From a virus, in IMG/VR virus record IMGVR_UViG_3300037963_007019, positions 1 through 43,453 of that record: a stretch of 43,453 nucleotides of DNA. One strand, 5' to 3'. The notes beneath the pieces were generated by a model. That model saw only the letters and a program-made list of their open reading frames with translations. It had not been told where the DNA came from and made no database searches. Position 1 is the first letter of the stretch. Each line of letters begins with the position of its first letter. The position numbers and the translations under genes are program-made. Shown here one piece after another: positions 1 through 43,453 of the stretch.

Positions 1-67
1 TTATATAGTTCTACGTTTTGTTTTGTACTGCATTTAGTAACTGAAATAATGCTTAAAAAAGCCTACT

Positions 68-442
68 CTAAAGAGACTTAATAAAGTTTTTTAAGCTCTT
101 CAGTTGAAGAAGAGCAAAACCTGGTTGCTCCGCTTGTGGTGTTTGCACTTCTTCTATTAACTTATTGATAAATTCTATAACTTCTGAAGCCTCAATTTTA
201 TGTTCTCTTTCTTCTTGTTCTGGGCTAGCAGTTATATTTGATGTTAACCCTCTATTATATAATTCTCCTGCACCACCCTTTACACCTCTTAATGCATAAT
301 ATGGATTAGAAAGTCCTTCAGGATCATCTGGATATCCTTGTCCTAGAACAGGTTTTACTTGTACTTTATATGGAGGGTTCATTCCACTAACCACTCTAAA
401 ATTTTCATATATTTTTTGTAGTTCTTCAAACTCGTTCTTCAT
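68..442 (-). CDS. Hypothetical protein, late gene
   Basis: A 124-residue soluble protein that I do not recognise. It is rich in Glu, Lys and Pro, has no signal peptide or membrane segment, and has amphipathic stretches at both ends (residues 1-15 and 85-120). A late-type octamer (449-456) ends six bases before the ATG, the same layout as the virion genes of this window, so it is probably expressed late and may be a virion or assembly protein. It is divergent from the phosphoribosyltransferase gene. The 67 bases downstream, to the window edge, contain no clear terminator or gene. Confidence 0.7.
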   Translation of the reverse strand: MKNEFEELQKIYENFRVVSGMNPPYKVQVKPVLGQGYPDDPEGLSNPYYALRGVKGGAGELYNRGLTSNITASPEQEEREHKIEASEVIEFINKLIEEVQTPQAEQPGFALLQLKSLKNFIKSL

Positions 443-448
443 CGTATA

Positions 449-456
449 TATTTATT
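449..456 (-). promoter_or_regulatory. Late promoter octamer AATAAATA
   Basis: On the minus strand the octamer AATAAATA ends six bases before the ATG at 442. It matches the T4 late consensus TATAAATA. At this spacing the transcript would start at or next to the start codon. Confidence 0.65.
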
Positions 457-482
457 TGATATTTGTTAAAAAGTACTATAAT
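456..482 (+). promoter_or_regulatory. Sigma70-like promoter with TATAAT six bases before ATG
   Basis: TATAAT at 477-482 is followed by exactly six bases and the ATG at 489. A possible -35 TTGATA lies at 456-461 with a short 15-base spacer. The spacing predicts a leaderless message. Confidence 0.55.
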
Positions 483-488
483 TGTGGT

Positions 489-944
489 ATGGATAGGCAA
501 AAAGTTGAATATGATGTTGTAGGATTTCTAGCGAAATCTTTAGCATTACGATTTAAGATTAATAAGAAAAAATTTACACATGTCATTGGCATCTCTAGAG
601 GGGGTCTTTTACCAGCTAAAATTATTAGTTATGCATTAGAAGCTCAACTACTTTCTTTTGGTATTAGTTCATACGCAGATAGAAAAAAGAAAAAGGATAT
701 AAACATAGTACAGGATATAGATTTTGATAGTATATCTTCAGACAGTAGTATATTAGTAGTTGATGATAAGGTTGATACAGGTGATACTTTAAATTTTGTT
801 AAAAACGAAATTGAACACCGTGGATGTGCGTCATGGACTGTGCGATATGCTACCCTATTTGCAGAGAAGCGCGCTAAAGATAAAGTTGATCATTATGGAA
901 TTTTAGTACCTAATAATACTTGGATAGATTTTCCTTGGGAGTAA
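489..944 (+). CDS. Phosphoribosyltransferase, xanthine/guanine type
   Basis: A 151-residue type I phosphoribosyltransferase, probably for purine salvage (base + PRPP to nucleotide). The PRPP-binding loop is at residues 88-101 (ILVVDDKVDTGDTL), an upstream ISRGG loop is at 35-39, and the C-terminus ends in WIDFPWE, which resembles the end of Gpt-type xanthine-guanine enzymes. The reading frame is open back to 456, but I prefer the ATG at 489 because TATAAT sits exactly six bases before it and the extra residues are not conserved-looking. It precedes the ribonucleotide reductase genes, which fits a nucleotide-supply role. The base specificity is inferred. Confidence 0.8.
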   Translation: MDRQKVEYDVVGFLAKSLALRFKINKKKFTHVIGISRGGLLPAKIISYALEAQLLSFGISSYADRKKKKDINIVQDIDFDSISSDSSILVVDDKVDTGDTLNFVKNEIEHRGCASWTVRYATLFAEKRAKDKVDHYGILVPNNTWIDFPWE

Positions 945-946
945 GT

Positions 947-952
947 TATAAT
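947..952 (+). promoter_or_regulatory. TATAAT element six bases before ATG
   Basis: TATAAT at 947-952 (a second overlapping copy at 952-957) lies six bases before the ATG at 959. I see no convincing -35. It is one of six genes in the window with the same TATAAT-N6-ATG layout. Confidence 0.5.
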
Positions 953-958
953 ATAATT

Positions 959-1321
959 ATGTCTGATAGAAAAGTAAGATGTATTGTTACGGGGAGTAGT
1001 TATACGTTTGGTAAGGACTATTACGAAAAAAAGGTTAAAGAGTATCAAGATATAGAAACTCTCAAAAAATACTTTATAACACGTAAGGCTAAAAACTATT
1101 TGTATAAAGGGTATTCTATTCAAGAGATTAGAAATATTTTAAATGTTACTGAAGAAGATTTACCTGGAGAGGATTCTCAAGATATTAAAGATCTTATAGA
1201 CTATCATAAAATACAGAGTAGCGCTCACAATAAAAAGATTTCAAAAACTCTTAACTTTGCTACACATAAATCTGATATCGAGGTGTCAGAGTTCATAAAT
1301 ACTATAAGAGATTATGAATAA
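959..1321 (+). CDS. Conserved-looking hypothetical protein
   Basis: A 120-residue soluble, charged, mostly helical protein. The N-terminus has a short beta segment with an IVTG..YTF motif (about residues 8-15). A region with a GYSIQEIRNILNV segment (about 50-62) looks like a small helical, perhaps helix-turn-helix, module, but I cannot assign a function. The frame is open from 920; the ATG at 959 is preferred because TATAAT precedes it at the window's standard six-base distance. Its stop overlaps the start of the next gene, so the two are probably co-translated. Confidence 0.65.
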   Translation: MSDRKVRCIVTGSSYTFGKDYYEKKVKEYQDIETLKKYFITRKAKNYLYKGYSIQEIRNILNVTEEDLPGEDSQDIKDLIDYHKIQSSAHNKKISKTLNFATHKSDIEVSEFINTIRDYE

Positions 1322-1541
1322 GAGAATTTTTACCGTACAGCAGGGATCAAATACGACAGTTAAAGTATTTGATGGAACAACAGGGTCATTATATAGAGTT
1401 ATAGCAGTTGGGGGTACTATAGTTTCTCCTCCATATGTCTCTGGACATACTGTAGCTGTTACGGTAGAACATGGCGGTAAGCGATTTGCAAAAACGTTTA
1501 CTCTTCCTGGTGGTGGTTTAGCTTCAACAATGCCTCTATAA
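1314..1541 (+). CDS. Small beta-rich hypothetical protein
   Basis: A 75-residue protein made almost entirely of alternating hydrophobic and polar residues with Gly/Thr/Val turns, so it is probably a small all-beta domain. It has no signal peptide and no catalytic motif that I recognise. The ATG overlaps the end of the preceding gene by eight bases, and nrdB follows after 15 bases, so it lies inside a transcription unit leading into ribonucleotide reductase. Function unknown. Confidence 0.6.
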   Translation: MNKRIFTVQQGSNTTVKVFDGTTGSLYRVIAVGGTIVSPPYVSGHTVAVTVEHGGKRFAKTFTLPGGGLASTMPL

Positions 1542-1543
1542 TT

Positions 1544-1548
1544 AAGGA
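1544..1548 (+). promoter_or_regulatory. Shine-Dalgarno site of nrdB
   Basis: AAGGA lies eight bases before the nrdB ATG at 1557. This is one of the few clear ribosome binding sites in the window, where most starts have none. Confidence 0.6.
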
Positions 1549-1556
1549 ATACAACC

Positions 1557-2534
1557 ATGAATAATATTTTTACGGAACAACTGTCTAGAAAACCAAACCT
1601 TTATCCATGGACTGAGCAGTTTATGGAATCTATGCACAACGGATTTTGGACTGATAAGGAGTTTAGTTTTAAGTCCGACATCCAACAGTTTAAAACAGAA
1701 CTTACAGAACAAGAGCAGGAGATTATTGTACGAACTCTATCAGCAATAGGGCAAATAGAGGTTGCTGTTAAGACCTTTTGGGCTAAGCTTGGGGAAAATT
1801 TACCCCACCCTTCTTTACAAGATTTAGGGTACGTTATGGCTAATACCGAAGTTATTCATAATAATGCTTATGAAAGACTTCTACGTCTCTTAGATCTTGA
1901 AGATATTTTTGAGGAAAATTTAAAGCTAGAATGGATACAGGGTAGGGTAAAATACTTAAGAAAATATACTCATAAATTTTATAAAGATAGTAAAAAGCAA
2001 TACTTATATGCTTTATGTTTGTTTACTCTTTTTGTAGAAAATGTATCTCTATTTAGCCAGTTTTATATTATAAATTGGTTTGCTAGATTTAAAAACGTAC
2101 TTAAAGATACTGATCAGCAAGTAAAATATACTCGCAATGAAGAAAATATTCATGCTTTAGTTGGTATAAAAATTATTAATACTATACGTGAAGAGTTACC
2201 GGAATTATTTGATGAGGAATTAGAAGCAAGAATCGTGCACGAAGCTGAAGAAGCTTATAAAGCGGAAAGCAGAATAGTTGATTGGATGATAAATGGTATT
2301 CATGAACCTGGTTTATCTGCTCCTGTTGTTAAAGAGTTTATAAAAAACAGAATTAATGAATCTCTTAAACAAATAAAATTTAAGCCTGTTTTTGATATTG
2401 ATAATTCACTCCTCGATAGTACAATGTGGTTCGAAGAAGAGTTACTCGGTAACAATATGACCGATTTCTTCCATACGAGACCTGTTGAATATTCTAAGAA
2501 AAATCAGTCTTTTAGTGAAGCTGATCTTTTTTAG
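1557..2534 (+). CDS. nrdB: Class I ribonucleotide reductase small subunit NrdB
   Basis: A 325-residue ferritin-like R2 subunit that generates the tyrosyl radical used by NrdA to reduce ribonucleotides. Visible metal ligands are E98 and H101 (TEVIH), E161 (VENVS) and E196 and H199 (EENIH); the first ligand is probably E68. Y105 sits four residues after H101, the spacing of the radical tyrosine in E. coli NrdB, so this looks like a tyrosyl-radical enzyme. It is shorter than the roughly 375-residue bacterial proteins but complete. It is paired with nrdA 37 bases downstream. It supplies dNTPs for phage replication in the cytoplasm. Confidence 0.96.
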   Translation: MNNIFTEQLSRKPNLYPWTEQFMESMHNGFWTDKEFSFKSDIQQFKTELTEQEQEIIVRTLSAIGQIEVAVKTFWAKLGENLPHPSLQDLGYVMANTEVIHNNAYERLLRLLDLEDIFEENLKLEWIQGRVKYLRKYTHKFYKDSKKQYLYALCLFTLFVENVSLFSQFYIINWFARFKNVLKDTDQQVKYTRNEENIHALVGIKIINTIREELPELFDEELEARIVHEAEEAYKAESRIVDWMINGIHEPGLSAPVVKEFIKNRINESLKQIKFKPVFDIDNSLLDSTMWFEEELLGNNMTDFFHTRPVEYSKKNQSFSEADLF

Positions 2535-2571
2535 TATTATTATTAATTAATTACTATATATATAAAAGAGT

Positions 2572-4218
2572 ATGAGTGAGATTTATTGGCTAAACCAAGA
2601 TTCAAGAAAATTTTTAGCACGGGGTTATCTTTTTAAAGATGAGACTCCGGAGCAGAGAATGCAAGATATTGCAGATGCTGCTGAAAAATATTTAAATATA
2701 TCTGGTTTTAGCAATAAATTTTTAAATTATTTACATGAAGGATTTTATTCATTATCATCACCAATTTGGTCTAATTTCGGCAGAGATAGGGGGTTACCTA
2801 TTTCTTGTTTTGGCTCTTATATCCCTGATGATATGGAGCAGATTTTATATAAAGTAGCAGAGGTCGGTACTATGTCTAAAGTAGGCGGAGGTACTTCAGG
2901 CTATTTTGGAGATATAAGAGAAAGAGGTGCACCTATATCTTCTGGTGGTACTGCTACTGGTGTTCATCCTCAACTTACAGTATTCGAATCGCTAACTAAC
3001 TATGTTAGTCAAAGTAACGTACGCAGAGGCTCTTTCGCTGCTTATTTACCAGTTGATCATCCTGATATTGAAGAGTTTTTACGTATAAAATCTGAAGGAG
3101 ACGCTATCCAAGACTTATCAATTGGTGTCTGTATTACAGACGAATGGATGGAATCAATGCTCGGTGGGGATACTTCTAAAAGAAGTATATGGGGTAAGAT
3201 AATAAAAAAGCGTTACGAATCTGGTTACCCTTATATTTTCTTTACTGATACAGCTAATAATAACGCTCCACAAGTATATAAAGATAAAAACAAGAAAATA
3301 CATGCATCTAATCTATGTACTGAAATATTTCTTTCTTCCTGTGATGATGAATCGTTTGTATGTGATTTATCCTCTTTAAATTTAACACAGTGGGATAAAA
3401 TTAAAGATACCGATGCTATTGAAACACTGGTTTATTTTTTAGATGCTGTAATGGAGGAGTTTATTGAAAAAACGGAGGCAGTGCCTCACATGGAGGCTCC
3501 TAGGAAGTTTGCTATGTCTCAGCGTGCTTTAGGTGTTGGGGTTTTAGGGTGGCATACATACTTACAACAAAAGCGTATAGCATTCGAGTCTATGGAAGCT
3601 AAGTTTTTAAACTCAGGTATATTTGAAACTATTAAAGAAAAAACTAATAAAGCTTCAGAAGAACTTGCTGCTTTATTTGGAGAGCCTGAACTGTTAAAGG
3701 GATATAATAAACGTAATTCTACATTAGTAGCTATAGCACCTACAACTTCTTCAAGCTTTATACTAGGTCAAGTTAGTCCAAGTATTGAGCCTTTAAATAG
3801 TAATTACTTTACTAAAGATTTAGCTAAGGGTAAATTTACCTTTAAAAATCCTGAATTAGTAAAATTACTTAAAGAAAAGGATAAAAACAATAGAGAAACT
3901 TGGAGAAGTATTCTAGTTAAAGGTGGTAGTGTTCAACATTTAAAATTTTTAACTGAAAATGAAAAGGACATATTTAAAACGTTTGGGGAAATTTCACAAA
4001 AAGAAATTATTATTCAGGCCGCGGCCCGTCAAAAATATATTGATCAAGGTCAATCTCTTAATTTAATGATACCACCTAACACTAGGCCTAAAGAGGTTAA
4101 CGAATTATTAACATTTGCCTGGCAACAAGGCATTAAGTCGTTATACTATCAAAGATCAGCTAACCCTGCTCAAGAGCTAGCTAGATCCATATTAACATGT
4201 GCATCGTGCGAAGGATAA
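2572..4218 (+). CDS. nrdA: Class I ribonucleotide reductase large subunit NrdA
   Basis: A 548-residue catalytic subunit. Key residues are present: the active-site pair C79 (SCFGSY) and C264 (VCDLSSLNL), the N247-C249-E251 core (NLCTE) with the thiyl-radical cysteine, the radical-transfer tyrosines Y525-Y526, and a C-terminal redox pair C543/C546 (CASC). It lacks about 200 residues compared with E. coli NrdA, including the N-terminal ATP-cone. Allosteric dATP shut-off is therefore probably missing, as is common in phage enzymes. TATAAA lies five bases before the ATG. It pairs with nrdB just upstream. Confidence 0.96.
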   Translation: MSEIYWLNQDSRKFLARGYLFKDETPEQRMQDIADAAEKYLNISGFSNKFLNYLHEGFYSLSSPIWSNFGRDRGLPISCFGSYIPDDMEQILYKVAEVGTMSKVGGGTSGYFGDIRERGAPISSGGTATGVHPQLTVFESLTNYVSQSNVRRGSFAAYLPVDHPDIEEFLRIKSEGDAIQDLSIGVCITDEWMESMLGGDTSKRSIWGKIIKKRYESGYPYIFFTDTANNNAPQVYKDKNKKIHASNLCTEIFLSSCDDESFVCDLSSLNLTQWDKIKDTDAIETLVYFLDAVMEEFIEKTEAVPHMEAPRKFAMSQRALGVGVLGWHTYLQQKRIAFESMEAKFLNSGIFETIKEKTNKASEELAALFGEPELLKGYNKRNSTLVAIAPTTSSSFILGQVSPSIEPLNSNYFTKDLAKGKFTFKNPELVKLLKEKDKNNRETWRSILVKGGSVQHLKFLTENEKDIFKTFGEISQKEIIIQAAARQKYIDQGQSLNLMIPPNTRPKEVNELLTFAWQQGIKSLYYQRSANPAQELARSILTCASCEG

Positions 4219-4226
4219 CATAAATA
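4219..4226 (+). promoter_or_regulatory. Late promoter octamer CATAAATA
   Basis: CATAAATA overlaps the end of the nrdA region and ends six bases before the ATG at 4233. It could give the GAF-like gene its own late transcript. Confidence 0.55.
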
Positions 4227-4232
4227 TACTAT

Positions 4233-4820
4233 ATGGATAATATATTTACAGTTATTAACACTGGTATCGCAGGCCTTGTAGGTATACTAGTTATAATTGT
4301 AAGAGCGCATATAAACAAGAAAAAAGAAGATCCTATTAGAAACCAAAATATTATTGATGATAATGTCATAGCAGCCTTAAACTATATAAAGAAAGAACTA
4401 AGAGCAGATAGAGTATTAATCCAAGAGTTTCATAACGGCGGAAAATATTATTCTGGTAACTCACAGCATAAGCTTTCAATAACTTATGAAGTTTGTGGGA
4501 AGGGTATATCTTCTATTTTTAGAAAATTTCAAAACGTAAGAGTAACAGCTCTATGTGATATAATTAAAAGAACTATACATAAGAAAAGCTTTTTAATGCA
4601 ATGTAAAGATGACGATTGTCCATTTATTCATGACTTAAAACAATATGGAGTTAATAGCATAGCATATGGTGTTCTTAAAACACTAACTGATAGAACAATG
4701 GGATTATTATCTATACAGTATATAAAGAGAGATAAAAAAACAATGACAGAGAGAGAAAGAGAAATTATTGATAAACAAAGAAAAATAATTTCAGGGTATT
4801 TAGTATCCCACGATTTTTAA
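4233..4820 (+). CDS. Membrane-anchored GAF-like domain protein
   Basis: A 195-residue protein with an N-terminal membrane helix (about residues 6-24), a basic KKK stop-transfer patch, and a cytoplasmic domain (about 40-195). The domain has a GAF-like pattern: a leading helix, RVLIQEFHNGG, a central variable segment, a GLLSIQY strand, then a closing helix ending ISGYL. GAF folds bind small ligands, including cyclic nucleotides, or act as dimerising sensors. I see no output domain, so signalling would be through partners or membrane localisation. A late octamer precedes it and the ClpP-like gene follows after three bases. The fold call is by pattern only. Confidence 0.55.
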   Translation: MDNIFTVINTGIAGLVGILVIIVRAHINKKKEDPIRNQNIIDDNVIAALNYIKKELRADRVLIQEFHNGGKYYSGNSQHKLSITYEVCGKGISSIFRKFQNVRVTALCDIIKRTIHKKSFLMQCKDDDCPFIHDLKQYGVNSIAYGVLKTLTDRTMGLLSIQYIKRDKKTMTEREREIIDKQRKIISGYLVSHDF

Positions 4821-4823
4821 AAT

Positions 4824-5444
4824 ATGAAATGGAAATATAATAACTCTTCTGAAGAAGAGGGAAAAGAAAAAGAGCCAGTACAGTTTGTTGTAAGTGCAAA
4901 TCAAACAGGGGGAAATGTAACTAGAGTAAGTGAGAATAATGTTTATTTTTATGGAGATATTCTAGAATCTAATGCTCTCGAACTTAATTCAATATTACAT
5001 GATTTAGATAAGAAGCTTAGTATTACACAGAACTTTCTAGATGTAAAACCACATATTAATTTAAGAATTAACTCCTATGGTGGTTCTTTATTTGCTGGAT
5101 TAGCTACTGTTGATTGTATTAGAAATTTAAATTGCGAAGTTCATTCGTATATAGAAGGAGCTGCTGCTTCTGCTGCTACTATAATTTCTGTAGTTTGTGA
5201 TAAAAGGTATATCGGAAAATATTCTAAAATGTTAATTCATCAACTTTCATCTATGGCCTATGGTAAATACACAGAGCTAGAAGATGATATGATAAATAAT
5301 ACTCACTTAATGGAGACTATAAAAGCTATATATAAGGAATATACTAAAGTACCTATGAGAAAGCTTAATGAAATTCTAAAGCATGATTTATGGTTTGATG
5401 CAGATACATGTCAAGAATTAGGTTTAGTCGACTTTATTCAATAA
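4824..5444 (+). CDS. ClpP-like serine protease
   Basis: A 206-residue protein of the ClpP/crotonase-fold protease family. The oxyanion region INSYGGSL is at 82-89, the nucleophile is S116 in GAAASAA, H139 is in MLIHQ and the likely acid is D188. The S-H-D spacing (23 and 49 residues) is close to that of E. coli ClpP (25 and 49). A charged N-terminal extension of about 25 residues precedes the core. No Clp ATPase is in the window, so it may use a host ATPase or act alone. The dedicated prohead protease gp21 is encoded elsewhere here, so this is not needed for capsid maturation. Its end overlaps the convergent spike gene by 11 bases. Confidence 0.9.
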   Translation: MKWKYNNSSEEEGKEKEPVQFVVSANQTGGNVTRVSENNVYFYGDILESNALELNSILHDLDKKLSITQNFLDVKPHINLRINSYGGSLFAGLATVDCIRNLNCEVHSYIEGAAASAATIISVVCDKRYIGKYSKMLIHQLSSMAYGKYTELEDDMINNTHLMETIKAIYKEYTKVPMRKLNEILKHDLWFDADTCQELGLVDFIQ

Positions 5445-7053
5445 CCGTCTGTGTTTGTTGAACACCTAAAGGTCTTTTTCTTTCATTACGAACTTCAAGA
5501 GCTTGAGTGGAATAGCCATTAGTATTAATACCTTCTCTAGTAGCAACATCTCTTACATCAGTATTAGAGTTCATTAAACGTAAAGGAATATTATTAAAAT
5601 GGTGTGAATGGGGGTAATTTACTATTAGATCATCTAAAGGTAAAGCATATACTGGGAAATAGCTTCCTCCTATTTCAGTTTCAGCAATAAGCAATCTTCT
5701 AGGTAAATCAGTATTAAATCTACCATATAATAAAGTATCTTCTGTTTCTTGTATTTCTATAGGAGCAGTTACATGATGTACAAATAATTCTCCTTCAGCA
5801 TATACTCCTCCAGCAGAAGTAATATTATTTTTTACCCCTAAACCTGGCTCTATAAAAACCTGTTTGTTAGACCTTATTTGAACACCAGGATGACCATCAT
5901 TACCTACCCCAGCTATTTCTACATTCGAATTACTAGATATAGATACACCTGATTTACCGGTTATATTTACCTTTTCGCCTATAATTTTATTTGATGTTCC
6001 AGCTATCTCTACTGAGCCCGTGCTCTTGAGCTGTACTCCTCCGGAACCTACTAAAACGTTATATTTATTACCTACAGTAAGAGTATAGTTTCCAGCTGGA
6101 AAATTCATATTATTATCAACTTCTTCAACATGAGGAGCAGCTCCTACGTTAACAAAAGTTAAATTTTTACCTACTACTACTTCCTGAGGTTGCGATCTAC
6201 CTTTAGGATCAATTCTTACAGATGGATAGTCGTTAAAAGCAGCTCCAACTGTTTGGGTTTTATTTCTTTTTGTAAAATCAATTATATCACCACCATTACC
6301 AGTTTTCTGCTCTATTAAGTTTAAATCGTCTTGAAGTTTTTTTATAGTTTCAGGCAACTCTTCATGCTCCGGAGTAGGAGCCCAATCACCGTCTTCAGTT
6401 GCAGCGTTCTTTTCAAAACCTTCTTCGTATACTACATTACCTTTTGGTACATCTTCTAATGGATCCGGTTGTTTAGTTTCTGGAGTTTTACCTTTAAGAG
6501 GCGTTACAGGGGTATAACTTACAACCTCATCAACACTAGAATCTCTTTTAGGAATAGGACCGTAATTTTCAAATACATATTCTGGTACAGCAATATCCTG
6601 ATTTAATGTTGAATTATCACCCCTACTACCTTCTTTGTTTGTTGCATCTCCATTAGGAAACGACGTACCTCCACGTTGAATTTGAAACTTTGAATTAGCT
6701 TTAGCTACAGGTTCGTACGTACTTTTCCATAAATTAATTTGATCAAGCTCGTCTTGATCTTTAAAACCTTTCAATGAGTAAGTATTTTCTACCACTCTTT
6801 CTATTTTATCCTTTCCTGTAAACGTACTTTTAGTTTTACCAGTTGATTCAAAACTATCATTTATAGTAGTTATCTGCTTATTATTTGTAGCTAACTCACT
6901 ATTAACTAAATTATTTAAAGTAATATTAGATCCACTATATTGAGATATTTTTATTTCCTCTCTATCTGTAGAGTTATTAACATCAATAGACGCACCTCTT
7001 TGATTGAATATTGACTTATTTCTATATTCGTTGTGTTCTTGTTTTTTACTCAT
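5434..7053 (-). CDS. Baseplate spike beta-helix protein (gp5 C-terminal-like)
   Basis: A 539-residue structural protein. Residues 1-240 are low-complexity and polar, with many Asn, Thr, Pro and Glu residues. From about 290 there are repeated short beta strands of the VEIAG / KVNITG / GVQIRS type, the pattern of the triple-stranded beta-helix in the T4 gp5 C-terminal needle. It directly follows, with an eight-base overlap, the OB-fold hub gene. The two together match a gp5 that has been split and has lost the lysozyme domain in between. The beta-helix call is by repeat pattern. It probably forms part of the membrane-piercing spike. Confidence 0.7.
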   Translation of the reverse strand: MSKKQEHNEYRNKSIFNQRGASIDVNNSTDREEIKISQYSGSNITLNNLVNSELATNNKQITTINDSFESTGKTKSTFTGKDKIERVVENTYSLKGFKDQDELDQINLWKSTYEPVAKANSKFQIQRGGTSFPNGDATNKEGSRGDNSTLNQDIAVPEYVFENYGPIPKRDSSVDEVVSYTPVTPLKGKTPETKQPDPLEDVPKGNVVYEEGFEKNAATEDGDWAPTPEHEELPETIKKLQDDLNLIEQKTGNGGDIIDFTKRNKTQTVGAAFNDYPSVRIDPKGRSQPQEVVVGKNLTFVNVGAAPHVEEVDNNMNFPAGNYTLTVGNKYNVLVGSGGVQLKSTGSVEIAGTSNKIIGEKVNITGKSGVSISSNSNVEIAGVGNDGHPGVQIRSNKQVFIEPGLGVKNNITSAGGVYAEGELFVHHVTAPIEIQETEDTLLYGRFNTDLPRRLLIAETEIGGSYFPVYALPLDDLIVNYPHSHHFNNIPLRLMNSNTDVRDVATREGINTNGYSTQALEVRNERKRPLGVQQTQTVIE

Positions 7054-7783
7054 CTTCCTTCTTTAAGTTTTCAAATATACCAGGATAGTCAAAAGTTTGT
7101 TGATCTTCATTATCTGAATCTGTCATTAAAACAGTTTGTCTGAAGTCTACTCTACTACCTATATATACAGGGAAGTTAATATCTCCACGGTAATGAAATA
7201 TCCAAACTTGAGAACCTACTGCAGGTACTCCAAAAACTCCTTTAGCTTTATTTGAATGCTTACTAGGTCTATATTGAAGACTATAAGGATTATTATTTCC
7301 ACTAAAACCAGCTAACGGGTCTGCAAATGCATCTAAAACACTATTGTTCAAAGTCTCATATAAATACGATGGACCAAAACTACCATCTGATGAATTTGGT
7401 GGTTCTGTATTATTAGTTTCAAATTCGCTTTCATAATTAGTATCAGATATAACTGCTAACTCCTCCGGTGATTGATATCTTGCTATTCCAGATTCTCCAA
7501 ATATAGGAAAACAAGGCTCAGCATAAGGTAAAAATTTTGATATTTCTTCGAACACTTTAGCATCTTTCCATACATCAGTTTCGTTATTTGTACCAGGAAA
7601 TCTTATGTTAAAAGACTTATATTCCTTTAACCAGTCTTCTAAAGGCTGGTTAGATAGCTCAGGAATGTAAACTTTTACTCTATATAATTTTTGAGGATCC
7701 CAGTTTTTTACCACTATACCTCTATAAAAGTTAGTATCATTTCTTTTATATTCTTTAGCGTTATTTGAACCTCTTACAAACAT
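7046..7783 (-). CDS. Baseplate hub OB-fold protein (gp5 N-terminal-like)
   Basis: A 245-residue hub protein. The N-terminal segment FYRGIVVKNWDPQKLYRVKV and a later GVFGVPAVGSQVWIF segment followed by FPVYIGS match the opening and closing strands of the OB-fold in T4 gp5. There is no lysozyme domain, so this half only supplies the hub connection. A late octamer ends six bases before the ATG, and its stop overlaps the beta-helix gene by eight bases, which suggests the two products are made together for one spike. Confidence 0.8.
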   Translation of the reverse strand: MFVRGSNNAKEYKRNDTNFYRGIVVKNWDPQKLYRVKVYIPELSNQPLEDWLKEYKSFNIRFPGTNNETDVWKDAKVFEEISKFLPYAEPCFPIFGESGIARYQSPEELAVISDTNYESEFETNNTEPPNSSDGSFGPSYLYETLNNSVLDAFADPLAGFSGNNNPYSLQYRPSKHSNKAKGVFGVPAVGSQVWIFHYRGDINFPVYIGSRVDFRQTVLMTDSDNEDQQTFDYPGIFENLKKEDE

Positions 7784-7789
7784 TGTATA

Positions 7790-7797
7790 TATTTATC
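7790..7797 (-). promoter_or_regulatory. Late promoter octamer GATAAATA
   Basis: Minus-strand GATAAATA ends six bases before the ATG at 7783, driving the split gp5 pair. It is back to back with a TATAAT element for the plus-strand gene. Confidence 0.65.
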
Positions 7798-7819
7798 CTT
7801 GATTCTTAATTATAACACT

Positions 7820-7825
7820 TATAAT
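7820..7825 (+). promoter_or_regulatory. TATAAT element six bases before ATG
   Basis: TATAAT lies exactly six bases before the ATG at 7832, predicting a leaderless transcript for the transglycosylase-like gene. Confidence 0.5.
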
Positions 7826-7831
7826 AATGTT

Positions 7832-8623
7832 ATGCTTGTAAGTCATGAGTCTCCTATTGATATCTTAGATAGATCTAAAGTTTATAACGATTACGATTAT
7901 GCCTTGGTTCATTTATTTGAAACCCATCCGGAGTATTATAATTTCTTTAAAAGATCTCTAGCAGAGGGTAGAGAAGTTTTACTAGATAATTCTATATTCG
8001 AGTTAGGTAAATCATTTGATCCGAAAGCATATGCTAAGTATATTGAAGAATTAAAACCTACTTTTTTCATTGTACCAGATGTTTTAGAAGATAGCTATGC
8101 TACTATGAGCTCATATCATAAATTTACTTTAAACTACCCTGATTTGCCTGGGTACCGTATTGGAGTGGTACAAGGTAAGACTTATGCAGAAATAGTAGAT
8201 TGTTATAACTATATGAGCGAACATGCTGATTATATTGCTATTTCATTTGATTATAGTTGGTATGATGTTGTAGCCTTAGGTAGTTATAAGCTAGAACGTT
8301 TTTGCAACGGTCGACCATATCTTATTAAAAGACTTATCGACGATGGTATCTGGAACTATAATAAGCCTCATCATTTACTTGGTTGTTCTTTGGCTAGAGA
8401 ATTTGGATACTATAAGCGTGATAATATACCTGGTATAAGATCTTGCGATACTTCTAATCCTATAGTAGCAGCTTTGAAAGGTAAACGATATATGGCTGGT
8501 TTTGGACTTAAAAGTAAACCGGCTACCTTATTAGCAGATTTAATTGATCATGAAGTGAATGAAGATGAGATGGAAGATATCTTATATAATACTAAAGAAT
8601 TTAAGAGAATTGTATTTAATTGA
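7832..8623 (+). CDS. dpdA: TGT/DpdA-like guanine transglycosylase
   Basis: A 263-residue TIM-barrel protein resembling tRNA-guanine transglycosylases. Landmarks align in order: LLDNSIFELG (D52, like the DSGGFQ aspartate), VPDVL at 81-85, VVQG at 112-115 (like VQGG), HLLG at 181-184 (like the GG/LMG substrate loop) and SCDTS with D206 as the likely nucleophile. The CxCxxC zinc site of true tRNA enzymes is absent and the protein is short. Both traits fit phage DpdA enzymes, which exchange guanine in DNA for a 7-deazaguanine. queF is in the same window. The frame is open from a TTG at 7799, but the TATAAT spacing favours the ATG at 7832. The DNA-versus-RNA target is inferred. Confidence 0.7.
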   Translation: MLVSHESPIDILDRSKVYNDYDYALVHLFETHPEYYNFFKRSLAEGREVLLDNSIFELGKSFDPKAYAKYIEELKPTFFIVPDVLEDSYATMSSYHKFTLNYPDLPGYRIGVVQGKTYAEIVDCYNYMSEHADYIAISFDYSWYDVVALGSYKLERFCNGRPYLIKRLIDDGIWNYNKPHHLLGCSLAREFGYYKRDNIPGIRSCDTSNPIVAALKGKRYMAGFGLKSKPATLLADLIDHEVNEDEMEDILYNTKEFKRIVFN

Positions 8624-8641
8624 AGATTATTTTAGTATATG

Positions 8642-8649
8642 CATAAATA
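8642..8649 (+). promoter_or_regulatory. Late promoter octamer CATAAATA
   Basis: CATAAATA ends five bases before the ATG at 8655, giving the small membrane protein its own late promoter. Confidence 0.6.
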
Positions 8650-8654
8650 AACGT

Positions 8655-8813
8655 ATGCCCAAAAGGGAAGTAGAATTATTTACCACGGATAGTGATTTCT
8701 ATCCTCTAGAAAATAGTAAGAAAAAAAGAGCATTTTTATTAGTTTTAACTTGGTTAATGACTACTGGACTATTGATTTTTATACCATACGTATTCTTAAA
8801 ATTATCTACTTAG
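8655..8813 (+). CDS. Small single-pass membrane protein
   Basis: A 52-residue protein with a charged, polar N-terminal half (residues 1-27, ending SKKKR) and one strongly hydrophobic C-terminal helix (about 28-50). The frame is open upstream to 8559, but the ATG at 8655 is set by the late octamer five bases before it, and the longer version would overlap the transglycosylase gene. The basic patch before the helix suggests the N-terminus stays in the cytoplasm. A role in lysis or host membrane takeover is possible but not shown. Its last eight bases overlap the end of the cyclase gene on the other strand. Confidence 0.6.
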   Translation: MPKREVELFTTDSDFYPLENSKKKRAFLLVLTWLMTTGLLIFIPYVFLKLST

Positions 8814-10857
8814 TAGTAAGTCTGTATATAGCATCCCACCCTTCACCTGGATCATTCTCTCGTAAATGATCTATTCTATTCATCATCATAACATAATATT
8901 CTTTTAATTCAGGGTATTTTTTACTATTTTTTACCCCCATTTTAATAGCTTCACCCCATACTCTATTTTTATAATAGTTAATAAACAGTTCATGATCAGA
9001 AGTATCTCCTCCGTGGTTAGCTAAACCAGTGTCGTTTAGTATGGTATATATTTTTATACCTTCTTTCTTTCCCTTAACAGCTATTTTATCAAGTTCCACA
9101 AAATTAAAAACTTCCTCTATACCTTCTATAGTCTTTTCACCTAGAAGTATTCCAACGTTATAATTTTTAGTTTGACCTTCTAATCTAGCAGCTAAATTAA
9201 CAGCATCACCTAAACAGGTATAGTCAAATCTCTGAGTAGATCCCATATTACCTACTACTACGTCACCTGAATTAATACCTATACCCATTTTTAAGATCAT
9301 AGAGTCATCATCTAATTCATTATTAACTTTTGATAATAAATTAAACATATCCAAAGCACATCTAATGCTATTGACTCTATGCTCCTTATCATCTAGAGGG
9401 GCGTTCCAAAATGCCATTAAAGCATCACCTATAAACTTATCAACAGTACCTTGATACTTAATTACACTTCCAGTCATAGGTGTTAAATATTCATTAATTA
9501 GCTTAGTTAAGCCCTGTGGATTTGATTTAAACTTTTCGCTTATAGATGTAAAGTCTCTTAAGTCACTAAACAGTATAGATAACTCTTTAGTATCTCCACC
9601 TAGTTGAAGCTTAGAAGGATCTTTTTGTAGTAGTTTTACTATTGAAGGTGCTAGATAATGCTCGAATTGACCTTTAATTTGTCTTTTTGATTTATTTTCT
9701 TGAACGAATCTAACAAATGTTGCGAATGACCAAGTTACAAATATTGTAAAAATAGGCCATGTAAAATCATATAACAGATTTGATTCAAACAGTTTATTAC
9801 CTATATATGGTAAGAAAAATATACTAACTAAAATAGTACATAAACTCCATATATAAGGTAGCCATAATGCAGTTATTATTATTAATGCACTTACTGCAGC
9901 TGCTACCATTAACTCATGTATAACAAATTCATCTTGTCTTTCTAATCTAGATTCATCTATCATCATTTGAAGAGTAGTAGCATGTACAAACTGACTATAT
10001 TTTGTTCCTAGAGCTGTAGGTACTGTATTAGTAAGACCTTCAGCTGCTGGAGATATAAAAACTATCTTGTCCTGAACTTTACTCCAGTCTTCATCTATAA
10101 ATGAAATGGTGGGTATATTATACTTGTAATTTAACCATACTCTAGAATTAAAATCTGTTTTTATTGGTTCCATCCCGTAAACTCTTAAAGCTAGTATTCC
10201 AGCTTCATCAGCTTTTACTTGATAAGAATCTTCACCTCCAAATAATCTAAGTACTTCTAAAGCTAAAGTTGGGTAATATTTACCCTTAATTTGTATTACT
10301 AACGGCATTCTTCTAACTACACCATCTAGCTCTGGAGCTGTAGCTAACATACCTACACCTGCTGCAGACTCGCCTAATTTTTTAACAGGTCCTATAGCTT
10401 CAGGATAATCAAATAAGTAGTTGTCTATATCGGATCCAATAACTGATATACCTCGTGGTACAGGAGTACCTTTACCTTTTGTACTAGCAGATTGACCAAG
10501 TACAACTGGTACTTGCTGCATAATATCTATAAGATAGTCATCTTGTTTTAATCTATCTTCCTCAGCATAAAGTATAGGTAGTACAACCAACGCCGCGCCA
10601 CTTTCATAAGCTTTTACTACGCTATCTGCAATTATATTTCTAGGCCATGGCCATTGACCATTTTTATCTAAACTAGCTTCATCTATTTCTACTATACAAA
10701 CACTATCAGAATCTACCTTTTCTTGCCCACGCTGATAAAAGTCAAATGATTTTAATCTTGCTGTCTCTACAAAAAACGGATCATATGTTCTTATAATAAG
10801 AAGAAATATAGTAAAAAGTAGGCATATTATGTAATTTTTAAAATTTAAGATTTTCAT
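8806..10857 (-). CDS. CHASE2-domain class III adenylate cyclase
   Basis: A 683-residue membrane receptor cyclase. Domain order: N-terminal membrane helix (about 8-23), extracytoplasmic CHASE2 sensor (about 28-310), three membrane helices (about 313-335, 338-353, 366-386), catalytic domain (about 425-610) and a C-terminal tail. The active site is intact: metal ligands D432 (FSDLRDFT) and D478 (IGDALMAF), purine-selecting K474 and T547, and transition-state N554 and R558 (NLAARLE). The K/T pair is typical of ATP-using class IIIb cyclases. This should make cAMP in response to an envelope signal. The start overlaps the FecR gene by four bases (ATGA). A full-length receptor cyclase in a phage is striking. 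Confidence 0.93.
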   Translation of the reverse strand: MKILNFKNYIICLLFTIFLLIIRTYDPFFVETARLKSFDFYQRGQEKVDSDSVCIVEIDEASLDKNGQWPWPRNIIADSVVKAYESGAALVVLPILYAEEDRLKQDDYLIDIMQQVPVVLGQSASTKGKGTPVPRGISVIGSDIDNYLFDYPEAIGPVKKLGESAAGVGMLATAPELDGVVRRMPLVIQIKGKYYPTLALEVLRLFGGEDSYQVKADEAGILALRVYGMEPIKTDFNSRVWLNYKYNIPTISFIDEDWSKVQDKIVFISPAAEGLTNTVPTALGTKYSQFVHATTLQMMIDESRLERQDEFVIHELMVAAAVSALIIITALWLPYIWSLCTILVSIFFLPYIGNKLFESNLLYDFTWPIFTIFVTWSFATFVRFVQENKSKRQIKGQFEHYLAPSIVKLLQKDPSKLQLGGDTKELSILFSDLRDFTSISEKFKSNPQGLTKLINEYLTPMTGSVIKYQGTVDKFIGDALMAFWNAPLDDKEHRVNSIRCALDMFNLLSKVNNELDDDSMILKMGIGINSGDVVVGNMGSTQRFDYTCLGDAVNLAARLEGQTKNYNVGILLGEKTIEGIEEVFNFVELDKIAVKGKKEGIKIYTILNDTGLANHGGDTSDHELFINYYKNRVWGEAIKMGVKNSKKYPELKEYYVMMMNRIDHLRENDPGEGWDAIYRLTTK

Positions 10858-11732
10858 TGTTCAATATTAAAGATCACACTATTACCTCCATTTAGTTTAT
10901 AAACTCCTAAACCTCCTCCTTGATTATGGTTTATAGTAGCATTAGTGTCTTTTTCTAATCTAAGTGATAATACAGAGCCTTGATCGCTTCTTCTCTCTAA
11001 ACTTACACGTCCATCTTGCAATAAATTAAATATAGAAGGTATAGTTCTCTTTGTCTTTTCTTCTACGTTCTCATTATCAGCCATTCTCTGCTCATTTTCA
11101 TTATTCCTATCTCGCTGCTCTTCTTGCGATATACTAGTTACTCTTGCTCCTTTAACAGGTTTACTAGGTGGATTTATATTATTATCAACCCTAGTAACTT
11201 GATATGCTTGATTTAATAAAACTGTACCACCTGCATTACTAACCTCAATAGAACCAACGTACATATTACCGTTAGCATCTATTGATGGTAAGAGCTTAAA
11301 TGTTGATCTTCCAGCAGCGTCTATTGTCATAGTAAAATCAGTTCCTCTAACTGATACAGAAGCAGTAGGTGACGATATCTTTACATTCTTCCTACTATTT
11401 TTAGCTATTAATCCGGATGAATATCTTAATGAACCTAATTTACCTTTTATAGATAGCTTTCCTGTTTTAGATTTATCATCGTAAACAAACTCATCAATTT
11501 TTAACTTTGAATATTCAGATAGAGCTACTTTAGTATTATCTACGAATACTACTTTTATAGTACCATTTAACGTCTCAAGATCATCATTCATTTTAACTGG
11601 AGTCTTTAACTCAGTTAAAATTTTATCTTGTTCTCTAGTTATTTGAGCTCGTTGAGTTTGTTTTTCAACTTCGCCTATTGCAAAACTACGGCTGCTGACC
11701 GCCATTAGAAGGGCCATCGACACCATGACCAT
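10854..11732 (-). CDS. Secreted FecR-domain protein
   Basis: The frame is open from 11858, but the in-frame ATG at 11732 (others at 11726, 11717 and 11705) starts a plausible signal peptide ending SRSFA and avoids a long overlap with the curlin-like gene. That gives 292 residues. After the signal peptide, a FecR-type beta domain includes the diagnostic SPTASVSVRGTDFTM segment (about residues 120-134) and a QAYQVTRV strand. A charged linker rich in Asn, Glu and Arg and a beta-like C-terminus follow. In bacteria, FecR-domain genes often sit next to CHASE2-cyclase genes, as here. It probably works in the periplasm with the cyclase sensor. The exact start is uncertain. Confidence 0.8.
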   Translation of the reverse strand: MVMVSMALLMAVSSRSFAIGEVEKQTQRAQITREQDKILTELKTPVKMNDDLETLNGTIKVVFVDNTKVALSEYSKLKIDEFVYDDKSKTGKLSIKGKLGSLRYSSGLIAKNSRKNVKISSPTASVSVRGTDFTMTIDAAGRSTFKLLPSIDANGNMYVGSIEVSNAGGTVLLNQAYQVTRVDNNINPPSKPVKGARVTSISQEEQRDRNNENEQRMADNENVEEKTKRTIPSIFNLLQDGRVSLERRSDQGSVLSLRLEKDTNATINHNQGGGLGVYKLNGGNSVIFNIEQ

Positions 11733-12453
11733 TTGTAACTTCAACGCTAAGCAAGTTAGTTTCGCCGAGATATGTCGGAGCTGTTCCATCGGATTGTAGT
11801 ATAGTATAGTTATTATCACTTCCAGAAACTGAGAGATCAATGTTGTTAGGGTCACCACCTAATTGAACTATATCTAGTCTGTTATTACTACCAAATATAT
11901 CAACTAACTGATTATTACCAATACCACCAGTTTGACCTTCCTGATATGAATTAACTATATTTTCATTTCCTAGAATAGTGTAATCATTATTTACATTATC
12001 GCTATCATATATTTGAAAAAGCATATTGTTATTGTTACCTTCAATACTCAAGTCTAACGTTGAGCTATTAGTAAAAGCAGGAGTAACTATATCATCATCA
12101 GCAGCAACATTTATCACATTATTGTTTCCAGCAATATCAAGTAAAAACGTATTTTCATTTCCTTCTATTACAGTTTCTATATCGTTTCCTGTACCAGTTA
12201 TTAAGAAGTCAAAAAGCTCTCCGTTACCAACATTATTAAGATCTAAAATGTTTTCATCACCAACAAATACTAAATCATAGTCTTTATTTTCCCCCTGTAA
12301 TCTCGATCTTTTATCAGTATCACCAATTTGGTTAGAAGCACCAAACTGTATAATATCAAAGGTACCAGTATTACCTGATTGATCTAAATAGATTTCATTA
12401 TTAGCAGTAGCTAATAACGACGATAACATAAGCGCAAAAATAGTTTTCTTCAT
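11686..12453 (-). CDS. Curlin-like secreted solenoid protein (CsgA-like)
   Basis: A 255-residue protein with a signal peptide (MKKTIFALMLSSLLATA) and a body of G-x-x-N turns separated by short beta strands. Turn glycines at 54, 65, 76, 87, 98 and 109 are exactly 11 residues apart, and others (27/38, 177/188/199) keep the same step. Two 11-residue strand-turn units equal the 22-23-residue curlin repeat, so a stacked beta-solenoid or amyloid fibre is likely. The first unit keeps Gln and Asn at curlin-like places (QFGASNQ). It lies directly after csgG, the exporter of curlins. It is more acidic and Asn-rich than E. coli CsgA, and the classic S-x5-Q-x-G repeat is degenerate. Confidence 0.75.
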   Translation of the reverse strand: MKKTIFALMLSSLLATANNEIYLDQSGNTGTFDIIQFGASNQIGDTDKRSRLQGENKDYDLVFVGDENILDLNNVGNGELFDFLITGTGNDIETVIEGNENTFLLDIAGNNNVINVAADDDIVTPAFTNSSTLDLSIEGNNNNMLFQIYDSDNVNNDYTILGNENIVNSYQEGQTGGIGNNQLVDIFGSNNRLDIVQLGGDPNNIDLSVSGSDNNYTILQSDGTAPTYLGETNLLSVEVTNGHGVDGPSNGGQQP

Positions 12454-12458
12454 GTAAG

Positions 12459-12466
12459 TATTTATT
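12459..12466 (-). promoter_or_regulatory. Late promoter octamer AATAAATA
   Basis: Minus-strand AATAAATA lies between csgG and the curlin-like gene, ending five bases before the ATG at 12453. The curlin-like, FecR and cyclase genes can thus have their own late transcript. Confidence 0.6.
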
Positions 12467-12477
12467 CAAATAGCTTA

Positions 12478-13278
12478 CTATTTACTCTCTTTAAACTTCC
12501 AATATTCCTCATCCTTACCCTTGTGAATAATATCGATAACAGCTTTATCTAGTGCAGCTCTTACACAAGTAGAAACTAATTCATTCTTTGCATAACCTAT
12601 TTCTGCTTCAGCGGGTAAAGTATCCATATCAAAGAATTTGAACAACGTGCCTGATATCTTGGTCGATATAATAGTCTTAGAAGAAGTAGTAGCTAATAGT
12701 ACTTCGCCTGTCATAGTACTTACTATTCTTAAAGCAATAGTAACTGTATCTTGCCTATATTCATCCGTCAACCCTACGCCTAAATATGCAGCTCCCGCGC
12801 CTCCAGTTATGTTATTAACATCATAATCTAATATACCACCAAAAGCTAAAACACCTGCGTATTTTTGCGGTGGTAGGGCTACTGGCTCTTGATCAAAAGA
12901 TTGTCTAGTTTGATTTACTAAAGATCTTTCCCTTAAAACACTTTCTTGTTCAGCTCTTTCTAAAACTTTAAACCAACCAGTAGCCATTAACGACTCCATC
13001 AAATAAGCTTCTGCACCTTGAGTAACAGCTGATGAGAAAGTTGCGTAATTATCTGAAGTTGACCGCTTACCAGTTAAATCTCTAAACTTACCTACTCCAA
13101 TATAAATTTCTGGGCCATCAAGCTTAGGTACACTTTTTAACTCTTCTATAAGAGGTGTAGTATTAATTTTTGGTAAAGTAAAGTCAGGTTTAGTCTTACT
13201 ATTATGAGTAATAGTATTACAGCTAGAACATATACTTATTAAAGAAAGTATAGTTAAAATTTTACTCACCTTCAGCAT
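12478..13278 (-). CDS. csgG: Curli export channel CsgG
   Basis: A 266-residue CsgG-family outer-membrane lipoprotein. The signal peptide ends in a lipobox-like SICSSC with C20 as the likely lipidated residue. The core aligns along its length with E. coli CsgG: IYIGVGKFRDLTG, FSSAVTQGA, GWFKVLERAEQESVLRER, LAFGGILDYD, TGGAGAAYLGVG, LRIVSTMTGEVL, SSKTIIS and EIGYAKNELV. CsgG forms a nine-subunit diffusion channel that secretes curlins. The phenylalanine of the constriction loop (TFSS for NFST in E. coli) is kept. It overlaps csgF by 17 bases, so the two are probably co-translated. Confidence 0.95.
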   Translation of the reverse strand: MLKVSKILTILSLISICSSCNTITHNSKTKPDFTLPKINTTPLIEELKSVPKLDGPEIYIGVGKFRDLTGKRSTSDNYATFSSAVTQGAEAYLMESLMATGWFKVLERAEQESVLRERSLVNQTRQSFDQEPVALPPQKYAGVLAFGGILDYDVNNITGGAGAAYLGVGLTDEYRQDTVTIALRIVSTMTGEVLLATTSSKTIISTKISGTLFKFFDMDTLPAEAEIGYAKNELVSTCVRAALDKAVIDIIHKGKDEEYWKFKESK

Positions 13279-13735
13279 CTTCTCCTAATCCAGTATCTGG
13301 TAATGATAAAGTACCAATTGGAATAGTAATAGTTGTAACTTCTCCATCAGTACTGTATACAGATAGAGTAATAGTATCACCGATCTTACCCCAAGTAACT
13401 GTATTACCATCTAACGTAAACTGTCCTGCGTCTGCTCCAGCTTCAGCAAACAACTGCTCAGTAACTTGTTTAGAGAGTTCAGAATATATTCTTGTTTGAA
13501 GATTCGAAAGAAAAGCATTGATAGGCTCTCTTTGTTCTAAAAGACCTAGCTGTAACTCTAGAGATCTTAATTCATCTCTGATAGACTTCTTTCTATTATA
13601 GCGCATATTATTAAGATTAATTTGATGCGCGCTATAGCCTATACCGCTAAAGGTTGGAGATTTAAATTTAAAAACCAAACCGTCACCTAAAACTTGCGTA
13701 GATAACAGTATTAATACTAAAAAGATTAGCTTCAT
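13262..13735 (-). CDS. csgF: Curli assembly factor CsgF
   Basis: A 157-residue protein with a signal peptide (residues 1-17) followed by a mature N-terminus beginning DGLVFKFKSPTFSG. This matches the CsgF segment (FQF.NPNFGG) that plugs into the CsgG channel. A middle helical part (about 50-95) and a C-terminal beta domain (about 105-148, ITLSVYSTDGEVTTI) follow the CsgF plan. The tail is acidic. In E. coli, CsgF forms a second constriction on CsgG and helps anchor nucleation at the cell surface. CsgE, CsgB and CsgC are not in this window. A degenerate late octamer (AGTAAATA, 13743-13750) precedes it. Confidence 0.88.
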   Translation of the reverse strand: MKLIFLVLILLSTQVLGDGLVFKFKSPTFSGIGYSAHQINLNNMRYNRKKSIRDELRSLELQLGLLEQREPINAFLSNLQTRIYSELSKQVTEQLFAEAGADAGQFTLDGNTVTWGKIGDTITLSVYSTDGEVTTITIPIGTLSLPDTGLGEDAEGE

Positions 13736-14043
13736 ACGTTTTTATTTACTCCCTTCTTTGGATTTTTCATTACTTTTTTTTCAACTACTATGCTTATTTT
13801 ATCTTTATCCTTCTCTTCAGCCTCTTCTAAAATAAGATTTATCTTCGTCATTAATCTAATCATATCATTATCTAACATTCTAACCTTATCTATAAGATTA
13901 ATAACTATAGACATAGCGTCATCTATAACCGGTTTTATTTCTCTAGTTACCCATTTCCATATATAAAAAACAAAATAACCTAATCCACAAGCTGCCATTA
14001 TTGGAAACCCGTATTTACTTATACCTTCAATTATATTTTCCAT
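13732..14043 (-). CDS. Small membrane protein with coiled tail, holin-like
   Basis: A 103-residue protein with an N-terminal segment (about 1-13, GISKYGFPI), one membrane helix (about 13-30), a helical and charged cytoplasmic part (about 35-80) and a basic C-terminus. The KYGFPI entry and short helix-coil plan resemble the BhlA/UviB-type holin family, but the match is by eye. It is a paralogue of the gene just upstream (shared FPI.A......F.....W/F pattern). Its start overlaps the upstream stop and its end overlaps csgF by four bases, so it is part of the curli transcription unit. Confidence 0.65.
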   Translation of the reverse strand: MENIIEGISKYGFPIMAACGLGYFVFYIWKWVTREIKPVIDDAMSIVINLIDKVRMLDNDMIRLMTKINLILEEAEEKDKDKISIVVEKKVMKNPKKGVNKNV

Positions 14044-14324
14044 TAGTCTTTTCTCGCGTCCTCCTTTCCTTCGCTTGCAGCTAATCTTTCTATATTAGGC
14101 TTCTTACCAAAAGCACAAGATATCAAAGTATCAATCTTTACTATATCATTATTCATAGTATCTATTCTATTCACAATACCTTTTATTAAACCACACAATC
14201 CTTTAATAGAACTAGTTAACTCGCTAAGTATAAATTTTAGAATTATAAATATAAAGAATCCACAAGCTACTGCACCAGCTATAGGGAATCCAACTTTTTC
14301 AATTATTGTAAAGAATCCTTCCAT
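14043..14324 (-). CDS. Small membrane protein, paralogue of the next gene
   Basis: A 93-residue protein with KVGFPI at 10-15, a long hydrophobic helix (about 14-33) and a helical C-terminal part with heptad-like spacing (about 40-68), then a charged end. The layout and the GFPI motif match the downstream gene, so the two are tandem duplicates that have diverged. A variant late octamer (ACTAAATA, 14332-14339) lies seven bases before the ATG. It heads the unit containing csgF, csgG, the curlin-like gene, FecR and cyclase. It could be a holin or a membrane adaptor for the export system. Confidence 0.65.
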   Translation of the reverse strand: MEGFFTIIEKVGFPIAGAVACGFFIFIILKFILSELTSSIKGLCGLIKGIVNRIDTMNNDIVKIDTLISCAFGKKPNIERLAASEGKEDARKD

Positions 14325-14331
14325 TTTAATA

Positions 14332-14339
14332 TATTTAGT
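14332..14339 (-). promoter_or_regulatory. Variant late promoter ACTAAATA
   Basis: A degenerate octamer seven bases before the ATG at 14324, at the head of the curli unit. It is weaker than the other late sites. Confidence 0.35.
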
Positions 14340-14367
14340 TGAAAAATGTAATATTTGTCTATATAAT
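14339..14367 (+). promoter_or_regulatory. Sigma70-type promoter TTGAAA-17-TATAAT
   Basis: TTGAAA at 14339-14344 and TATAAT at 14362-14367 are separated by 17 bases, the best full sigma70 promoter in the window. The predicted start is near 14374, seven bases before the ATG at 14381. Confidence 0.65.
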
Positions 14368-14380
14368 ATATAGTAACGTC

Positions 14381-14761
14381 ATGGCACAGTTAATATTACA
14401 TTTGGTAGGAGATTACCTCCTCCAATCAGGCTGGATGGCGAATAATAAATCTAAAAGTAGTTTAGCGGCGGGAGTTCATGCCTTAACATATTCTCTACCC
14501 TTTCTTATTCTTAGACCCTCTTTGGCAGCGTGGCTAGTAATATTTATAACGCATTTTTTCATAGATCGTTATGCATTAGCTAGGCATGTTGCTGTAGTAA
14601 AAAATTATTTAGCTCCTAAAAGACATTGGCTAAAGAAAGATAATATATCTCAATTTGGTTATTGTAAAAAAACGCCCGATTTCTTAGCTATTTGGCTATT
14701 GATTATTACTGATAATACACTACACTTAACTATAAACTATCTCGCACTAAAGTACCTTTAG
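14381..14761 (+). CDS. DUF3307-like membrane protein
   Basis: A 126-residue polytopic membrane protein. It begins with HLVGDYLLQSGWMANNKS (about 6-23), followed by hydrophobic segments at about 27-42, 45-58 and 98-120, and a conserved-looking THFFIDRYALAR stretch. This pattern fits the DUF3307 family found in phages and bacteria; its function is unknown. The frame is open from a TTG at 14339, but that codon belongs to the -35 element and the ATG at 14381 follows the predicted transcription start. The SprT-like gene follows. Confidence 0.7.
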   Translation: MAQLILHLVGDYLLQSGWMANNKSKSSLAAGVHALTYSLPFLILRPSLAAWLVIFITHFFIDRYALARHVAVVKNYLAPKRHWLKKDNISQFGYCKKTPDFLAIWLLIITDNTLHLTINYLALKYL

Positions 14762-14770
14762 GAACTCTGA

Positions 14771-14776
14771 TATAAT
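14771..14776 (+). promoter_or_regulatory. TATAAT element six bases before ATG
   Basis: TATAAT is exactly six bases before the ATG at 14783. The -35 region (TAAAGT) is poor. Confidence 0.5.
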
Positions 14777-14782
14777 TAATAT

Positions 14783-15118
14783 ATGAAATTTTTGGAATCT
14801 ACTCTTCAAACATATTCCCGTAAAGTAGTAGAATGGTTCATAAAAAAATATAAATTAGATTGCAAAGTTAAGATAAAACTAGTTCCTTATGAATCTATCG
14901 ATTGTTGGGGTTGTACCGAGGAAAGTAAAAAGCGAGGAGAATACAACGTTTGGGTAGCTAAGGACCAGTCGCTAAGAGAGTTTATCGCTACTTTAATTCA
15001 TGAATTAGTTCATGTAAAGCAGTACGAAAAAAAGAAATGGTCGGGTACAGGAGAGGCTGAAGCTAATAGATTGCAATATAAATTAGCTGATAGAGTTTGG
15101 ATAGATGGCATTCTCTAA
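14783..15118 (+). CDS. SprT-like zinc metalloprotein
   Basis: A 111-residue protein with the HExxH zinc motif H73-E74-x-x-H77 (HELVHVKQY) and an acidic third-ligand helix about 15 residues later (E91/E93 in GEAEAN), the arrangement of the SprT/Spartan-like minimal protease fold. A CWGC pair at 41-44 is unusual and may bind metal. SprT-like domains in cells cleave DNA-protein crosslinks; a phage role in DNA maintenance is possible but not shown. Its end overlaps the open frame upstream of the formyltransferase, not that gene's chosen start. Confidence 0.65.
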   Translation: MKFLESTLQTYSRKVVEWFIKKYKLDCKVKIKLVPYESIDCWGCTEESKKRGEYNVWVAKDQSLREFIATLIHELVHVKQYEKKKWSGTGEAEANRLQYKLADRVWIDGIL

Positions 15119-15126
15119 AATTTTTA

Positions 15127-15132
15127 TATAAT
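15127..15132 (+). promoter_or_regulatory. TATAAT element six bases before ATG
   Basis: TATAAT is exactly six bases before the ATG at 15139, at the head of the formyltransferase-kinase-queF unit. Confidence 0.5.
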
Positions 15133-15138
15133 TTTTTA

Positions 15139-15699
15139 ATGGATATTAAGTTTAATAAATGGATCGCTCTCTTTTCGCAGACCGGAAAAGAAATTATTGA
15201 TATATCAAGTCGTATAGGTAGAAAGCCTGATGCTGTTATATCTAATAACCATCCTAGTAATATTGATGAAATATTGAAAGGGGTGCAATATCATTGGCTA
15301 ACCACTTTCGGTAAAGAGAGTAAAAGCTTAGATATTTTAGATGAAATAGTTGAAGATCGAGATAATACTTTAATAACTTTGAACGGTTGGTTAAGAATAG
15401 TACCTCCCGATAAATGTAGAAGGTATAATATATATAACGGTCACCCCGGACTTATTACTTTATATCCTGAGTTAAAAGGTAAAGATCCACAGCAAAGAGC
15501 TTGGGATGATCTTCATAAGTATAATGAAATAGGTAGCGTAGTTCATAAGGTAGTAGAAGAAGTAGATGCAGGTGAAGTAGTTAGTGAAAGTATAGCTTCT
15601 ACTTTTGATGTATTAACTATAGAAGAAATATATGACGTTTTAAGAGCTACATCATTTAAAGCTTGGTGTAGCTTTTTAAGCAAAGCATTAGATAATTAA
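15139..15699 (+). CDS. Formyltransferase (PurN/Fmt fold), candidate DpdN
   Basis: A 186-residue protein with the catalytic core of 10-formyl-tetrahydrofolate-dependent formyltransferases: N100-x-H102 (YNGHPG, matching NIHPS), then D143 in VVEEVDAGEVV, which matches the VDtG motif. The first half is more diverged than in PurN. It lies two genes from queF, with only a kinase between. A phage formyltransferase (DpdN) has been proposed to formylate 7-aminomethyl-7-deazaguanine (preQ1) in DNA, so that role is my preferred inference over purine synthesis. The frame is open from 15097; TATAAT spacing favours the ATG at 15139. Confidence 0.75.
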   Translation: MDIKFNKWIALFSQTGKEIIDISSRIGRKPDAVISNNHPSNIDEILKGVQYHWLTTFGKESKSLDILDEIVEDRDNTLITLNGWLRIVPPDKCRRYNIYNGHPGLITLYPELKGKDPQQRAWDDLHKYNEIGSVVHKVVEEVDAGEVVSESIASTFDVLTIEEIYDVLRATSFKAWCSFLSKALDN

Positions 15700-15701
15700 T
15701 T

Positions 15702-16298
15702 ATGATCTTTTCGTTTACTGGAGCTCAAAGTACGGGTAAAACTACGTTACTTGAGCATTTAAAGATGTCTAATTTAGGTAAATTTTCTTTTGAATTTATT
15801 CCTGAAGTAACTAGATTAGTTAAGAGAGAATATGAAGTTCCTATTAATGAGAGTGGGGATGATATGACTCAGATGTTAATTATGACTGAGCATGTTCGTA
15901 ATATTTATAAAGGCAGAACAGATAATTTAGTAAGAGGGGTTAATAAAATACTAGATAGGTGTGCTTTAGATGGTATAGTTTATACTCATTATCTTTTAGA
16001 TAAAGAGAAGATAAGCAGAACTACTTACGATGCTTGTGAACTTATCTATAAAAAGCTTAGGAACGAGTATGATGTTATTTTTTATACTAGTCCTGATGAT
16101 GTTGAGTTAGTAGATGATGGTGAAAGAAGTGTTGATAAGCATTTTAGAGAAGATATTATAGGTCTTTTTGATATGTATTTACAGTATGGTATTATTGAGA
16201 AAGGACCTCGTGTAGTGTATTTGGAAGGTACTGTAGAAGAAAGATTGGAAACTATTAAGAGTACTCTTGATAAACTGAATGTAGATATTAATATTTAG
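15702..16298 (+). CDS. P-loop kinase, AAA_28/NadR-like
   Basis: A 198-residue nucleotide-binding protein with Walker A GAQSTGKTT (7-15, K13), a FEFIPEVTR segment after the first helix and a DRCALDGIVY segment (about 86-95) typical of the NadR kinase-like family. These enzymes phosphorylate nucleosides or small metabolites; the substrate here is unknown. It starts two bases after the formyltransferase and one base separates it from queF. The three are thus co-expressed, and it may phosphorylate an intermediate of nucleoside modification. Confidence 0.75.
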   Translation: MIFSFTGAQSTGKTTLLEHLKMSNLGKFSFEFIPEVTRLVKREYEVPINESGDDMTQMLIMTEHVRNIYKGRTDNLVRGVNKILDRCALDGIVYTHYLLDKEKISRTTYDACELIYKKLRNEYDVIFYTSPDDVELVDDGERSVDKHFREDIIGLFDMYLQYGIIEKGPRVVYLEGTVEERLETIKSTLDKLNVDINI

Positions 16299-16299
16299 T

Positions 16300-17232
16300 A
16301 TGGCGTTAAAACAGTTAGATAATAAAAATATTAGTAAGCATTTAGGTCAAACTTCTCAGTATAAGTCTACTTATGACCCTTCTCTTTTAGTACGAGAGCC
16401 TAGAAGTTCTAATAGAATCCACTTAGATATTGAAGAGGGTAATTTGCCTTTTAGAGGTGGTGATACTTGGAATGCTTACGAAGTTTCTGGTCTAACGGAT
16501 AACGGGTTACCTGTTGTAGGTATAGGTAAGATTTATTATCCTTGTGATTCTAAATACATTGTAGAATCTAAGTCTATTAAACTCTATTTTAACTCTTTTA
16601 ATATGACTAGATTAGGTGAAGATGATGAAGAGGTTTTAAGTAATATTCAAATTAAAGCTCAAAAAGATCTAACTAAGTTACTCGGTAAAAATGTTGAAGT
16701 TAACATTGCTTCTAACCGTGAAGTTTTGAATAATAAAATTACAGCTGCTGAAGATTGGGGTCATGATAAAGCAGAAGGTAACGACTATATTACTCTTGAA
16801 GATGATTATCCTGTTGAGGATCTTGATTTTACTGTATATCAAGAGACTCCTGACCTACTTGAAGTTATTGATAGTCCCGTTGATAAAGTACAGTATCATA
16901 GCGCATTATTAAAGTCAAATTGTCGTGTTACTTCACAACCTGATTGGGGTGATGTTTATATTGAAATGGAAGGCGATAAGACTGTCGATCCTATTTCGTT
17001 ACTTAAGTATATTGTTTCGTTTAGAGATGAATGTCATTTTCATGAAGAGATCTGCGAAACTATCTATAAGAGACTATACGATTTAGTTGAGCCTGATAAG
17101 TTAGCTGTTAGATGTCTATACGCTCGTAGAGGAGGTATAGATATTAATCCTGAAAGATATTCAGATGAATCTCTTAGAAACTGGGTACTGCATGATGTAA
17201 CAGTACCTCATGTAAAAACTCCTAAGCAGTAG
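16300..17232 (+). CDS. queF: PreQ0 reductase QueF, bimodular type
   Basis: A 310-residue NADPH-dependent 7-cyano-7-deazaguanine reductase (preQ0 to preQ1). The N-terminal T-fold half has the QueF signature ESKSIKLYFNSFNMTR (89-104). The C-terminal half has the catalytic cysteine C208 in LLKSNCRVTSQPDWG with D215, the FHEE pair H248/E249, and RRGGIDINPER near 276-286. Length and order match the long E. coli-type enzyme. The cellular role is queuosine in tRNA; with a DpdA-like gene in the same window, preQ1 for DNA is more likely here. FolE, QueD, QueE and QueC are not in the window, so preQ0 must come from the host or from elsewhere in the genome. Confidence 0.96.
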   Translation: MALKQLDNKNISKHLGQTSQYKSTYDPSLLVREPRSSNRIHLDIEEGNLPFRGGDTWNAYEVSGLTDNGLPVVGIGKIYYPCDSKYIVESKSIKLYFNSFNMTRLGEDDEEVLSNIQIKAQKDLTKLLGKNVEVNIASNREVLNNKITAAEDWGHDKAEGNDYITLEDDYPVEDLDFTVYQETPDLLEVIDSPVDKVQYHSALLKSNCRVTSQPDWGDVYIEMEGDKTVDPISLLKYIVSFRDECHFHEEICETIYKRLYDLVEPDKLAVRCLYARRGGIDINPERYSDESLRNWVLHDVTVPHVKTPKQ

Positions 17233-17233
17233 A

Positions 17234-17893
17234 TTAACGATAACCTAACGATACTAGTCTTCTAGTTTCAGGATCAGAACCTACATCAAATGCTCTAATT
17301 TGAACAGCTGATAATGGATTAGCAGTAGCTCCTCCTCTATCATGTGAAGTAGCTGTAAGAGCTGGTACATGGTAAGTATTCATACTTCCATCTTCGTATA
17401 TAACACCCAGGTTAAATGAAGCTGAAATATGGGTTAGTAAGCTAGTCTGTTGCTGACGATGTGTACCTACATTAGATCTTGGACCAGAGCTAAGGTATAC
17501 TTTCCGTGTAGCGTGTGCAAAGTCTTCATTAGCACCACCGTTATCGTTATCATCAATATCAAACCCAATAGCTACTGCTGATAAAGTGATACTTTCACCT
17601 GCATCTTGAAATACACCAAACCCGGAACCATCTCTTACAGATGTTGTAGCAGGGTAACCGCTATCAGTTAATGGAAATACGGGGTGCATAGCTCCAATTA
17701 CATATTCATGTTTTGTGCTATTAAGGCCTACGTCAAATTTTCCTCCTGAAAGAACACCACCTTCACCACCATCAAAATTACTTCTGTTTTGTTTTAATGG
17801 TAATGGAGGATCTTTGAAAAATTCACGATTAATATAAATGATATTGTCGAAATTTTGAAAAGGTAAAGCGAATTTTGATACAATAAGTGTCAT
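17234..17893 (-). CDS. Putative virion protein
   Basis: A 219-residue protein rich in Gly, Asp, Ser and Thr, probably mostly beta, with no membrane segment or catalytic motif that I know. It has a strong late octamer (17899-17906) and lies beside the superoxide dismutase and capsid genes, so a capsid decoration or other virion role is plausible. It is convergent with queF with a one-base gap, leaving no room for a separate terminator between them. I do not recognise a family. Confidence 0.65.
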   Translation of the reverse strand: MTLIVSKFALPFQNFDNIIYINREFFKDPPLPLKQNRSNFDGGEGGVLSGGKFDVGLNSTKHEYVIGAMHPVFPLTDSGYPATTSVRDGSGFGVFQDAGESITLSAVAIGFDIDDNDNGGANEDFAHATRKVYLSSGPRSNVGTHRQQQTSLLTHISASFNLGVIYEDGSMNTYHVPALTATSHDRGGATANPLSAVQIRAFDVGSDPETRRLVSLGYR

Positions 17894-17898
17894 AATAA

Positions 17899-17906
17899 TA
17901 TTTATA
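17899..17906 (-). promoter_or_regulatory. Late promoter octamer TATAAATA
   Basis: A perfect T4 late octamer on the minus strand, five bases before the ATG at 17893. Confidence 0.7.
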
Positions 17907-17915
17907 TTCTTTTAG

Positions 17916-18533
17916 CTATTTATTCGATAAAAAATTAACATAATCCCAATTTATTATTTTTAGAAAATTCTTTATATATTTTTCTCTATCTGGACCGTAC
18001 TTTTTATAGTAAGCATGCTCCCACACATCTATACCTAGAATAGGAGTCCCTAGGTCATACATAAGGGGGTTATCTTGATTATCGGTTTGAACAATTTTAA
18101 GTTTATTACCTTTTTTGACTAACCAAACCCACCCGGATCCAAAGTGCGATTTAGCTTGCTTAGTAAACTCTTCATAGAAATTATCTATTGATTTAAAACT
18201 CTTCTCTAACTCTTCTTTTATTAAACCTCTAACAGGGTGCCTATCTGGTGTCATCATATACCAAAACAATTGATGGTTATATGCTCCTCCAGCATTGTTC
18301 TTAATAGCATCTTTCTTTTTACCAGCTTTAGTTACTAATGTTTCAAGATCTGGTCTAACGCTAGTAGCATCATTTAGTTTTTTAATATATCCTTTATAAT
18401 GCTTGTTATAATGAAGCTTCATAGTTTCTTCATCAATATGAGGCTCTAGAGCATCAAACGAGTACGGTAGTTTAACAGGCTTATAACCATCCGCCTGCTC
18501 TAAAATAATATTAGATAGTTTTGAAAATCTCAT
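17916..18533 (-). CDS. sodA: Mn-type superoxide dismutase with N-terminal extension
   Basis: A 205-residue Fe/Mn superoxide dismutase. The metal ligands are H41, H87 (GGAYNHQLFW), D169 and H173 (DVWEHAYY). The second-shell glutamine sits in NQDNPLM (Q153), as in Mn enzymes, with Gly pairs at 82-83. The usual N-terminus (LPYSFDAL) begins only at residue 22. The extra 18 or so residues read MRFSKLSNIILE followed by QADG, which has the I-x-E site expected for the T4 prohead protease. It may therefore be packaged in the head and ejected with DNA. It has its own late promoter just downstream of the gp23 terminator. Confidence 0.93.
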   Translation of the reverse strand: MRFSKLSNIILEQADGYKPVKLPYSFDALEPHIDEETMKLHYNKHYKGYIKKLNDATSVRPDLETLVTKAGKKKDAIKNNAGGAYNHQLFWYMMTPDRHPVRGLIKEELEKSFKSIDNFYEEFTKQAKSHFGSGWVWLVKKGNKLKIVQTDNQDNPLMYDLGTPILGIDVWEHAYYKKYGPDREKYIKNFLKIINWDYVNFLSNK

Positions 18534-18539
18534 TATTTA

Positions 18540-18547
18540 TATTTATC
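18540..18547 (-). promoter_or_regulatory. Late promoter octamer for the dismutase gene
   Basis: Minus-strand GATAAATA ends six bases before the ATG at 18533. A second, perfect copy (TATAAATA, 18534-18541) abuts the ATG. The same double arrangement occurs before the gene at 30389. Confidence 0.65.
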
Positions 18548-18554
18548 TAAGTAT

Positions 18555-18589
18555 AAAAAAAGAACAGCGGAACTTTCGTTCCGCTGCTC
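18555..18589 (-). terminator. Rho-independent terminator after gp23
   Basis: On the minus strand a 12-pair stem (18578-18589 with 18562-18573, one G-U pair) closes a GAAA tetraloop and is followed by seven T residues. It lies 28 bases after the gp23 stop and before the dismutase promoter. Confidence 0.9.
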
Positions 18590-18616
18590 AAATTGGGTTG
18601 CTTTCTCAGCTGTATA

Positions 18617-20146
18617 TTAGAAATACACAGACTGCGAAGCAGGAGTAAACGCTGTACCAAGCCCCTGACATAATACCACATGGTAGTACAGAGAAGCCCC
18701 AAAGATGTTATCAACAACCCCGTAACGAGTAAGTAACCCGACGCGAGGAGCGAAATCATTAGGACCAATAGTTCTCTGAACCATGACCGGAATGTAAGGA
18801 CAATAAATGATACCAGTATCGTAGAACTCAGGACCCTTGTAACCGAGAAGAGCATACTCAATAGTCTGAGTATTAGCTGCTCCATTAACGGTGTACTGAG
18901 CTTGCTGAGTGTAAACGTTGGAGTTTTGAACCTCCGTACGAGTATCACGGTAAACGTTGAATCTTCCACCAAGTGAACCAACCTTTGCAATACCAACAGG
19001 CTGAGTGTTAACGTCACCTTGTACAGGTACCCACTGGAATTCAGGGAGCATCTCAAGGATGGCGCAAACACGAGGAGTTGCTACTATAAAGTTAGCAGAT
19101 CCACGTCTGTTACGTACAGCAATACGATTGGACTCGATAATTAATCTCTGATAGAAGTCGCGGTTTCTCTCAACCATCCAACGTCCGTCAGCAGAAGCTG
19201 GGGACCAGATGGAGTAACCGGTTCCAAATCCCTGCCCAAGAGCGGCTTGGATCATTCTCATGAGCATCTCACGGTCGATCTCAGCTTGGATCTCGTATGA
19301 CATAGCATTCGTGATCTCAGCATCAATATCGATACCGTTCATGTTCTTAAGGTCTTGCTCAAGCTCGACGGACCAACGTGCGCCAAGGCGGCGTGTGCCG
19401 GCCTCAACAGCGGTCTTCTCGAACTTAACCTCAACCTGAGGAATGTTTCCAGTAATCTCAAAAGCAGAAAGAATCTGAGCAACACCTCTGTCCTGATCGG
19501 CGAATGACCAGTCAGTACCTCCAGAGAGTCTCTGGGAGGACGAACCAGTAAACCTGGTATCAAGTAATTGATAACCAAGCTCGTCGTCATTAAGTCCACC
19601 AACGCCAGAATAATCTGACGCGACATCACCTGCACGTCCATCAGGCGCCGGAATATTACCGGGACCAGTGTTCGAGTCGCGATCCGTAGTACCATCAGTT
19701 CCTGTACCTAAGGCAGAGGACTGGTAGGCATAACGAAGCGCAAATGCAAGTCCAACAGGACCTGACATAGGCTGGACACCAACGATTTCATTGGTGATAA
19801 GCTCAGGGAACGTACGACGAATCATCGGAATAAGCACTTTTGGCAGACGTGCATCACCAGTGGCGTAAGTGTCTTGGGAATTTACTTGCCCCACGTCTCC
19901 GATAGGGTTGTAGACTCCGCCAACACTTGCACCGTTTCCGAAAGCACCACCAGTTGTTGCACCACCGGAGTTATCCTCCTCAATGCACCATCTCTCTTGG
20001 TTTTCCAAGAGAACAGCAGTGTTCAAACGAGTGTGATCGTCTTCAATAGGCTTAATACTATCAGAAGTATAGTCAAGAACAGGTGCCCACTTTTCAAGCA
20101 GTGCATCGGCTCTATCTCTATCGATAAATGATTGTGGTTTGTTCAT
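18617..20146 (-). CDS. gp23: Major capsid protein gp23
   Basis: A 509-residue T4-type major capsid protein. Recognisable parts include the IPMIRRTFPELITNEIVGVQPMSGP segment (about residues 109-133), LGARWSVELEQDLKN, EIDREML and the C-terminal VGLLTRYGVV. An N-terminal delta region with a possible gp21 cut after I-E-E at residue 57 precedes the mature shell protein. The frame is open to 20188, but the ATG at 20146 has a strong Shine-Dalgarno (AAGGA). G+C is clearly higher than in its neighbours (28 of 60 in the line at 19321), as expected from codon selection in the most abundant protein. A strong terminator follows. Confidence 0.97.
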   Translation of the reverse strand: MNKPQSFIDRDRADALLEKWAPVLDYTSDSIKPIEDDHTRLNTAVLLENQERWCIEEDNSGGATTGGAFGNGASVGGVYNPIGDVGQVNSQDTYATGDARLPKVLIPMIRRTFPELITNEIVGVQPMSGPVGLAFALRYAYQSSALGTGTDGTTDRDSNTGPGNIPAPDGRAGDVASDYSGVGGLNDDELGYQLLDTRFTGSSSQRLSGGTDWSFADQDRGVAQILSAFEITGNIPQVEVKFEKTAVEAGTRRLGARWSVELEQDLKNMNGIDIDAEITNAMSYEIQAEIDREMLMRMIQAALGQGFGTGYSIWSPASADGRWMVERNRDFYQRLIIESNRIAVRNRRGSANFIVATPRVCAILEMLPEFQWVPVQGDVNTQPVGIAKVGSLGGRFNVYRDTRTEVQNSNVYTQQAQYTVNGAANTQTIEYALLGYKGPEFYDTGIIYCPYIPVMVQRTIGPNDFAPRVGLLTRYGVVDNIFGASLYYHVVLCQGLGTAFTPASQSVYF

Positions 20147-20152
20147 AATCGT

Positions 20153-20157
20153 TTCCT
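20153..20157 (-). promoter_or_regulatory. Shine-Dalgarno site of gp23
   Basis: Minus-strand AAGGA precedes the gp23 ATG by six bases, within AGAAAGGAAACG. It decides the start at 20146 over the longer frame at 20188. Confidence 0.65.
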
Positions 20158-20172
20158 TTCTTATTGTAACCT

Positions 20173-20210
20173 CATGGGTAAAACCCATGCTACTCAGGTG
20201 TCTAACACCT
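20173..20210 (-). promoter_or_regulatory. Tandem hairpins in the gp23 leader
   Basis: Two perfect inverted repeats lie between gp22 and gp23. One has 7-base arms at 20173-20179 and 20183-20189 with a 3-base loop. The other has 6-base arms at 20196-20201 and 20205-20210 with a 3-base loop. Neither is followed by a T run, so they look like mRNA processing or stabilising structures rather than a terminator. Confidence 0.5.
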
Positions 20211-20229
20211 CATTGTTCGGGGCGATAAA

Positions 20230-21075
20230 TTATTTCATGCGCTTTAATTCTTGCAAATATGGATTGCGCACTTCTTTTTTCTCTTCCGAAATAGTTTCAA
20301 CAGGAGCATCAGCTTTGACTTGACGATTATCGAAAGCTTCTTCTTTTATAACATCTATCCTTTCTTGCTCCTTTTTATCAAAAAGTCTTGCAGTGTATTC
20401 AAAATTCTCTTCAATAAATGATGGTGATTTATCTCCTAAAACTTTTACTAAGTATTCTTTTTTCTTTTGAGGTAACTTAGCAGTTTTTTGCTCTAAAAAC
20501 AGGTTTGCTTTAGTTTCCATGAAACCTTCTTTAAGAGATATATTCTCTTTTTCAAGCTCTTCTACTCTTGCATTAAGTTCATCGATCTGAGTCTTACCGT
20601 CAACTACAGCTGCTTTAACTGACTCCGACATCAAAGAGGAGTCTACTGCAAGTACCTTTCTTAAGTTACTAAGAACTTCAGTAGCGGTTCTATTTTGAGT
20701 TGCTTCTTCAATAGCTTTTTGAGGAATACTTTCATCAATATACTCTTCAAGATACTCTGAAATAGACTCAACTAAAGTTTCTTTAAACTCACTAGCACTC
20801 TCATTTAAATCCTTCTCATATTTTTTAACCACCTTAACTAATTTATTAGCATTATTAGTATCAACTGCTTCTACCACTCTTTTTAATTTAGAAGTATGAT
20901 CTTTATCAATAGCTGAAACTAATTCTTCAAGTTTTTCAGAATATAATTCATCTTGATCTGCTAATGCTGCTTCAACTGTTAGTTCTACTTTTTCTTTAAT
21001 AGCTGTTTCAATAGCACTAACATTTTCTTCTGTTAATACTTCCTTTAAGCTTTCAGGTAATAATTCTTGGTTCAT
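20230..21075 (-). CDS. gp22: Prohead scaffold core protein gp22
   Basis: A 281-residue, highly charged, almost wholly helical protein with long coiled-coil stretches (about 40-130 and 160-200). It sits between the protease/core genes and gp23, the position of T4 gp22. It has several L-x-E and V-x-E sites for gp21, which degrades the core during maturation. The C-terminal region ends basic (LQELKRMK), where the scaffold of T4 contacts the shell. No late octamer directly precedes it, so it is transcribed from upstream. Confidence 0.88.
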   Translation of the reverse strand: MNQELLPESLKEVLTEENVSAIETAIKEKVELTVEAALADQDELYSEKLEELVSAIDKDHTSKLKRVVEAVDTNNANKLVKVVKKYEKDLNESASEFKETLVESISEYLEEYIDESIPQKAIEEATQNRTATEVLSNLRKVLAVDSSLMSESVKAAVVDGKTQIDELNARVEELEKENISLKEGFMETKANLFLEQKTAKLPQKKKEYLVKVLGDKSPSFIEENFEYTARLFDKKEQERIDVIKEEAFDNRQVKADAPVETISEEKKEVRNPYLQELKRMK

Positions 21076-21077
21076 AA

Positions 21078-21221
21078 TTAAAAGAGTGGTTTTTCTGTTG
21101 CTTTGTTGATACGTTTTAAAATTTTGTCTTCAACAACTTGCTTTAAATATTTATGCGCTGCAGCATAATTTTTAGAAGAAAGTCGCTCTATAAACTTAGC
21201 AATATTGGTTTTATCAGACAT
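21078..21221 (-). CDS. Small prohead core protein, gp67-like
   Basis: A 47-residue protein missed by length cut-offs. It begins MSDKTNIAKFIERLSSKNYA and ends TEKPLF. The helical core (FIERLSSKNYAAAHKYLKQ, then VVEDKILKRI) resembles the start of T4 gp67 (LIEAIKSNDLVAARKLF), a prohead core protein, but lacks the acidic tail of gp67. It lies between gp21 and gp22, with its own late octamer (21227-21234) five bases before the ATG and its stop three bases before gp22. Assignment rests on position and this short similarity. Confidence 0.7.
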   Translation of the reverse strand: MSDKTNIAKFIERLSSKNYAAAHKYLKQVVEDKILKRINKATEKPLF

Positions 21222-21226
21222 AATAA

Positions 21227-21234
21227 TATTTATT
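21227..21234 (-). promoter_or_regulatory. Late promoter octamer AATAAATA
   Basis: Minus-strand octamer five bases before the ATG at 21221, overlapping the gp21 stop codon. It can transcribe the small core gene, gp22 and gp23. Confidence 0.65.
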
Positions 21235-21898
21235 ACAGATTTTTAATAAAGCTTAAAATTCTGTTAGTTAAAAATGATTCTACTTCTTTTTTAGGCATAT
21301 TTACTAGGCTAGCTGCAAAATTATCATAATGTTCTTCAAACTTTCCATCTTCTGCTAATACCCATTGTTTAGATTCTAAAATACCATTCACAAATGCTTT
21401 AGGGTAGGAAGGATCAGCAACACAATCAATAGCTACCAACTTCATATTTTTTACTACGTTATGGTCAGAACTCTCTTCTAATGTACCTAATGCTCTTGAT
21501 GACATACCTACTTTTACTCCATCATTTATTAACGACCTTACTATTTGGCCACATGGAGTTGTTAAAACTTTTGACTTTCCATAAAATACGTTTCCATCTT
21601 GAGTAATCTCAGTTACCATATGACATGCTCTTTCTAGATCAACATCTGCTGATGTAGGATGATTAAGCTCGCCCATAGCCCTACCTGGTATTACCATCTC
21701 CTCATTATAACGTTTAACCTCTCTTTTTAATTCATTAATAGGATATAATCGATTATTTCTATTAACACCTTCAGCCATCATATAAGGACCTTTAATATAG
21801 AGATTAGACGGAGCATCTTTATTTGTTTCTTCTTCAATGTATTCGAACTCATCTGCAATATCAGGTTTTTCTACAACGAGATTTAATTTTAAAGCCAT
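21233..21898 (-). CDS. gp21: Prohead core protease gp21
   Basis: A 221-residue serine protease of the T4 gp21 family, which matures the prohead by cutting after [ILV]-x-E. The expected triad is visible: H80 in MGELNHP, S133 in GMSSRALG and D162 in CVADPSYP. The N-terminal half carries the GPYMMAEGVNRNNRLYP segment. It is followed by the small core gene, gp22 and gp23 in the canonical order. A late octamer lies six bases before its ATG. Confidence 0.96.
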   Translation of the reverse strand: MALKLNLVVEKPDIADEFEYIEEETNKDAPSNLYIKGPYMMAEGVNRNNRLYPINELKREVKRYNEEMVIPGRAMGELNHPTSADVDLERACHMVTEITQDGNVFYGKSKVLTTPCGQIVRSLINDGVKVGMSSRALGTLEESSDHNVVKNMKLVAIDCVADPSYPKAFVNGILESKQWVLAEDGKFEEHYDNFAASLVNMPKKEVESFLTNRILSFIKNL

Positions 21899-21904
21899 AT
21901 AAGT

Positions 21905-21912
21905 TATTTATG
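21905..21912 (-). promoter_or_regulatory. Late promoter octamer CATAAATA
   Basis: Minus-strand octamer six bases before the gp21 ATG at 21898. Confidence 0.65.
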
Positions 21913-21914
21913 CC

Positions 21915-22358
21915 TTAGCGACTAAAAAGCTCCTTCTCTGTTAATATAATAAAGCTATAACCTCTTTTTTTACAATATTCTCTAGCAGCTTTCCACTTAG
22001 CTTGGTTAGTTATATACATTTTTTGCTCGTAAATAAGATGGGACTTTTTACGGTACTTAGTGTTAGGTTTTTTAGTTTGCATTGAAGGTTTTATTTCAAC
22101 ACAATATTTTTTTAGTACATCCTTTTCTTTTATAACTACATAATTATCAACATAATATCTATGTAGTCTATCATCCAATGGATTGCGGTATGGAATGACT
22201 ACATTTTCACTTCCCCATCGAACTACATTTTTACTTTGATCACAAAATCTAAAAAATTTAAGTTCTAGGCCTGAGCGATATACTGCCCTTTCACCTATAA
22301 ACTTTTTTTTATTTTTTGGAACAAAAATTCCCTGTCTCCAATTTTTTTTCTTTCTCAT
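21915..22358 (-). CDS. gp4: Head completion protein gp4-like
   Basis: A 147-residue basic protein closely following T4 gp4 (the gene 50/65 head completion product). The basic start contains FVPKN, then YRSGLELKFF (like YRSNWEKFFF), WGSENVVIPYRNP, RYYVDNYV, CVEIKPS, YITNQAKWKAAREYC and RGYSFIILTE. The conserved Arg, Glu, Asp and E-x-K residues suggest a nuclease-like fold. It acts after DNA packaging, before tail joining. It starts at the stop of the upstream neck gene. Confidence 0.93.
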   Translation of the reverse strand: MRKKKNWRQGIFVPKNKKKFIGERAVYRSGLELKFFRFCDQSKNVVRWGSENVVIPYRNPLDDRLHRYYVDNYVVIKEKDVLKKYCVEIKPSMQTKKPNTKYRKKSHLIYEQKMYITNQAKWKAAREYCKKRGYSFIILTEKELFSR

Positions 22359-23560
22359 TATCCTACAAAGAAAATAGGAGGTTCACCGTCACCTAAACCA
22401 GGTGAAGAACCTTCTAGAAGTTTTTGCTCTAATTCTGCCTTTTTAGTTGTACCTTCTTGTATTAAATCATAATTTAAAGCACCACCACCTAATAGATTGA
22501 CGTTACCAAATTTACCTCTTACCCTGCCTATAGTAATCATACTTAAAGCTAGTGCATATTCATAAACCCACTGTTCTTTGATTACGTCTCTTAATGGACG
22601 TTCCAGGTAACAAGATACCACACCGTAAAATCTAGAAGTACCAGGCTGGGGGTACATTCTTAGGTATTGGGTCCGTGGATCAAATTGTACATCTCTACGC
22701 GTAGCAAGTACATGTTCTCTCATATCCAAGAACTCTTTCATAGTATACCATGAAAGTAAATCGAAACCGTAATTTCCAAGCGCGTAACTGAAATAAGTTT
22801 GCTGAGCTAACGTTTGCTCTAATGTAAATAACGTATTGATTCCCTCAGAAGACCCCTCTTCGAAGTCAACTACATCTACTACTTTTCTATAATCCATTAT
22901 ATCGTAGTCAAAAACATTTTGAAAGAATGTTGTATCAGTAGCTGACCCAGCTACTGAATACGTATGTTTTACAGTTTTATCAAAATGACCGCTTAATGAC
23001 GTACCGTAATTAGCACCAGTAGAAGAGCTTAAAGAGGTTATAGCAGAAAAAATAGTTTGATCAATTATTTCTCCTTTATCTATATTTGTACCGAAATCAG
23101 CTGATAATGAACCTGATAAAGTGGGTTCAGTAGCAAATGATATACTTTCAAACACACTTGCACTTAAAGTTGAGGTTGCAACATAAACACTATCAGGTGA
23201 TTCTCCATAAAATTCAGGGCCCGGGCCTAATGGATTAGTACCTGCTTGTTTTTTTGAATTTGAATCTAAATCTGTATTAGCTAAAGTATATAAGAAATCT
23301 AATCTTATACCTTTATTAGTCTCATACATATCTGAGTCGAATATTAAAAACTCTCTTGTAAAACCAGCATACTTAGTAAAATATTCTGAAGCAATTTGTA
23401 TATTCTCTCTTAATTGATCTGTATGAATTTCTAAAGATACAAGTGGATAACCTAAAGCTCTTTTTATTCTATCTCCCAATCTATCATACGTTTCTATTTT
23501 ATTATTAAGATTAGTTGAGAGAAATGCTGATAGTGGAGAAATTTCACATGCTAAGGCCAT
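22358..23560 (-). CDS. Neck/head structural protein, possibly gp13
   Basis: A 400-residue late structural protein. The N-terminal part has a LGDRIKRALGYPLVSLEI helix-strand segment. The middle is Ser/Thr/Gly-rich (about 110-210). The C-terminal part contains LFTLEQTLAQQTYFSYALG, helical segments and a VYEYALALSMITIGRVRGKFG helix near 325-350. Size, late promoter and a place between portal and head completion genes suggest a neck protein of the gp13 type, but I am not certain. Low-complexity insertions make it longer than T4 gp13 (about 309 residues). Confidence 0.6.
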   Translation of the reverse strand: MALACEISPLSAFLSTNLNNKIETYDRLGDRIKRALGYPLVSLEIHTDQLRENIQIASEYFTKYAGFTREFLIFDSDMYETNKGIRLDFLYTLANTDLDSNSKKQAGTNPLGPGPEFYGESPDSVYVATSTLSASVFESISFATEPTLSGSLSADFGTNIDKGEIIDQTIFSAITSLSSSTGANYGTSLSGHFDKTVKHTYSVAGSATDTTFFQNVFDYDIMDYRKVVDVVDFEEGSSEGINTLFTLEQTLAQQTYFSYALGNYGFDLLSWYTMKEFLDMREHVLATRRDVQFDPRTQYLRMYPQPGTSRFYGVVSCYLERPLRDVIKEQWVYEYALALSMITIGRVRGKFGNVNLLGGGALNYDLIQEGTTKKAELEQKLLEGSSPGLGDGEPPIFFVG

Positions 23561-23565
23561 GAAAA

Positions 23566-23573
23566 TATTTATT
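23566..23573 (-). promoter_or_regulatory. Late promoter octamer AATAAATA (divergent pair)
   Basis: Minus-strand octamer five bases before the ATG at 23560. It is back to back with the plus-strand octamer at 23579-23586. Confidence 0.65.
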
Positions 23574-23578
23574 CATCT

Positions 23579-23586
23579 AATAAATA
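23579..23586 (+). promoter_or_regulatory. Late promoter octamer AATAAATA (divergent pair)
   Basis: Plus-strand octamer five bases before the ATG at 23592. Only 31 bases separate the two divergent start codons. Confidence 0.6.
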
Positions 23587-23591
23587 ATTAC

Positions 23592-24005
23592 ATGGCTTCA
23601 AACTATAATATACCTACTAGTAATGAAAATGGTACTAGTGAATACTTTAATACCAACCAATGCTTTTCTTTTAATAACCATATGCCTGGTAGCCAGGCAC
23701 TAGTTCAGTTAAGCTCCCAACCATGTTCTGAAGTTACTATATGGAATCATGCTGATCAAAACGTCTTAATTTTTGTTGGTCCAGGAGATAATGCTGCAAT
23801 AAACACAGCAGGGGAATTTGCAAAATATTCTGATGAAGCAAGAGGTGTATTGTTACTTAAGTCTACCGCTGATCATTTACATGAAATAACAATTAGAGGT
23901 TTAACTAATAGTGATCAAGTATCAGCTAAAAAAGCAGCTAATGGTTCAGCTGGCTCTATGATATATTATAGAACTCAATTCTTTAGTAATAACCCTTCTA
24001 GGTAG
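23592..24005 (+). CDS. Putative small virion protein
   Basis: A 137-residue protein, mostly beta by composition, with two cysteines (27 and 45) and Asn/Ser-rich ends. It has no signal peptide and no known motif. It is the only plus-strand gene inside the minus-strand head block and has its own late octamer. I chose the ATG at 23592 over the in-frame one at 23559, which would lie inside the opposite promoter. Its last eight bases overlap the end of gp20. It may be a later insertion of an accessory capsid or fibre protein. Confidence 0.65.
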   Translation: MASNYNIPTSNENGTSEYFNTNQCFSFNNHMPGSQALVQLSSQPCSEVTIWNHADQNVLIFVGPGDNAAINTAGEFAKYSDEARGVLLLKSTADHLHEITIRGLTNSDQVSAKKAANGSAGSMIYYRTQFFSNNPSR

Positions 24006-25776
24006 GTTCAGCTCCTCCTTCTGGTTCAGGTGCTGCTGGGGCTTCAGCAGGCTCATCAACTTGAGCTTCACCTCCACCAAATTCCGGTATACCAGCTCCT
24101 CCAACGTCACCAGTTCCTACACCTGCCCCTTCGCCCCCGGCAACATCAGCTTGAAGGTCAGCTATAGCTGCTTGTTCTTTCCACGAAGGGCCTGCATTTT
24201 GAATCTGTGCTAATTCCCATTGCATCTCAGCATCTTTTCTTAAGAACTCTCTGTTAGCGAGAATATCTTTATCTTTCCAACCTAAGTATTTTTTCTGAGC
24301 ATATGTTGCAGAAACAAACTCATTACCAGCTAGGTTATTATAGTTAGAAGCTTTTATTTCTAATTTTTGATTTTCTCTTAGTTCATAAAAATTAGTAGGA
24401 ACATTAAAAGTAACTTCTAAATTGTTTTCTTTAATATCATACTTATCTATAAGACCTTTCATCTTAAGATGGGTAAAGAACCCTCTCTTAATACCTGCTG
24501 CAAATCTCTGTTGCTGTCTAATAACGAATTTAGCAAATTTAAGTTCTTCTCTGAGCATAGTTGACCCATCTGCAGAAGCTTGATCTTGTGGATCTAATCT
24601 AGCACCGGGTACTTTTAAAGCTCTATATAGTTTCTTTATAAAGTACATTAGGTCAGCCAACTCACCTAAATTTGCTCCACCCGGTAATTGGGTTACTGAT
24701 GTACCTTCAGAGCCCTGTCTTTTTGCAAACCAAAAAGCATCTAACATTGATTGAGGCTCAAACTTTTTAGCAATATCAGTTTGATCTCTATCAAAAGTTT
24801 TTCTAGACCAATAATTTTGAATTAATTTACGTAAATAAGCTTCTGCTTTAGGAGGAGCCATATTACCTACATCAACGTTAAATACTAGTCTTTCTGGTGC
24901 TCTTACTAATCTATAAATTACTATAGCATCTTCAATTAAGGATAACTGCCTATATGGTCTTCTAGCATTTTCTAAAAACGGTATTACAAAGTTTTTAGTT
25001 TCATTATAAACTCCCGAATTAACATACACAATTTGATTCTCTTCCATAGGAATCATTTCAGTTTTTTCGACTTTAGTTGGATTAGATGGACTAAAAATAG
25101 GCTTTTTATAGATAAATCCCTTTACCAGCATATTTTGTATGTTGTTATAAACAGGATCTACAATATCAGCTGGTATATTAATAACACCTAATATACCTTC
25201 ATTAGTATAACTTTCATGTACTATAAGTTCGAAGTATACTTCACCTTCAACTAATAGCTGTCTAAAAAATGTCCAGCCTTTATTTTTAAGATCAAAATAA
25301 TCAGTAAACTTACCAAACTCTTTATCAAGTTCAGTTTTTTCATCTACAGATAAATCTATGTTATCATAAGAAAGTTTACATACATCTCCATTGTCATCTA
25401 CATTTATTACTTCATCGCAAATTTCATCTAAAGCATCTGCTACTTCACTAGCAGCCGCCATTATTCTATAATCCTTTAATCTACCTGGCTTTTCTGGAGA
25501 TAAAGCTGCATACATTACATCTCCAAAAGAATTATCCTTTCCAAAATCACCTATAGGAGTTGCGTTGTAAGGGTTAGAAGAGGAAACTGATGTTTTAGCG
25601 AGCGCATCAGCTCTTCTCATACCCGTATTTCTAAAAATTTTATACTTAGGGTTCAATGAATCATCTTCACCGGTTGCCGCGTAAGGCAATCTATTTTGTA
25701 TGTATTGAACTAAACTTCTACCGAAAGTAGATGCTCTTCCATCGTTAGAAACATACGATTTATTTTGATCAGCCAT
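23998..25776 (-). CDS. gp20: Portal protein gp20
   Basis: A 592-residue T4-type portal vertex protein, the dodecamer through which DNA is packaged and ejected. It has the expected core: SYTNEGILGVINIPADIVDPVYN, PYRQLSLIEDAIVIYRLVRAPERLVF, the tunnel-loop region with QLPGGANLGELADLMYF, and PGARLDPQD. It also has the typical long Ala/Gly/Glu/Pro-rich C-terminal tail. It is slightly longer than T4 gp20 (524 residues), mainly because of that tail. A late octamer lies six bases before the ATG. Confidence 0.96.
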   Translation of the reverse strand: MADQNKSYVSNDGRASTFGRSLVQYIQNRLPYAATGEDDSLNPKYKIFRNTGMRRADALAKTSVSSSNPYNATPIGDFGKDNSFGDVMYAALSPEKPGRLKDYRIMAAASEVADALDEICDEVINVDDNGDVCKLSYDNIDLSVDEKTELDKEFGKFTDYFDLKNKGWTFFRQLLVEGEVYFELIVHESYTNEGILGVINIPADIVDPVYNNIQNMLVKGFIYKKPIFSPSNPTKVEKTEMIPMEENQIVYVNSGVYNETKNFVIPFLENARRPYRQLSLIEDAIVIYRLVRAPERLVFNVDVGNMAPPKAEAYLRKLIQNYWSRKTFDRDQTDIAKKFEPQSMLDAFWFAKRQGSEGTSVTQLPGGANLGELADLMYFIKKLYRALKVPGARLDPQDQASADGSTMLREELKFAKFVIRQQQRFAAGIKRGFFTHLKMKGLIDKYDIKENNLEVTFNVPTNFYELRENQKLEIKASNYNNLAGNEFVSATYAQKKYLGWKDKDILANREFLRKDAEMQWELAQIQNAGPSWKEQAAIADLQADVAGGEGAGVGTGDVGGAGIPEFGGGEAQVDEPAEAPAAPEPEGGAEPT

Positions 25777-25782
25777 TATACA

Positions 25783-25790
25783 TATTTATC
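25783..25790 (-). promoter_or_regulatory. Late promoter octamer GATAAATA
   Basis: Minus-strand octamer six bases before the gp20 ATG at 25776. Confidence 0.65.
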
Positions 25791-25796
25791 TACCTC

Positions 25797-26645
25797 TTAG
25801 TAATAATCACCGTAAATGTCGGTATTATTAGTACTCATATCAAAAACAGTCTCTTTACTTTCATCATCAATATCCCAATCAAAGCCTTTATCTCTTGAAA
25901 CTTCATCTCCAGAAAGGTTAGTTGACAAAGTACCAGAGAACGTATTTTCAAATACTTGACTATCAACTGGCTCTCTAGGTGCATCAGTTTGAAAGGAGAA
26001 ATCAAATCTTTTAGCTCTTATTCTAAAAACGTAATGACCTAAAACAGGGTTTAGAGCTGATACATCTTCATCCATTTTTTCAGTAATCTCATATACTTTA
26101 GCTCCTCTATCTCCAGGCCTATCACATCCTAAAGGAGTAACTTGAATTAGGTCACCAGCTTTAGGTTCTACAGAACTTAATCTCGACTCCCAGTTTAGGG
26201 TAGTTAATCCTTCAATATTAGGATCTAATGCTGAACTTAACAAACCTTGATTAGATGGAATATAGTAAGTATTAGCTGATAAAACATCTGAAAATGTATC
26301 AATATGTACGTAACCGGTAAATTCATCACCAGGATCAAAACCAAATTTAGATAGTTGTAGAGCGTCTTGAGATAGCTCAATGTACATCATTAAATTAGTA
26401 GGTCCTAGATACACTGAAGCTGGTTGTTCACCGTATAATAAATCAGCTGATAATAATGAAAAGGAGTTAACATAATACGCTATTTCAACTCCAAAACTAT
26501 TAATTAGATCTTCATATGCTTTATCAAAAACTAACTGCTCTGCTTGTAGAACAGATGGATCTACTAACTTACTACATTGTTTTATAGCAGTTGCAGCTAG
26601 TACTTCATCAGGAGTACAATTCAATCTGTTTTCGTTACATCCCAT
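25797..26645 (-). CDS. gp14: Neck protein gp14-like
   Basis: A 282-residue structural protein. The stretch FGVEIAYYVNSF followed by LLYGE, then YIELSQDALQLSKFGFDPGDEFTGYV, matches the pattern of T4 gp14 (EIFGE ... MLSKFGLEIKDQMT), a neck protein that joins head and tail. The C-terminal third is acidic and Ser/Thr/Asp-rich. Its start overlaps the nucleotidyltransferase end by 11 bases and portal follows, in keeping with a head-tail joining role. Confidence 0.72.
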   Translation of the reverse strand: MGCNENRLNCTPDEVLAATAIKQCSKLVDPSVLQAEQLVFDKAYEDLINSFGVEIAYYVNSFSLLSADLLYGEQPASVYLGPTNLMMYIELSQDALQLSKFGFDPGDEFTGYVHIDTFSDVLSANTYYIPSNQGLLSSALDPNIEGLTTLNWESRLSSVEPKAGDLIQVTPLGCDRPGDRGAKVYEITEKMDEDVSALNPVLGHYVFRIRAKRFDFSFQTDAPREPVDSQVFENTFSGTLSTNLSGDEVSRDKGFDWDIDDESKETVFDMSTNNTDIYGDYY

Positions 26646-27675
26646 TTCTCCTACTTATATTAGCACATTTATTACCTTCTTCATCTTCATACATCTTACA
26701 TACAACATCAGAATTACCTAACATTTTTGTTTTACCGGGTTCAAAAGACATATTATAATCATTTAACATTTTAAACATAGGTATACCCATAAGCTTTATT
26801 TGAGCAGCTGCACCTCCCATTAAATTTTTTACATGATGATTTTTATGGTTATAATCTTTTTTTGTAGTAGTTAAATGCTTTTTTGTTAGCCCGACCCTAT
26901 TAGGATTTTTGTTACCAATATTAAACTTTAAAAGCTTTTCTCCTTGATAGTATTCAAAATAGGTTTTAAAGTTTTCAGTGTATATTTTATCATATGACTG
27001 AGCAATTATATCAATTAAATCACCTATTGTATCGGTATTGCGTAAAATTTTAAAAGCTAAATTTTCTATGCTAAATTCACCATCTCTCTCTAAGCCACTC
27101 TTACGCATTTTAGAAATTTTCTTTTTTAAATTATTAGCTTTTTCGTGTAAATCTTTTGCAGTTACACCTTTAACTTTATCTACTTTTTCTTTTAAAATCT
27201 TTACATCATTTTGAAATGTTTTAGCTTTTTTATATACATCTCTCTCATCAATAGACGGTGGGTTATAGCTAGGTTCAGTTATCCATTTGTTATCTTTTAA
27301 TGAATATAGACCTGAAGCAACATGAGGTTCATCCTTATCTTGCATATACATTTCTACTCCATGATCTTTTAAGCTTATATTATGTCTAAGATTCCACATA
27401 AATCTTTGACCATCTAATGCCTTTTTAACTAAATCTTCATCTTCATTAATATCCTTATAATCAATTAATACATGAACATCTAAATCTGAAAATTTATTGT
27501 AATTATAGTTACTATTGCTACCAGTTAATGTAACGTCATGTATAGTTACATCTTCTAAATTTAACTTATCTATAAAATCATCTGTAATAGCTAAAAGTTT
27601 CTTTCGTATGTCTGGGTCAAATTTTTTATCTTCAGACCAAAACTTTTTATTTAGAGTTTTGTTATAGAACTTCAC
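26635..27675 (-). CDS. Nucleotidyltransferase-fold protein
   Basis: A 346-residue protein starting with GTG. An MNT/pol-beta-type nucleotidyltransferase signature is clear at about residues 51-72: TGSNSNYNYNKFSDLDVHVL, with the two metal-binding aspartates in SDLDVH. A long helical middle (about 150-200, Lys-rich) and a basic, Gly-containing C-terminus follow. Such domains add nucleotides to proteins, RNA or small molecules; the target is unknown. It lies in the late head block with a TATAAATA octamer upstream, so it may be packaged. Its N-terminus (MKFYNKTLNKKFWSE) is vaguely like a capsid-targeting leader but lacks the exact gp21 site. Confidence 0.75.
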   Translation of the reverse strand: MKFYNKTLNKKFWSEDKKFDPDIRKKLLAITDDFIDKLNLEDVTIHDVTLTGSNSNYNYNKFSDLDVHVLIDYKDINEDEDLVKKALDGQRFMWNLRHNISLKDHGVEMYMQDKDEPHVASGLYSLKDNKWITEPSYNPPSIDERDVYKKAKTFQNDVKILKEKVDKVKGVTAKDLHEKANNLKKKISKMRKSGLERDGEFSIENLAFKILRNTDTIGDLIDIIAQSYDKIYTENFKTYFEYYQGEKLLKFNIGNKNPNRVGLTKKHLTTTKKDYNHKNHHVKNLMGGAAAQIKLMGIPMFKMLNDYNMSFEPGKTKMLGNSDVVCKMYEDEEGNKCANISRRNGM

Positions 27676-27683
27676 AGCAATTA

Positions 27684-27691
27684 TATTTATA
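27684..27691 (-). promoter_or_regulatory. Late promoter octamer TATAAATA
   Basis: A perfect octamer on the minus strand eight bases before the GTG at 27675, directly downstream of a terminator. The spacing is larger than at other genes. Confidence 0.6.
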
Positions 27692-27692
27692 T

Positions 27693-27727
27693 AAAAAAAG
27701 CCTGATGACCTAAGTCAGCAGGCTTTT
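27693..27727 (-). terminator. Rho-independent terminator after the acidic core gene
   Basis: Arms at 27700-27709 and 27714-27723 pair over ten positions with one mismatch around a 4-base loop. Seven T residues follow on the minus strand. T residues also lie on the plus side (four), so it may act weakly in both directions. Confidence 0.85.
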
Positions 27728-27746
27728 CTTCTATTTAATTTTAATC

Positions 27747-28649
27747 TTATTCGAACGCGTTATGACCAGGCTTTAGACTACCGACTTTGTTATTCTTTCC
27801 ATCGTTATAACTCGTATTCATTGGCGAACCAGGATCAACTCCTTTTTTACCTGCTCCTTTTTCAGAAGCAGCACCCTTCGCCTTCAAATTACCGACTTTG
27901 TTATTTTTACCATCGTTATAATTAGTGTTCATTGGTGTATAGCCTTCCTCATCTTCTTCAGGAAGAGCTTCTTCACTTTCACCCACTTCTTCATCTTCAA
28001 ATTCTTCTGGACCACCGTCTTCAACGTCGTCAACATCATCTTCTAATTGCTGTGCAATCAGATCATGTAGTGTTTTAGCGGTGTCCTTGTCTAGTGTAAT
28101 AGTAACTTCACCTTCAGCTCCATCTGGATCAGCATCATCTAATCCAAGAGCATCAAGTTCTTCCATGGAATCGTCACCTTCTTCCATTTCACCATAGTTT
28201 TCGTTAACCATTACTTTATCATAAAGTCGATCAAATACAGATTTTTTAGCCATAAAATTATTTAGGCTCTCGCGCGCAATTTTCTCTGTTTCTTCTGAAT
28301 TTTCTTCATTTTCTTCTAACTCCTCCTCATCCTCCTCAGATTTACCTACTATTCCAGAATAAGCATTTCCTTTACCTGTAGGTTCTGGTCCTTGATATTC
28401 TGTACCAGGGTCATTATCATCCCCATAAGAAAGTCCTTTTATATTATATTTGTTTTCTTTATCACCCGCTTTAGTTATATCCACTTCTGCTTCTTTGAAT
28501 CCTCCTTTTTCAGTTGGACCAGTATCCTTGGTTACTAAATCAGCTGCCCCAATTTCACCAGCAGGTACTTGCTCTTCAACTACATTAACACCATCTAGGA
28601 TTTTTCCATAAGCTTCTCCTAGGCTATACAAGTCGTTATTTTTAGACAT
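27747..28649 (-). CDS. Acidic prohead core-like protein
   Basis: A 300-residue, extremely acidic protein (Asp/Glu runs at about 105-122 and 200-235). The N-terminus reads LYSLGEAYGKIL, giving a gp21-type site L-G-E before Ala at residue 13. Near the C-terminus an NYNDGKNNKVG-type motif occurs twice (about 244-258 and 281-295) after PMNT, as an imperfect direct repeat. Acidic composition, a gp21 site and late expression beside head genes suggest a prohead core component related in role to T4 gp67/gp68. A terminator follows immediately. No enzymatic motif is visible. Confidence 0.65.
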   Translation of the reverse strand: MSKNNDLYSLGEAYGKILDGVNVVEEQVPAGEIGAADLVTKDTGPTEKGGFKEAEVDITKAGDKENKYNIKGLSYGDDNDPGTEYQGPEPTGKGNAYSGIVGKSEEDEEELEENEENSEETEKIARESLNNFMAKKSVFDRLYDKVMVNENYGEMEEGDDSMEELDALGLDDADPDGAEGEVTITLDKDTAKTLHDLIAQQLEDDVDDVEDGGPEEFEDEEVGESEEALPEEDEEGYTPMNTNYNDGKNNKVGNLKAKGAASEKGAGKKGVDPGSPMNTSYNDGKNNKVGSLKPGHNAFE

Positions 28650-28654
28650 GTAAT

Positions 28655-28662
28655 TATTTATA
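28655..28662 (-). promoter_or_regulatory. Late promoter octamer TATAAATA (divergent pair)
   Basis: A perfect octamer five bases before the ATG at 28649, divergent from the terminase promoter at 28668-28675. Confidence 0.7.
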
Positions 28663-28667
28663 CTTTT

Positions 28668-28675
28668 GATAAATA
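28668..28675 (+). promoter_or_regulatory. Late promoter octamer GATAAATA (divergent pair)
   Basis: Plus-strand octamer six bases before the terminase ATG at 28682. Only 32 bases separate the two divergent start codons. Confidence 0.65.
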
Positions 28676-28681
28676 TTTTTA

Positions 28682-30379
28682 ATGCCTAACAACAATAATA
28701 ATATGTATTACATGGGTAACACAAATTTACCCAATACTAAATGGCGTGGTGAGTATACCAAAGATCAAGTTAAACAGTTAAAAAAAGCTTCACAAAATAT
28801 ATTATTTTTTGCTGAAAACTTCTTCCATATCATTAACTTAGATAGGGGTAAAGAAAAAATTAAGCTATATAAAGCTCAAAAGAGAGCTTTAAGAAAAATG
28901 AGAGATAATCGCTTTTTTTGTTTATTGGCTTCTAGACAAATAGGAAAGTCTACTATGATGACTATCTATATTCTTTGGCAAGCATGCTTTAATAGTGATC
29001 AACGTATACTCTTAGTTGCTAACAAAGAAGCAACTGCTATTGAAATATTTCAAAGAGTGAGAATGGCTTATGAGGAGTTGCCTAACTGGCTGAAACCACC
29101 TGTTAAAGAATATGCTAAAACCTCCATGACGTTAGAAAATGGTAGTAGGATAGGTATTACCACAACAACTGGTACTGCTGCTCGAGGTCAGTCTGTAAAT
29201 TGTTTAGTTATTGATGAGATGGCGTTTATTGAACCTCATTTAGTAGAGGAGTTTTGGAAATCAGTCTTCCCTATTATTACTTCTTCTAAAAATTCTAAAG
29301 TATTTGTCTGCTCAACAGCTAATGGTACAGGTAATCTTTTTCATAAAATATACACCGGCGCTGTTGATAAAGAGAATAACTGGGCGCATGATAAAATAAT
29401 GTGGAATGAAGTCCCGGGTAGAGATGAGGAATGGGCTCGTTTAACAAGGCATGCTATAGGTTCATACGATGCCTGGATACAAGAGTTTGAATGTGAGTTT
29501 GTAAACTTTGGAGAATCTTCTATTGATGATGAACTATATGAACTTCTAGCTGCTAAAATAGTAGAACCTAAAATTACTCTTGATGAAGGTAATTATAAAA
29601 TATGGGAAGAGCCCGACCCGTCCAGAATATATGTTGCTGGGGTTGATACATCAGAAGGTGTGGGGAGTGATGCTGCTGTAATGCAAATTTTAGATATTAC
29701 AGACCCTACTGATATAAGACAAGTAGCTACTTACCATAATAATAAAATACCACCCCTAGAGTATACTAATAAAGTTCATTCTATTTTAAGAAATTACGGA
29801 TCTCCACTAGCTTTGATTGAAAGAAATAATTGTGGAGCACAGGTAGTAGACAGACTAGCTAATGATTTAGGGTATGAAAAAATAGTATCATATGGTAATC
29901 AAAGAGCCCATAGAAAAAATATTATGTTAGGTATGATAGCTCATACAAATACTAAACATAAAGGAGTATTGAATATGAGATATTGGCTTAATGATCTTAG
30001 AGTAGTAACTTTAAGAGATGAAGAGACTTTAAAAGAATTGAAAGATTTTGTACGTTATCCTAATGGAACTTGGAAGGCGAGAAGCGGATGCCATGATGAT
30101 AGAGTTATGTCTTTATTATATGCTTTATACGTTCTTGATAAAGATTTAGCTCAAAGATACTTTGATATAGTAGAATTTGATTCTACTGGACAGCCTCTAA
30201 TAATAGAGCCTATGGACTTCGGAGTAGCTCTATTTGAAGATAATACTTCGATTTATCTTGATAATGAAGTAGTAGGGGAAGGCAATTTTAATTTAAATCC
30301 TATTGTGTGGGGCATGGGTGATGAGGTTGAAGAAGATATGGGTGAGTTAATAGACAATGGCTTTATACCTTTACAATAA
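28682..30379 (+). CDS. gp17: Terminase large subunit gp17
   Basis: A 565-residue packaging motor. The N-terminal ATPase has Walker A SRQIGKST (84-91), Walker B LVIDE (175-179) and the coupling motif STANG (211-215). The C-terminal RNase H-like nuclease has D322 (VAGVDTSEG), E380 (ALIERNN) and D472/D473 (CHDDRV) as metal ligands. Length is close to T4 gp17 (610). It heads the plus-strand tail operon, followed by tube-like and sheath genes. The small subunit is probably the gene at 41533-41973 on the other strand, which is an unusual separation. Confidence 0.97.
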   Translation: MPNNNNNMYYMGNTNLPNTKWRGEYTKDQVKQLKKASQNILFFAENFFHIINLDRGKEKIKLYKAQKRALRKMRDNRFFCLLASRQIGKSTMMTIYILWQACFNSDQRILLVANKEATAIEIFQRVRMAYEELPNWLKPPVKEYAKTSMTLENGSRIGITTTTGTAARGQSVNCLVIDEMAFIEPHLVEEFWKSVFPIITSSKNSKVFVCSTANGTGNLFHKIYTGAVDKENNWAHDKIMWNEVPGRDEEWARLTRHAIGSYDAWIQEFECEFVNFGESSIDDELYELLAAKIVEPKITLDEGNYKIWEEPDPSRIYVAGVDTSEGVGSDAAVMQILDITDPTDIRQVATYHNNKIPPLEYTNKVHSILRNYGSPLALIERNNCGAQVVDRLANDLGYEKIVSYGNQRAHRKNIMLGMIAHTNTKHKGVLNMRYWLNDLRVVTLRDEETLKELKDFVRYPNGTWKARSGCHDDRVMSLLYALYVLDKDLAQRYFDIVEFDSTGQPLIIEPMDFGVALFEDNTSIYLDNEVVGEGNFNLNPIVWGMGDEVEEDMGELIDNGFIPLQ

Positions 30380-30382
30380 ATA
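30375..30382 (+). promoter_or_regulatory. Late promoter octamers before the tube-like gene
   Basis: AATAAATA at 30375-30382 lies six bases before the ATG at 30389. A second, perfect TATAAATA (30381-30388) touches the ATG. The first overlaps the gp17 stop. Confidence 0.65.
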
Positions 30383-30388
30383 TAAATA

Positions 30389-30967
30389 ATGGCACGCAAC
30401 ACTTTACAGCAAGCAGTTCTAAATAAATCAAGAGCTGATAAGTTTTTACTTGTTTTTGATGTACCGCCTATATTAAAAGAGTTTAGTAAAAAATTTAATC
30501 AAGATAATAAACATATTATTCCGGATTCAGTTCAATTTTCAGTTTTTGGGACTGCAGTTCCTGAAATTACAGTACCAGCAGTAGAAAATAGATACGCAGG
30601 TAACACATTATATGTGAGCTCTCATTCAAAAAATTCTTATCCTCCTGTAAGTGTAAAATTTAAAATTGATAACGAATATAAAAACTACTGGGTTATTTAT
30701 AATTGGTTAAATCTACTACACGATCAAAGAGAAGGTAAATATAATGCTAGAGAAATTCAAGTTGACAAAAATTTTGATGATTACCAAGTAAATCTTACTA
30801 TTTTTGGTAAAGATGAGTTTAATAATAGTCGTATAAAATTTACGTATACTAAAGCTTTTCCTGTATCGATTGATACTATAAACTATGATTATCAAAATAC
30901 TGATGAAATAGTTTCGGGTTTTACTTTCGTTTACTCACAACTTCATACTGAAGTTGTAGATTTTTGA
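30389..30967 (+). CDS. Tail tube-fold protein (gp19 family)
   Basis: A 192-residue virion protein with the tube-protein strand order: FLLVFDVPP start, a VPEITVPAVE segment near 67-76, SVKFKIDNEYKNYWVIYNWL (about 91-110) and a closing ISGFTFVYSQLH-like strand. These resemble gp19-type tail tube proteins, of which the window has three. It lies between terminase and sheath. It may form a specialised ring, such as tube initiation or a tail terminator, rather than the bulk tube. Confidence 0.65.
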   Translation: MARNTLQQAVLNKSRADKFLLVFDVPPILKEFSKKFNQDNKHIIPDSVQFSVFGTAVPEITVPAVENRYAGNTLYVSSHSKNSYPPVSVKFKIDNEYKNYWVIYNWLNLLHDQREGKYNAREIQVDKNFDDYQVNLTIFGKDEFNNSRIKFTYTKAFPVSIDTINYDYQNTDEIVSGFTFVYSQLHTEVVDF

Positions 30968-30985
30968 TATTTTAGGGCGGAATTA

Positions 30986-30993
30986 AATAAATA
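30986..30993 (+). promoter_or_regulatory. Late promoter octamer AATAAATA
   Basis: Five bases before the sheath ATG at 30999. Confidence 0.65.
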
Positions 30994-30998
30994 ATTTT

Positions 30999-33437
30999 AT
31001 GGCTCAACGAACTATTAACTCTCCAGGTGTTGAAATTAGAGAATCAGACTTATCTCTCATCGCACCACAAAACGTAGGTACAAATTTTTATATTACTGGG
31101 TTTGCTCAGGAAGGGCCTCTTGATGAGGTTTTACTTATTTCTTCTAAACAAGAATTAGATAATACTTTTGGTACGCCTACTAACTCAGCTGAACGTTATT
31201 TTTACCATTCTATCAGCGAGTTACTTAATTCTCCAGGAACGGTTTATGCATCTAGATTACCTTACGGTGCTGACAAAGGAGATGGATTTGGTTCAGTTTA
31301 TACGGCGTTAGCATATCCCGTAGTTGCAGTAACTAGTTCTGCAACTGATGCACTTTCTAATAGATCTGTAGTCTCTGTACACCTAGATCAGGAAAAAGCA
31401 ACTTACGTGTTAGGAGAACCACAGCAACTAGTGCTTAGTAATGCACAATATTTAAGTTGTTTAGATGGGTCCGGATTTACATTCTCGCAAACTGCATTAT
31501 CTGGTGGTGCTTTTGATTCAGTTACAGATTTTAGTGGAGCAGGAGTAGTTATTTTAAACAAAGGTCAAACTACTATTAATGATAATTTTGAAGGTTATTA
31601 TGTTGGAATTGCTGACAATACTAACCTTAATCCTGAATCAAACTTTAATGCAGTAACAAGATTAAAAACAGTTAACAGCGGAGGTACAGTAGGAGATTTT
31701 TATGGAGCTCTTGGTGCTGCAACTGATTTTACTACTGTTCCTGACGGGGTAAGACAATTTGCTCTATCTGCTGAGCCTCGCGGTGAGAGCGGTAGTATAT
31801 CAGAAGTATTAGAAAATCTCACTGATTACGATATTGATGGTAGAGAAGATGACGATGTACTCAACATTGGTGTATTTAAATTACGTAAATCAACATATGC
31901 TTCTGAAGCATTTAAGTTAGATTACTTGCTTGAAGATGCAGTTGTTGGTTCAACTAACTACTATAGAAAGCAGCTTAATCCAACAGGAGGTCCTGAAGTT
32001 AACTTTTTCCTTGAAAATCAAGATACTAAATCTAGAAATATTGAAGTACTTGTTAACCCTTACATTTCTAATTACTTTAGAGGTACTGATGGTCAGTCTG
32101 ATAGTCCTAACCCTAATTTTGTAGGTAGTAAGGTAGCAGATAAAAAGGTTAGGATGTATACTGAAAATCTTGTTAATAAACTAGCTAGCGTTTCGGACCC
32201 CCTTTCAACTGCTGACCAAAATCTCATGGCTAGCTTAGGTCTTTCAGCTGGTGGAGGATACGCCACCATTAATTCAACCTTAAGTACTGTATTATCAAGC
32301 AAGGGAGATTCACTTTATCCACTAGGAGCCTTTAACGATCAACAAGTTCAAGAGAAAATTCTTGGTGATATACCTCTTAAAATTGATAGAGCGTTAGAAA
32401 GAATAAAGAATGATGAAATCTATGATATAGATGTTGTAGTGGAAGGTGGCTTAGGAACAATACATGCCGCTTCTGATGCTTCAGGTACTACATATTATGA
32501 TGAATATGCAATGGATAGCAGTTTAATTACAGCAGTTAATGGATTAAGAACATCTAATGAAATTACTGGTACTGCTAGGACTTTACGAAATAACTACTCT
32601 ACTATCTTTAATAAGTTTGAGAAGTTTTGTACTCCACCATTCTTAGGAGGTGATAGAGGAGACTGCTTGTTTATTGCAGATGTCTTACGTCAGATCCTAG
32701 TTTCAGGCGAAAAGAGTAGAACTCTTGATAACAAGAGTAGAAACTTCCAGAAGGATATTTACTGGCCAATTAGACACCAGTTTGAGAATGAAAATACTTC
32801 ATACGCTGCAGTATATGCACAGTGGCCAGAAATATATGATGCTTATTCAGGTAGAAATGTATTTGTACCGTTCTCAGGATTTGCAGCAGCTGCCATGGCA
32901 CAAACAGATGCTAACTTCTTCCCATGGTTTGCCCCAGCAGGCTTTACGAGAGGGTTAGTTCGCTTTGCTAATGATCTAGCTATTAATCCTAACCAAAAGC
33001 AGAGAGACGAGCTTTATAAAGCTAATATTAACCCAGTAGCATTCTTCCCAGGTCAAGGCCAAGTTATATTCGGGCAGAAAACTTTAAGTAAGAAACCTAG
33101 TGCGTTTGATAGAATTAACGTTAGAAGATTGTTCTTATCACTTGAGCGACCTACTAAGAAAGTTTCTAGATTCTTTGTATTTGAACAGAATACTGAGTTT
33201 ACTAGACAGAGAATTATTAACACTTTAACACCGTTATTTGAACGAGCTAAGAATAACGAGGGTCTATTCGATTATCTGATAGTTTGTGACGAAAGAAACA
33301 ACACACCAGAAGTTATAGATGCTAATGAGTTAGTGGTTGATATTTACCTTAAGCCAACACGAACAGCAGAGTTTATATTGGTTAACTTCATTGCAACGCG
33401 TACTGATGCTAATTTTGAAGAAATTATAGGTGCTTAA
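30999..33437 (+). CDS. gp18: Tail sheath protein gp18
   Basis: An 812-residue contractile sheath protein. The N-terminus (INSPGVEIRESDLS, then VGTNFYITGFAQEGPLDEVLLISS) is the usual sheath start. The conserved C-terminal domain includes NPVAFFPGQGQVIFGQKTL, INVRRLFLSLE, FVFEQNTEFTRQRI and an AEFILVNFIATR end. It is longer than T4 gp18 (659) owing to middle insertions (about 100-480) that probably form protruding outer domains. Tube genes follow directly. Confidence 0.97.
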   Translation: MAQRTINSPGVEIRESDLSLIAPQNVGTNFYITGFAQEGPLDEVLLISSKQELDNTFGTPTNSAERYFYHSISELLNSPGTVYASRLPYGADKGDGFGSVYTALAYPVVAVTSSATDALSNRSVVSVHLDQEKATYVLGEPQQLVLSNAQYLSCLDGSGFTFSQTALSGGAFDSVTDFSGAGVVILNKGQTTINDNFEGYYVGIADNTNLNPESNFNAVTRLKTVNSGGTVGDFYGALGAATDFTTVPDGVRQFALSAEPRGESGSISEVLENLTDYDIDGREDDDVLNIGVFKLRKSTYASEAFKLDYLLEDAVVGSTNYYRKQLNPTGGPEVNFFLENQDTKSRNIEVLVNPYISNYFRGTDGQSDSPNPNFVGSKVADKKVRMYTENLVNKLASVSDPLSTADQNLMASLGLSAGGGYATINSTLSTVLSSKGDSLYPLGAFNDQQVQEKILGDIPLKIDRALERIKNDEIYDIDVVVEGGLGTIHAASDASGTTYYDEYAMDSSLITAVNGLRTSNEITGTARTLRNNYSTIFNKFEKFCTPPFLGGDRGDCLFIADVLRQILVSGEKSRTLDNKSRNFQKDIYWPIRHQFENENTSYAAVYAQWPEIYDAYSGRNVFVPFSGFAAAAMAQTDANFFPWFAPAGFTRGLVRFANDLAINPNQKQRDELYKANINPVAFFPGQGQVIFGQKTLSKKPSAFDRINVRRLFLSLERPTKKVSRFFVFEQNTEFTRQRIINTLTPLFERAKNNEGLFDYLIVCDERNNTPEVIDANELVVDIYLKPTRTAEFILVNFIATRTDANFEEIIGA

Positions 33438-33447
33438 CAATCTTTTA

Positions 33448-33455
33448 ATTAAATA
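33448..33455 (+). promoter_or_regulatory. Variant late promoter ATTAAATA
   Basis: A one-base variant of the octamer, five bases before the gp19 ATG at 33461. Confidence 0.45.
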
Positions 33456-33460
33456 ATATT

Positions 33461-33994
33461 ATGGCAACAACAATTCAAAACTTCTTTGCTAGGGCAGCTG
33501 AAAAACAATTTGCTCGTGATTTTTTATTCCGAGTAAAACAAATTAATATTGAAGGTGTAACGTTTGACGGAGATACTGATTTAGTTTATGCTAGATCAGC
33601 TCAGTTGCCGGGTAGAAACATTGAAAATAAAGTTGTTAACTATTACGGTCAACAGTTTAATGTACCTGGTAAATCAACTTACCCAGGATCAGAAGCTTAT
33701 TCTATAGAATTTTATCACGATGCTAATATTGATCTTAGAACTAAATTTGAAAACGCTTCAAGAAACGTTTTTGATAATGAAACTTCTACAGGTCAGTTTG
33801 GCATGCCGGGTGATGAGGCGGTAATTAATCTAGATGTGATTACTAAAGAGCTTAATGTTATTAACTCTCTTGAGTTAGTAGGTGCATCTATTAGAGATAT
33901 TAATGCTATTGACTATTCAATTGCTGAAGGTACTGGTGAAATATTAAACTTTTCAGTTACTTTTGCATATCACTTCTATAGAAACTTTAGTTAA
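33461..33994 (+). CDS. gp19: Tail tube protein gp19
   Basis: A 177-residue T4-type tail tube subunit. It has the typical N-terminal ARDFLFRVKQI strand, ARSAQLPGRNIENKVVNYYGQQFNVPG (about 45-71), a YSIEFYHDANIDLRTKFE segment and an FSVTFAYHFYRNF end. It sits straight after the sheath gene, in the canonical 18-19 order. It forms the inner tube through which DNA and spike-associated proteins pass. Confidence 0.95.
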   Translation: MATTIQNFFARAAEKQFARDFLFRVKQINIEGVTFDGDTDLVYARSAQLPGRNIENKVVNYYGQQFNVPGKSTYPGSEAYSIEFYHDANIDLRTKFENASRNVFDNETSTGQFGMPGDEAVINLDVITKELNVINSLELVGASIRDINAIDYSIAEGTGEILNFSVTFAYHFYRNFS

Positions 33995-34012
33995 ACGTTA
34001 ATAGCTTTAAGC

Positions 34013-34020
34013 CATAAATA
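34013..34020 (+). promoter_or_regulatory. Late promoter octamer CATAAATA
   Basis: Five bases before the ATG at 34026. Confidence 0.65.
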
Positions 34021-34025
34021 TTATT

Positions 34026-34616
34026 ATGGCAGGTGGTTCTACAGATTTTCTTCAGGCATTTAGTTCTGATAGCAAGTATTTTTTATCACAACCATTTCTA
34101 TGGAAAGTATCAATAGATGGTGATTTATCTGGAGCTATTAATTCTGCGCTACAGAAAGGTAATGAAAACTGGTCAGCTAACGTCCAGCCAAGCTTACTAA
34201 CAAAAAATGGTGCTATTCTTGTTGCAAGATCAGTAAACACCCCTCAAGAGTCCAGTGTTTTTGCCCCACAGAGTGTTCAAAATAGAGGTGGTTTTTTACC
34301 TGGTTATTCGCTTATTGAGCGTAATGACTTTTTAACTAGATCTTTTAGTATAAACTTTATAGAGACTGAACAAGATATCGAGCATGGATTTATGAGACCA
34401 TGGATGATAGCTCTTGGTATAGATGGATTAATAAATTTTGGTTTAAAAACTAATATAGTAGTTAAACAATATAACAATAAAGGTTCAATGAGAAAGGGTT
34501 ATATATTTGAAGATTCTTTTCCAACAGCTGTAGAGGGTTATACTATAGATCATAATAGTGATGACTTTATTGAAAAGTCTGTAACGTTTGCTTGTAAAAA
34601 CTACAGACAATTATAA
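34026..34616 (+). CDS. Tail tube-fold protein, gp19-like paralogue
   Basis: A 196-residue structural protein. It has a FLWKVSIDGDL strand (about 24-34), a FLPGYSLIERNDFLTRSFSINFIETE segment (about 89-114), a helix around WMIALGIDG and a closing KSVTFACKNYRQL strand. The strand order and length resemble gp19, so this is probably the third tube-fold protein of the window and may form the tube-baseplate or tube-tip ring. It has its own late promoter and precedes the baseplate genes. Confidence 0.6.
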   Translation: MAGGSTDFLQAFSSDSKYFLSQPFLWKVSIDGDLSGAINSALQKGNENWSANVQPSLLTKNGAILVARSVNTPQESSVFAPQSVQNRGGFLPGYSLIERNDFLTRSFSINFIETEQDIEHGFMRPWMIALGIDGLINFGLKTNIVVKQYNNKGSMRKGYIFEDSFPTAVEGYTIDHNSDDFIEKSVTFACKNYRQL

Positions 34617-34625
34617 TTAATTTAG

Positions 34626-35393
34626 ATGTTAAATTTAGTTTTACCTTTTAATAATAAAATAGTAGAACTTAAACCTGTTACTTTAAAAGACTCATTAGAT
34701 TTTTATTATCTAGGAGATGATTTACAAACAATAACTAATAAGCTTGAAAGTTTTATTGTTACTAAAAATTTAAACTTAGTAGAAAAAATCTATTCCTTAT
34801 TTTATCTTAGAGAGGAATGTTTAGGAAGCTTAATTAATTTATCTGAATTTGCTATTGATATACATGTATTTTTATCAGAGCTAGAAGAAGTTTTAAGTAT
34901 AGAAAAGAAGATTAAAAAAAATAATTTCTTTATAGAGCTAGATTATCCTTCTAATTTTTCTTTATATGATAACGATGAAACTGCTTTAATAAAAAGTATT
35001 GAAATCGATTCTGAAAAGGTAATATTAAGTGAATTAAATAAAGAGCATAAAGAAGCTTTACTAAACTTTATACCTTCTAATATTTTAAAAGAAGTAAGAT
35101 TATTTAAAGATAATAATGAAAATAATTTAAAAATTAATTTTAAAATAAAAGAAAATAATTATAACATTAAGTTTCTTTCAACAGAGCTAATAATTTTTCT
35201 AAAAAATATATTTACAACAGTAACACCACATTCTTACCGTCAATATATTTTTACCCTTAGTAAGAGAATGCACGATATTTCATTTTTAACTACGCAAAGC
35301 ACTTTAGTAGATATAGAAGACTATATAGATCTTTATTTAAAAGAAAATGAAGAGACGAAGGGCGTGAATGAAACTAACTTAGATGGATTTTAA
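34626..35393 (+). CDS. Baseplate hub assembly protein (gp26/gp51-like group)
   Basis: A 255-residue AT-rich gene whose protein begins MLNLVLPFNNKIVELKPVTLKD, the kind of start seen in T4-type base plate assembly proteins. Helical segments and a C-terminal SYRQYIFTLSKRMHDI helix follow. Its place before the gp26-like and gp29-like genes suggests a hub assembly or chaperone role. No late octamer is visible; TATAAT at 34612-34617 lies eight bases before the ATG. Assignment rests mostly on position. Confidence 0.5.
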   Translation: MLNLVLPFNNKIVELKPVTLKDSLDFYYLGDDLQTITNKLESFIVTKNLNLVEKIYSLFYLREECLGSLINLSEFAIDIHVFLSELEEVLSIEKKIKKNNFFIELDYPSNFSLYDNDETALIKSIEIDSEKVILSELNKEHKEALLNFIPSNILKEVRLFKDNNENNLKINFKIKENNYNIKFLSTELIIFLKNIFTTVTPHSYRQYIFTLSKRMHDISFLTTQSTLVDIEDYIDLYLKENEETKGVNETNLDGF

Positions 35394-35402
35394 AATTTAC
35401 TG

Positions 35403-35410
35403 AGTAAATA
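35403..35410 (+). promoter_or_regulatory. Variant late promoter AGTAAATA
   Basis: A variant octamer five bases before the ATG at 35416. Confidence 0.45.
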
Positions 35411-35415
35411 TATTC

Positions 35416-36153
35416 ATGTCAAATTTACCAGAAGGCTTTTTAAATAAGTTAAAACAAGATAGTGATGATAATATTACACATGATTCTTTTAAAGACGGTA
35501 AGGCAACAGTAAAGCAGCTTTCACTTAAACAACAAAAAGATATACTTTCAACAGCCGTTGATGGGATTAAAGGTGCTGTAGAATTTGCTAAAATAGTTAA
35601 TGACATTATTTTAGAAAATTCAGATAAAAAGAAGCTTTTATTAGTCGATAAAGTACCTATTCTACTTAAACTACGACAATTATCGCTCGGTGACGATATA
35701 AGTGTAGATGACGAAAAATTAGATATAAATGACTTTATTAGTAATATTAAAAGTATAAAACCTAATTTTAAGTTTAATTCAAAAGTTAAAAAAGGTAACA
35801 TAGTTTTAAAGCTTAAAGTACCCACCCTTAAAGAAGAATCAAATATTCTAACTAAATGTATTTCTGATGTAGAGAAGAAGAAAACCGCTTCAACGAGTGA
35901 TAGTTTTGGTATAATTTATCTCTTCGAACTTATAAAATATATCGAGCAAGTTGATATAGGGGAAGAATATTCTTTAAAATTTGAAGATTTAAAAATTGCT
36001 GATAGAATAAAAGTAGTTGAGAGCTTACCTTTATCAGTTTACAAAGAACTATCTAAATTCTTTAATGATATCGATGCCTATACGAAAGGTATATTAACAC
36101 ATAACGATAAAACTATTACTTTAGACCCCTCCTTTTTCGATGCTAGTACCTAA
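35416..36153 (+). CDS. Baseplate hub subunit gp26-like
   Basis: A 245-residue protein. Its C-terminal half, with IIYLFELIKYIEQVDIG (about 167-183), LKIADRIKVVESLPLSVYKELSKFFNDI (about 192-219) and a final TLDPSFF, follows the pattern of the T4 base plate protein family that contains gp26. The N-terminal third is charged and helical. It directly precedes the tape-measure gene. gp26 helps build the central hub. Confidence 0.62.
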   Translation: MSNLPEGFLNKLKQDSDDNITHDSFKDGKATVKQLSLKQQKDILSTAVDGIKGAVEFAKIVNDIILENSDKKKLLLVDKVPILLKLRQLSLGDDISVDDEKLDINDFISNIKSIKPNFKFNSKVKKGNIVLKLKVPTLKEESNILTKCISDVEKKKTASTSDSFGIIYLFELIKYIEQVDIGEEYSLKFEDLKIADRIKVVESLPLSVYKELSKFFNDIDAYTKGILTHNDKTITLDPSFFDAST

Positions 36154-36167
36154 ATATATGTAGGTAA

Positions 36168-37976
36168 ATGGCAGAAATAGATGATGACATTTTAGGAGAT
36201 GCAGTTGGCGCTTTAAAACAAGCTACTGAAACCGAAGGTGAAAGTAGTGAAAAAATTATAAGAAGCGAAGCATCTACTTTTGGTAAAAGACAAAAAAAAC
36301 CGGATCCTAATTCAGGTCCGGCTAAAATCTTTTATACTAAAATAGCTACTATTTTTGGGGAAACTTTTCAAAAAATAAAAGAAGCTAATGAAGAAGATAC
36401 AGCTTTAAAGACAGATATCCAACAAGATACCCCTGCAGGTAAAGCTGCAGCTCAAGCTAAAGCTGGAAAAAAAGCAAGTTTAGGTTTAATAGGTACAATA
36501 GGTTTAATAATTGCTGGTGTTGTAGCTTTAGCTATGTTCTTAAAAGATAAATTATCTCCATTACAAGAACGTCTTTTAGCAGCATTTAAATTTTTAGGAC
36601 CGGTTTTTGATTTTCTGTTTAAGATTGGAGATGATATAGTTAAGTTTTTCAAAGAAGGTAAAATAGCTAAATTACTAACTAAAATGCCTGGAGCTAAATT
36701 TTTAATGGGTATAGCTAGTAAGGTTGGTGGAAAAATAGCTAAAGTTTTAAAGTTTATTCCTTTTGTAGGCTCTTTAATAAACTTTGGTTTCGCAATAATG
36801 CGATTTAAAGAAGGTGATATTTTTGGAGGTATCTTAGAGGTACTTGCAGGTATAGGAGGATTATTACCACCACCGTTTTTCTTAATAGGTATGGCCTTAG
36901 AAGGTATTATTCTTGCAAGAGATTTAATGGGTGAGGAAGAAGATGGTAGTAAAAAATTCGATAATAAAATAAAAAGTGCCGGTGGATTCTTAAAAGATAT
37001 AGCGAGTAAGATAGGAGGTTTTATAAGCAAAAATTTAAGAAACTTACCAGTAGTCGGTGCGTTGGTATTACAATTTGAAGCTGCGCAAGCATTTTTAAGA
37101 GGTGATTTTAAGGAAGGCTTTACCAAGTTCGGTACATCAATTTTAGCATTTGGATTAGGAGCTAAGGGGGCTGAAATGGTAATTGACGGGGTGGGGTTTG
37201 TAATCGATTTTATAAAGGGCATAGCAAAGCCGGATAATATAAACTTTCCAAGCTTTGATACTATCAAAAAATTTATTAGTAATATAGGAGCAAAAATAGG
37301 TCAATTTTTTATTAATATAAGAGATTCTATCGCTGAATTCTTTGCAGAATGGTTTAGTAATTTTAGTTTTGAAAATATATTACAGCAAGCTAAAGATGCT
37401 TTTAGCTTTGTAGGAGATGCTATAACAAGTGTGATTGATGGAATATTTAATGCTGTAAAGAACTTAGGTTCTTGGCTTGCAGAAAATATACCTTTTCCGT
37501 CGTTTGATACAATAAAAAATATATTTGGTTTCTTAAAAGATTTATTATTTGGTATACCTGGGAAAGTAATTGATATAGCAAAAGATCTTGCTGGTAAAGC
37601 TAAAAAGTTTGTAGGTGGTATAATCGATTTTGTTACTGGAAAAGATGAAGAAGAGATTGAAGAAGAGTTAAGTAGAGGTAAAACAGTTGAGTTTAAGGAA
37701 GTAACTCTTCCTGATTTTTCAGTAAAGCTAATGGAAGATTTAGTTCATGTACAACGTTTAGCCTACCAGCAATCAGTAACGAGTGGTAGCTATTTGAAAG
37801 GTATACATACAGAAATGAAAATGCTAAATAGAGATATTGAAAAAATAGCAAAGAGCGGTACACAATCACCAATTATACAGCAAGCTAGTAGTAGGGCTCC
37901 TATAAACAATGACGGTGAAATACCTGATACTAGAGCAGATTATGGTTTATCTCCTTATAGTATTAGTGTTGCGTAA
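36168..37976 (+). CDS. gp29: Tape measure / hub protein gp29-like
   Basis: A 602-residue protein, close to the 590 of T4 gp29. After a polar N-terminus it has many hydrophobic, Gly-rich helices (about 103-125, 140-155, 195-250, 290-345) and repeated F-x-x-I/F segments such as NFPSFDTIKKF and PFPSFDTIKNI (about 363-373 and 444-454). These are typical of tape-measure proteins that set tail length and may enter the host membrane. It lies between gp26-like and gp48-like genes as in T4. A weak CTAAATA lies 11 bases upstream. Confidence 0.8.
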   Translation: MAEIDDDILGDAVGALKQATETEGESSEKIIRSEASTFGKRQKKPDPNSGPAKIFYTKIATIFGETFQKIKEANEEDTALKTDIQQDTPAGKAAAQAKAGKKASLGLIGTIGLIIAGVVALAMFLKDKLSPLQERLLAAFKFLGPVFDFLFKIGDDIVKFFKEGKIAKLLTKMPGAKFLMGIASKVGGKIAKVLKFIPFVGSLINFGFAIMRFKEGDIFGGILEVLAGIGGLLPPPFFLIGMALEGIILARDLMGEEEDGSKKFDNKIKSAGGFLKDIASKIGGFISKNLRNLPVVGALVLQFEAAQAFLRGDFKEGFTKFGTSILAFGLGAKGAEMVIDGVGFVIDFIKGIAKPDNINFPSFDTIKKFISNIGAKIGQFFINIRDSIAEFFAEWFSNFSFENILQQAKDAFSFVGDAITSVIDGIFNAVKNLGSWLAENIPFPSFDTIKNIFGFLKDLLFGIPGKVIDIAKDLAGKAKKFVGGIIDFVTGKDEEEIEEELSRGKTVEFKEVTLPDFSVKLMEDLVHVQRLAYQQSVTSGSYLKGIHTEMKMLNRDIEKIAKSGTQSPIIQQASSRAPINNDGEIPDTRADYGLSPYSISVA

Positions 37977-37982
37977 TAAATA
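37975..37982 (+). promoter_or_regulatory. Late promoter octamer AATAAATA
   Basis: Five bases before the ATG at 37988, overlapping the gp29-like stop. Confidence 0.65.
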
Positions 37983-37987
37983 TATAT

Positions 37988-38776
37988 ATGGCCGTTAACA
38001 TAGTAAAGGATTACGCTTGGACCTCATCTCCCAAAGGGTCTCAGCTTCGTAATGAAGCTCCTTTAGCTTATGTAAGAGCTTATAAGCTTAAAACCTCACA
38101 GCTAAAACAAACTGTGGATGGTTATATGAATGTTGTAGAGAAAGGTGGTAGTGCTGATGAGTTTTATAAAAATTTATATAAGGGAGAAAAATTAGAAGAC
38201 TATCACTTCCCATACTTTAACGATAATTTTAGATCTTTTAGTAATGATTATGCTGATACATTATCTAATGTTACTGATAGAGGGCAAGCTACTATTGGTA
38301 GATCTTTATTGGAGGGAGCTAAAGATGTAGCAGAAAATATAATGGGTATAGCTGCTACTATAAGAGAGCTTCAAGGTACACTTGAAGGAGGTCAGTCTGA
38401 AACACCTGGCTCGTATATAGAAACACCTAAATTTTATCAGTACGCTAATACTGATGAACCACTACAAATTCAGTTTCCTCTACTTAATACTATTGATGAG
38501 GGAGATAAAGATAAAAATATAGAGTTTATAAAAAAATTTATAGAAATAAACAGACCTGAAAGAGAAAATGCTATAGCTATGAGTTTTCCTGCTATTTATA
38601 AAATTAAAGTTCCGGGGTTAAGATATATCGAATGGGCGTATTTACAACAGCTATCGTTTGATTTATTAGGTACGAGAAGAAAAATAGGAAACGAGATAGT
38701 ACCTGAAGGTTTTAATTGTAATATGACATTTAGATCACTAACCGTGGAGGTTGCAAACTTCTTAGAAAAAGTATGA
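37988..38776 (+). CDS. gp48: Baseplate tail-tube cap gp48-like
   Basis: A 262-residue baseplate protein. The segment IETPKFYQYANTDEPLQIQF (about 143-162) and the C-terminal YIEWAYLQQLSFDLLGTRR with VPEGFNCNMTFRSLTVEVANF match T4 gp48/gp54, which cap the baseplate and start the tube. It is shorter than T4 gp48 (364). Its end overlaps the gp53 gene by four bases. Confidence 0.83.
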   Translation: MAVNIVKDYAWTSSPKGSQLRNEAPLAYVRAYKLKTSQLKQTVDGYMNVVEKGGSADEFYKNLYKGEKLEDYHFPYFNDNFRSFSNDYADTLSNVTDRGQATIGRSLLEGAKDVAENIMGIAATIRELQGTLEGGQSETPGSYIETPKFYQYANTDEPLQIQFPLLNTIDEGDKDKNIEFIKKFIEINRPERENAIAMSFPAIYKIKVPGLRYIEWAYLQQLSFDLLGTRRKIGNEIVPEGFNCNMTFRSLTVEVANFLEKV

Positions 38777-39183
38777 AAAAATTAACAGGTAAATTAGGAG
38801 AGTATCAAGAAGATATACCAGCTTTATCAAGCTTACCTATTGAAAGGTATGAACGTATATTCAAAGTTCATACGGCTACTTCTAATGATAAGCAATTTTA
38901 TTTTTATAATATTTTAAATAAAATAGAGTTTCCTGATAACCTTCAAGCTGATTTACTCGACCTATATACAGCTAAATCAGATGAGCCTTTAACTACTGTT
39001 TCTTATAATATATATGATGATATCAATAGTTGGTGGTTAATATATCTTGTAAATAAAAAAACTATAGGTAATAGTTTTTTTCTTAAAGGAGGAACCCAAG
39101 TATCATTTATTAAACCAGAATTCAGAGCTTTAGTTTATAACAATATTACTGAAGGTACTGTTTTTGACAATAGACATTTCTAA
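38773..39183 (+). CDS. gp53: Baseplate wedge protein gp53
   Basis: A 136-residue wedge component. The IERYERIFKVHTA start, a FYFYNILNKI segment and the SYNIYDDINSWWLIYLVNK motif (about 75-94) are typical of gp53, which links neighbouring wedges. It overlaps gp48 and the hub gene at its ends, so translation is probably coupled. Confidence 0.85.
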   Translation: MKKLTGKLGEYQEDIPALSSLPIERYERIFKVHTATSNDKQFYFYNILNKIEFPDNLQADLLDLYTAKSDEPLTTVSYNIYDDINSWWLIYLVNKKTIGNSFFLKGGTQVSFIKPEFRALVYNNITEGTVFDNRHF

Positions 39184-40511
39184 TGAGTGAGGTTTTTAAG
39201 ATTAATGGAGCTGATTATGAATGTGAGTTTCTTTTGAAAGATGATAAAGGTGAAACTAAACAGAGTTTTACCAAATCTGCAGTAAAATTACTAGACTTAA
39301 GTGAAAATCTGTTAGAGCCTTTTCAAAATGCTCAAATTATGATTAATAATCCCTACGATTTTATTGATAATAATATGGTTACAAGGGGTGATGGCCGGGA
39401 TACTTTTACTTTTTCTCTTAAAAATAAACAAGGTAAAGGTAAAAAACTTGAATATAATTTTGTTTTAAATGATGAAGTTAATAGCCCTGCTAAGATTGAC
39501 AGAGGTGGTAATTATAAGATATACAGTTTACTAGATGATAAGTATTTTAAATTAAATGAGATTATACCATACGGTACTAGATTCAGAGGGCTAGTTGGGG
39601 ATATAATAAAACAAATATTAATAGATACGTTAGGCGAAGATATTATAGATGAAGAAAATTTTGAACCTGGTTCACATTCGGTAGATATATTTCCCGAACA
39701 TATCTTACCTCCTACATCTTTTAGATATTCAGATCTTATTAAATATCTTCTCCAAATTTATTATTTTAAAGATGAAGATATTGTTACGAGATCATTTTTA
39801 AGATTTGATAGAGAAACAAAAAAGTATAATTTAACTCCTTTAACAAAGATCTTTAAAGAAAATAAAGATAATCTCTCTGAAGGATTTGCTGCTAACGATT
39901 TGGTTGATAAGATAAAACCAAATAAAAATAATCCCCCTCCTGATGCCGAGGTAAATATATATAAAACTCAGTTACCTCAAACTAACTTTACTACGCCTAT
40001 GCTTGATTATAGTAATGAGTTTTTTATGAATTTTTTAGCTGTAGGCTATGACCCGATTTTAGGGGAACATGGTATGAGGGAAAAAAGAATTAAAGAAGTA
40101 AAAGAAGAGTGGACAAAAAGTTTTGTAGATGTATTTAAAAGTACCGGGGGTAAACCTAAGCCGTTTTTACCTTTAAATAAACATAAGAAAGAAGAAATGT
40201 TTAGAACCTTGAGTACCCCATTCTCACTAGAAAAGACGTCTAGTTTAGCTGAAGCAGAAATGACTTCTAATTTAGTATTTTATAATTTAACTCTTAATTT
40301 AGGGGTTTTAGGGGATACTGACAGAACTTCAGGTAAATTTATTGATATCTATAGAACAGATGATCCAGTAGATGCGGATAAAAAGTTACTTGGCCGGTGG
40401 CTAGTTACTAAGTGTAGGCATAAATTTTTAGGAGATACATACCATAATAGCATACAATGTGTAAAAACATATGTAGGACCCGGAACTGAACTCGATGACG
40501 ATATTGACTAA
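39183..40511 (+). CDS. Baseplate hub protein gp27-like
   Basis: A 442-residue protein. The FQNAQIMINNPYDFIDNNM start region, a YKIYSLLDDKYF segment and the C-terminal LLGRWLVTKCRHKFLGDTYHNSIQ strand-turn (about 403-426) fit the gp27/late-control hub plan, in which two tube-like domains form a trimeric ring that holds gp5. The gp5 partner here is the split pair at 5434-7783. Its stop overlaps the next gene start by one base. Confidence 0.72.
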   Translation: MSEVFKINGADYECEFLLKDDKGETKQSFTKSAVKLLDLSENLLEPFQNAQIMINNPYDFIDNNMVTRGDGRDTFTFSLKNKQGKGKKLEYNFVLNDEVNSPAKIDRGGNYKIYSLLDDKYFKLNEIIPYGTRFRGLVGDIIKQILIDTLGEDIIDEENFEPGSHSVDIFPEHILPPTSFRYSDLIKYLLQIYYFKDEDIVTRSFLRFDRETKKYNLTPLTKIFKENKDNLSEGFAANDLVDKIKPNKNNPPPDAEVNIYKTQLPQTNFTTPMLDYSNEFFMNFLAVGYDPILGEHGMREKRIKEVKEEWTKSFVDVFKSTGGKPKPFLPLNKHKKEEMFRTLSTPFSLEKTSSLAEAEMTSNLVFYNLTLNLGVLGDTDRTSGKFIDIYRTDDPVDADKKLLGRWLVTKCRHKFLGDTYHNSIQCVKTYVGPGTELDDDID

Positions 40512-41536
40512 TGGCTGAAGAACCTGAAATTAATAAGAGAGTAGAAATTCTTAGATCTTTACTTAGAACTAAGGAACAATTTGATGAACTCTTTGATGAA
40601 GAACTAGTAAAAGCTTTTTCTGATAAGGATAAGGAATTCATGGAAGAATTTAAGAAAATCTACCATATAGGTGTCAGTCAATTAGAAAAATTTATTAATA
40701 AAATAGATGAAGAAGGAAATGAAATAAGTATTGAATCTATTCAATACTATAAATCTCTACTTTTTACAGGTCCTTTAGCAGCTAATGCAATTTCTTTAGC
40801 TAGGCCTCCAGAAGAAGCTAAAAAATTCTTTAAAATAAATAGCGATATTTTTGGTACTAACGGTAATCTAGCTAGATCAGATACCACAGTTCCGCTTTTT
40901 AAAGATGGTGGAGAAGCATTTAATAACTCACTTGTAACTTCTAATAAATCAACTGCATTTATAAATGGTCTCATTAATATAGCTACAAAAAAAACTGCTG
41001 AAGTGGTTAATGAGACTTCTCTTCATCTGACTGATATAGATAATACGTTACCTTTTATAGATAAAAAGCAACCTGAAAGAAAACAAAAAGAACAAGTAGA
41101 TGGTTTTGATACTGAATCACATGGTTGTTATGGAGTTGCGGATGTTGAATTTTTTAAAGTAGTAGAAGAAATAAGTGATGATATCTTTGAAAAGGTAAAG
41201 GAGTATCTAGGCGAAGAAGACTTTGAAGTTTATAAATTTTTAAGATTAATAAACTATTTTGACAGTGAAAAGAATAAAGCTAAGGCAATCAGGGCTGCGG
41301 TTAAAAAGAAGTTAGTATATATGACTAGATCGTATACTGAAGAAGGTATAGAAGAAATTGAAATAAAAGATACTATCTTAGAAACTGATCTCATAGGTAA
41401 TCAATTTGAGTCAGATAAGAGAAGAGAGTTTACATTTAAGATAGAAGGAGATGATGATAAGATATTTACAGTTAACACTGTTGAAGGTCAATTAGGTAGT
41501 GGAGAAGAAGTAAAAGAAGAGCCAATAACTGATTAA
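40511..41536 (+). CDS. Putative baseplate-associated protein
   Basis: A 341-residue, acidic, mainly helical protein (Glu/Lys-rich, with no membrane segment). A GCYGVADVEFFKVVEEI segment (about 205-221) begins a more ordered C-terminal domain. It lies at the end of the baseplate operon and is translated directly from the hub gene, so a tail role is likely. I do not recognise its family. Its end overlaps the convergent small terminase gene by four bases. Confidence 0.65.
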   Translation: MAEEPEINKRVEILRSLLRTKEQFDELFDEELVKAFSDKDKEFMEEFKKIYHIGVSQLEKFINKIDEEGNEISIESIQYYKSLLFTGPLAANAISLARPPEEAKKFFKINSDIFGTNGNLARSDTTVPLFKDGGEAFNNSLVTSNKSTAFINGLINIATKKTAEVVNETSLHLTDIDNTLPFIDKKQPERKQKEQVDGFDTESHGCYGVADVEFFKVVEEISDDIFEKVKEYLGEEDFEVYKFLRLINYFDSEKNKAKAIRAAVKKKLVYMTRSYTEEGIEEIEIKDTILETDLIGNQFESDKRREFTFKIEGDDDKIFTVNTVEGQLGSGEEVKEEPITD

Positions 41537-41973
41537 ACATCTATAACGTCACTGTTATCTTCTTCCACTAAAGCTTTCATAATATCTTCTCTAGATAATA
41601 GAACCCTAGTTTGATTATCTGCTATATTAATTCTCTCTTTACTCTCAACATCAATTTTTTTAACTTCAATTTGAGTTTCATTTCTTTCTTTAGCAGTATG
41701 CAATTTGTTTAACGTTTCAATAGAAGAAGATGCTGCTTTTATAAGTTCTGCCATGGCAGCTACGTCTCGGTTTTCAGGAGCAGAGCTAATATAATCATTT
41801 ACATTATCTACAATATTTAAAGATTTGTTGATTAGTTTACTACTTTTTTCAATCAAAAAATCTTCTAATTTATCCTTATCTAGAATCTCCTCTTCTAAAA
41901 CATGCGCAACTTTTTTATTACCCTTAAGCTGGGTAATAATATCATCAACTGCTTCATTAAGATCTTCGTCCAC
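41533..41973 (-). CDS. gp16: Small terminase subunit gp16-like
   Basis: A 146-residue helical protein starting at GTG. The central segment APENRDVAAMAELIKAASSS followed by IETLNKLHTA (about 65-94) parallels T4 gp16 (SPRHMEVFATLMGQM ... LKLHKDM), the coiled-coil part of the DNA-recognition subunit of terminase. Size is close to T4 gp16 (164). A late octamer lies five bases before the GTG. It is separated from gp17 by 11 kb and on the opposite strand. Confidence 0.68.
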   Translation of the reverse strand: MDEDLNEAVDDIITQLKGNKKVAHVLEEEILDKDKLEDFLIEKSSKLINKSLNIVDNVNDYISSAPENRDVAAMAELIKAASSSIETLNKLHTAKERNETQIEVKKIDVESKERINIADNQTRVLLSREDIMKALVEEDNSDVIDV

Positions 41974-41978
41974 GTATA

Positions 41979-41986
41979 TATTTATT
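41979..41986 (-). promoter_or_regulatory. Late promoter octamer AATAAATA
   Basis: Minus-strand octamer five bases before the GTG at 41973. The octamer-to-GTG spacing supports the GTG as the true start. Confidence 0.65.
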
Positions 41987-42010
41987 CAGTTGATATTATT
42001 TTTATTATTA

Positions 42011-42016
42011 TATAAT
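42011..42016 (+). promoter_or_regulatory. TATAAT element six bases before ATG
   Basis: TATAAT is exactly six bases before the dUTPase ATG at 42023, predicting a leaderless message for dUTPase and the clamp loader. Confidence 0.5.
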
Positions 42017-42022
42017 ATAAGT

Positions 42023-42445
42023 ATGGAGTTGAAGTTTAAGAAAACGAATGATAATGCAGTTATTCCTAGCAAAAATCATGATACTGATACGGGTTTAGAT
42101 GTTACTTCTGTAGTAGATATTACTATTCCTGCTAAAGGGTCTGCAGTAGTAGATGTTGGTTTAAAATTTGCTTACATTTCTTTTGGGTATTGGGTAAAGA
42201 TAGAAGGTAGATCGGGGCTAGGTTTTAAGTATGGTATCTTTCCTCACCCGGGTATTATTGATCAAGGCTACCGTGGAGATGCGGGAATTAAATTATATAA
42301 TTTTACTGATAAAGATTATGAAGTTAAAGCTGGGGATAGAATTGCTCAGTTTGTGGTTTATAAAAACTATAATGTTGAAGTAGGTGAAAGTGAAATTAAG
42401 GAAAGTAAAAGAGGTGAAAAGGGGTTCGGTTCATCAGGTCGTTAA
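42023..42445 (+). CDS. dut: dUTPase
   Basis: A 140-residue trimeric-type deoxyuridine triphosphatase (dUTP to dUMP + PPi), which keeps uracil out of phage DNA and supplies dTMP synthesis. All five motifs are present: DTGLD (22-26), EGRSGLG (61-67), PGIIDQGYRG (76-85), AGDRIAQF (103-110) and the C-terminal RGEKGFGSSGR (130-140). The frame is open from 41825, but those extra residues are read across the opposite gp16 gene. The ATG at 42023 matches family length and the TATAAT spacing. The clamp loader follows after two bases. Confidence 0.96.
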   Translation: MELKFKKTNDNAVIPSKNHDTDTGLDVTSVVDITIPAKGSAVVDVGLKFAYISFGYWVKIEGRSGLGFKYGIFPHPGIIDQGYRGDAGIKLYNFTDKDYEVKAGDRIAQFVVYKNYNVEVGESEIKESKRGEKGFGSSGR

Positions 42446-42447
42446 TT

Positions 42448-43368
42448 ATGATTGAATTTGATAAAATTTGGGTTGAAAAGTATCGACCTTCAAAGTTAAA
42501 AGATCTAATCTTAGATAATAAAACTCTTTCAGTAGTTAAAGAGTTTAAAAATGAGATTCCTAATCTTTTATTTGTTGGGAACCCGGGTACCGGTAAAACT
42601 ACATTGGCTCGTATTATAGTTAACGATATTCTTAAATGTAATTATCTTTATATTAATGCTTCAGATGAATCTGGTGTTGATACAATTAGACATAATATTA
42701 CTAATTTTGCTCAAACTAAGTCATTTGATGGTCAGGTAAAGGTAGTTATTTTAGATGAAGCAGATGGACTTACTACTACAGCGCAAAGTGCTTTACGTAA
42801 TACTATGGAAACCTTTGCTAAGTATTGTAGATTTATTTTAACCGCTAACTATAAACATAAGATTATACCCGCTCTTCAATCTAGATGTCAATCATTAGAT
42901 CTTAAGCCTGGTATTGAGCAAGCTGTTAAAAGATGTTATAGTATTCTAAAGTATGAAAAAGTAAATATAAGTGATGAACAAAAGAAAAAATTTATACAAC
43001 TTGTCAAGCGTTACTTCCCCGATCTACGGAAAACGATCAATGAGTTGCAAAAGAGTGTTATTGATTCAGTCCTCACTATTGATAGCAACGGGTCTGATAA
43101 TGAGTTGCTTTCATTATGTTTCGAAAAAATAAATGCAGATAAGACTTTAGAATTAAGAAAATACTTAATAGAAAATGAAGATCGTTTTCAGGGTGATTAC
43201 GATACATTATTAGCTAATTTATTAGATTATATTTATGATAAGGATATAGCAGATTTAAAAAAGAAAGAAATGATAGCTGTTATAGCAGATCATCTATATA
43301 AAAGTGCTTTTGTTGTAGATAAAGAAATAAATGCGTTCGCTTGTTTGATAAATCTAGGAAAAGCATAA
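42448..43368 (+). CDS. gp44: Sliding clamp loader subunit gp44
   Basis: A 306-residue AAA+ protein like T4 gp44 (319), which with gp62 loads the gp45 sliding clamp onto DNA. Walker A is GNPGTGKTT (44-52), Walker B ILDEAD (101-106), sensor 1 LTAN (131-134) and the clamp-loader SRC motif is at 145-147. The start has the RFC-type WVEKYRP box. gp62 and gp45 would be expected nearby in the genome but are not in the window. Confidence 0.95.
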   Translation: MIEFDKIWVEKYRPSKLKDLILDNKTLSVVKEFKNEIPNLLFVGNPGTGKTTLARIIVNDILKCNYLYINASDESGVDTIRHNITNFAQTKSFDGQVKVVILDEADGLTTTAQSALRNTMETFAKYCRFILTANYKHKIIPALQSRCQSLDLKPGIEQAVKRCYSILKYEKVNISDEQKKKFIQLVKRYFPDLRKTINELQKSVIDSVLTIDSNGSDNELLSLCFEKINADKTLELRKYLIENEDRFQGDYDTLLANLLDYIYDKDIADLKKKEMIAVIADHLYKSAFVVDKEINAFACLINLGKA

Positions 43369-43371
43369 ATA
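43364..43371 (+). promoter_or_regulatory. Late promoter octamer CATAAATA
   Basis: CATAAATA lies five bases before the ATG at 43377 and overlaps the end of the clamp loader gene. Confidence 0.55.
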
Positions 43372-43376
43372 TTCAT

Positions 43377-43453
43377 ATGAAGCCTTTATATAACTTATTG
43401 GGGCTCTTAATATTACTAGTTACACCGTTAGGAGCTCAACAATCCATTTCCAA
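43377..43453 (+). CDS. Start of a secreted protein, cut by window end
   Basis: A partial gene, 25 full codons to the window edge. It begins MKPLYNLLGLLILLVTPLGA, a clear signal peptide with a likely cut after GA, then QQSIS. A late octamer lies five bases before the ATG. It is another exported late protein beside CsgG, CsgF, curlin-like and FecR, but nothing more can be said without the rest. Confidence 0.6.
   Translation, partial: MKPLYNLLGLLILLVTPLGAQQSIS

Follow-up and report, generated by a model that had tools for sequence, protein, structure and literature searches.

A phage-borne curli export block linked to a FecR-domain protein and a CHASE2 adenylate cyclase

RESULTS

Seven minus-strand genes form a curli-type block in a T4-like phage

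The window, that is, the whole stretch of 43,453 nucleotides analyzed here, encodes gp23, portal, terminase, sheath, tape measure, clamp loader and ribonucleotide reductase proteins and is certainly from a phage, a marine one of the T4-like kind. Its gp23 is about 32% identical to those of the best deposited phages, and the window is a new member of the curli-block phages, from a T4-like lineage distant from HTVC008M and Melnitz. Positions 8806-14324 hold seven minus-strand genes packed almost without gaps. The first two products are small membrane proteins; then come CsgF and CsgG, a curlin-like protein, one with a FecR domain and, last, a CHASE2 adenylate cyclase. The coordinates, strand and near-gapless packing given in the preliminary description were all confirmed, and Pfam matches for CHASE2, Guanylate_cyc, FecR, CsgG and CsgF bear out its gene identities; its phrase "fused in layout" holds for the adjacency of the genes but not as gene fusion, of which we saw none. 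The genes and the associated sequence motifs are as follows.

14332..14337, minus strand: TAAATA motif (late-type signature), 7 nt upstream of the start codon of the first gene
14043..14324, minus strand: small membrane protein 1, first gene of the block; 93 aa; phrog_18771, 1.8e-25; N-terminal hydrophobic stretch
13743..13748, minus strand: TAAATA motif, 7 nt upstream of the start codon of csgF
13732..14043, minus strand: small membrane protein 2; 103 aa; same family, phrog_18771, 3.7e-29
13262..13735, minus strand: CsgF homologue; signal peptide; Pfam CsgF, 2.7e-13 over residues 4-139 of 157
12478..13278, minus strand: CsgG outer-membrane secretion channel; Pfam, 2.2e-46 over residues 54-261 of 266
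12459..12464, minus strand: TAAATA motif, 5 nt upstream of the start codon of the curlin gene
11686..12453, minus strand: secreted curlin-like repeat protein; 255 aa; family profile matches
10854..11792, minus strand: FecR-domain protein with C-terminal curlin-like beta tail; Pfam FecR, 1e-7; start codon uncertain
8806..10857, minus strand: CHASE2 receptor with class III adenylate cyclase domain; 683 aa; Pfam CHASE2, 3.4e-39, and Guanylate_cyc, 8.4e-23

The Pfam matches to CsgG and CsgF span most of each protein, in agreement with the earlier statement that both are recognizable along their lengths. CsgG matched the PDB structures of CsgG (3x2r, 6l7a and others) at 9e-34, and its lipoprotein cysteine C20 is invariant across 20 phage CsgG sequences. 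The CsgF of the window shares the N-terminal FxFxxPxFxG motif with E. coli CsgF but has a longer central helical region. Neither CsgE nor CsgC nor CsgD was matched by any protein of the block in Pfam or NCBIfam, and phage curli regions without CsgE have also been described by others (PMC9599517). The preliminary description had listed CsgE, CsgB and CsgC as missing; this stands for CsgE and CsgC, whereas the single curlin-like gene cannot be assigned by sequence to CsgA or CsgB. Compared with bacterial curli operons (csgBAC/csgDEFG and their alpha- and gammaproteobacterial variants), the phage block has homologues of CsgG, CsgF and curlin in common and is without CsgE, CsgC and CsgD. Judged by its predicted proteins, the block is the export core of type VIII (curli) secretion, not the complete E. 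coli set.

In a search of 50,697 phage records, matches to small membrane protein 1 were confined to csg-bearing phages, and no small membrane proteins of this kind were found in plasmids. Small membrane protein 2 is probably what has been labeled "HK, sometimes two" (PMC9599517). We rejected a histidine kinase label for the genes upstream of csgF, as the products have only 93 and 103 aa and no kinase domain (HisKA/HATPase) in Pfam or NCBIfam.

The block carries the start-codon signature of virion genes

A TAAATA motif shortly before the ATG was found at 20 of 48 genes (1.5 expected). It sits on virion genes and is absent from nucleotide-metabolism genes. Counted over the whole window, TATAAATA is not enriched; the enrichment is confined to the place ahead of start codons. 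Because the block shares this signature with the virion genes, it is probably expressed late.

A curlin-like substrate is recognized by its family profile

The curlin-like protein alone had no Pfam match. In its family, 13 of 30 orthologues or paralogues matched Curlin_rpt (best 5e-8), and the family profile matched the curlin-repeat protein 8c50 at 2.3e-9 and the CsgA fiber 8enq at 1e-3. A single profile recognizes both phage and bacterial curlins. By family profile, the block encodes a predicted curlin-repeat substrate of type VIII secretion. The AF2 model is regular and all-beta (pLDDT 83; structure-prediction alignments were used without rows from L001/L002). A Foldseek search with this model gave no significant match, which counts against the export model that we favor below.

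The FecR-domain protein ends in a curlin-like tail

The listed open reading frame of the FecR-domain protein begins at an upstream GTG (11858) deep within the curlin gene; translation probably begins at 11792 or at an in-frame ATG further downstream. The AF2 model has a FecR domain with pLDDT of about 95, a low-confidence linker and a C-terminal five-strand module. Foldseek matched it to the PupR signaling domain 6ovk, 4m0h and 5ix9; the last of these, a "Cell surface anchoring domain", superimposed on the model with an rmsd of 1.3 over 64 columns, which cover only part of the domain. The FecR profile likewise matched 6ovk and 5ix9 (6e-5 for the latter). In its model the FecR domain resembles anti-sigma signaling domains and, over part of its length, an RTX-adhesin anchoring domain.

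The C-terminal tail motif is present in 42/42 phage FecR proteins, 1/36 bacterial FecR proteins and 6/748 other phage open reading frames, and many phage curlins end in the same motif. As far as these sequences indicate, the curlin-like tail is conserved in the csg-linked form of FecR and not in the sampled cyclase-linked bacterial FecR proteins. Homology of the tail to curlin repeats was not supported by profile-profile comparison, which gave a probability of only 3.4%, and a FecR-domain control scored the same; the likeness that we claim is therefore limited to the short motif and the predicted beta module. Pfam also found no curlin-repeat match in the tail. No cognate ECF sigma factor, FecI, TonB receptor or FecA-like receptor was found in the block and its immediate neighbors.

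The cyclase has an intact predicted active site

The catalytic residues D432, K474, D478, T547, N554 and R558 are all present in the cyclase, and the D, D, K and R are invariant across 19 sequences. The protein matched the PDB cyclases CyaB 3r5g and 6fht and is 41% identical to the HTVC008M cyclase. Going by these residues, it is predicted to be a class III adenylate cyclase with its active site intact.

Export genes and FecR/cyclase genes are linked in phages and separate in sampled bacteria

The whole block was present at 37 of 38 uncut viral cyclase loci. At long-flanked viral CsgG loci we found FecR in 33/33, curlin in 33/33 and the cyclase in 30/33; this search was done with an alignment, as a single-sequence query reached just the two closest relatives. 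The cyclase and FecR genes are thus almost always linked to csgFG in other phages, and comparative genomics does not refute the linkage set out in the preliminary description. One viral record (L053) has the cyclase but no CsgG, which counts against the model that we favor. In sampled bacteria, csg genes occurred at 0/80 cyclase loci, and FecR or the cyclase at 0/9 csg loci. For the loci sampled, this comparison shows the two halves to be near-obligately linked in phages and separate in bacteria. The three blocks without a cyclase retain FecR with the tail motif (shifted by one residue in L237), from which it appears that FecR belongs first to the fiber side.

The preliminary description took direct linkage with a sensor-cyclase pair to be new, but it was published in 2022 (PMC9599517), where linkage of FecR and adenylate cyclase is reported for podo- and myo-pelagiphages, and it is visible in the HTVC008M and Melnitz annotations. 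The pelagiphage curli (T8SS) modules (PMC9599517; HTVC008M, KC465899; PMC7029224) share CsgF, CsgG, the curlin-like protein, FecR and the adenylate cyclase with the window, in the same order and also with two small upstream proteins; HTVC008M has a second curlin gene, which the window is without. The Melnitz block (MZ577097; PMC9004378) has the gene set of the window, including FecR and the CHASE2-type cyclase, but with two curlin-like genes instead of one, and its cyclase has Ser in place of the transition-state Asn that the window keeps.

In bacterial pairs of FecR and a CHASE2 receptor, as in the window, a periplasmic FecR-domain protein adjoins a CHASE2 inner-membrane receptor. The Burkholderia BiofilmReg operon differs from the window in having a histidine kinase and a LysM-FecR protein, and in this LysM-FecR and CHASE2-kinase operon a disrupted response-regulator gene accompanies biofilm loss (PMC5192318). 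At the sampled cyclase-type bacterial loci FecR often lies within a giant adhesin with no csg genes nearby; some of the cyclase-adjacent FecR proteins are giant adhesins of cadherin, Ig-like or RTX type in which FecR lies close to the N-terminus. RTX-adhesin retention domains (5ix9; LapA-type, PMC13090378) may be comparable to the FecR protein of the window, through the partial FecR fold match and the idea of a periplasmic anchor for an exported adhesive protein, whereas LapG and LapD were not seen in the block, nor was type I secretion.

DISCUSSION

We tentatively favor late, curli-type (type VIII) export by the phage, with FecR as anchor and as reporter of state to the CHASE2 cyclase, a reading that sequence makes possible and that we hold to be somewhat short of probable. 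Late in infection, the curlin-like protein would be exported through an outer-membrane channel built from CsgG and CsgF. The FecR protein would be anchored by its FecR domain, which stays in the periplasm, and its flexible linker and beta tail may cap, hold or seed curlin chains at the channel, standing in for the nucleator that is missing. Through its CHASE2 domain, the inner-membrane cyclase would read the state of the FecR domain, and the resulting cAMP would tell the infected cell about export or fiber assembly. The weakest step is the benefit, which would most likely be an altered cell surface that limits superinfection or retains hosts and progeny together. Superinfection exclusion, clumping and pore roles have all been proposed before (PMC7029224, PMC9004378, PMC9599517). 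Further points count against this export model: the absence of CsgE and CsgC leaves pore gating unexplained, OM43 cells infected with Melnitz showed no clumping (PMC9004378), and the FecR tail resembles curlin repeats in a short motif and a predicted beta fold only.

Alternatively, CsgG and CsgF might be a gated outer-membrane pore or a pinholin-like lysis timer, with the curlin-like protein as a plug or vestige. Such a role was put forward for Melnitz from CsgF remodeling and synteny (PMC9004378), and the late-type TAAATA signature and the two accompanying small membrane proteins of unknown function are consistent with it. We consider it unlikely, because an outer-membrane pore alone leaves the inner membrane unbreached and the constant presence of curlin and FecR (33/33 long-flanked blocks) fits an export system with substrates. 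It is similarly improbable that cAMP is the main product and reprograms the host, with FecR and CHASE2 sensing what happens at the envelope (a second phage, for example) and the curli genes being targets or neighbors. The conserved catalytic residues of the class III cyclase and its presence in 30/33 blocks would suit this idea, but FecR and the csg genes remain in the 3/33 blocks that lack the cyclase, and the tail ties FecR to curlin.

An uptake channel, through which large nutrients such as ferric siderophores enter during infection and are sensed by FecR/CHASE2, appears more doubtful still. FecR owes its name to iron-citrate signaling, and import has been raised as an option (PMC7029224, PMC9599517); against this, a pore needs neither CsgF nor curlin, the block showed neither a FecA-like receptor nor a FecI sigma factor, and several cyclase-linked bacterial FecR proteins are adhesins rather than transport regulators. 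Least probable of all is that the curlin-like proteins serve in the virion or tail, or as surface proteins that block receptors, instead of forming fibers: the virion-gene-type expression signature and the one small secreted beta protein of the window lineage would agree with this, but the signal peptide and csgG linkage indicate export from the cell and the same profile recognizes phage and bacterial curlins.

Returning to the export model, we can extend it to a more speculative form, which we think rather unlikely: phages may have joined two separate bacterial modules and added a curlin-like tail to the FecR anchor, giving a self-reporting fiber in which FecR anchors and nucleates curlin via the CsgG channel and the CHASE2 cyclase converts its state to cAMP. 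If true, amyloid export would here have a checkpoint of a new type. Among ocean phages curli blocks are widespread, and viral curli proteins were found at every one of the 65 GOV2.0 stations (PMC9599517); FecR as the constant companion of curlin, with a curlin-like tail in its csg-linked form, narrows the question of their function to a few direct tests. The FecR-anchor idea also suggests a general reading of the FecR/CHASE2 pairs of bacteria; giant adhesins are involved in several of these.

Gene content of the block

The virus of the 43,453-base record is a T4-like myophage, encoding a gp23-type head protein, portal, terminase, sheath and tail tubes together with a tape measure, a clamp loader and ribonucleotide reductase. 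Even the closest counterparts of its gp23 among 50,697 deposited phage records share only about 32% identity with it. Positions 18001-20000, the region of the gp23 gene, have a GC content of 44%, compared with about 32% elsewhere. A ClpP-like protease gene (4824-5444, plus strand) adjoins the ribonucleotide reductase genes, and its best hits are to families of head maturation proteases and of ATP-dependent proteases; a second protease, the head protease, is encoded at 21233-21898.

The seven-gene curli block of the preliminary description was borne out, with all genes found and almost no gaps between them:

8806-14324, minus strand: two small membrane proteins, CsgF, CsgG, a curlin-like protein, a FecR-domain protein and a CHASE2 cyclase

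The listed FecR start is a GTG at 11858, deep within the curlin gene, and the true start is more likely 11792 or a later ATG. A divergent gene for a DUF3307 membrane protein (14339-14761, plus strand) directly adjoins the block.

The window CsgG matched the solved E. coli CsgG structure over nearly its full length (9e-34), its lipoprotein cysteine is invariant across 20 phage homologues, and CsgF retains the N-terminal FxFxxPxFxG motif. Pfam gave no match for the window's curlin-like protein alone; 13 of 30 members of its family matched Curlin_rpt, the family profile matched PDB 8c50 and CsgA 8enq, and phage curlin profiles detected the curlins of bacterial csg operons. The AlphaFold model of the curlin-like protein is regular and all-beta (mean pLDDT 83), with no significant Foldseek match.

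The cyclase has an intact set of class III residues (D432, K474, D478, T547, N554 and R558), and its Lys plus Thr/Ser/Asp pattern points to ATP as the substrate. In the cyclases of two other loci (L002 and L028) the transition-state Asn is replaced by Ser, and their activity may therefore be altered.

The two small membrane proteins (93 and 103 aa, each with an N-terminal hydrophobic stretch) form one family, phrog_18771. Genes at this position have been published as 'histidine kinase' (PMC9599517), a label that does not fit because the proteins are short and no kinase domain was found in them. The pair lies downstream of the block on the opposite strand in some loci, including L027, a curli block in a very large phage contig (306,714 bases). 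Within the annotated phage set the pair is confined to csg-bearing phages, and it looks like a true component of the block.

Conservation in phages and prior reports

The preliminary description had proposed a search for co-occurrence in related phages, and the genes do travel together. Among 51 viral loci encoding a relative of the cyclase, 38 had an upstream side not cut by a contig end, and by hand count 37 of these carried CsgF, CsgG, curlin and FecR; the exception, L053, has the cyclase and the small membrane-protein pair with no CsgG in its 31,786-base record. In a partly overlapping set, 33 viral loci in which CsgG is preceded by over 3 kb and followed by over 8 kb of sequence, CsgF, curlin and FecR were always present, the cyclase in 30 and a small membrane protein in 26.

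The linkage of csg genes to a sensor-cyclase pair, which had appeared new, was already known. CsgF and CsgG were reported in pelagimyophages in 2020 (PMC7029224) and in phage Melnitz in 2022 (PMC9004378). Also in 2022 the full set, FecR and adenylate cyclase included, was described from podo- and myo-pelagiphages in a paper which remarks that canonical bacterial curli operons lack FecR and the cyclase (PMC9599517). The annotated relatives HTVC008M and Melnitz agree with the window in both gene set and gene order, and each has a second curlin gene in addition. This kind of module is real, well conserved and already published, and the window block is a new example from a divergent T4-like lineage.

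Two separate modules in bacteria

Within about 9 kb of the best 80 bacterial relatives of the phage cyclase (some loci being shorter), no CsgG, CsgF or curlin was found; this is not a blind spot, since the phage profiles detect E. coli CsgG and CsgF. A FecR-domain gene lay immediately upstream of the cyclase in 26 of the 71 loci with upstream room. Conversely, neither FecR nor cyclase was found near nine alpha- and gammaproteobacterial csg loci in which curlins were present, a small sample with one contig of only 10 kb. In this sample, therefore, the phage block unites two modules that are separate in bacteria.

Among the cyclase-linked FecR proteins of bacteria are several giant adhesins of cadherin, Ig-like or RTX type that carry FecR close to the N-terminus. 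Such giant adhesin-like genes occur at or near CHASE2 cyclases in the alphaproteobacterial loci L059, L062, L066, L067 and others.

The FecR domain and its tail

The FecR profile matched PDB 5ix9 (6e-5), and Foldseek with the FecR model returned the PupR cell-surface signalling domain 6ovk (3e-4), the putative anti-sigma factor 4m0h and again 5ix9 ('Cell surface anchoring domain'; rmsd 1.3 over 64 columns). We take 5ix9 to be the N-terminal region of the ice-binding RTX adhesin of Marinomonas primoryensis. The membrane-anchoring domain of that adhesin has been described as the first of the periplasmic retention domains (PMC13090378). A Burkholderia operon encodes a LysM-FecR protein with a CHASE2 kinase, and interruption of its response-regulator gene left a strain without biofilm (PMC5192318).

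In the AlphaFold model of the phage FecR protein, the FecR domain is predicted with confidence, residues 218-248 form a low-confidence linker, and five strands make up a separate module at the C-terminus. Close to the end lies a conserved motif, hydrophobic-x-hydrophobic-x-Q, present in all 42 complete phage FecR proteins, a pattern picked after the sequences had been seen and whose conservation within one phage family partly reflects shared descent. The same ending occurs in 13 of 41 curlA and 6 of 10 curlB proteins (the curlin-like sets of the phage loci), in only 6 of 748 other ORFs of these loci and in 1 of 36 FecR proteins around bacterial CHASE2 cyclases; the window's own curlin, which has an extra tail, does not end in this way. 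In a second phage set the strict pattern was found in 54 of 64 FecR proteins, most others being cut off or longer by 1-2 residues, and the three blocks without a cyclase retain it, in one case displaced by a single residue. Neither profile-profile comparison nor Pfam established true homology between the tail and curlin repeats.

Timing and possible function

Of the 48 window genes, 20 have TAAATA 4-9 nt upstream of the start codon; 2000 shuffles gave 1.5 on average and never more than 7. The 20 genes include those for head protease, portal, neck, terminase, tubes, sheath and baseplate hub (examples before ATG are the starts at 21898, 25776, 28682 and 30999); those for ribonucleotide reductase, thymidylate kinase, GTP cyclohydrolase, dUTPase and clamp loader are without it. 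Within the block TAAATA stands before the genes for small membrane protein 1, CsgF and curlin. In relatives it is found before these three genes in about half of cases, and never before CsgG or FecR. Read on the model of the T4 late promoter, the signature suggests late, nearly leaderless transcripts; alternatively, its placement before start codons could mark a translation signal. A phage-encoded Fe/Mn superoxide dismutase gene (17916-18533, minus strand) also carries the late-type motif.

In the mechanism proposed here, CsgG and CsgF would serve as the export route of the curlin-like protein at a late stage of infection, and FecR might anchor it and seed or cap it, standing in for the missing nucleator. 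CHASE2 would sense FecR, and the cyclase would then produce cAMP. The benefit to the phage, the least certain step, could be superinfection exclusion or keeping cells together; no clumping was seen during Melnitz infection (PMC9004378). Four features for which we found no description in the literature searched make the function of the block testable: the FecR tail, the match to an anchoring domain, the separation of the two halves in the sampled bacteria, and the late-type TAAATA signature.

Follow-up and report, generated by a model that had tools for sequence, protein, structure and literature searches.

Introduction

Pelagiphages of both the myo- and the podophage type are known to carry a curli-type module, in the order HK-csgF-csgG-csgA/B-FecR-(csgA/B)-AC, whose genes were traced in phylogenetic trees to Alphaproteobacteria, with additional transfer between viral families (Wittmers et al., 2022, PMC9599517). 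The presence of csgF and csgG was reported in pelagimyophages (Zaragoza-Solas et al., 2020, PMC7029224), and these two genes were described for phage Melnitz (PMC9004378). The cyclase gene, AC, is annotated in HTVC008M (AGE60353) and in Melnitz (QZI94833), both of which possess the same cluster. The word CHASE2 does not occur in PMC9599517, and we found no other report of this AC in the open-licence literature. In bacteria, a FecR-domain gene, smc02177, lies beside cyaD1 in S. meliloti (PMC5498481), and clusters made of FecR, PDE, TPR and CHASE2 AC genes are found in Campylobacterota (PMC9239204).

Here, we analyse an AC gene found in a viral DNA stretch of 43,453 nucleotides (IMG/VR record IMGVR_UViG_3300037963_007019, hereafter the window). 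Judged from its sequence and that of its neighbours, this gene is real and intact, and extends the published module by one more member and one more phage lineage.

Results

The cyclase gene closes a curli-type cluster

The AC gene comes at the end of a run of seven genes on one strand (window 14324-8806, minus strand), in the order TM1-TM2-csgF-csgG-curlin-like-FecR-AC (Table 1). Genes for csgF, csgG, a CsgA/B-like protein, FecR and AC thus succeed each other as in the pelagiphage module. A sequence-only reading of the window had drawn attention to the cyclase and said nothing of the curli/FecR genes immediately upstream. The idea of a lone surprise in a phage was not borne out, as AC is one component of a curli module already published for phages.

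Table 1. Genes of the curli-FecR-AC cluster in the window.
Feature	Position	Strand	Evidence
TM1, 93-aa single-TM protein, TM2 paralogue, first gene of the cluster	14043..14324	-	phrog_18771
TM2, 103-aa single-TM protein, TM1 paralogue	13732..14043	-	phrog_18771
CsgF curli assembly factor	13262..13735	-	Pfam PF10614, E 2.7e-13
CsgG outer-membrane curli export pore	12478..13278	-	Pfam PF03783, E 2.2e-46
Curlin-like repeat protein, candidate CsgA/B analogue	11686..12453	-	phmmer homology to HTVC008M 'curlin-associated protein'
FecR-domain protein, signal-peptide-like N-terminus	10854..11858	-	Pfam PF04773, E 1e-07; phrog_37870
CHASE2-class III nucleotide cyclase (AC), 683 aa	8806..10857	-	Pfam, residues, alignment, AlphaFold2, Foldseek

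No significant Pfam match was obtained for the curlin-like protein. The listed GTG start of the FecR gene is probably placed too far upstream, as it creates a 173-nt overlap with the curlin-like gene. The small genes ahead of csgF are named 'histidine kinase' (HK) in PMC9599517; neither TM1 nor TM2 matched a HisKA or HATPase kinase domain in Pfam or NCBIfam. Their layout, one TM followed by a helix, could suit a small holin-like membrane protein, which we offer as a guess.

A scan of viral contigs yielded 51 relatives of the AC locus, making 53 loci with HTVC008M and Melnitz. In 41 of these, csgG, FecR and AC co-occur; most of the others are truncated by contig ends, and one (L053) has 8 kb of upstream sequence without csgG or FecR. 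The FecR gene sits ahead of AC in nearly all phage relatives, and AC stays beside the cluster in lineages of both myo- and podophages. Some members of the HTVC008M-like group differ in gene order near AC, and the podophage versions of AC end earlier, aligning without the C-terminal tail.

The window comes from a T4-like lineage far removed from pelagimyophages

The window derives from a marine T4-like phage. Its major head protein and large terminase (TerL) match PHROGs and its core genes match HTVC008M, so that the phage origin assumed at the outset was confirmed. These matches are distant: TerL is 33-35% identical to those of HTVC008M and Melnitz, and the major head protein 28% identical to that of HTVC008M. 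Identity of TerL reaches 76-77% with other long marine contigs, and its best match in the phage database was Sinorhizobium phage phiM9 (39.6%).

Searches for a host were not informative. The tmRNA of a relative gave short end matches only, none specific, and the tRNAs of a relative had matches in 288 of 289 genomes, again none specific. An Rfam search of the window gave no match. The late-promoter motif TATAAATA occurs 11 times in the window for 12.4 expected, a count which gives no evidence by itself. T4 late promoters lie directly upstream of start codons, and five of the 11 occurrences are so placed relative to a start codon of their own strand, at 17899-17906, 18534-18541, 27684-27691, 28655-28662 (-) and 30381-30388 (+). 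The major head protein region (window 19001-20000) has a G+C content of 50%, compared to about 32% elsewhere.

AC is predicted to be a complete CHASE2 receptor-type cyclase

The AC reading frame begins with ATG and is complete. Residues 18-325 correspond to CHASE2 (Pfam PF05226, E 3.4e-39), residues 423-606 to the Guanylate_cyc catalytic domain (PF00211, E 8.4e-23), and residues 610-683 to a C-terminal helical tail. Four hydrophobic helices were predicted from sequence, at about 4-22, 316-334, 335-353 and 367-385, with a fifth, weaker peak at 80-98 within CHASE2. The resulting architecture, in which an N-terminal TM helix is followed by a periplasmic CHASE2, three TM helices and the catalytic domain, is the usual layout of CHASE2 receptors, with one helix ahead of the sensor and three behind. 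The AlphaFold2 model (mean pLDDT 87.3, pTM 0.68) has long helices at 6-25, 310-332, 335-358 and 366-398. The four membrane helices and full CHASE2 sensor announced by the sequence-only reading were therefore recovered by hydrophobicity, Pfam and AlphaFold2.

The six catalytic residues were also found where they had been placed, namely the two metal-binding aspartates (D432 and D478), K474 and T547, and the transition-state residues N554 and R558. When 42 homologues from phages and bacteria were aligned, all 42 shared D432, K474, D478 and R558, so that neither metal aspartate is replaced in any of them, and 41 had N554. The position of T547 is more variable: 21 homologues have Thr there, 20 have Ser and one has Asp. 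Catalytic residues are unchanged across phage ACs spanning 33-95% identity.

Comparison with characterised cyclases supported the same assignment. Using Foldseek, the catalytic part of AC matched CyaB (3r5g, TM 0.86), CyaC (1wc1, TM 0.85) and Cya2 (2w01, TM 0.84, all of target). The pair formed by K474 and T547 is the Lys and Thr purine-specifying pair expected for class IIIb-type adenylyl specificity. Because K474, T547, N554 and R558 all align with their counterparts in the photoactivated adenylyl cyclase OaPAC, ATP would be the expected substrate.

For the closest phage AC pairs, to which the estimate was restricted as deeper pairs were near saturation and were set aside, dN/dS was 0.076-0.089 over the whole gene and 0.013-0.034 over the catalytic domain. 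By these ratios, the AC gene is under strong purifying selection. Homology and selection together rule out an open reading frame arisen by chance or a gene fragment, and with the reading frame and the Pfam domains they uphold the initial view of a complete CHASE2-class III cyclase. We conclude that AC probably works as a cyclase.

Two observations concern the divergence of phage ACs. In the cyclases of cultured Melnitz (L002:8932-10980) and of locus L028 (L028:8001-10022), Asp takes the place of T547 and Ser that of N554, which sets them apart from the other aligned relatives; their activity or substrate specificity may have shifted. The two form a pair in the tree but differ greatly in branch length, a possible sign of domain swapping. 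Separately, the CHASE2 part of the window AC is nearly identical to that of locus L004 (dN 0.002) and its catalytic domain to that of locus L005 (dN 0.005), which suggests recombination within the gene between close phages.

cNMP-binding proteins are rare in SAR11-family genomes

No cNMP-binding domain was detected in eight phage records, that is the window (a 43-kb fragment), HTVC008M, Melnitz and five other long phage contigs; the same search returned 2-16 domain proteins in each of three bacterial genomes. The SAR11 family was taken to be the one containing a genome with a 16S sequence that matches four SAR11 probes, of which 441R is confirmed as such (PMC5604061). Among 117 genomes of this family, for which completeness is not given, a cNMP-binding domain was present in 5 and absent from 112. 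Single absences mean little in such a set, but the pattern of a family nearly devoid of cNMP-binding proteins is strong, and it makes a CRP-type hijack unlikely in SAR11, though such a hijack may apply in the window's own host. The proposal that the phage AC rewires host physiology received no support from the phage records or from the SAR11-family genomes.

A class III cyclase above cut-off was found in 2 of the 117 genomes (loci L160 and L161, in genomes G413 and G449). Both group with the phage ACs in the tree, L161 on a long branch, and the tail of a FecR gene lies just ahead of L160. They may be phage DNA inside host assemblies; given their position among the phage sequences, they are probably not native SAR11 host enzymes.

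The FecR-AC pair is found in bacteria, away from csgF and csgG

Of 80 bacterial loci with a CHASE2 cyclase, 21 have a FecR gene at most 800 bp away, in line with the pairing known from S. meliloti (PMC5498481) and Campylobacterota (PMC9239204), and some of the FecR proteins at such loci are large surface proteins with cadherin/RTX or TbpB-type barrel domains. None of the 80 loci contained csgF or csgG, no csgF was found in 20 AC-bearing bacterial genomes, and neither FecR nor AC was found within several kilobases of three alphaproteobacterial csgF loci. A bacterial csg operon with FecR or AC, which could have been the source of the phage module, was thus not found at these loci or in these genomes. 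Given the origin in Alphaproteobacteria reported by Wittmers et al. (PMC9599517), a source with both may simply fall outside our sample. From the 80 AC loci, 20 genomes and three csgF loci, the pairing of FecR with AC looks bacterial, while a link of this pair to csgFG was seen, in this sample, in phages only. In a quick tree, phage ACs were split from 19 bacterial ACs with full support; the tree being midpoint-rooted, this assigns them to one side of a branch and leaves a clade unproven.

Discussion

We propose, with a probability of about 0.6, that AC would be a working receptor-type adenylate cyclase forming the sensing end of the phage's own curli-type surface system. During infection, CsgG and CsgF would export a curli-like fibre. 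A periplasmic FecR protein would report export or envelope state to CHASE2, as the gene pairing suggests, and AC, as a head-to-tail dimer, would then convert ATP to cAMP in the host cytoplasm. Class III cyclases act as head-to-tail dimers. The FecR step is weakened by the situation in S. meliloti, where the neighbouring FecR protein is dispensable for signal perception (PMC5498481). An extended form of the proposal, a self-contained circuit in which FecR and CHASE2 would read phage curli export and the resulting cAMP would act on a non-canonical reader in CRP-less hosts, seems to us distinctly unlikely.

What the cyclase product would do in the cell bears on other explanations. If AC works, its cAMP might act via a CRP-type regulator of the host, and so hijack transcription as the sequence-only reading had proposed. 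The window lies outside the pelagimyophages, the terminases closest to its own are those of rhizobial T4-like phages (39.6%), and several cNMP-binding proteins are present in many alphaproteobacteria (14-16 in two of the genomes searched), all of which would suit a host equipped with such a regulator. However, the tmRNA and the tRNAs of a relative pointed to no specific host, and HTVC008M keeps the same module although its SAR11-type hosts are nearly all without the receptor, so that a CRP target cannot explain in general why the module is retained. We therefore regard this hijack as unlikely. The initial interpretation holds for an intact cyclase with a periplasmic CHASE2 and an ATP-type residue pair, and finds no support as to the isolated character of the gene or host rewiring.

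AC could also make a cyclic nucleotide other than cAMP, either cGMP or the cCMP/cUMP known from Pycsar, and play a role in defence or counter-defence. PADLOC PycC models do match its catalytic domain (best 2.4e-27) and the guanylyl cyclase Cya2 is a close structural match, but these models pick up class III cyclases in general, owing to the shared fold, no Pycsar effector gene is present among the seven cluster genes, and K474 with T547 specify a purine as in adenylyl cyclases such as OaPAC. This makes a different product very improbable. Least probable of all, in our opinion, is that AC is a passenger which travels with the curli genes and whose activity is not needed. The shorter podophage ACs, lacking the tail in alignments, and the variable order of the genes flanking AC in part of the HTVC008M-like group would be in keeping with such relaxed retention, whereas the very low dN/dS, catalytic residues invariant over phage proteins of 33-95% identity, and the maintenance of AC next to the cluster across myo- and podophage lineages all argue against it.

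The proposal of a working receptor-type cyclase therefore remains our preferred one. To the published data, the analysis adds that the phage AC is, by its domains, a CHASE2 receptor-type cyclase with nearly all catalytic residues conserved; that the curli-FecR-AC module is, on gene content and order, also present in a T4-like lineage distant from pelagimyophages; and that FecR-AC looks like a bacterial pair, which in the sampled bacteria did not occur next to csgFG. A published, unexplained marine phage gene is thereby linked to a defined receptor type, and a puzzle appears, as a cAMP maker that looks catalytically intact is kept by phages though SAR11 hosts nearly always lack a known cAMP receptor.

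Among known systems, CyaB of P. aeruginosa and CyaC of Arthrospira resemble AC in their catalytic fold (TM 0.85-0.86 of target, 32-34% identity); the 3r5g and 1wc1 structures comprise catalytic domains only, and the CHASE2 half of AC is unmatched there. The S. meliloti cyclases CyaD1, CyaD2 and CyaK (PMC5498481) are, as in the phage, CHASE2-type receptor ACs with a FecR-domain gene nearby, but they work with the Crp-type regulator Clr, encoded next door, whereas no receptor gene was found in the phages. The Campylobacterota clusters (PMC9239204) likewise unite a CHASE2 AC and a FecR-domain protein, together with PDE and TPR; the phage cluster differs in having csgF, csgG and curlin-like genes, with no PDE noticed alongside. 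The closest system is the pelagiphage T8SS/curli module (PMC9599517) of HTVC008M and Melnitz, which shares gene set and order with the window. Its ACs are 41% (HTVC008M) and 37.5% (Melnitz) identical to the window AC over 88-96%, and both phages carry a second curlin gene between FecR and AC, which the window lacks.
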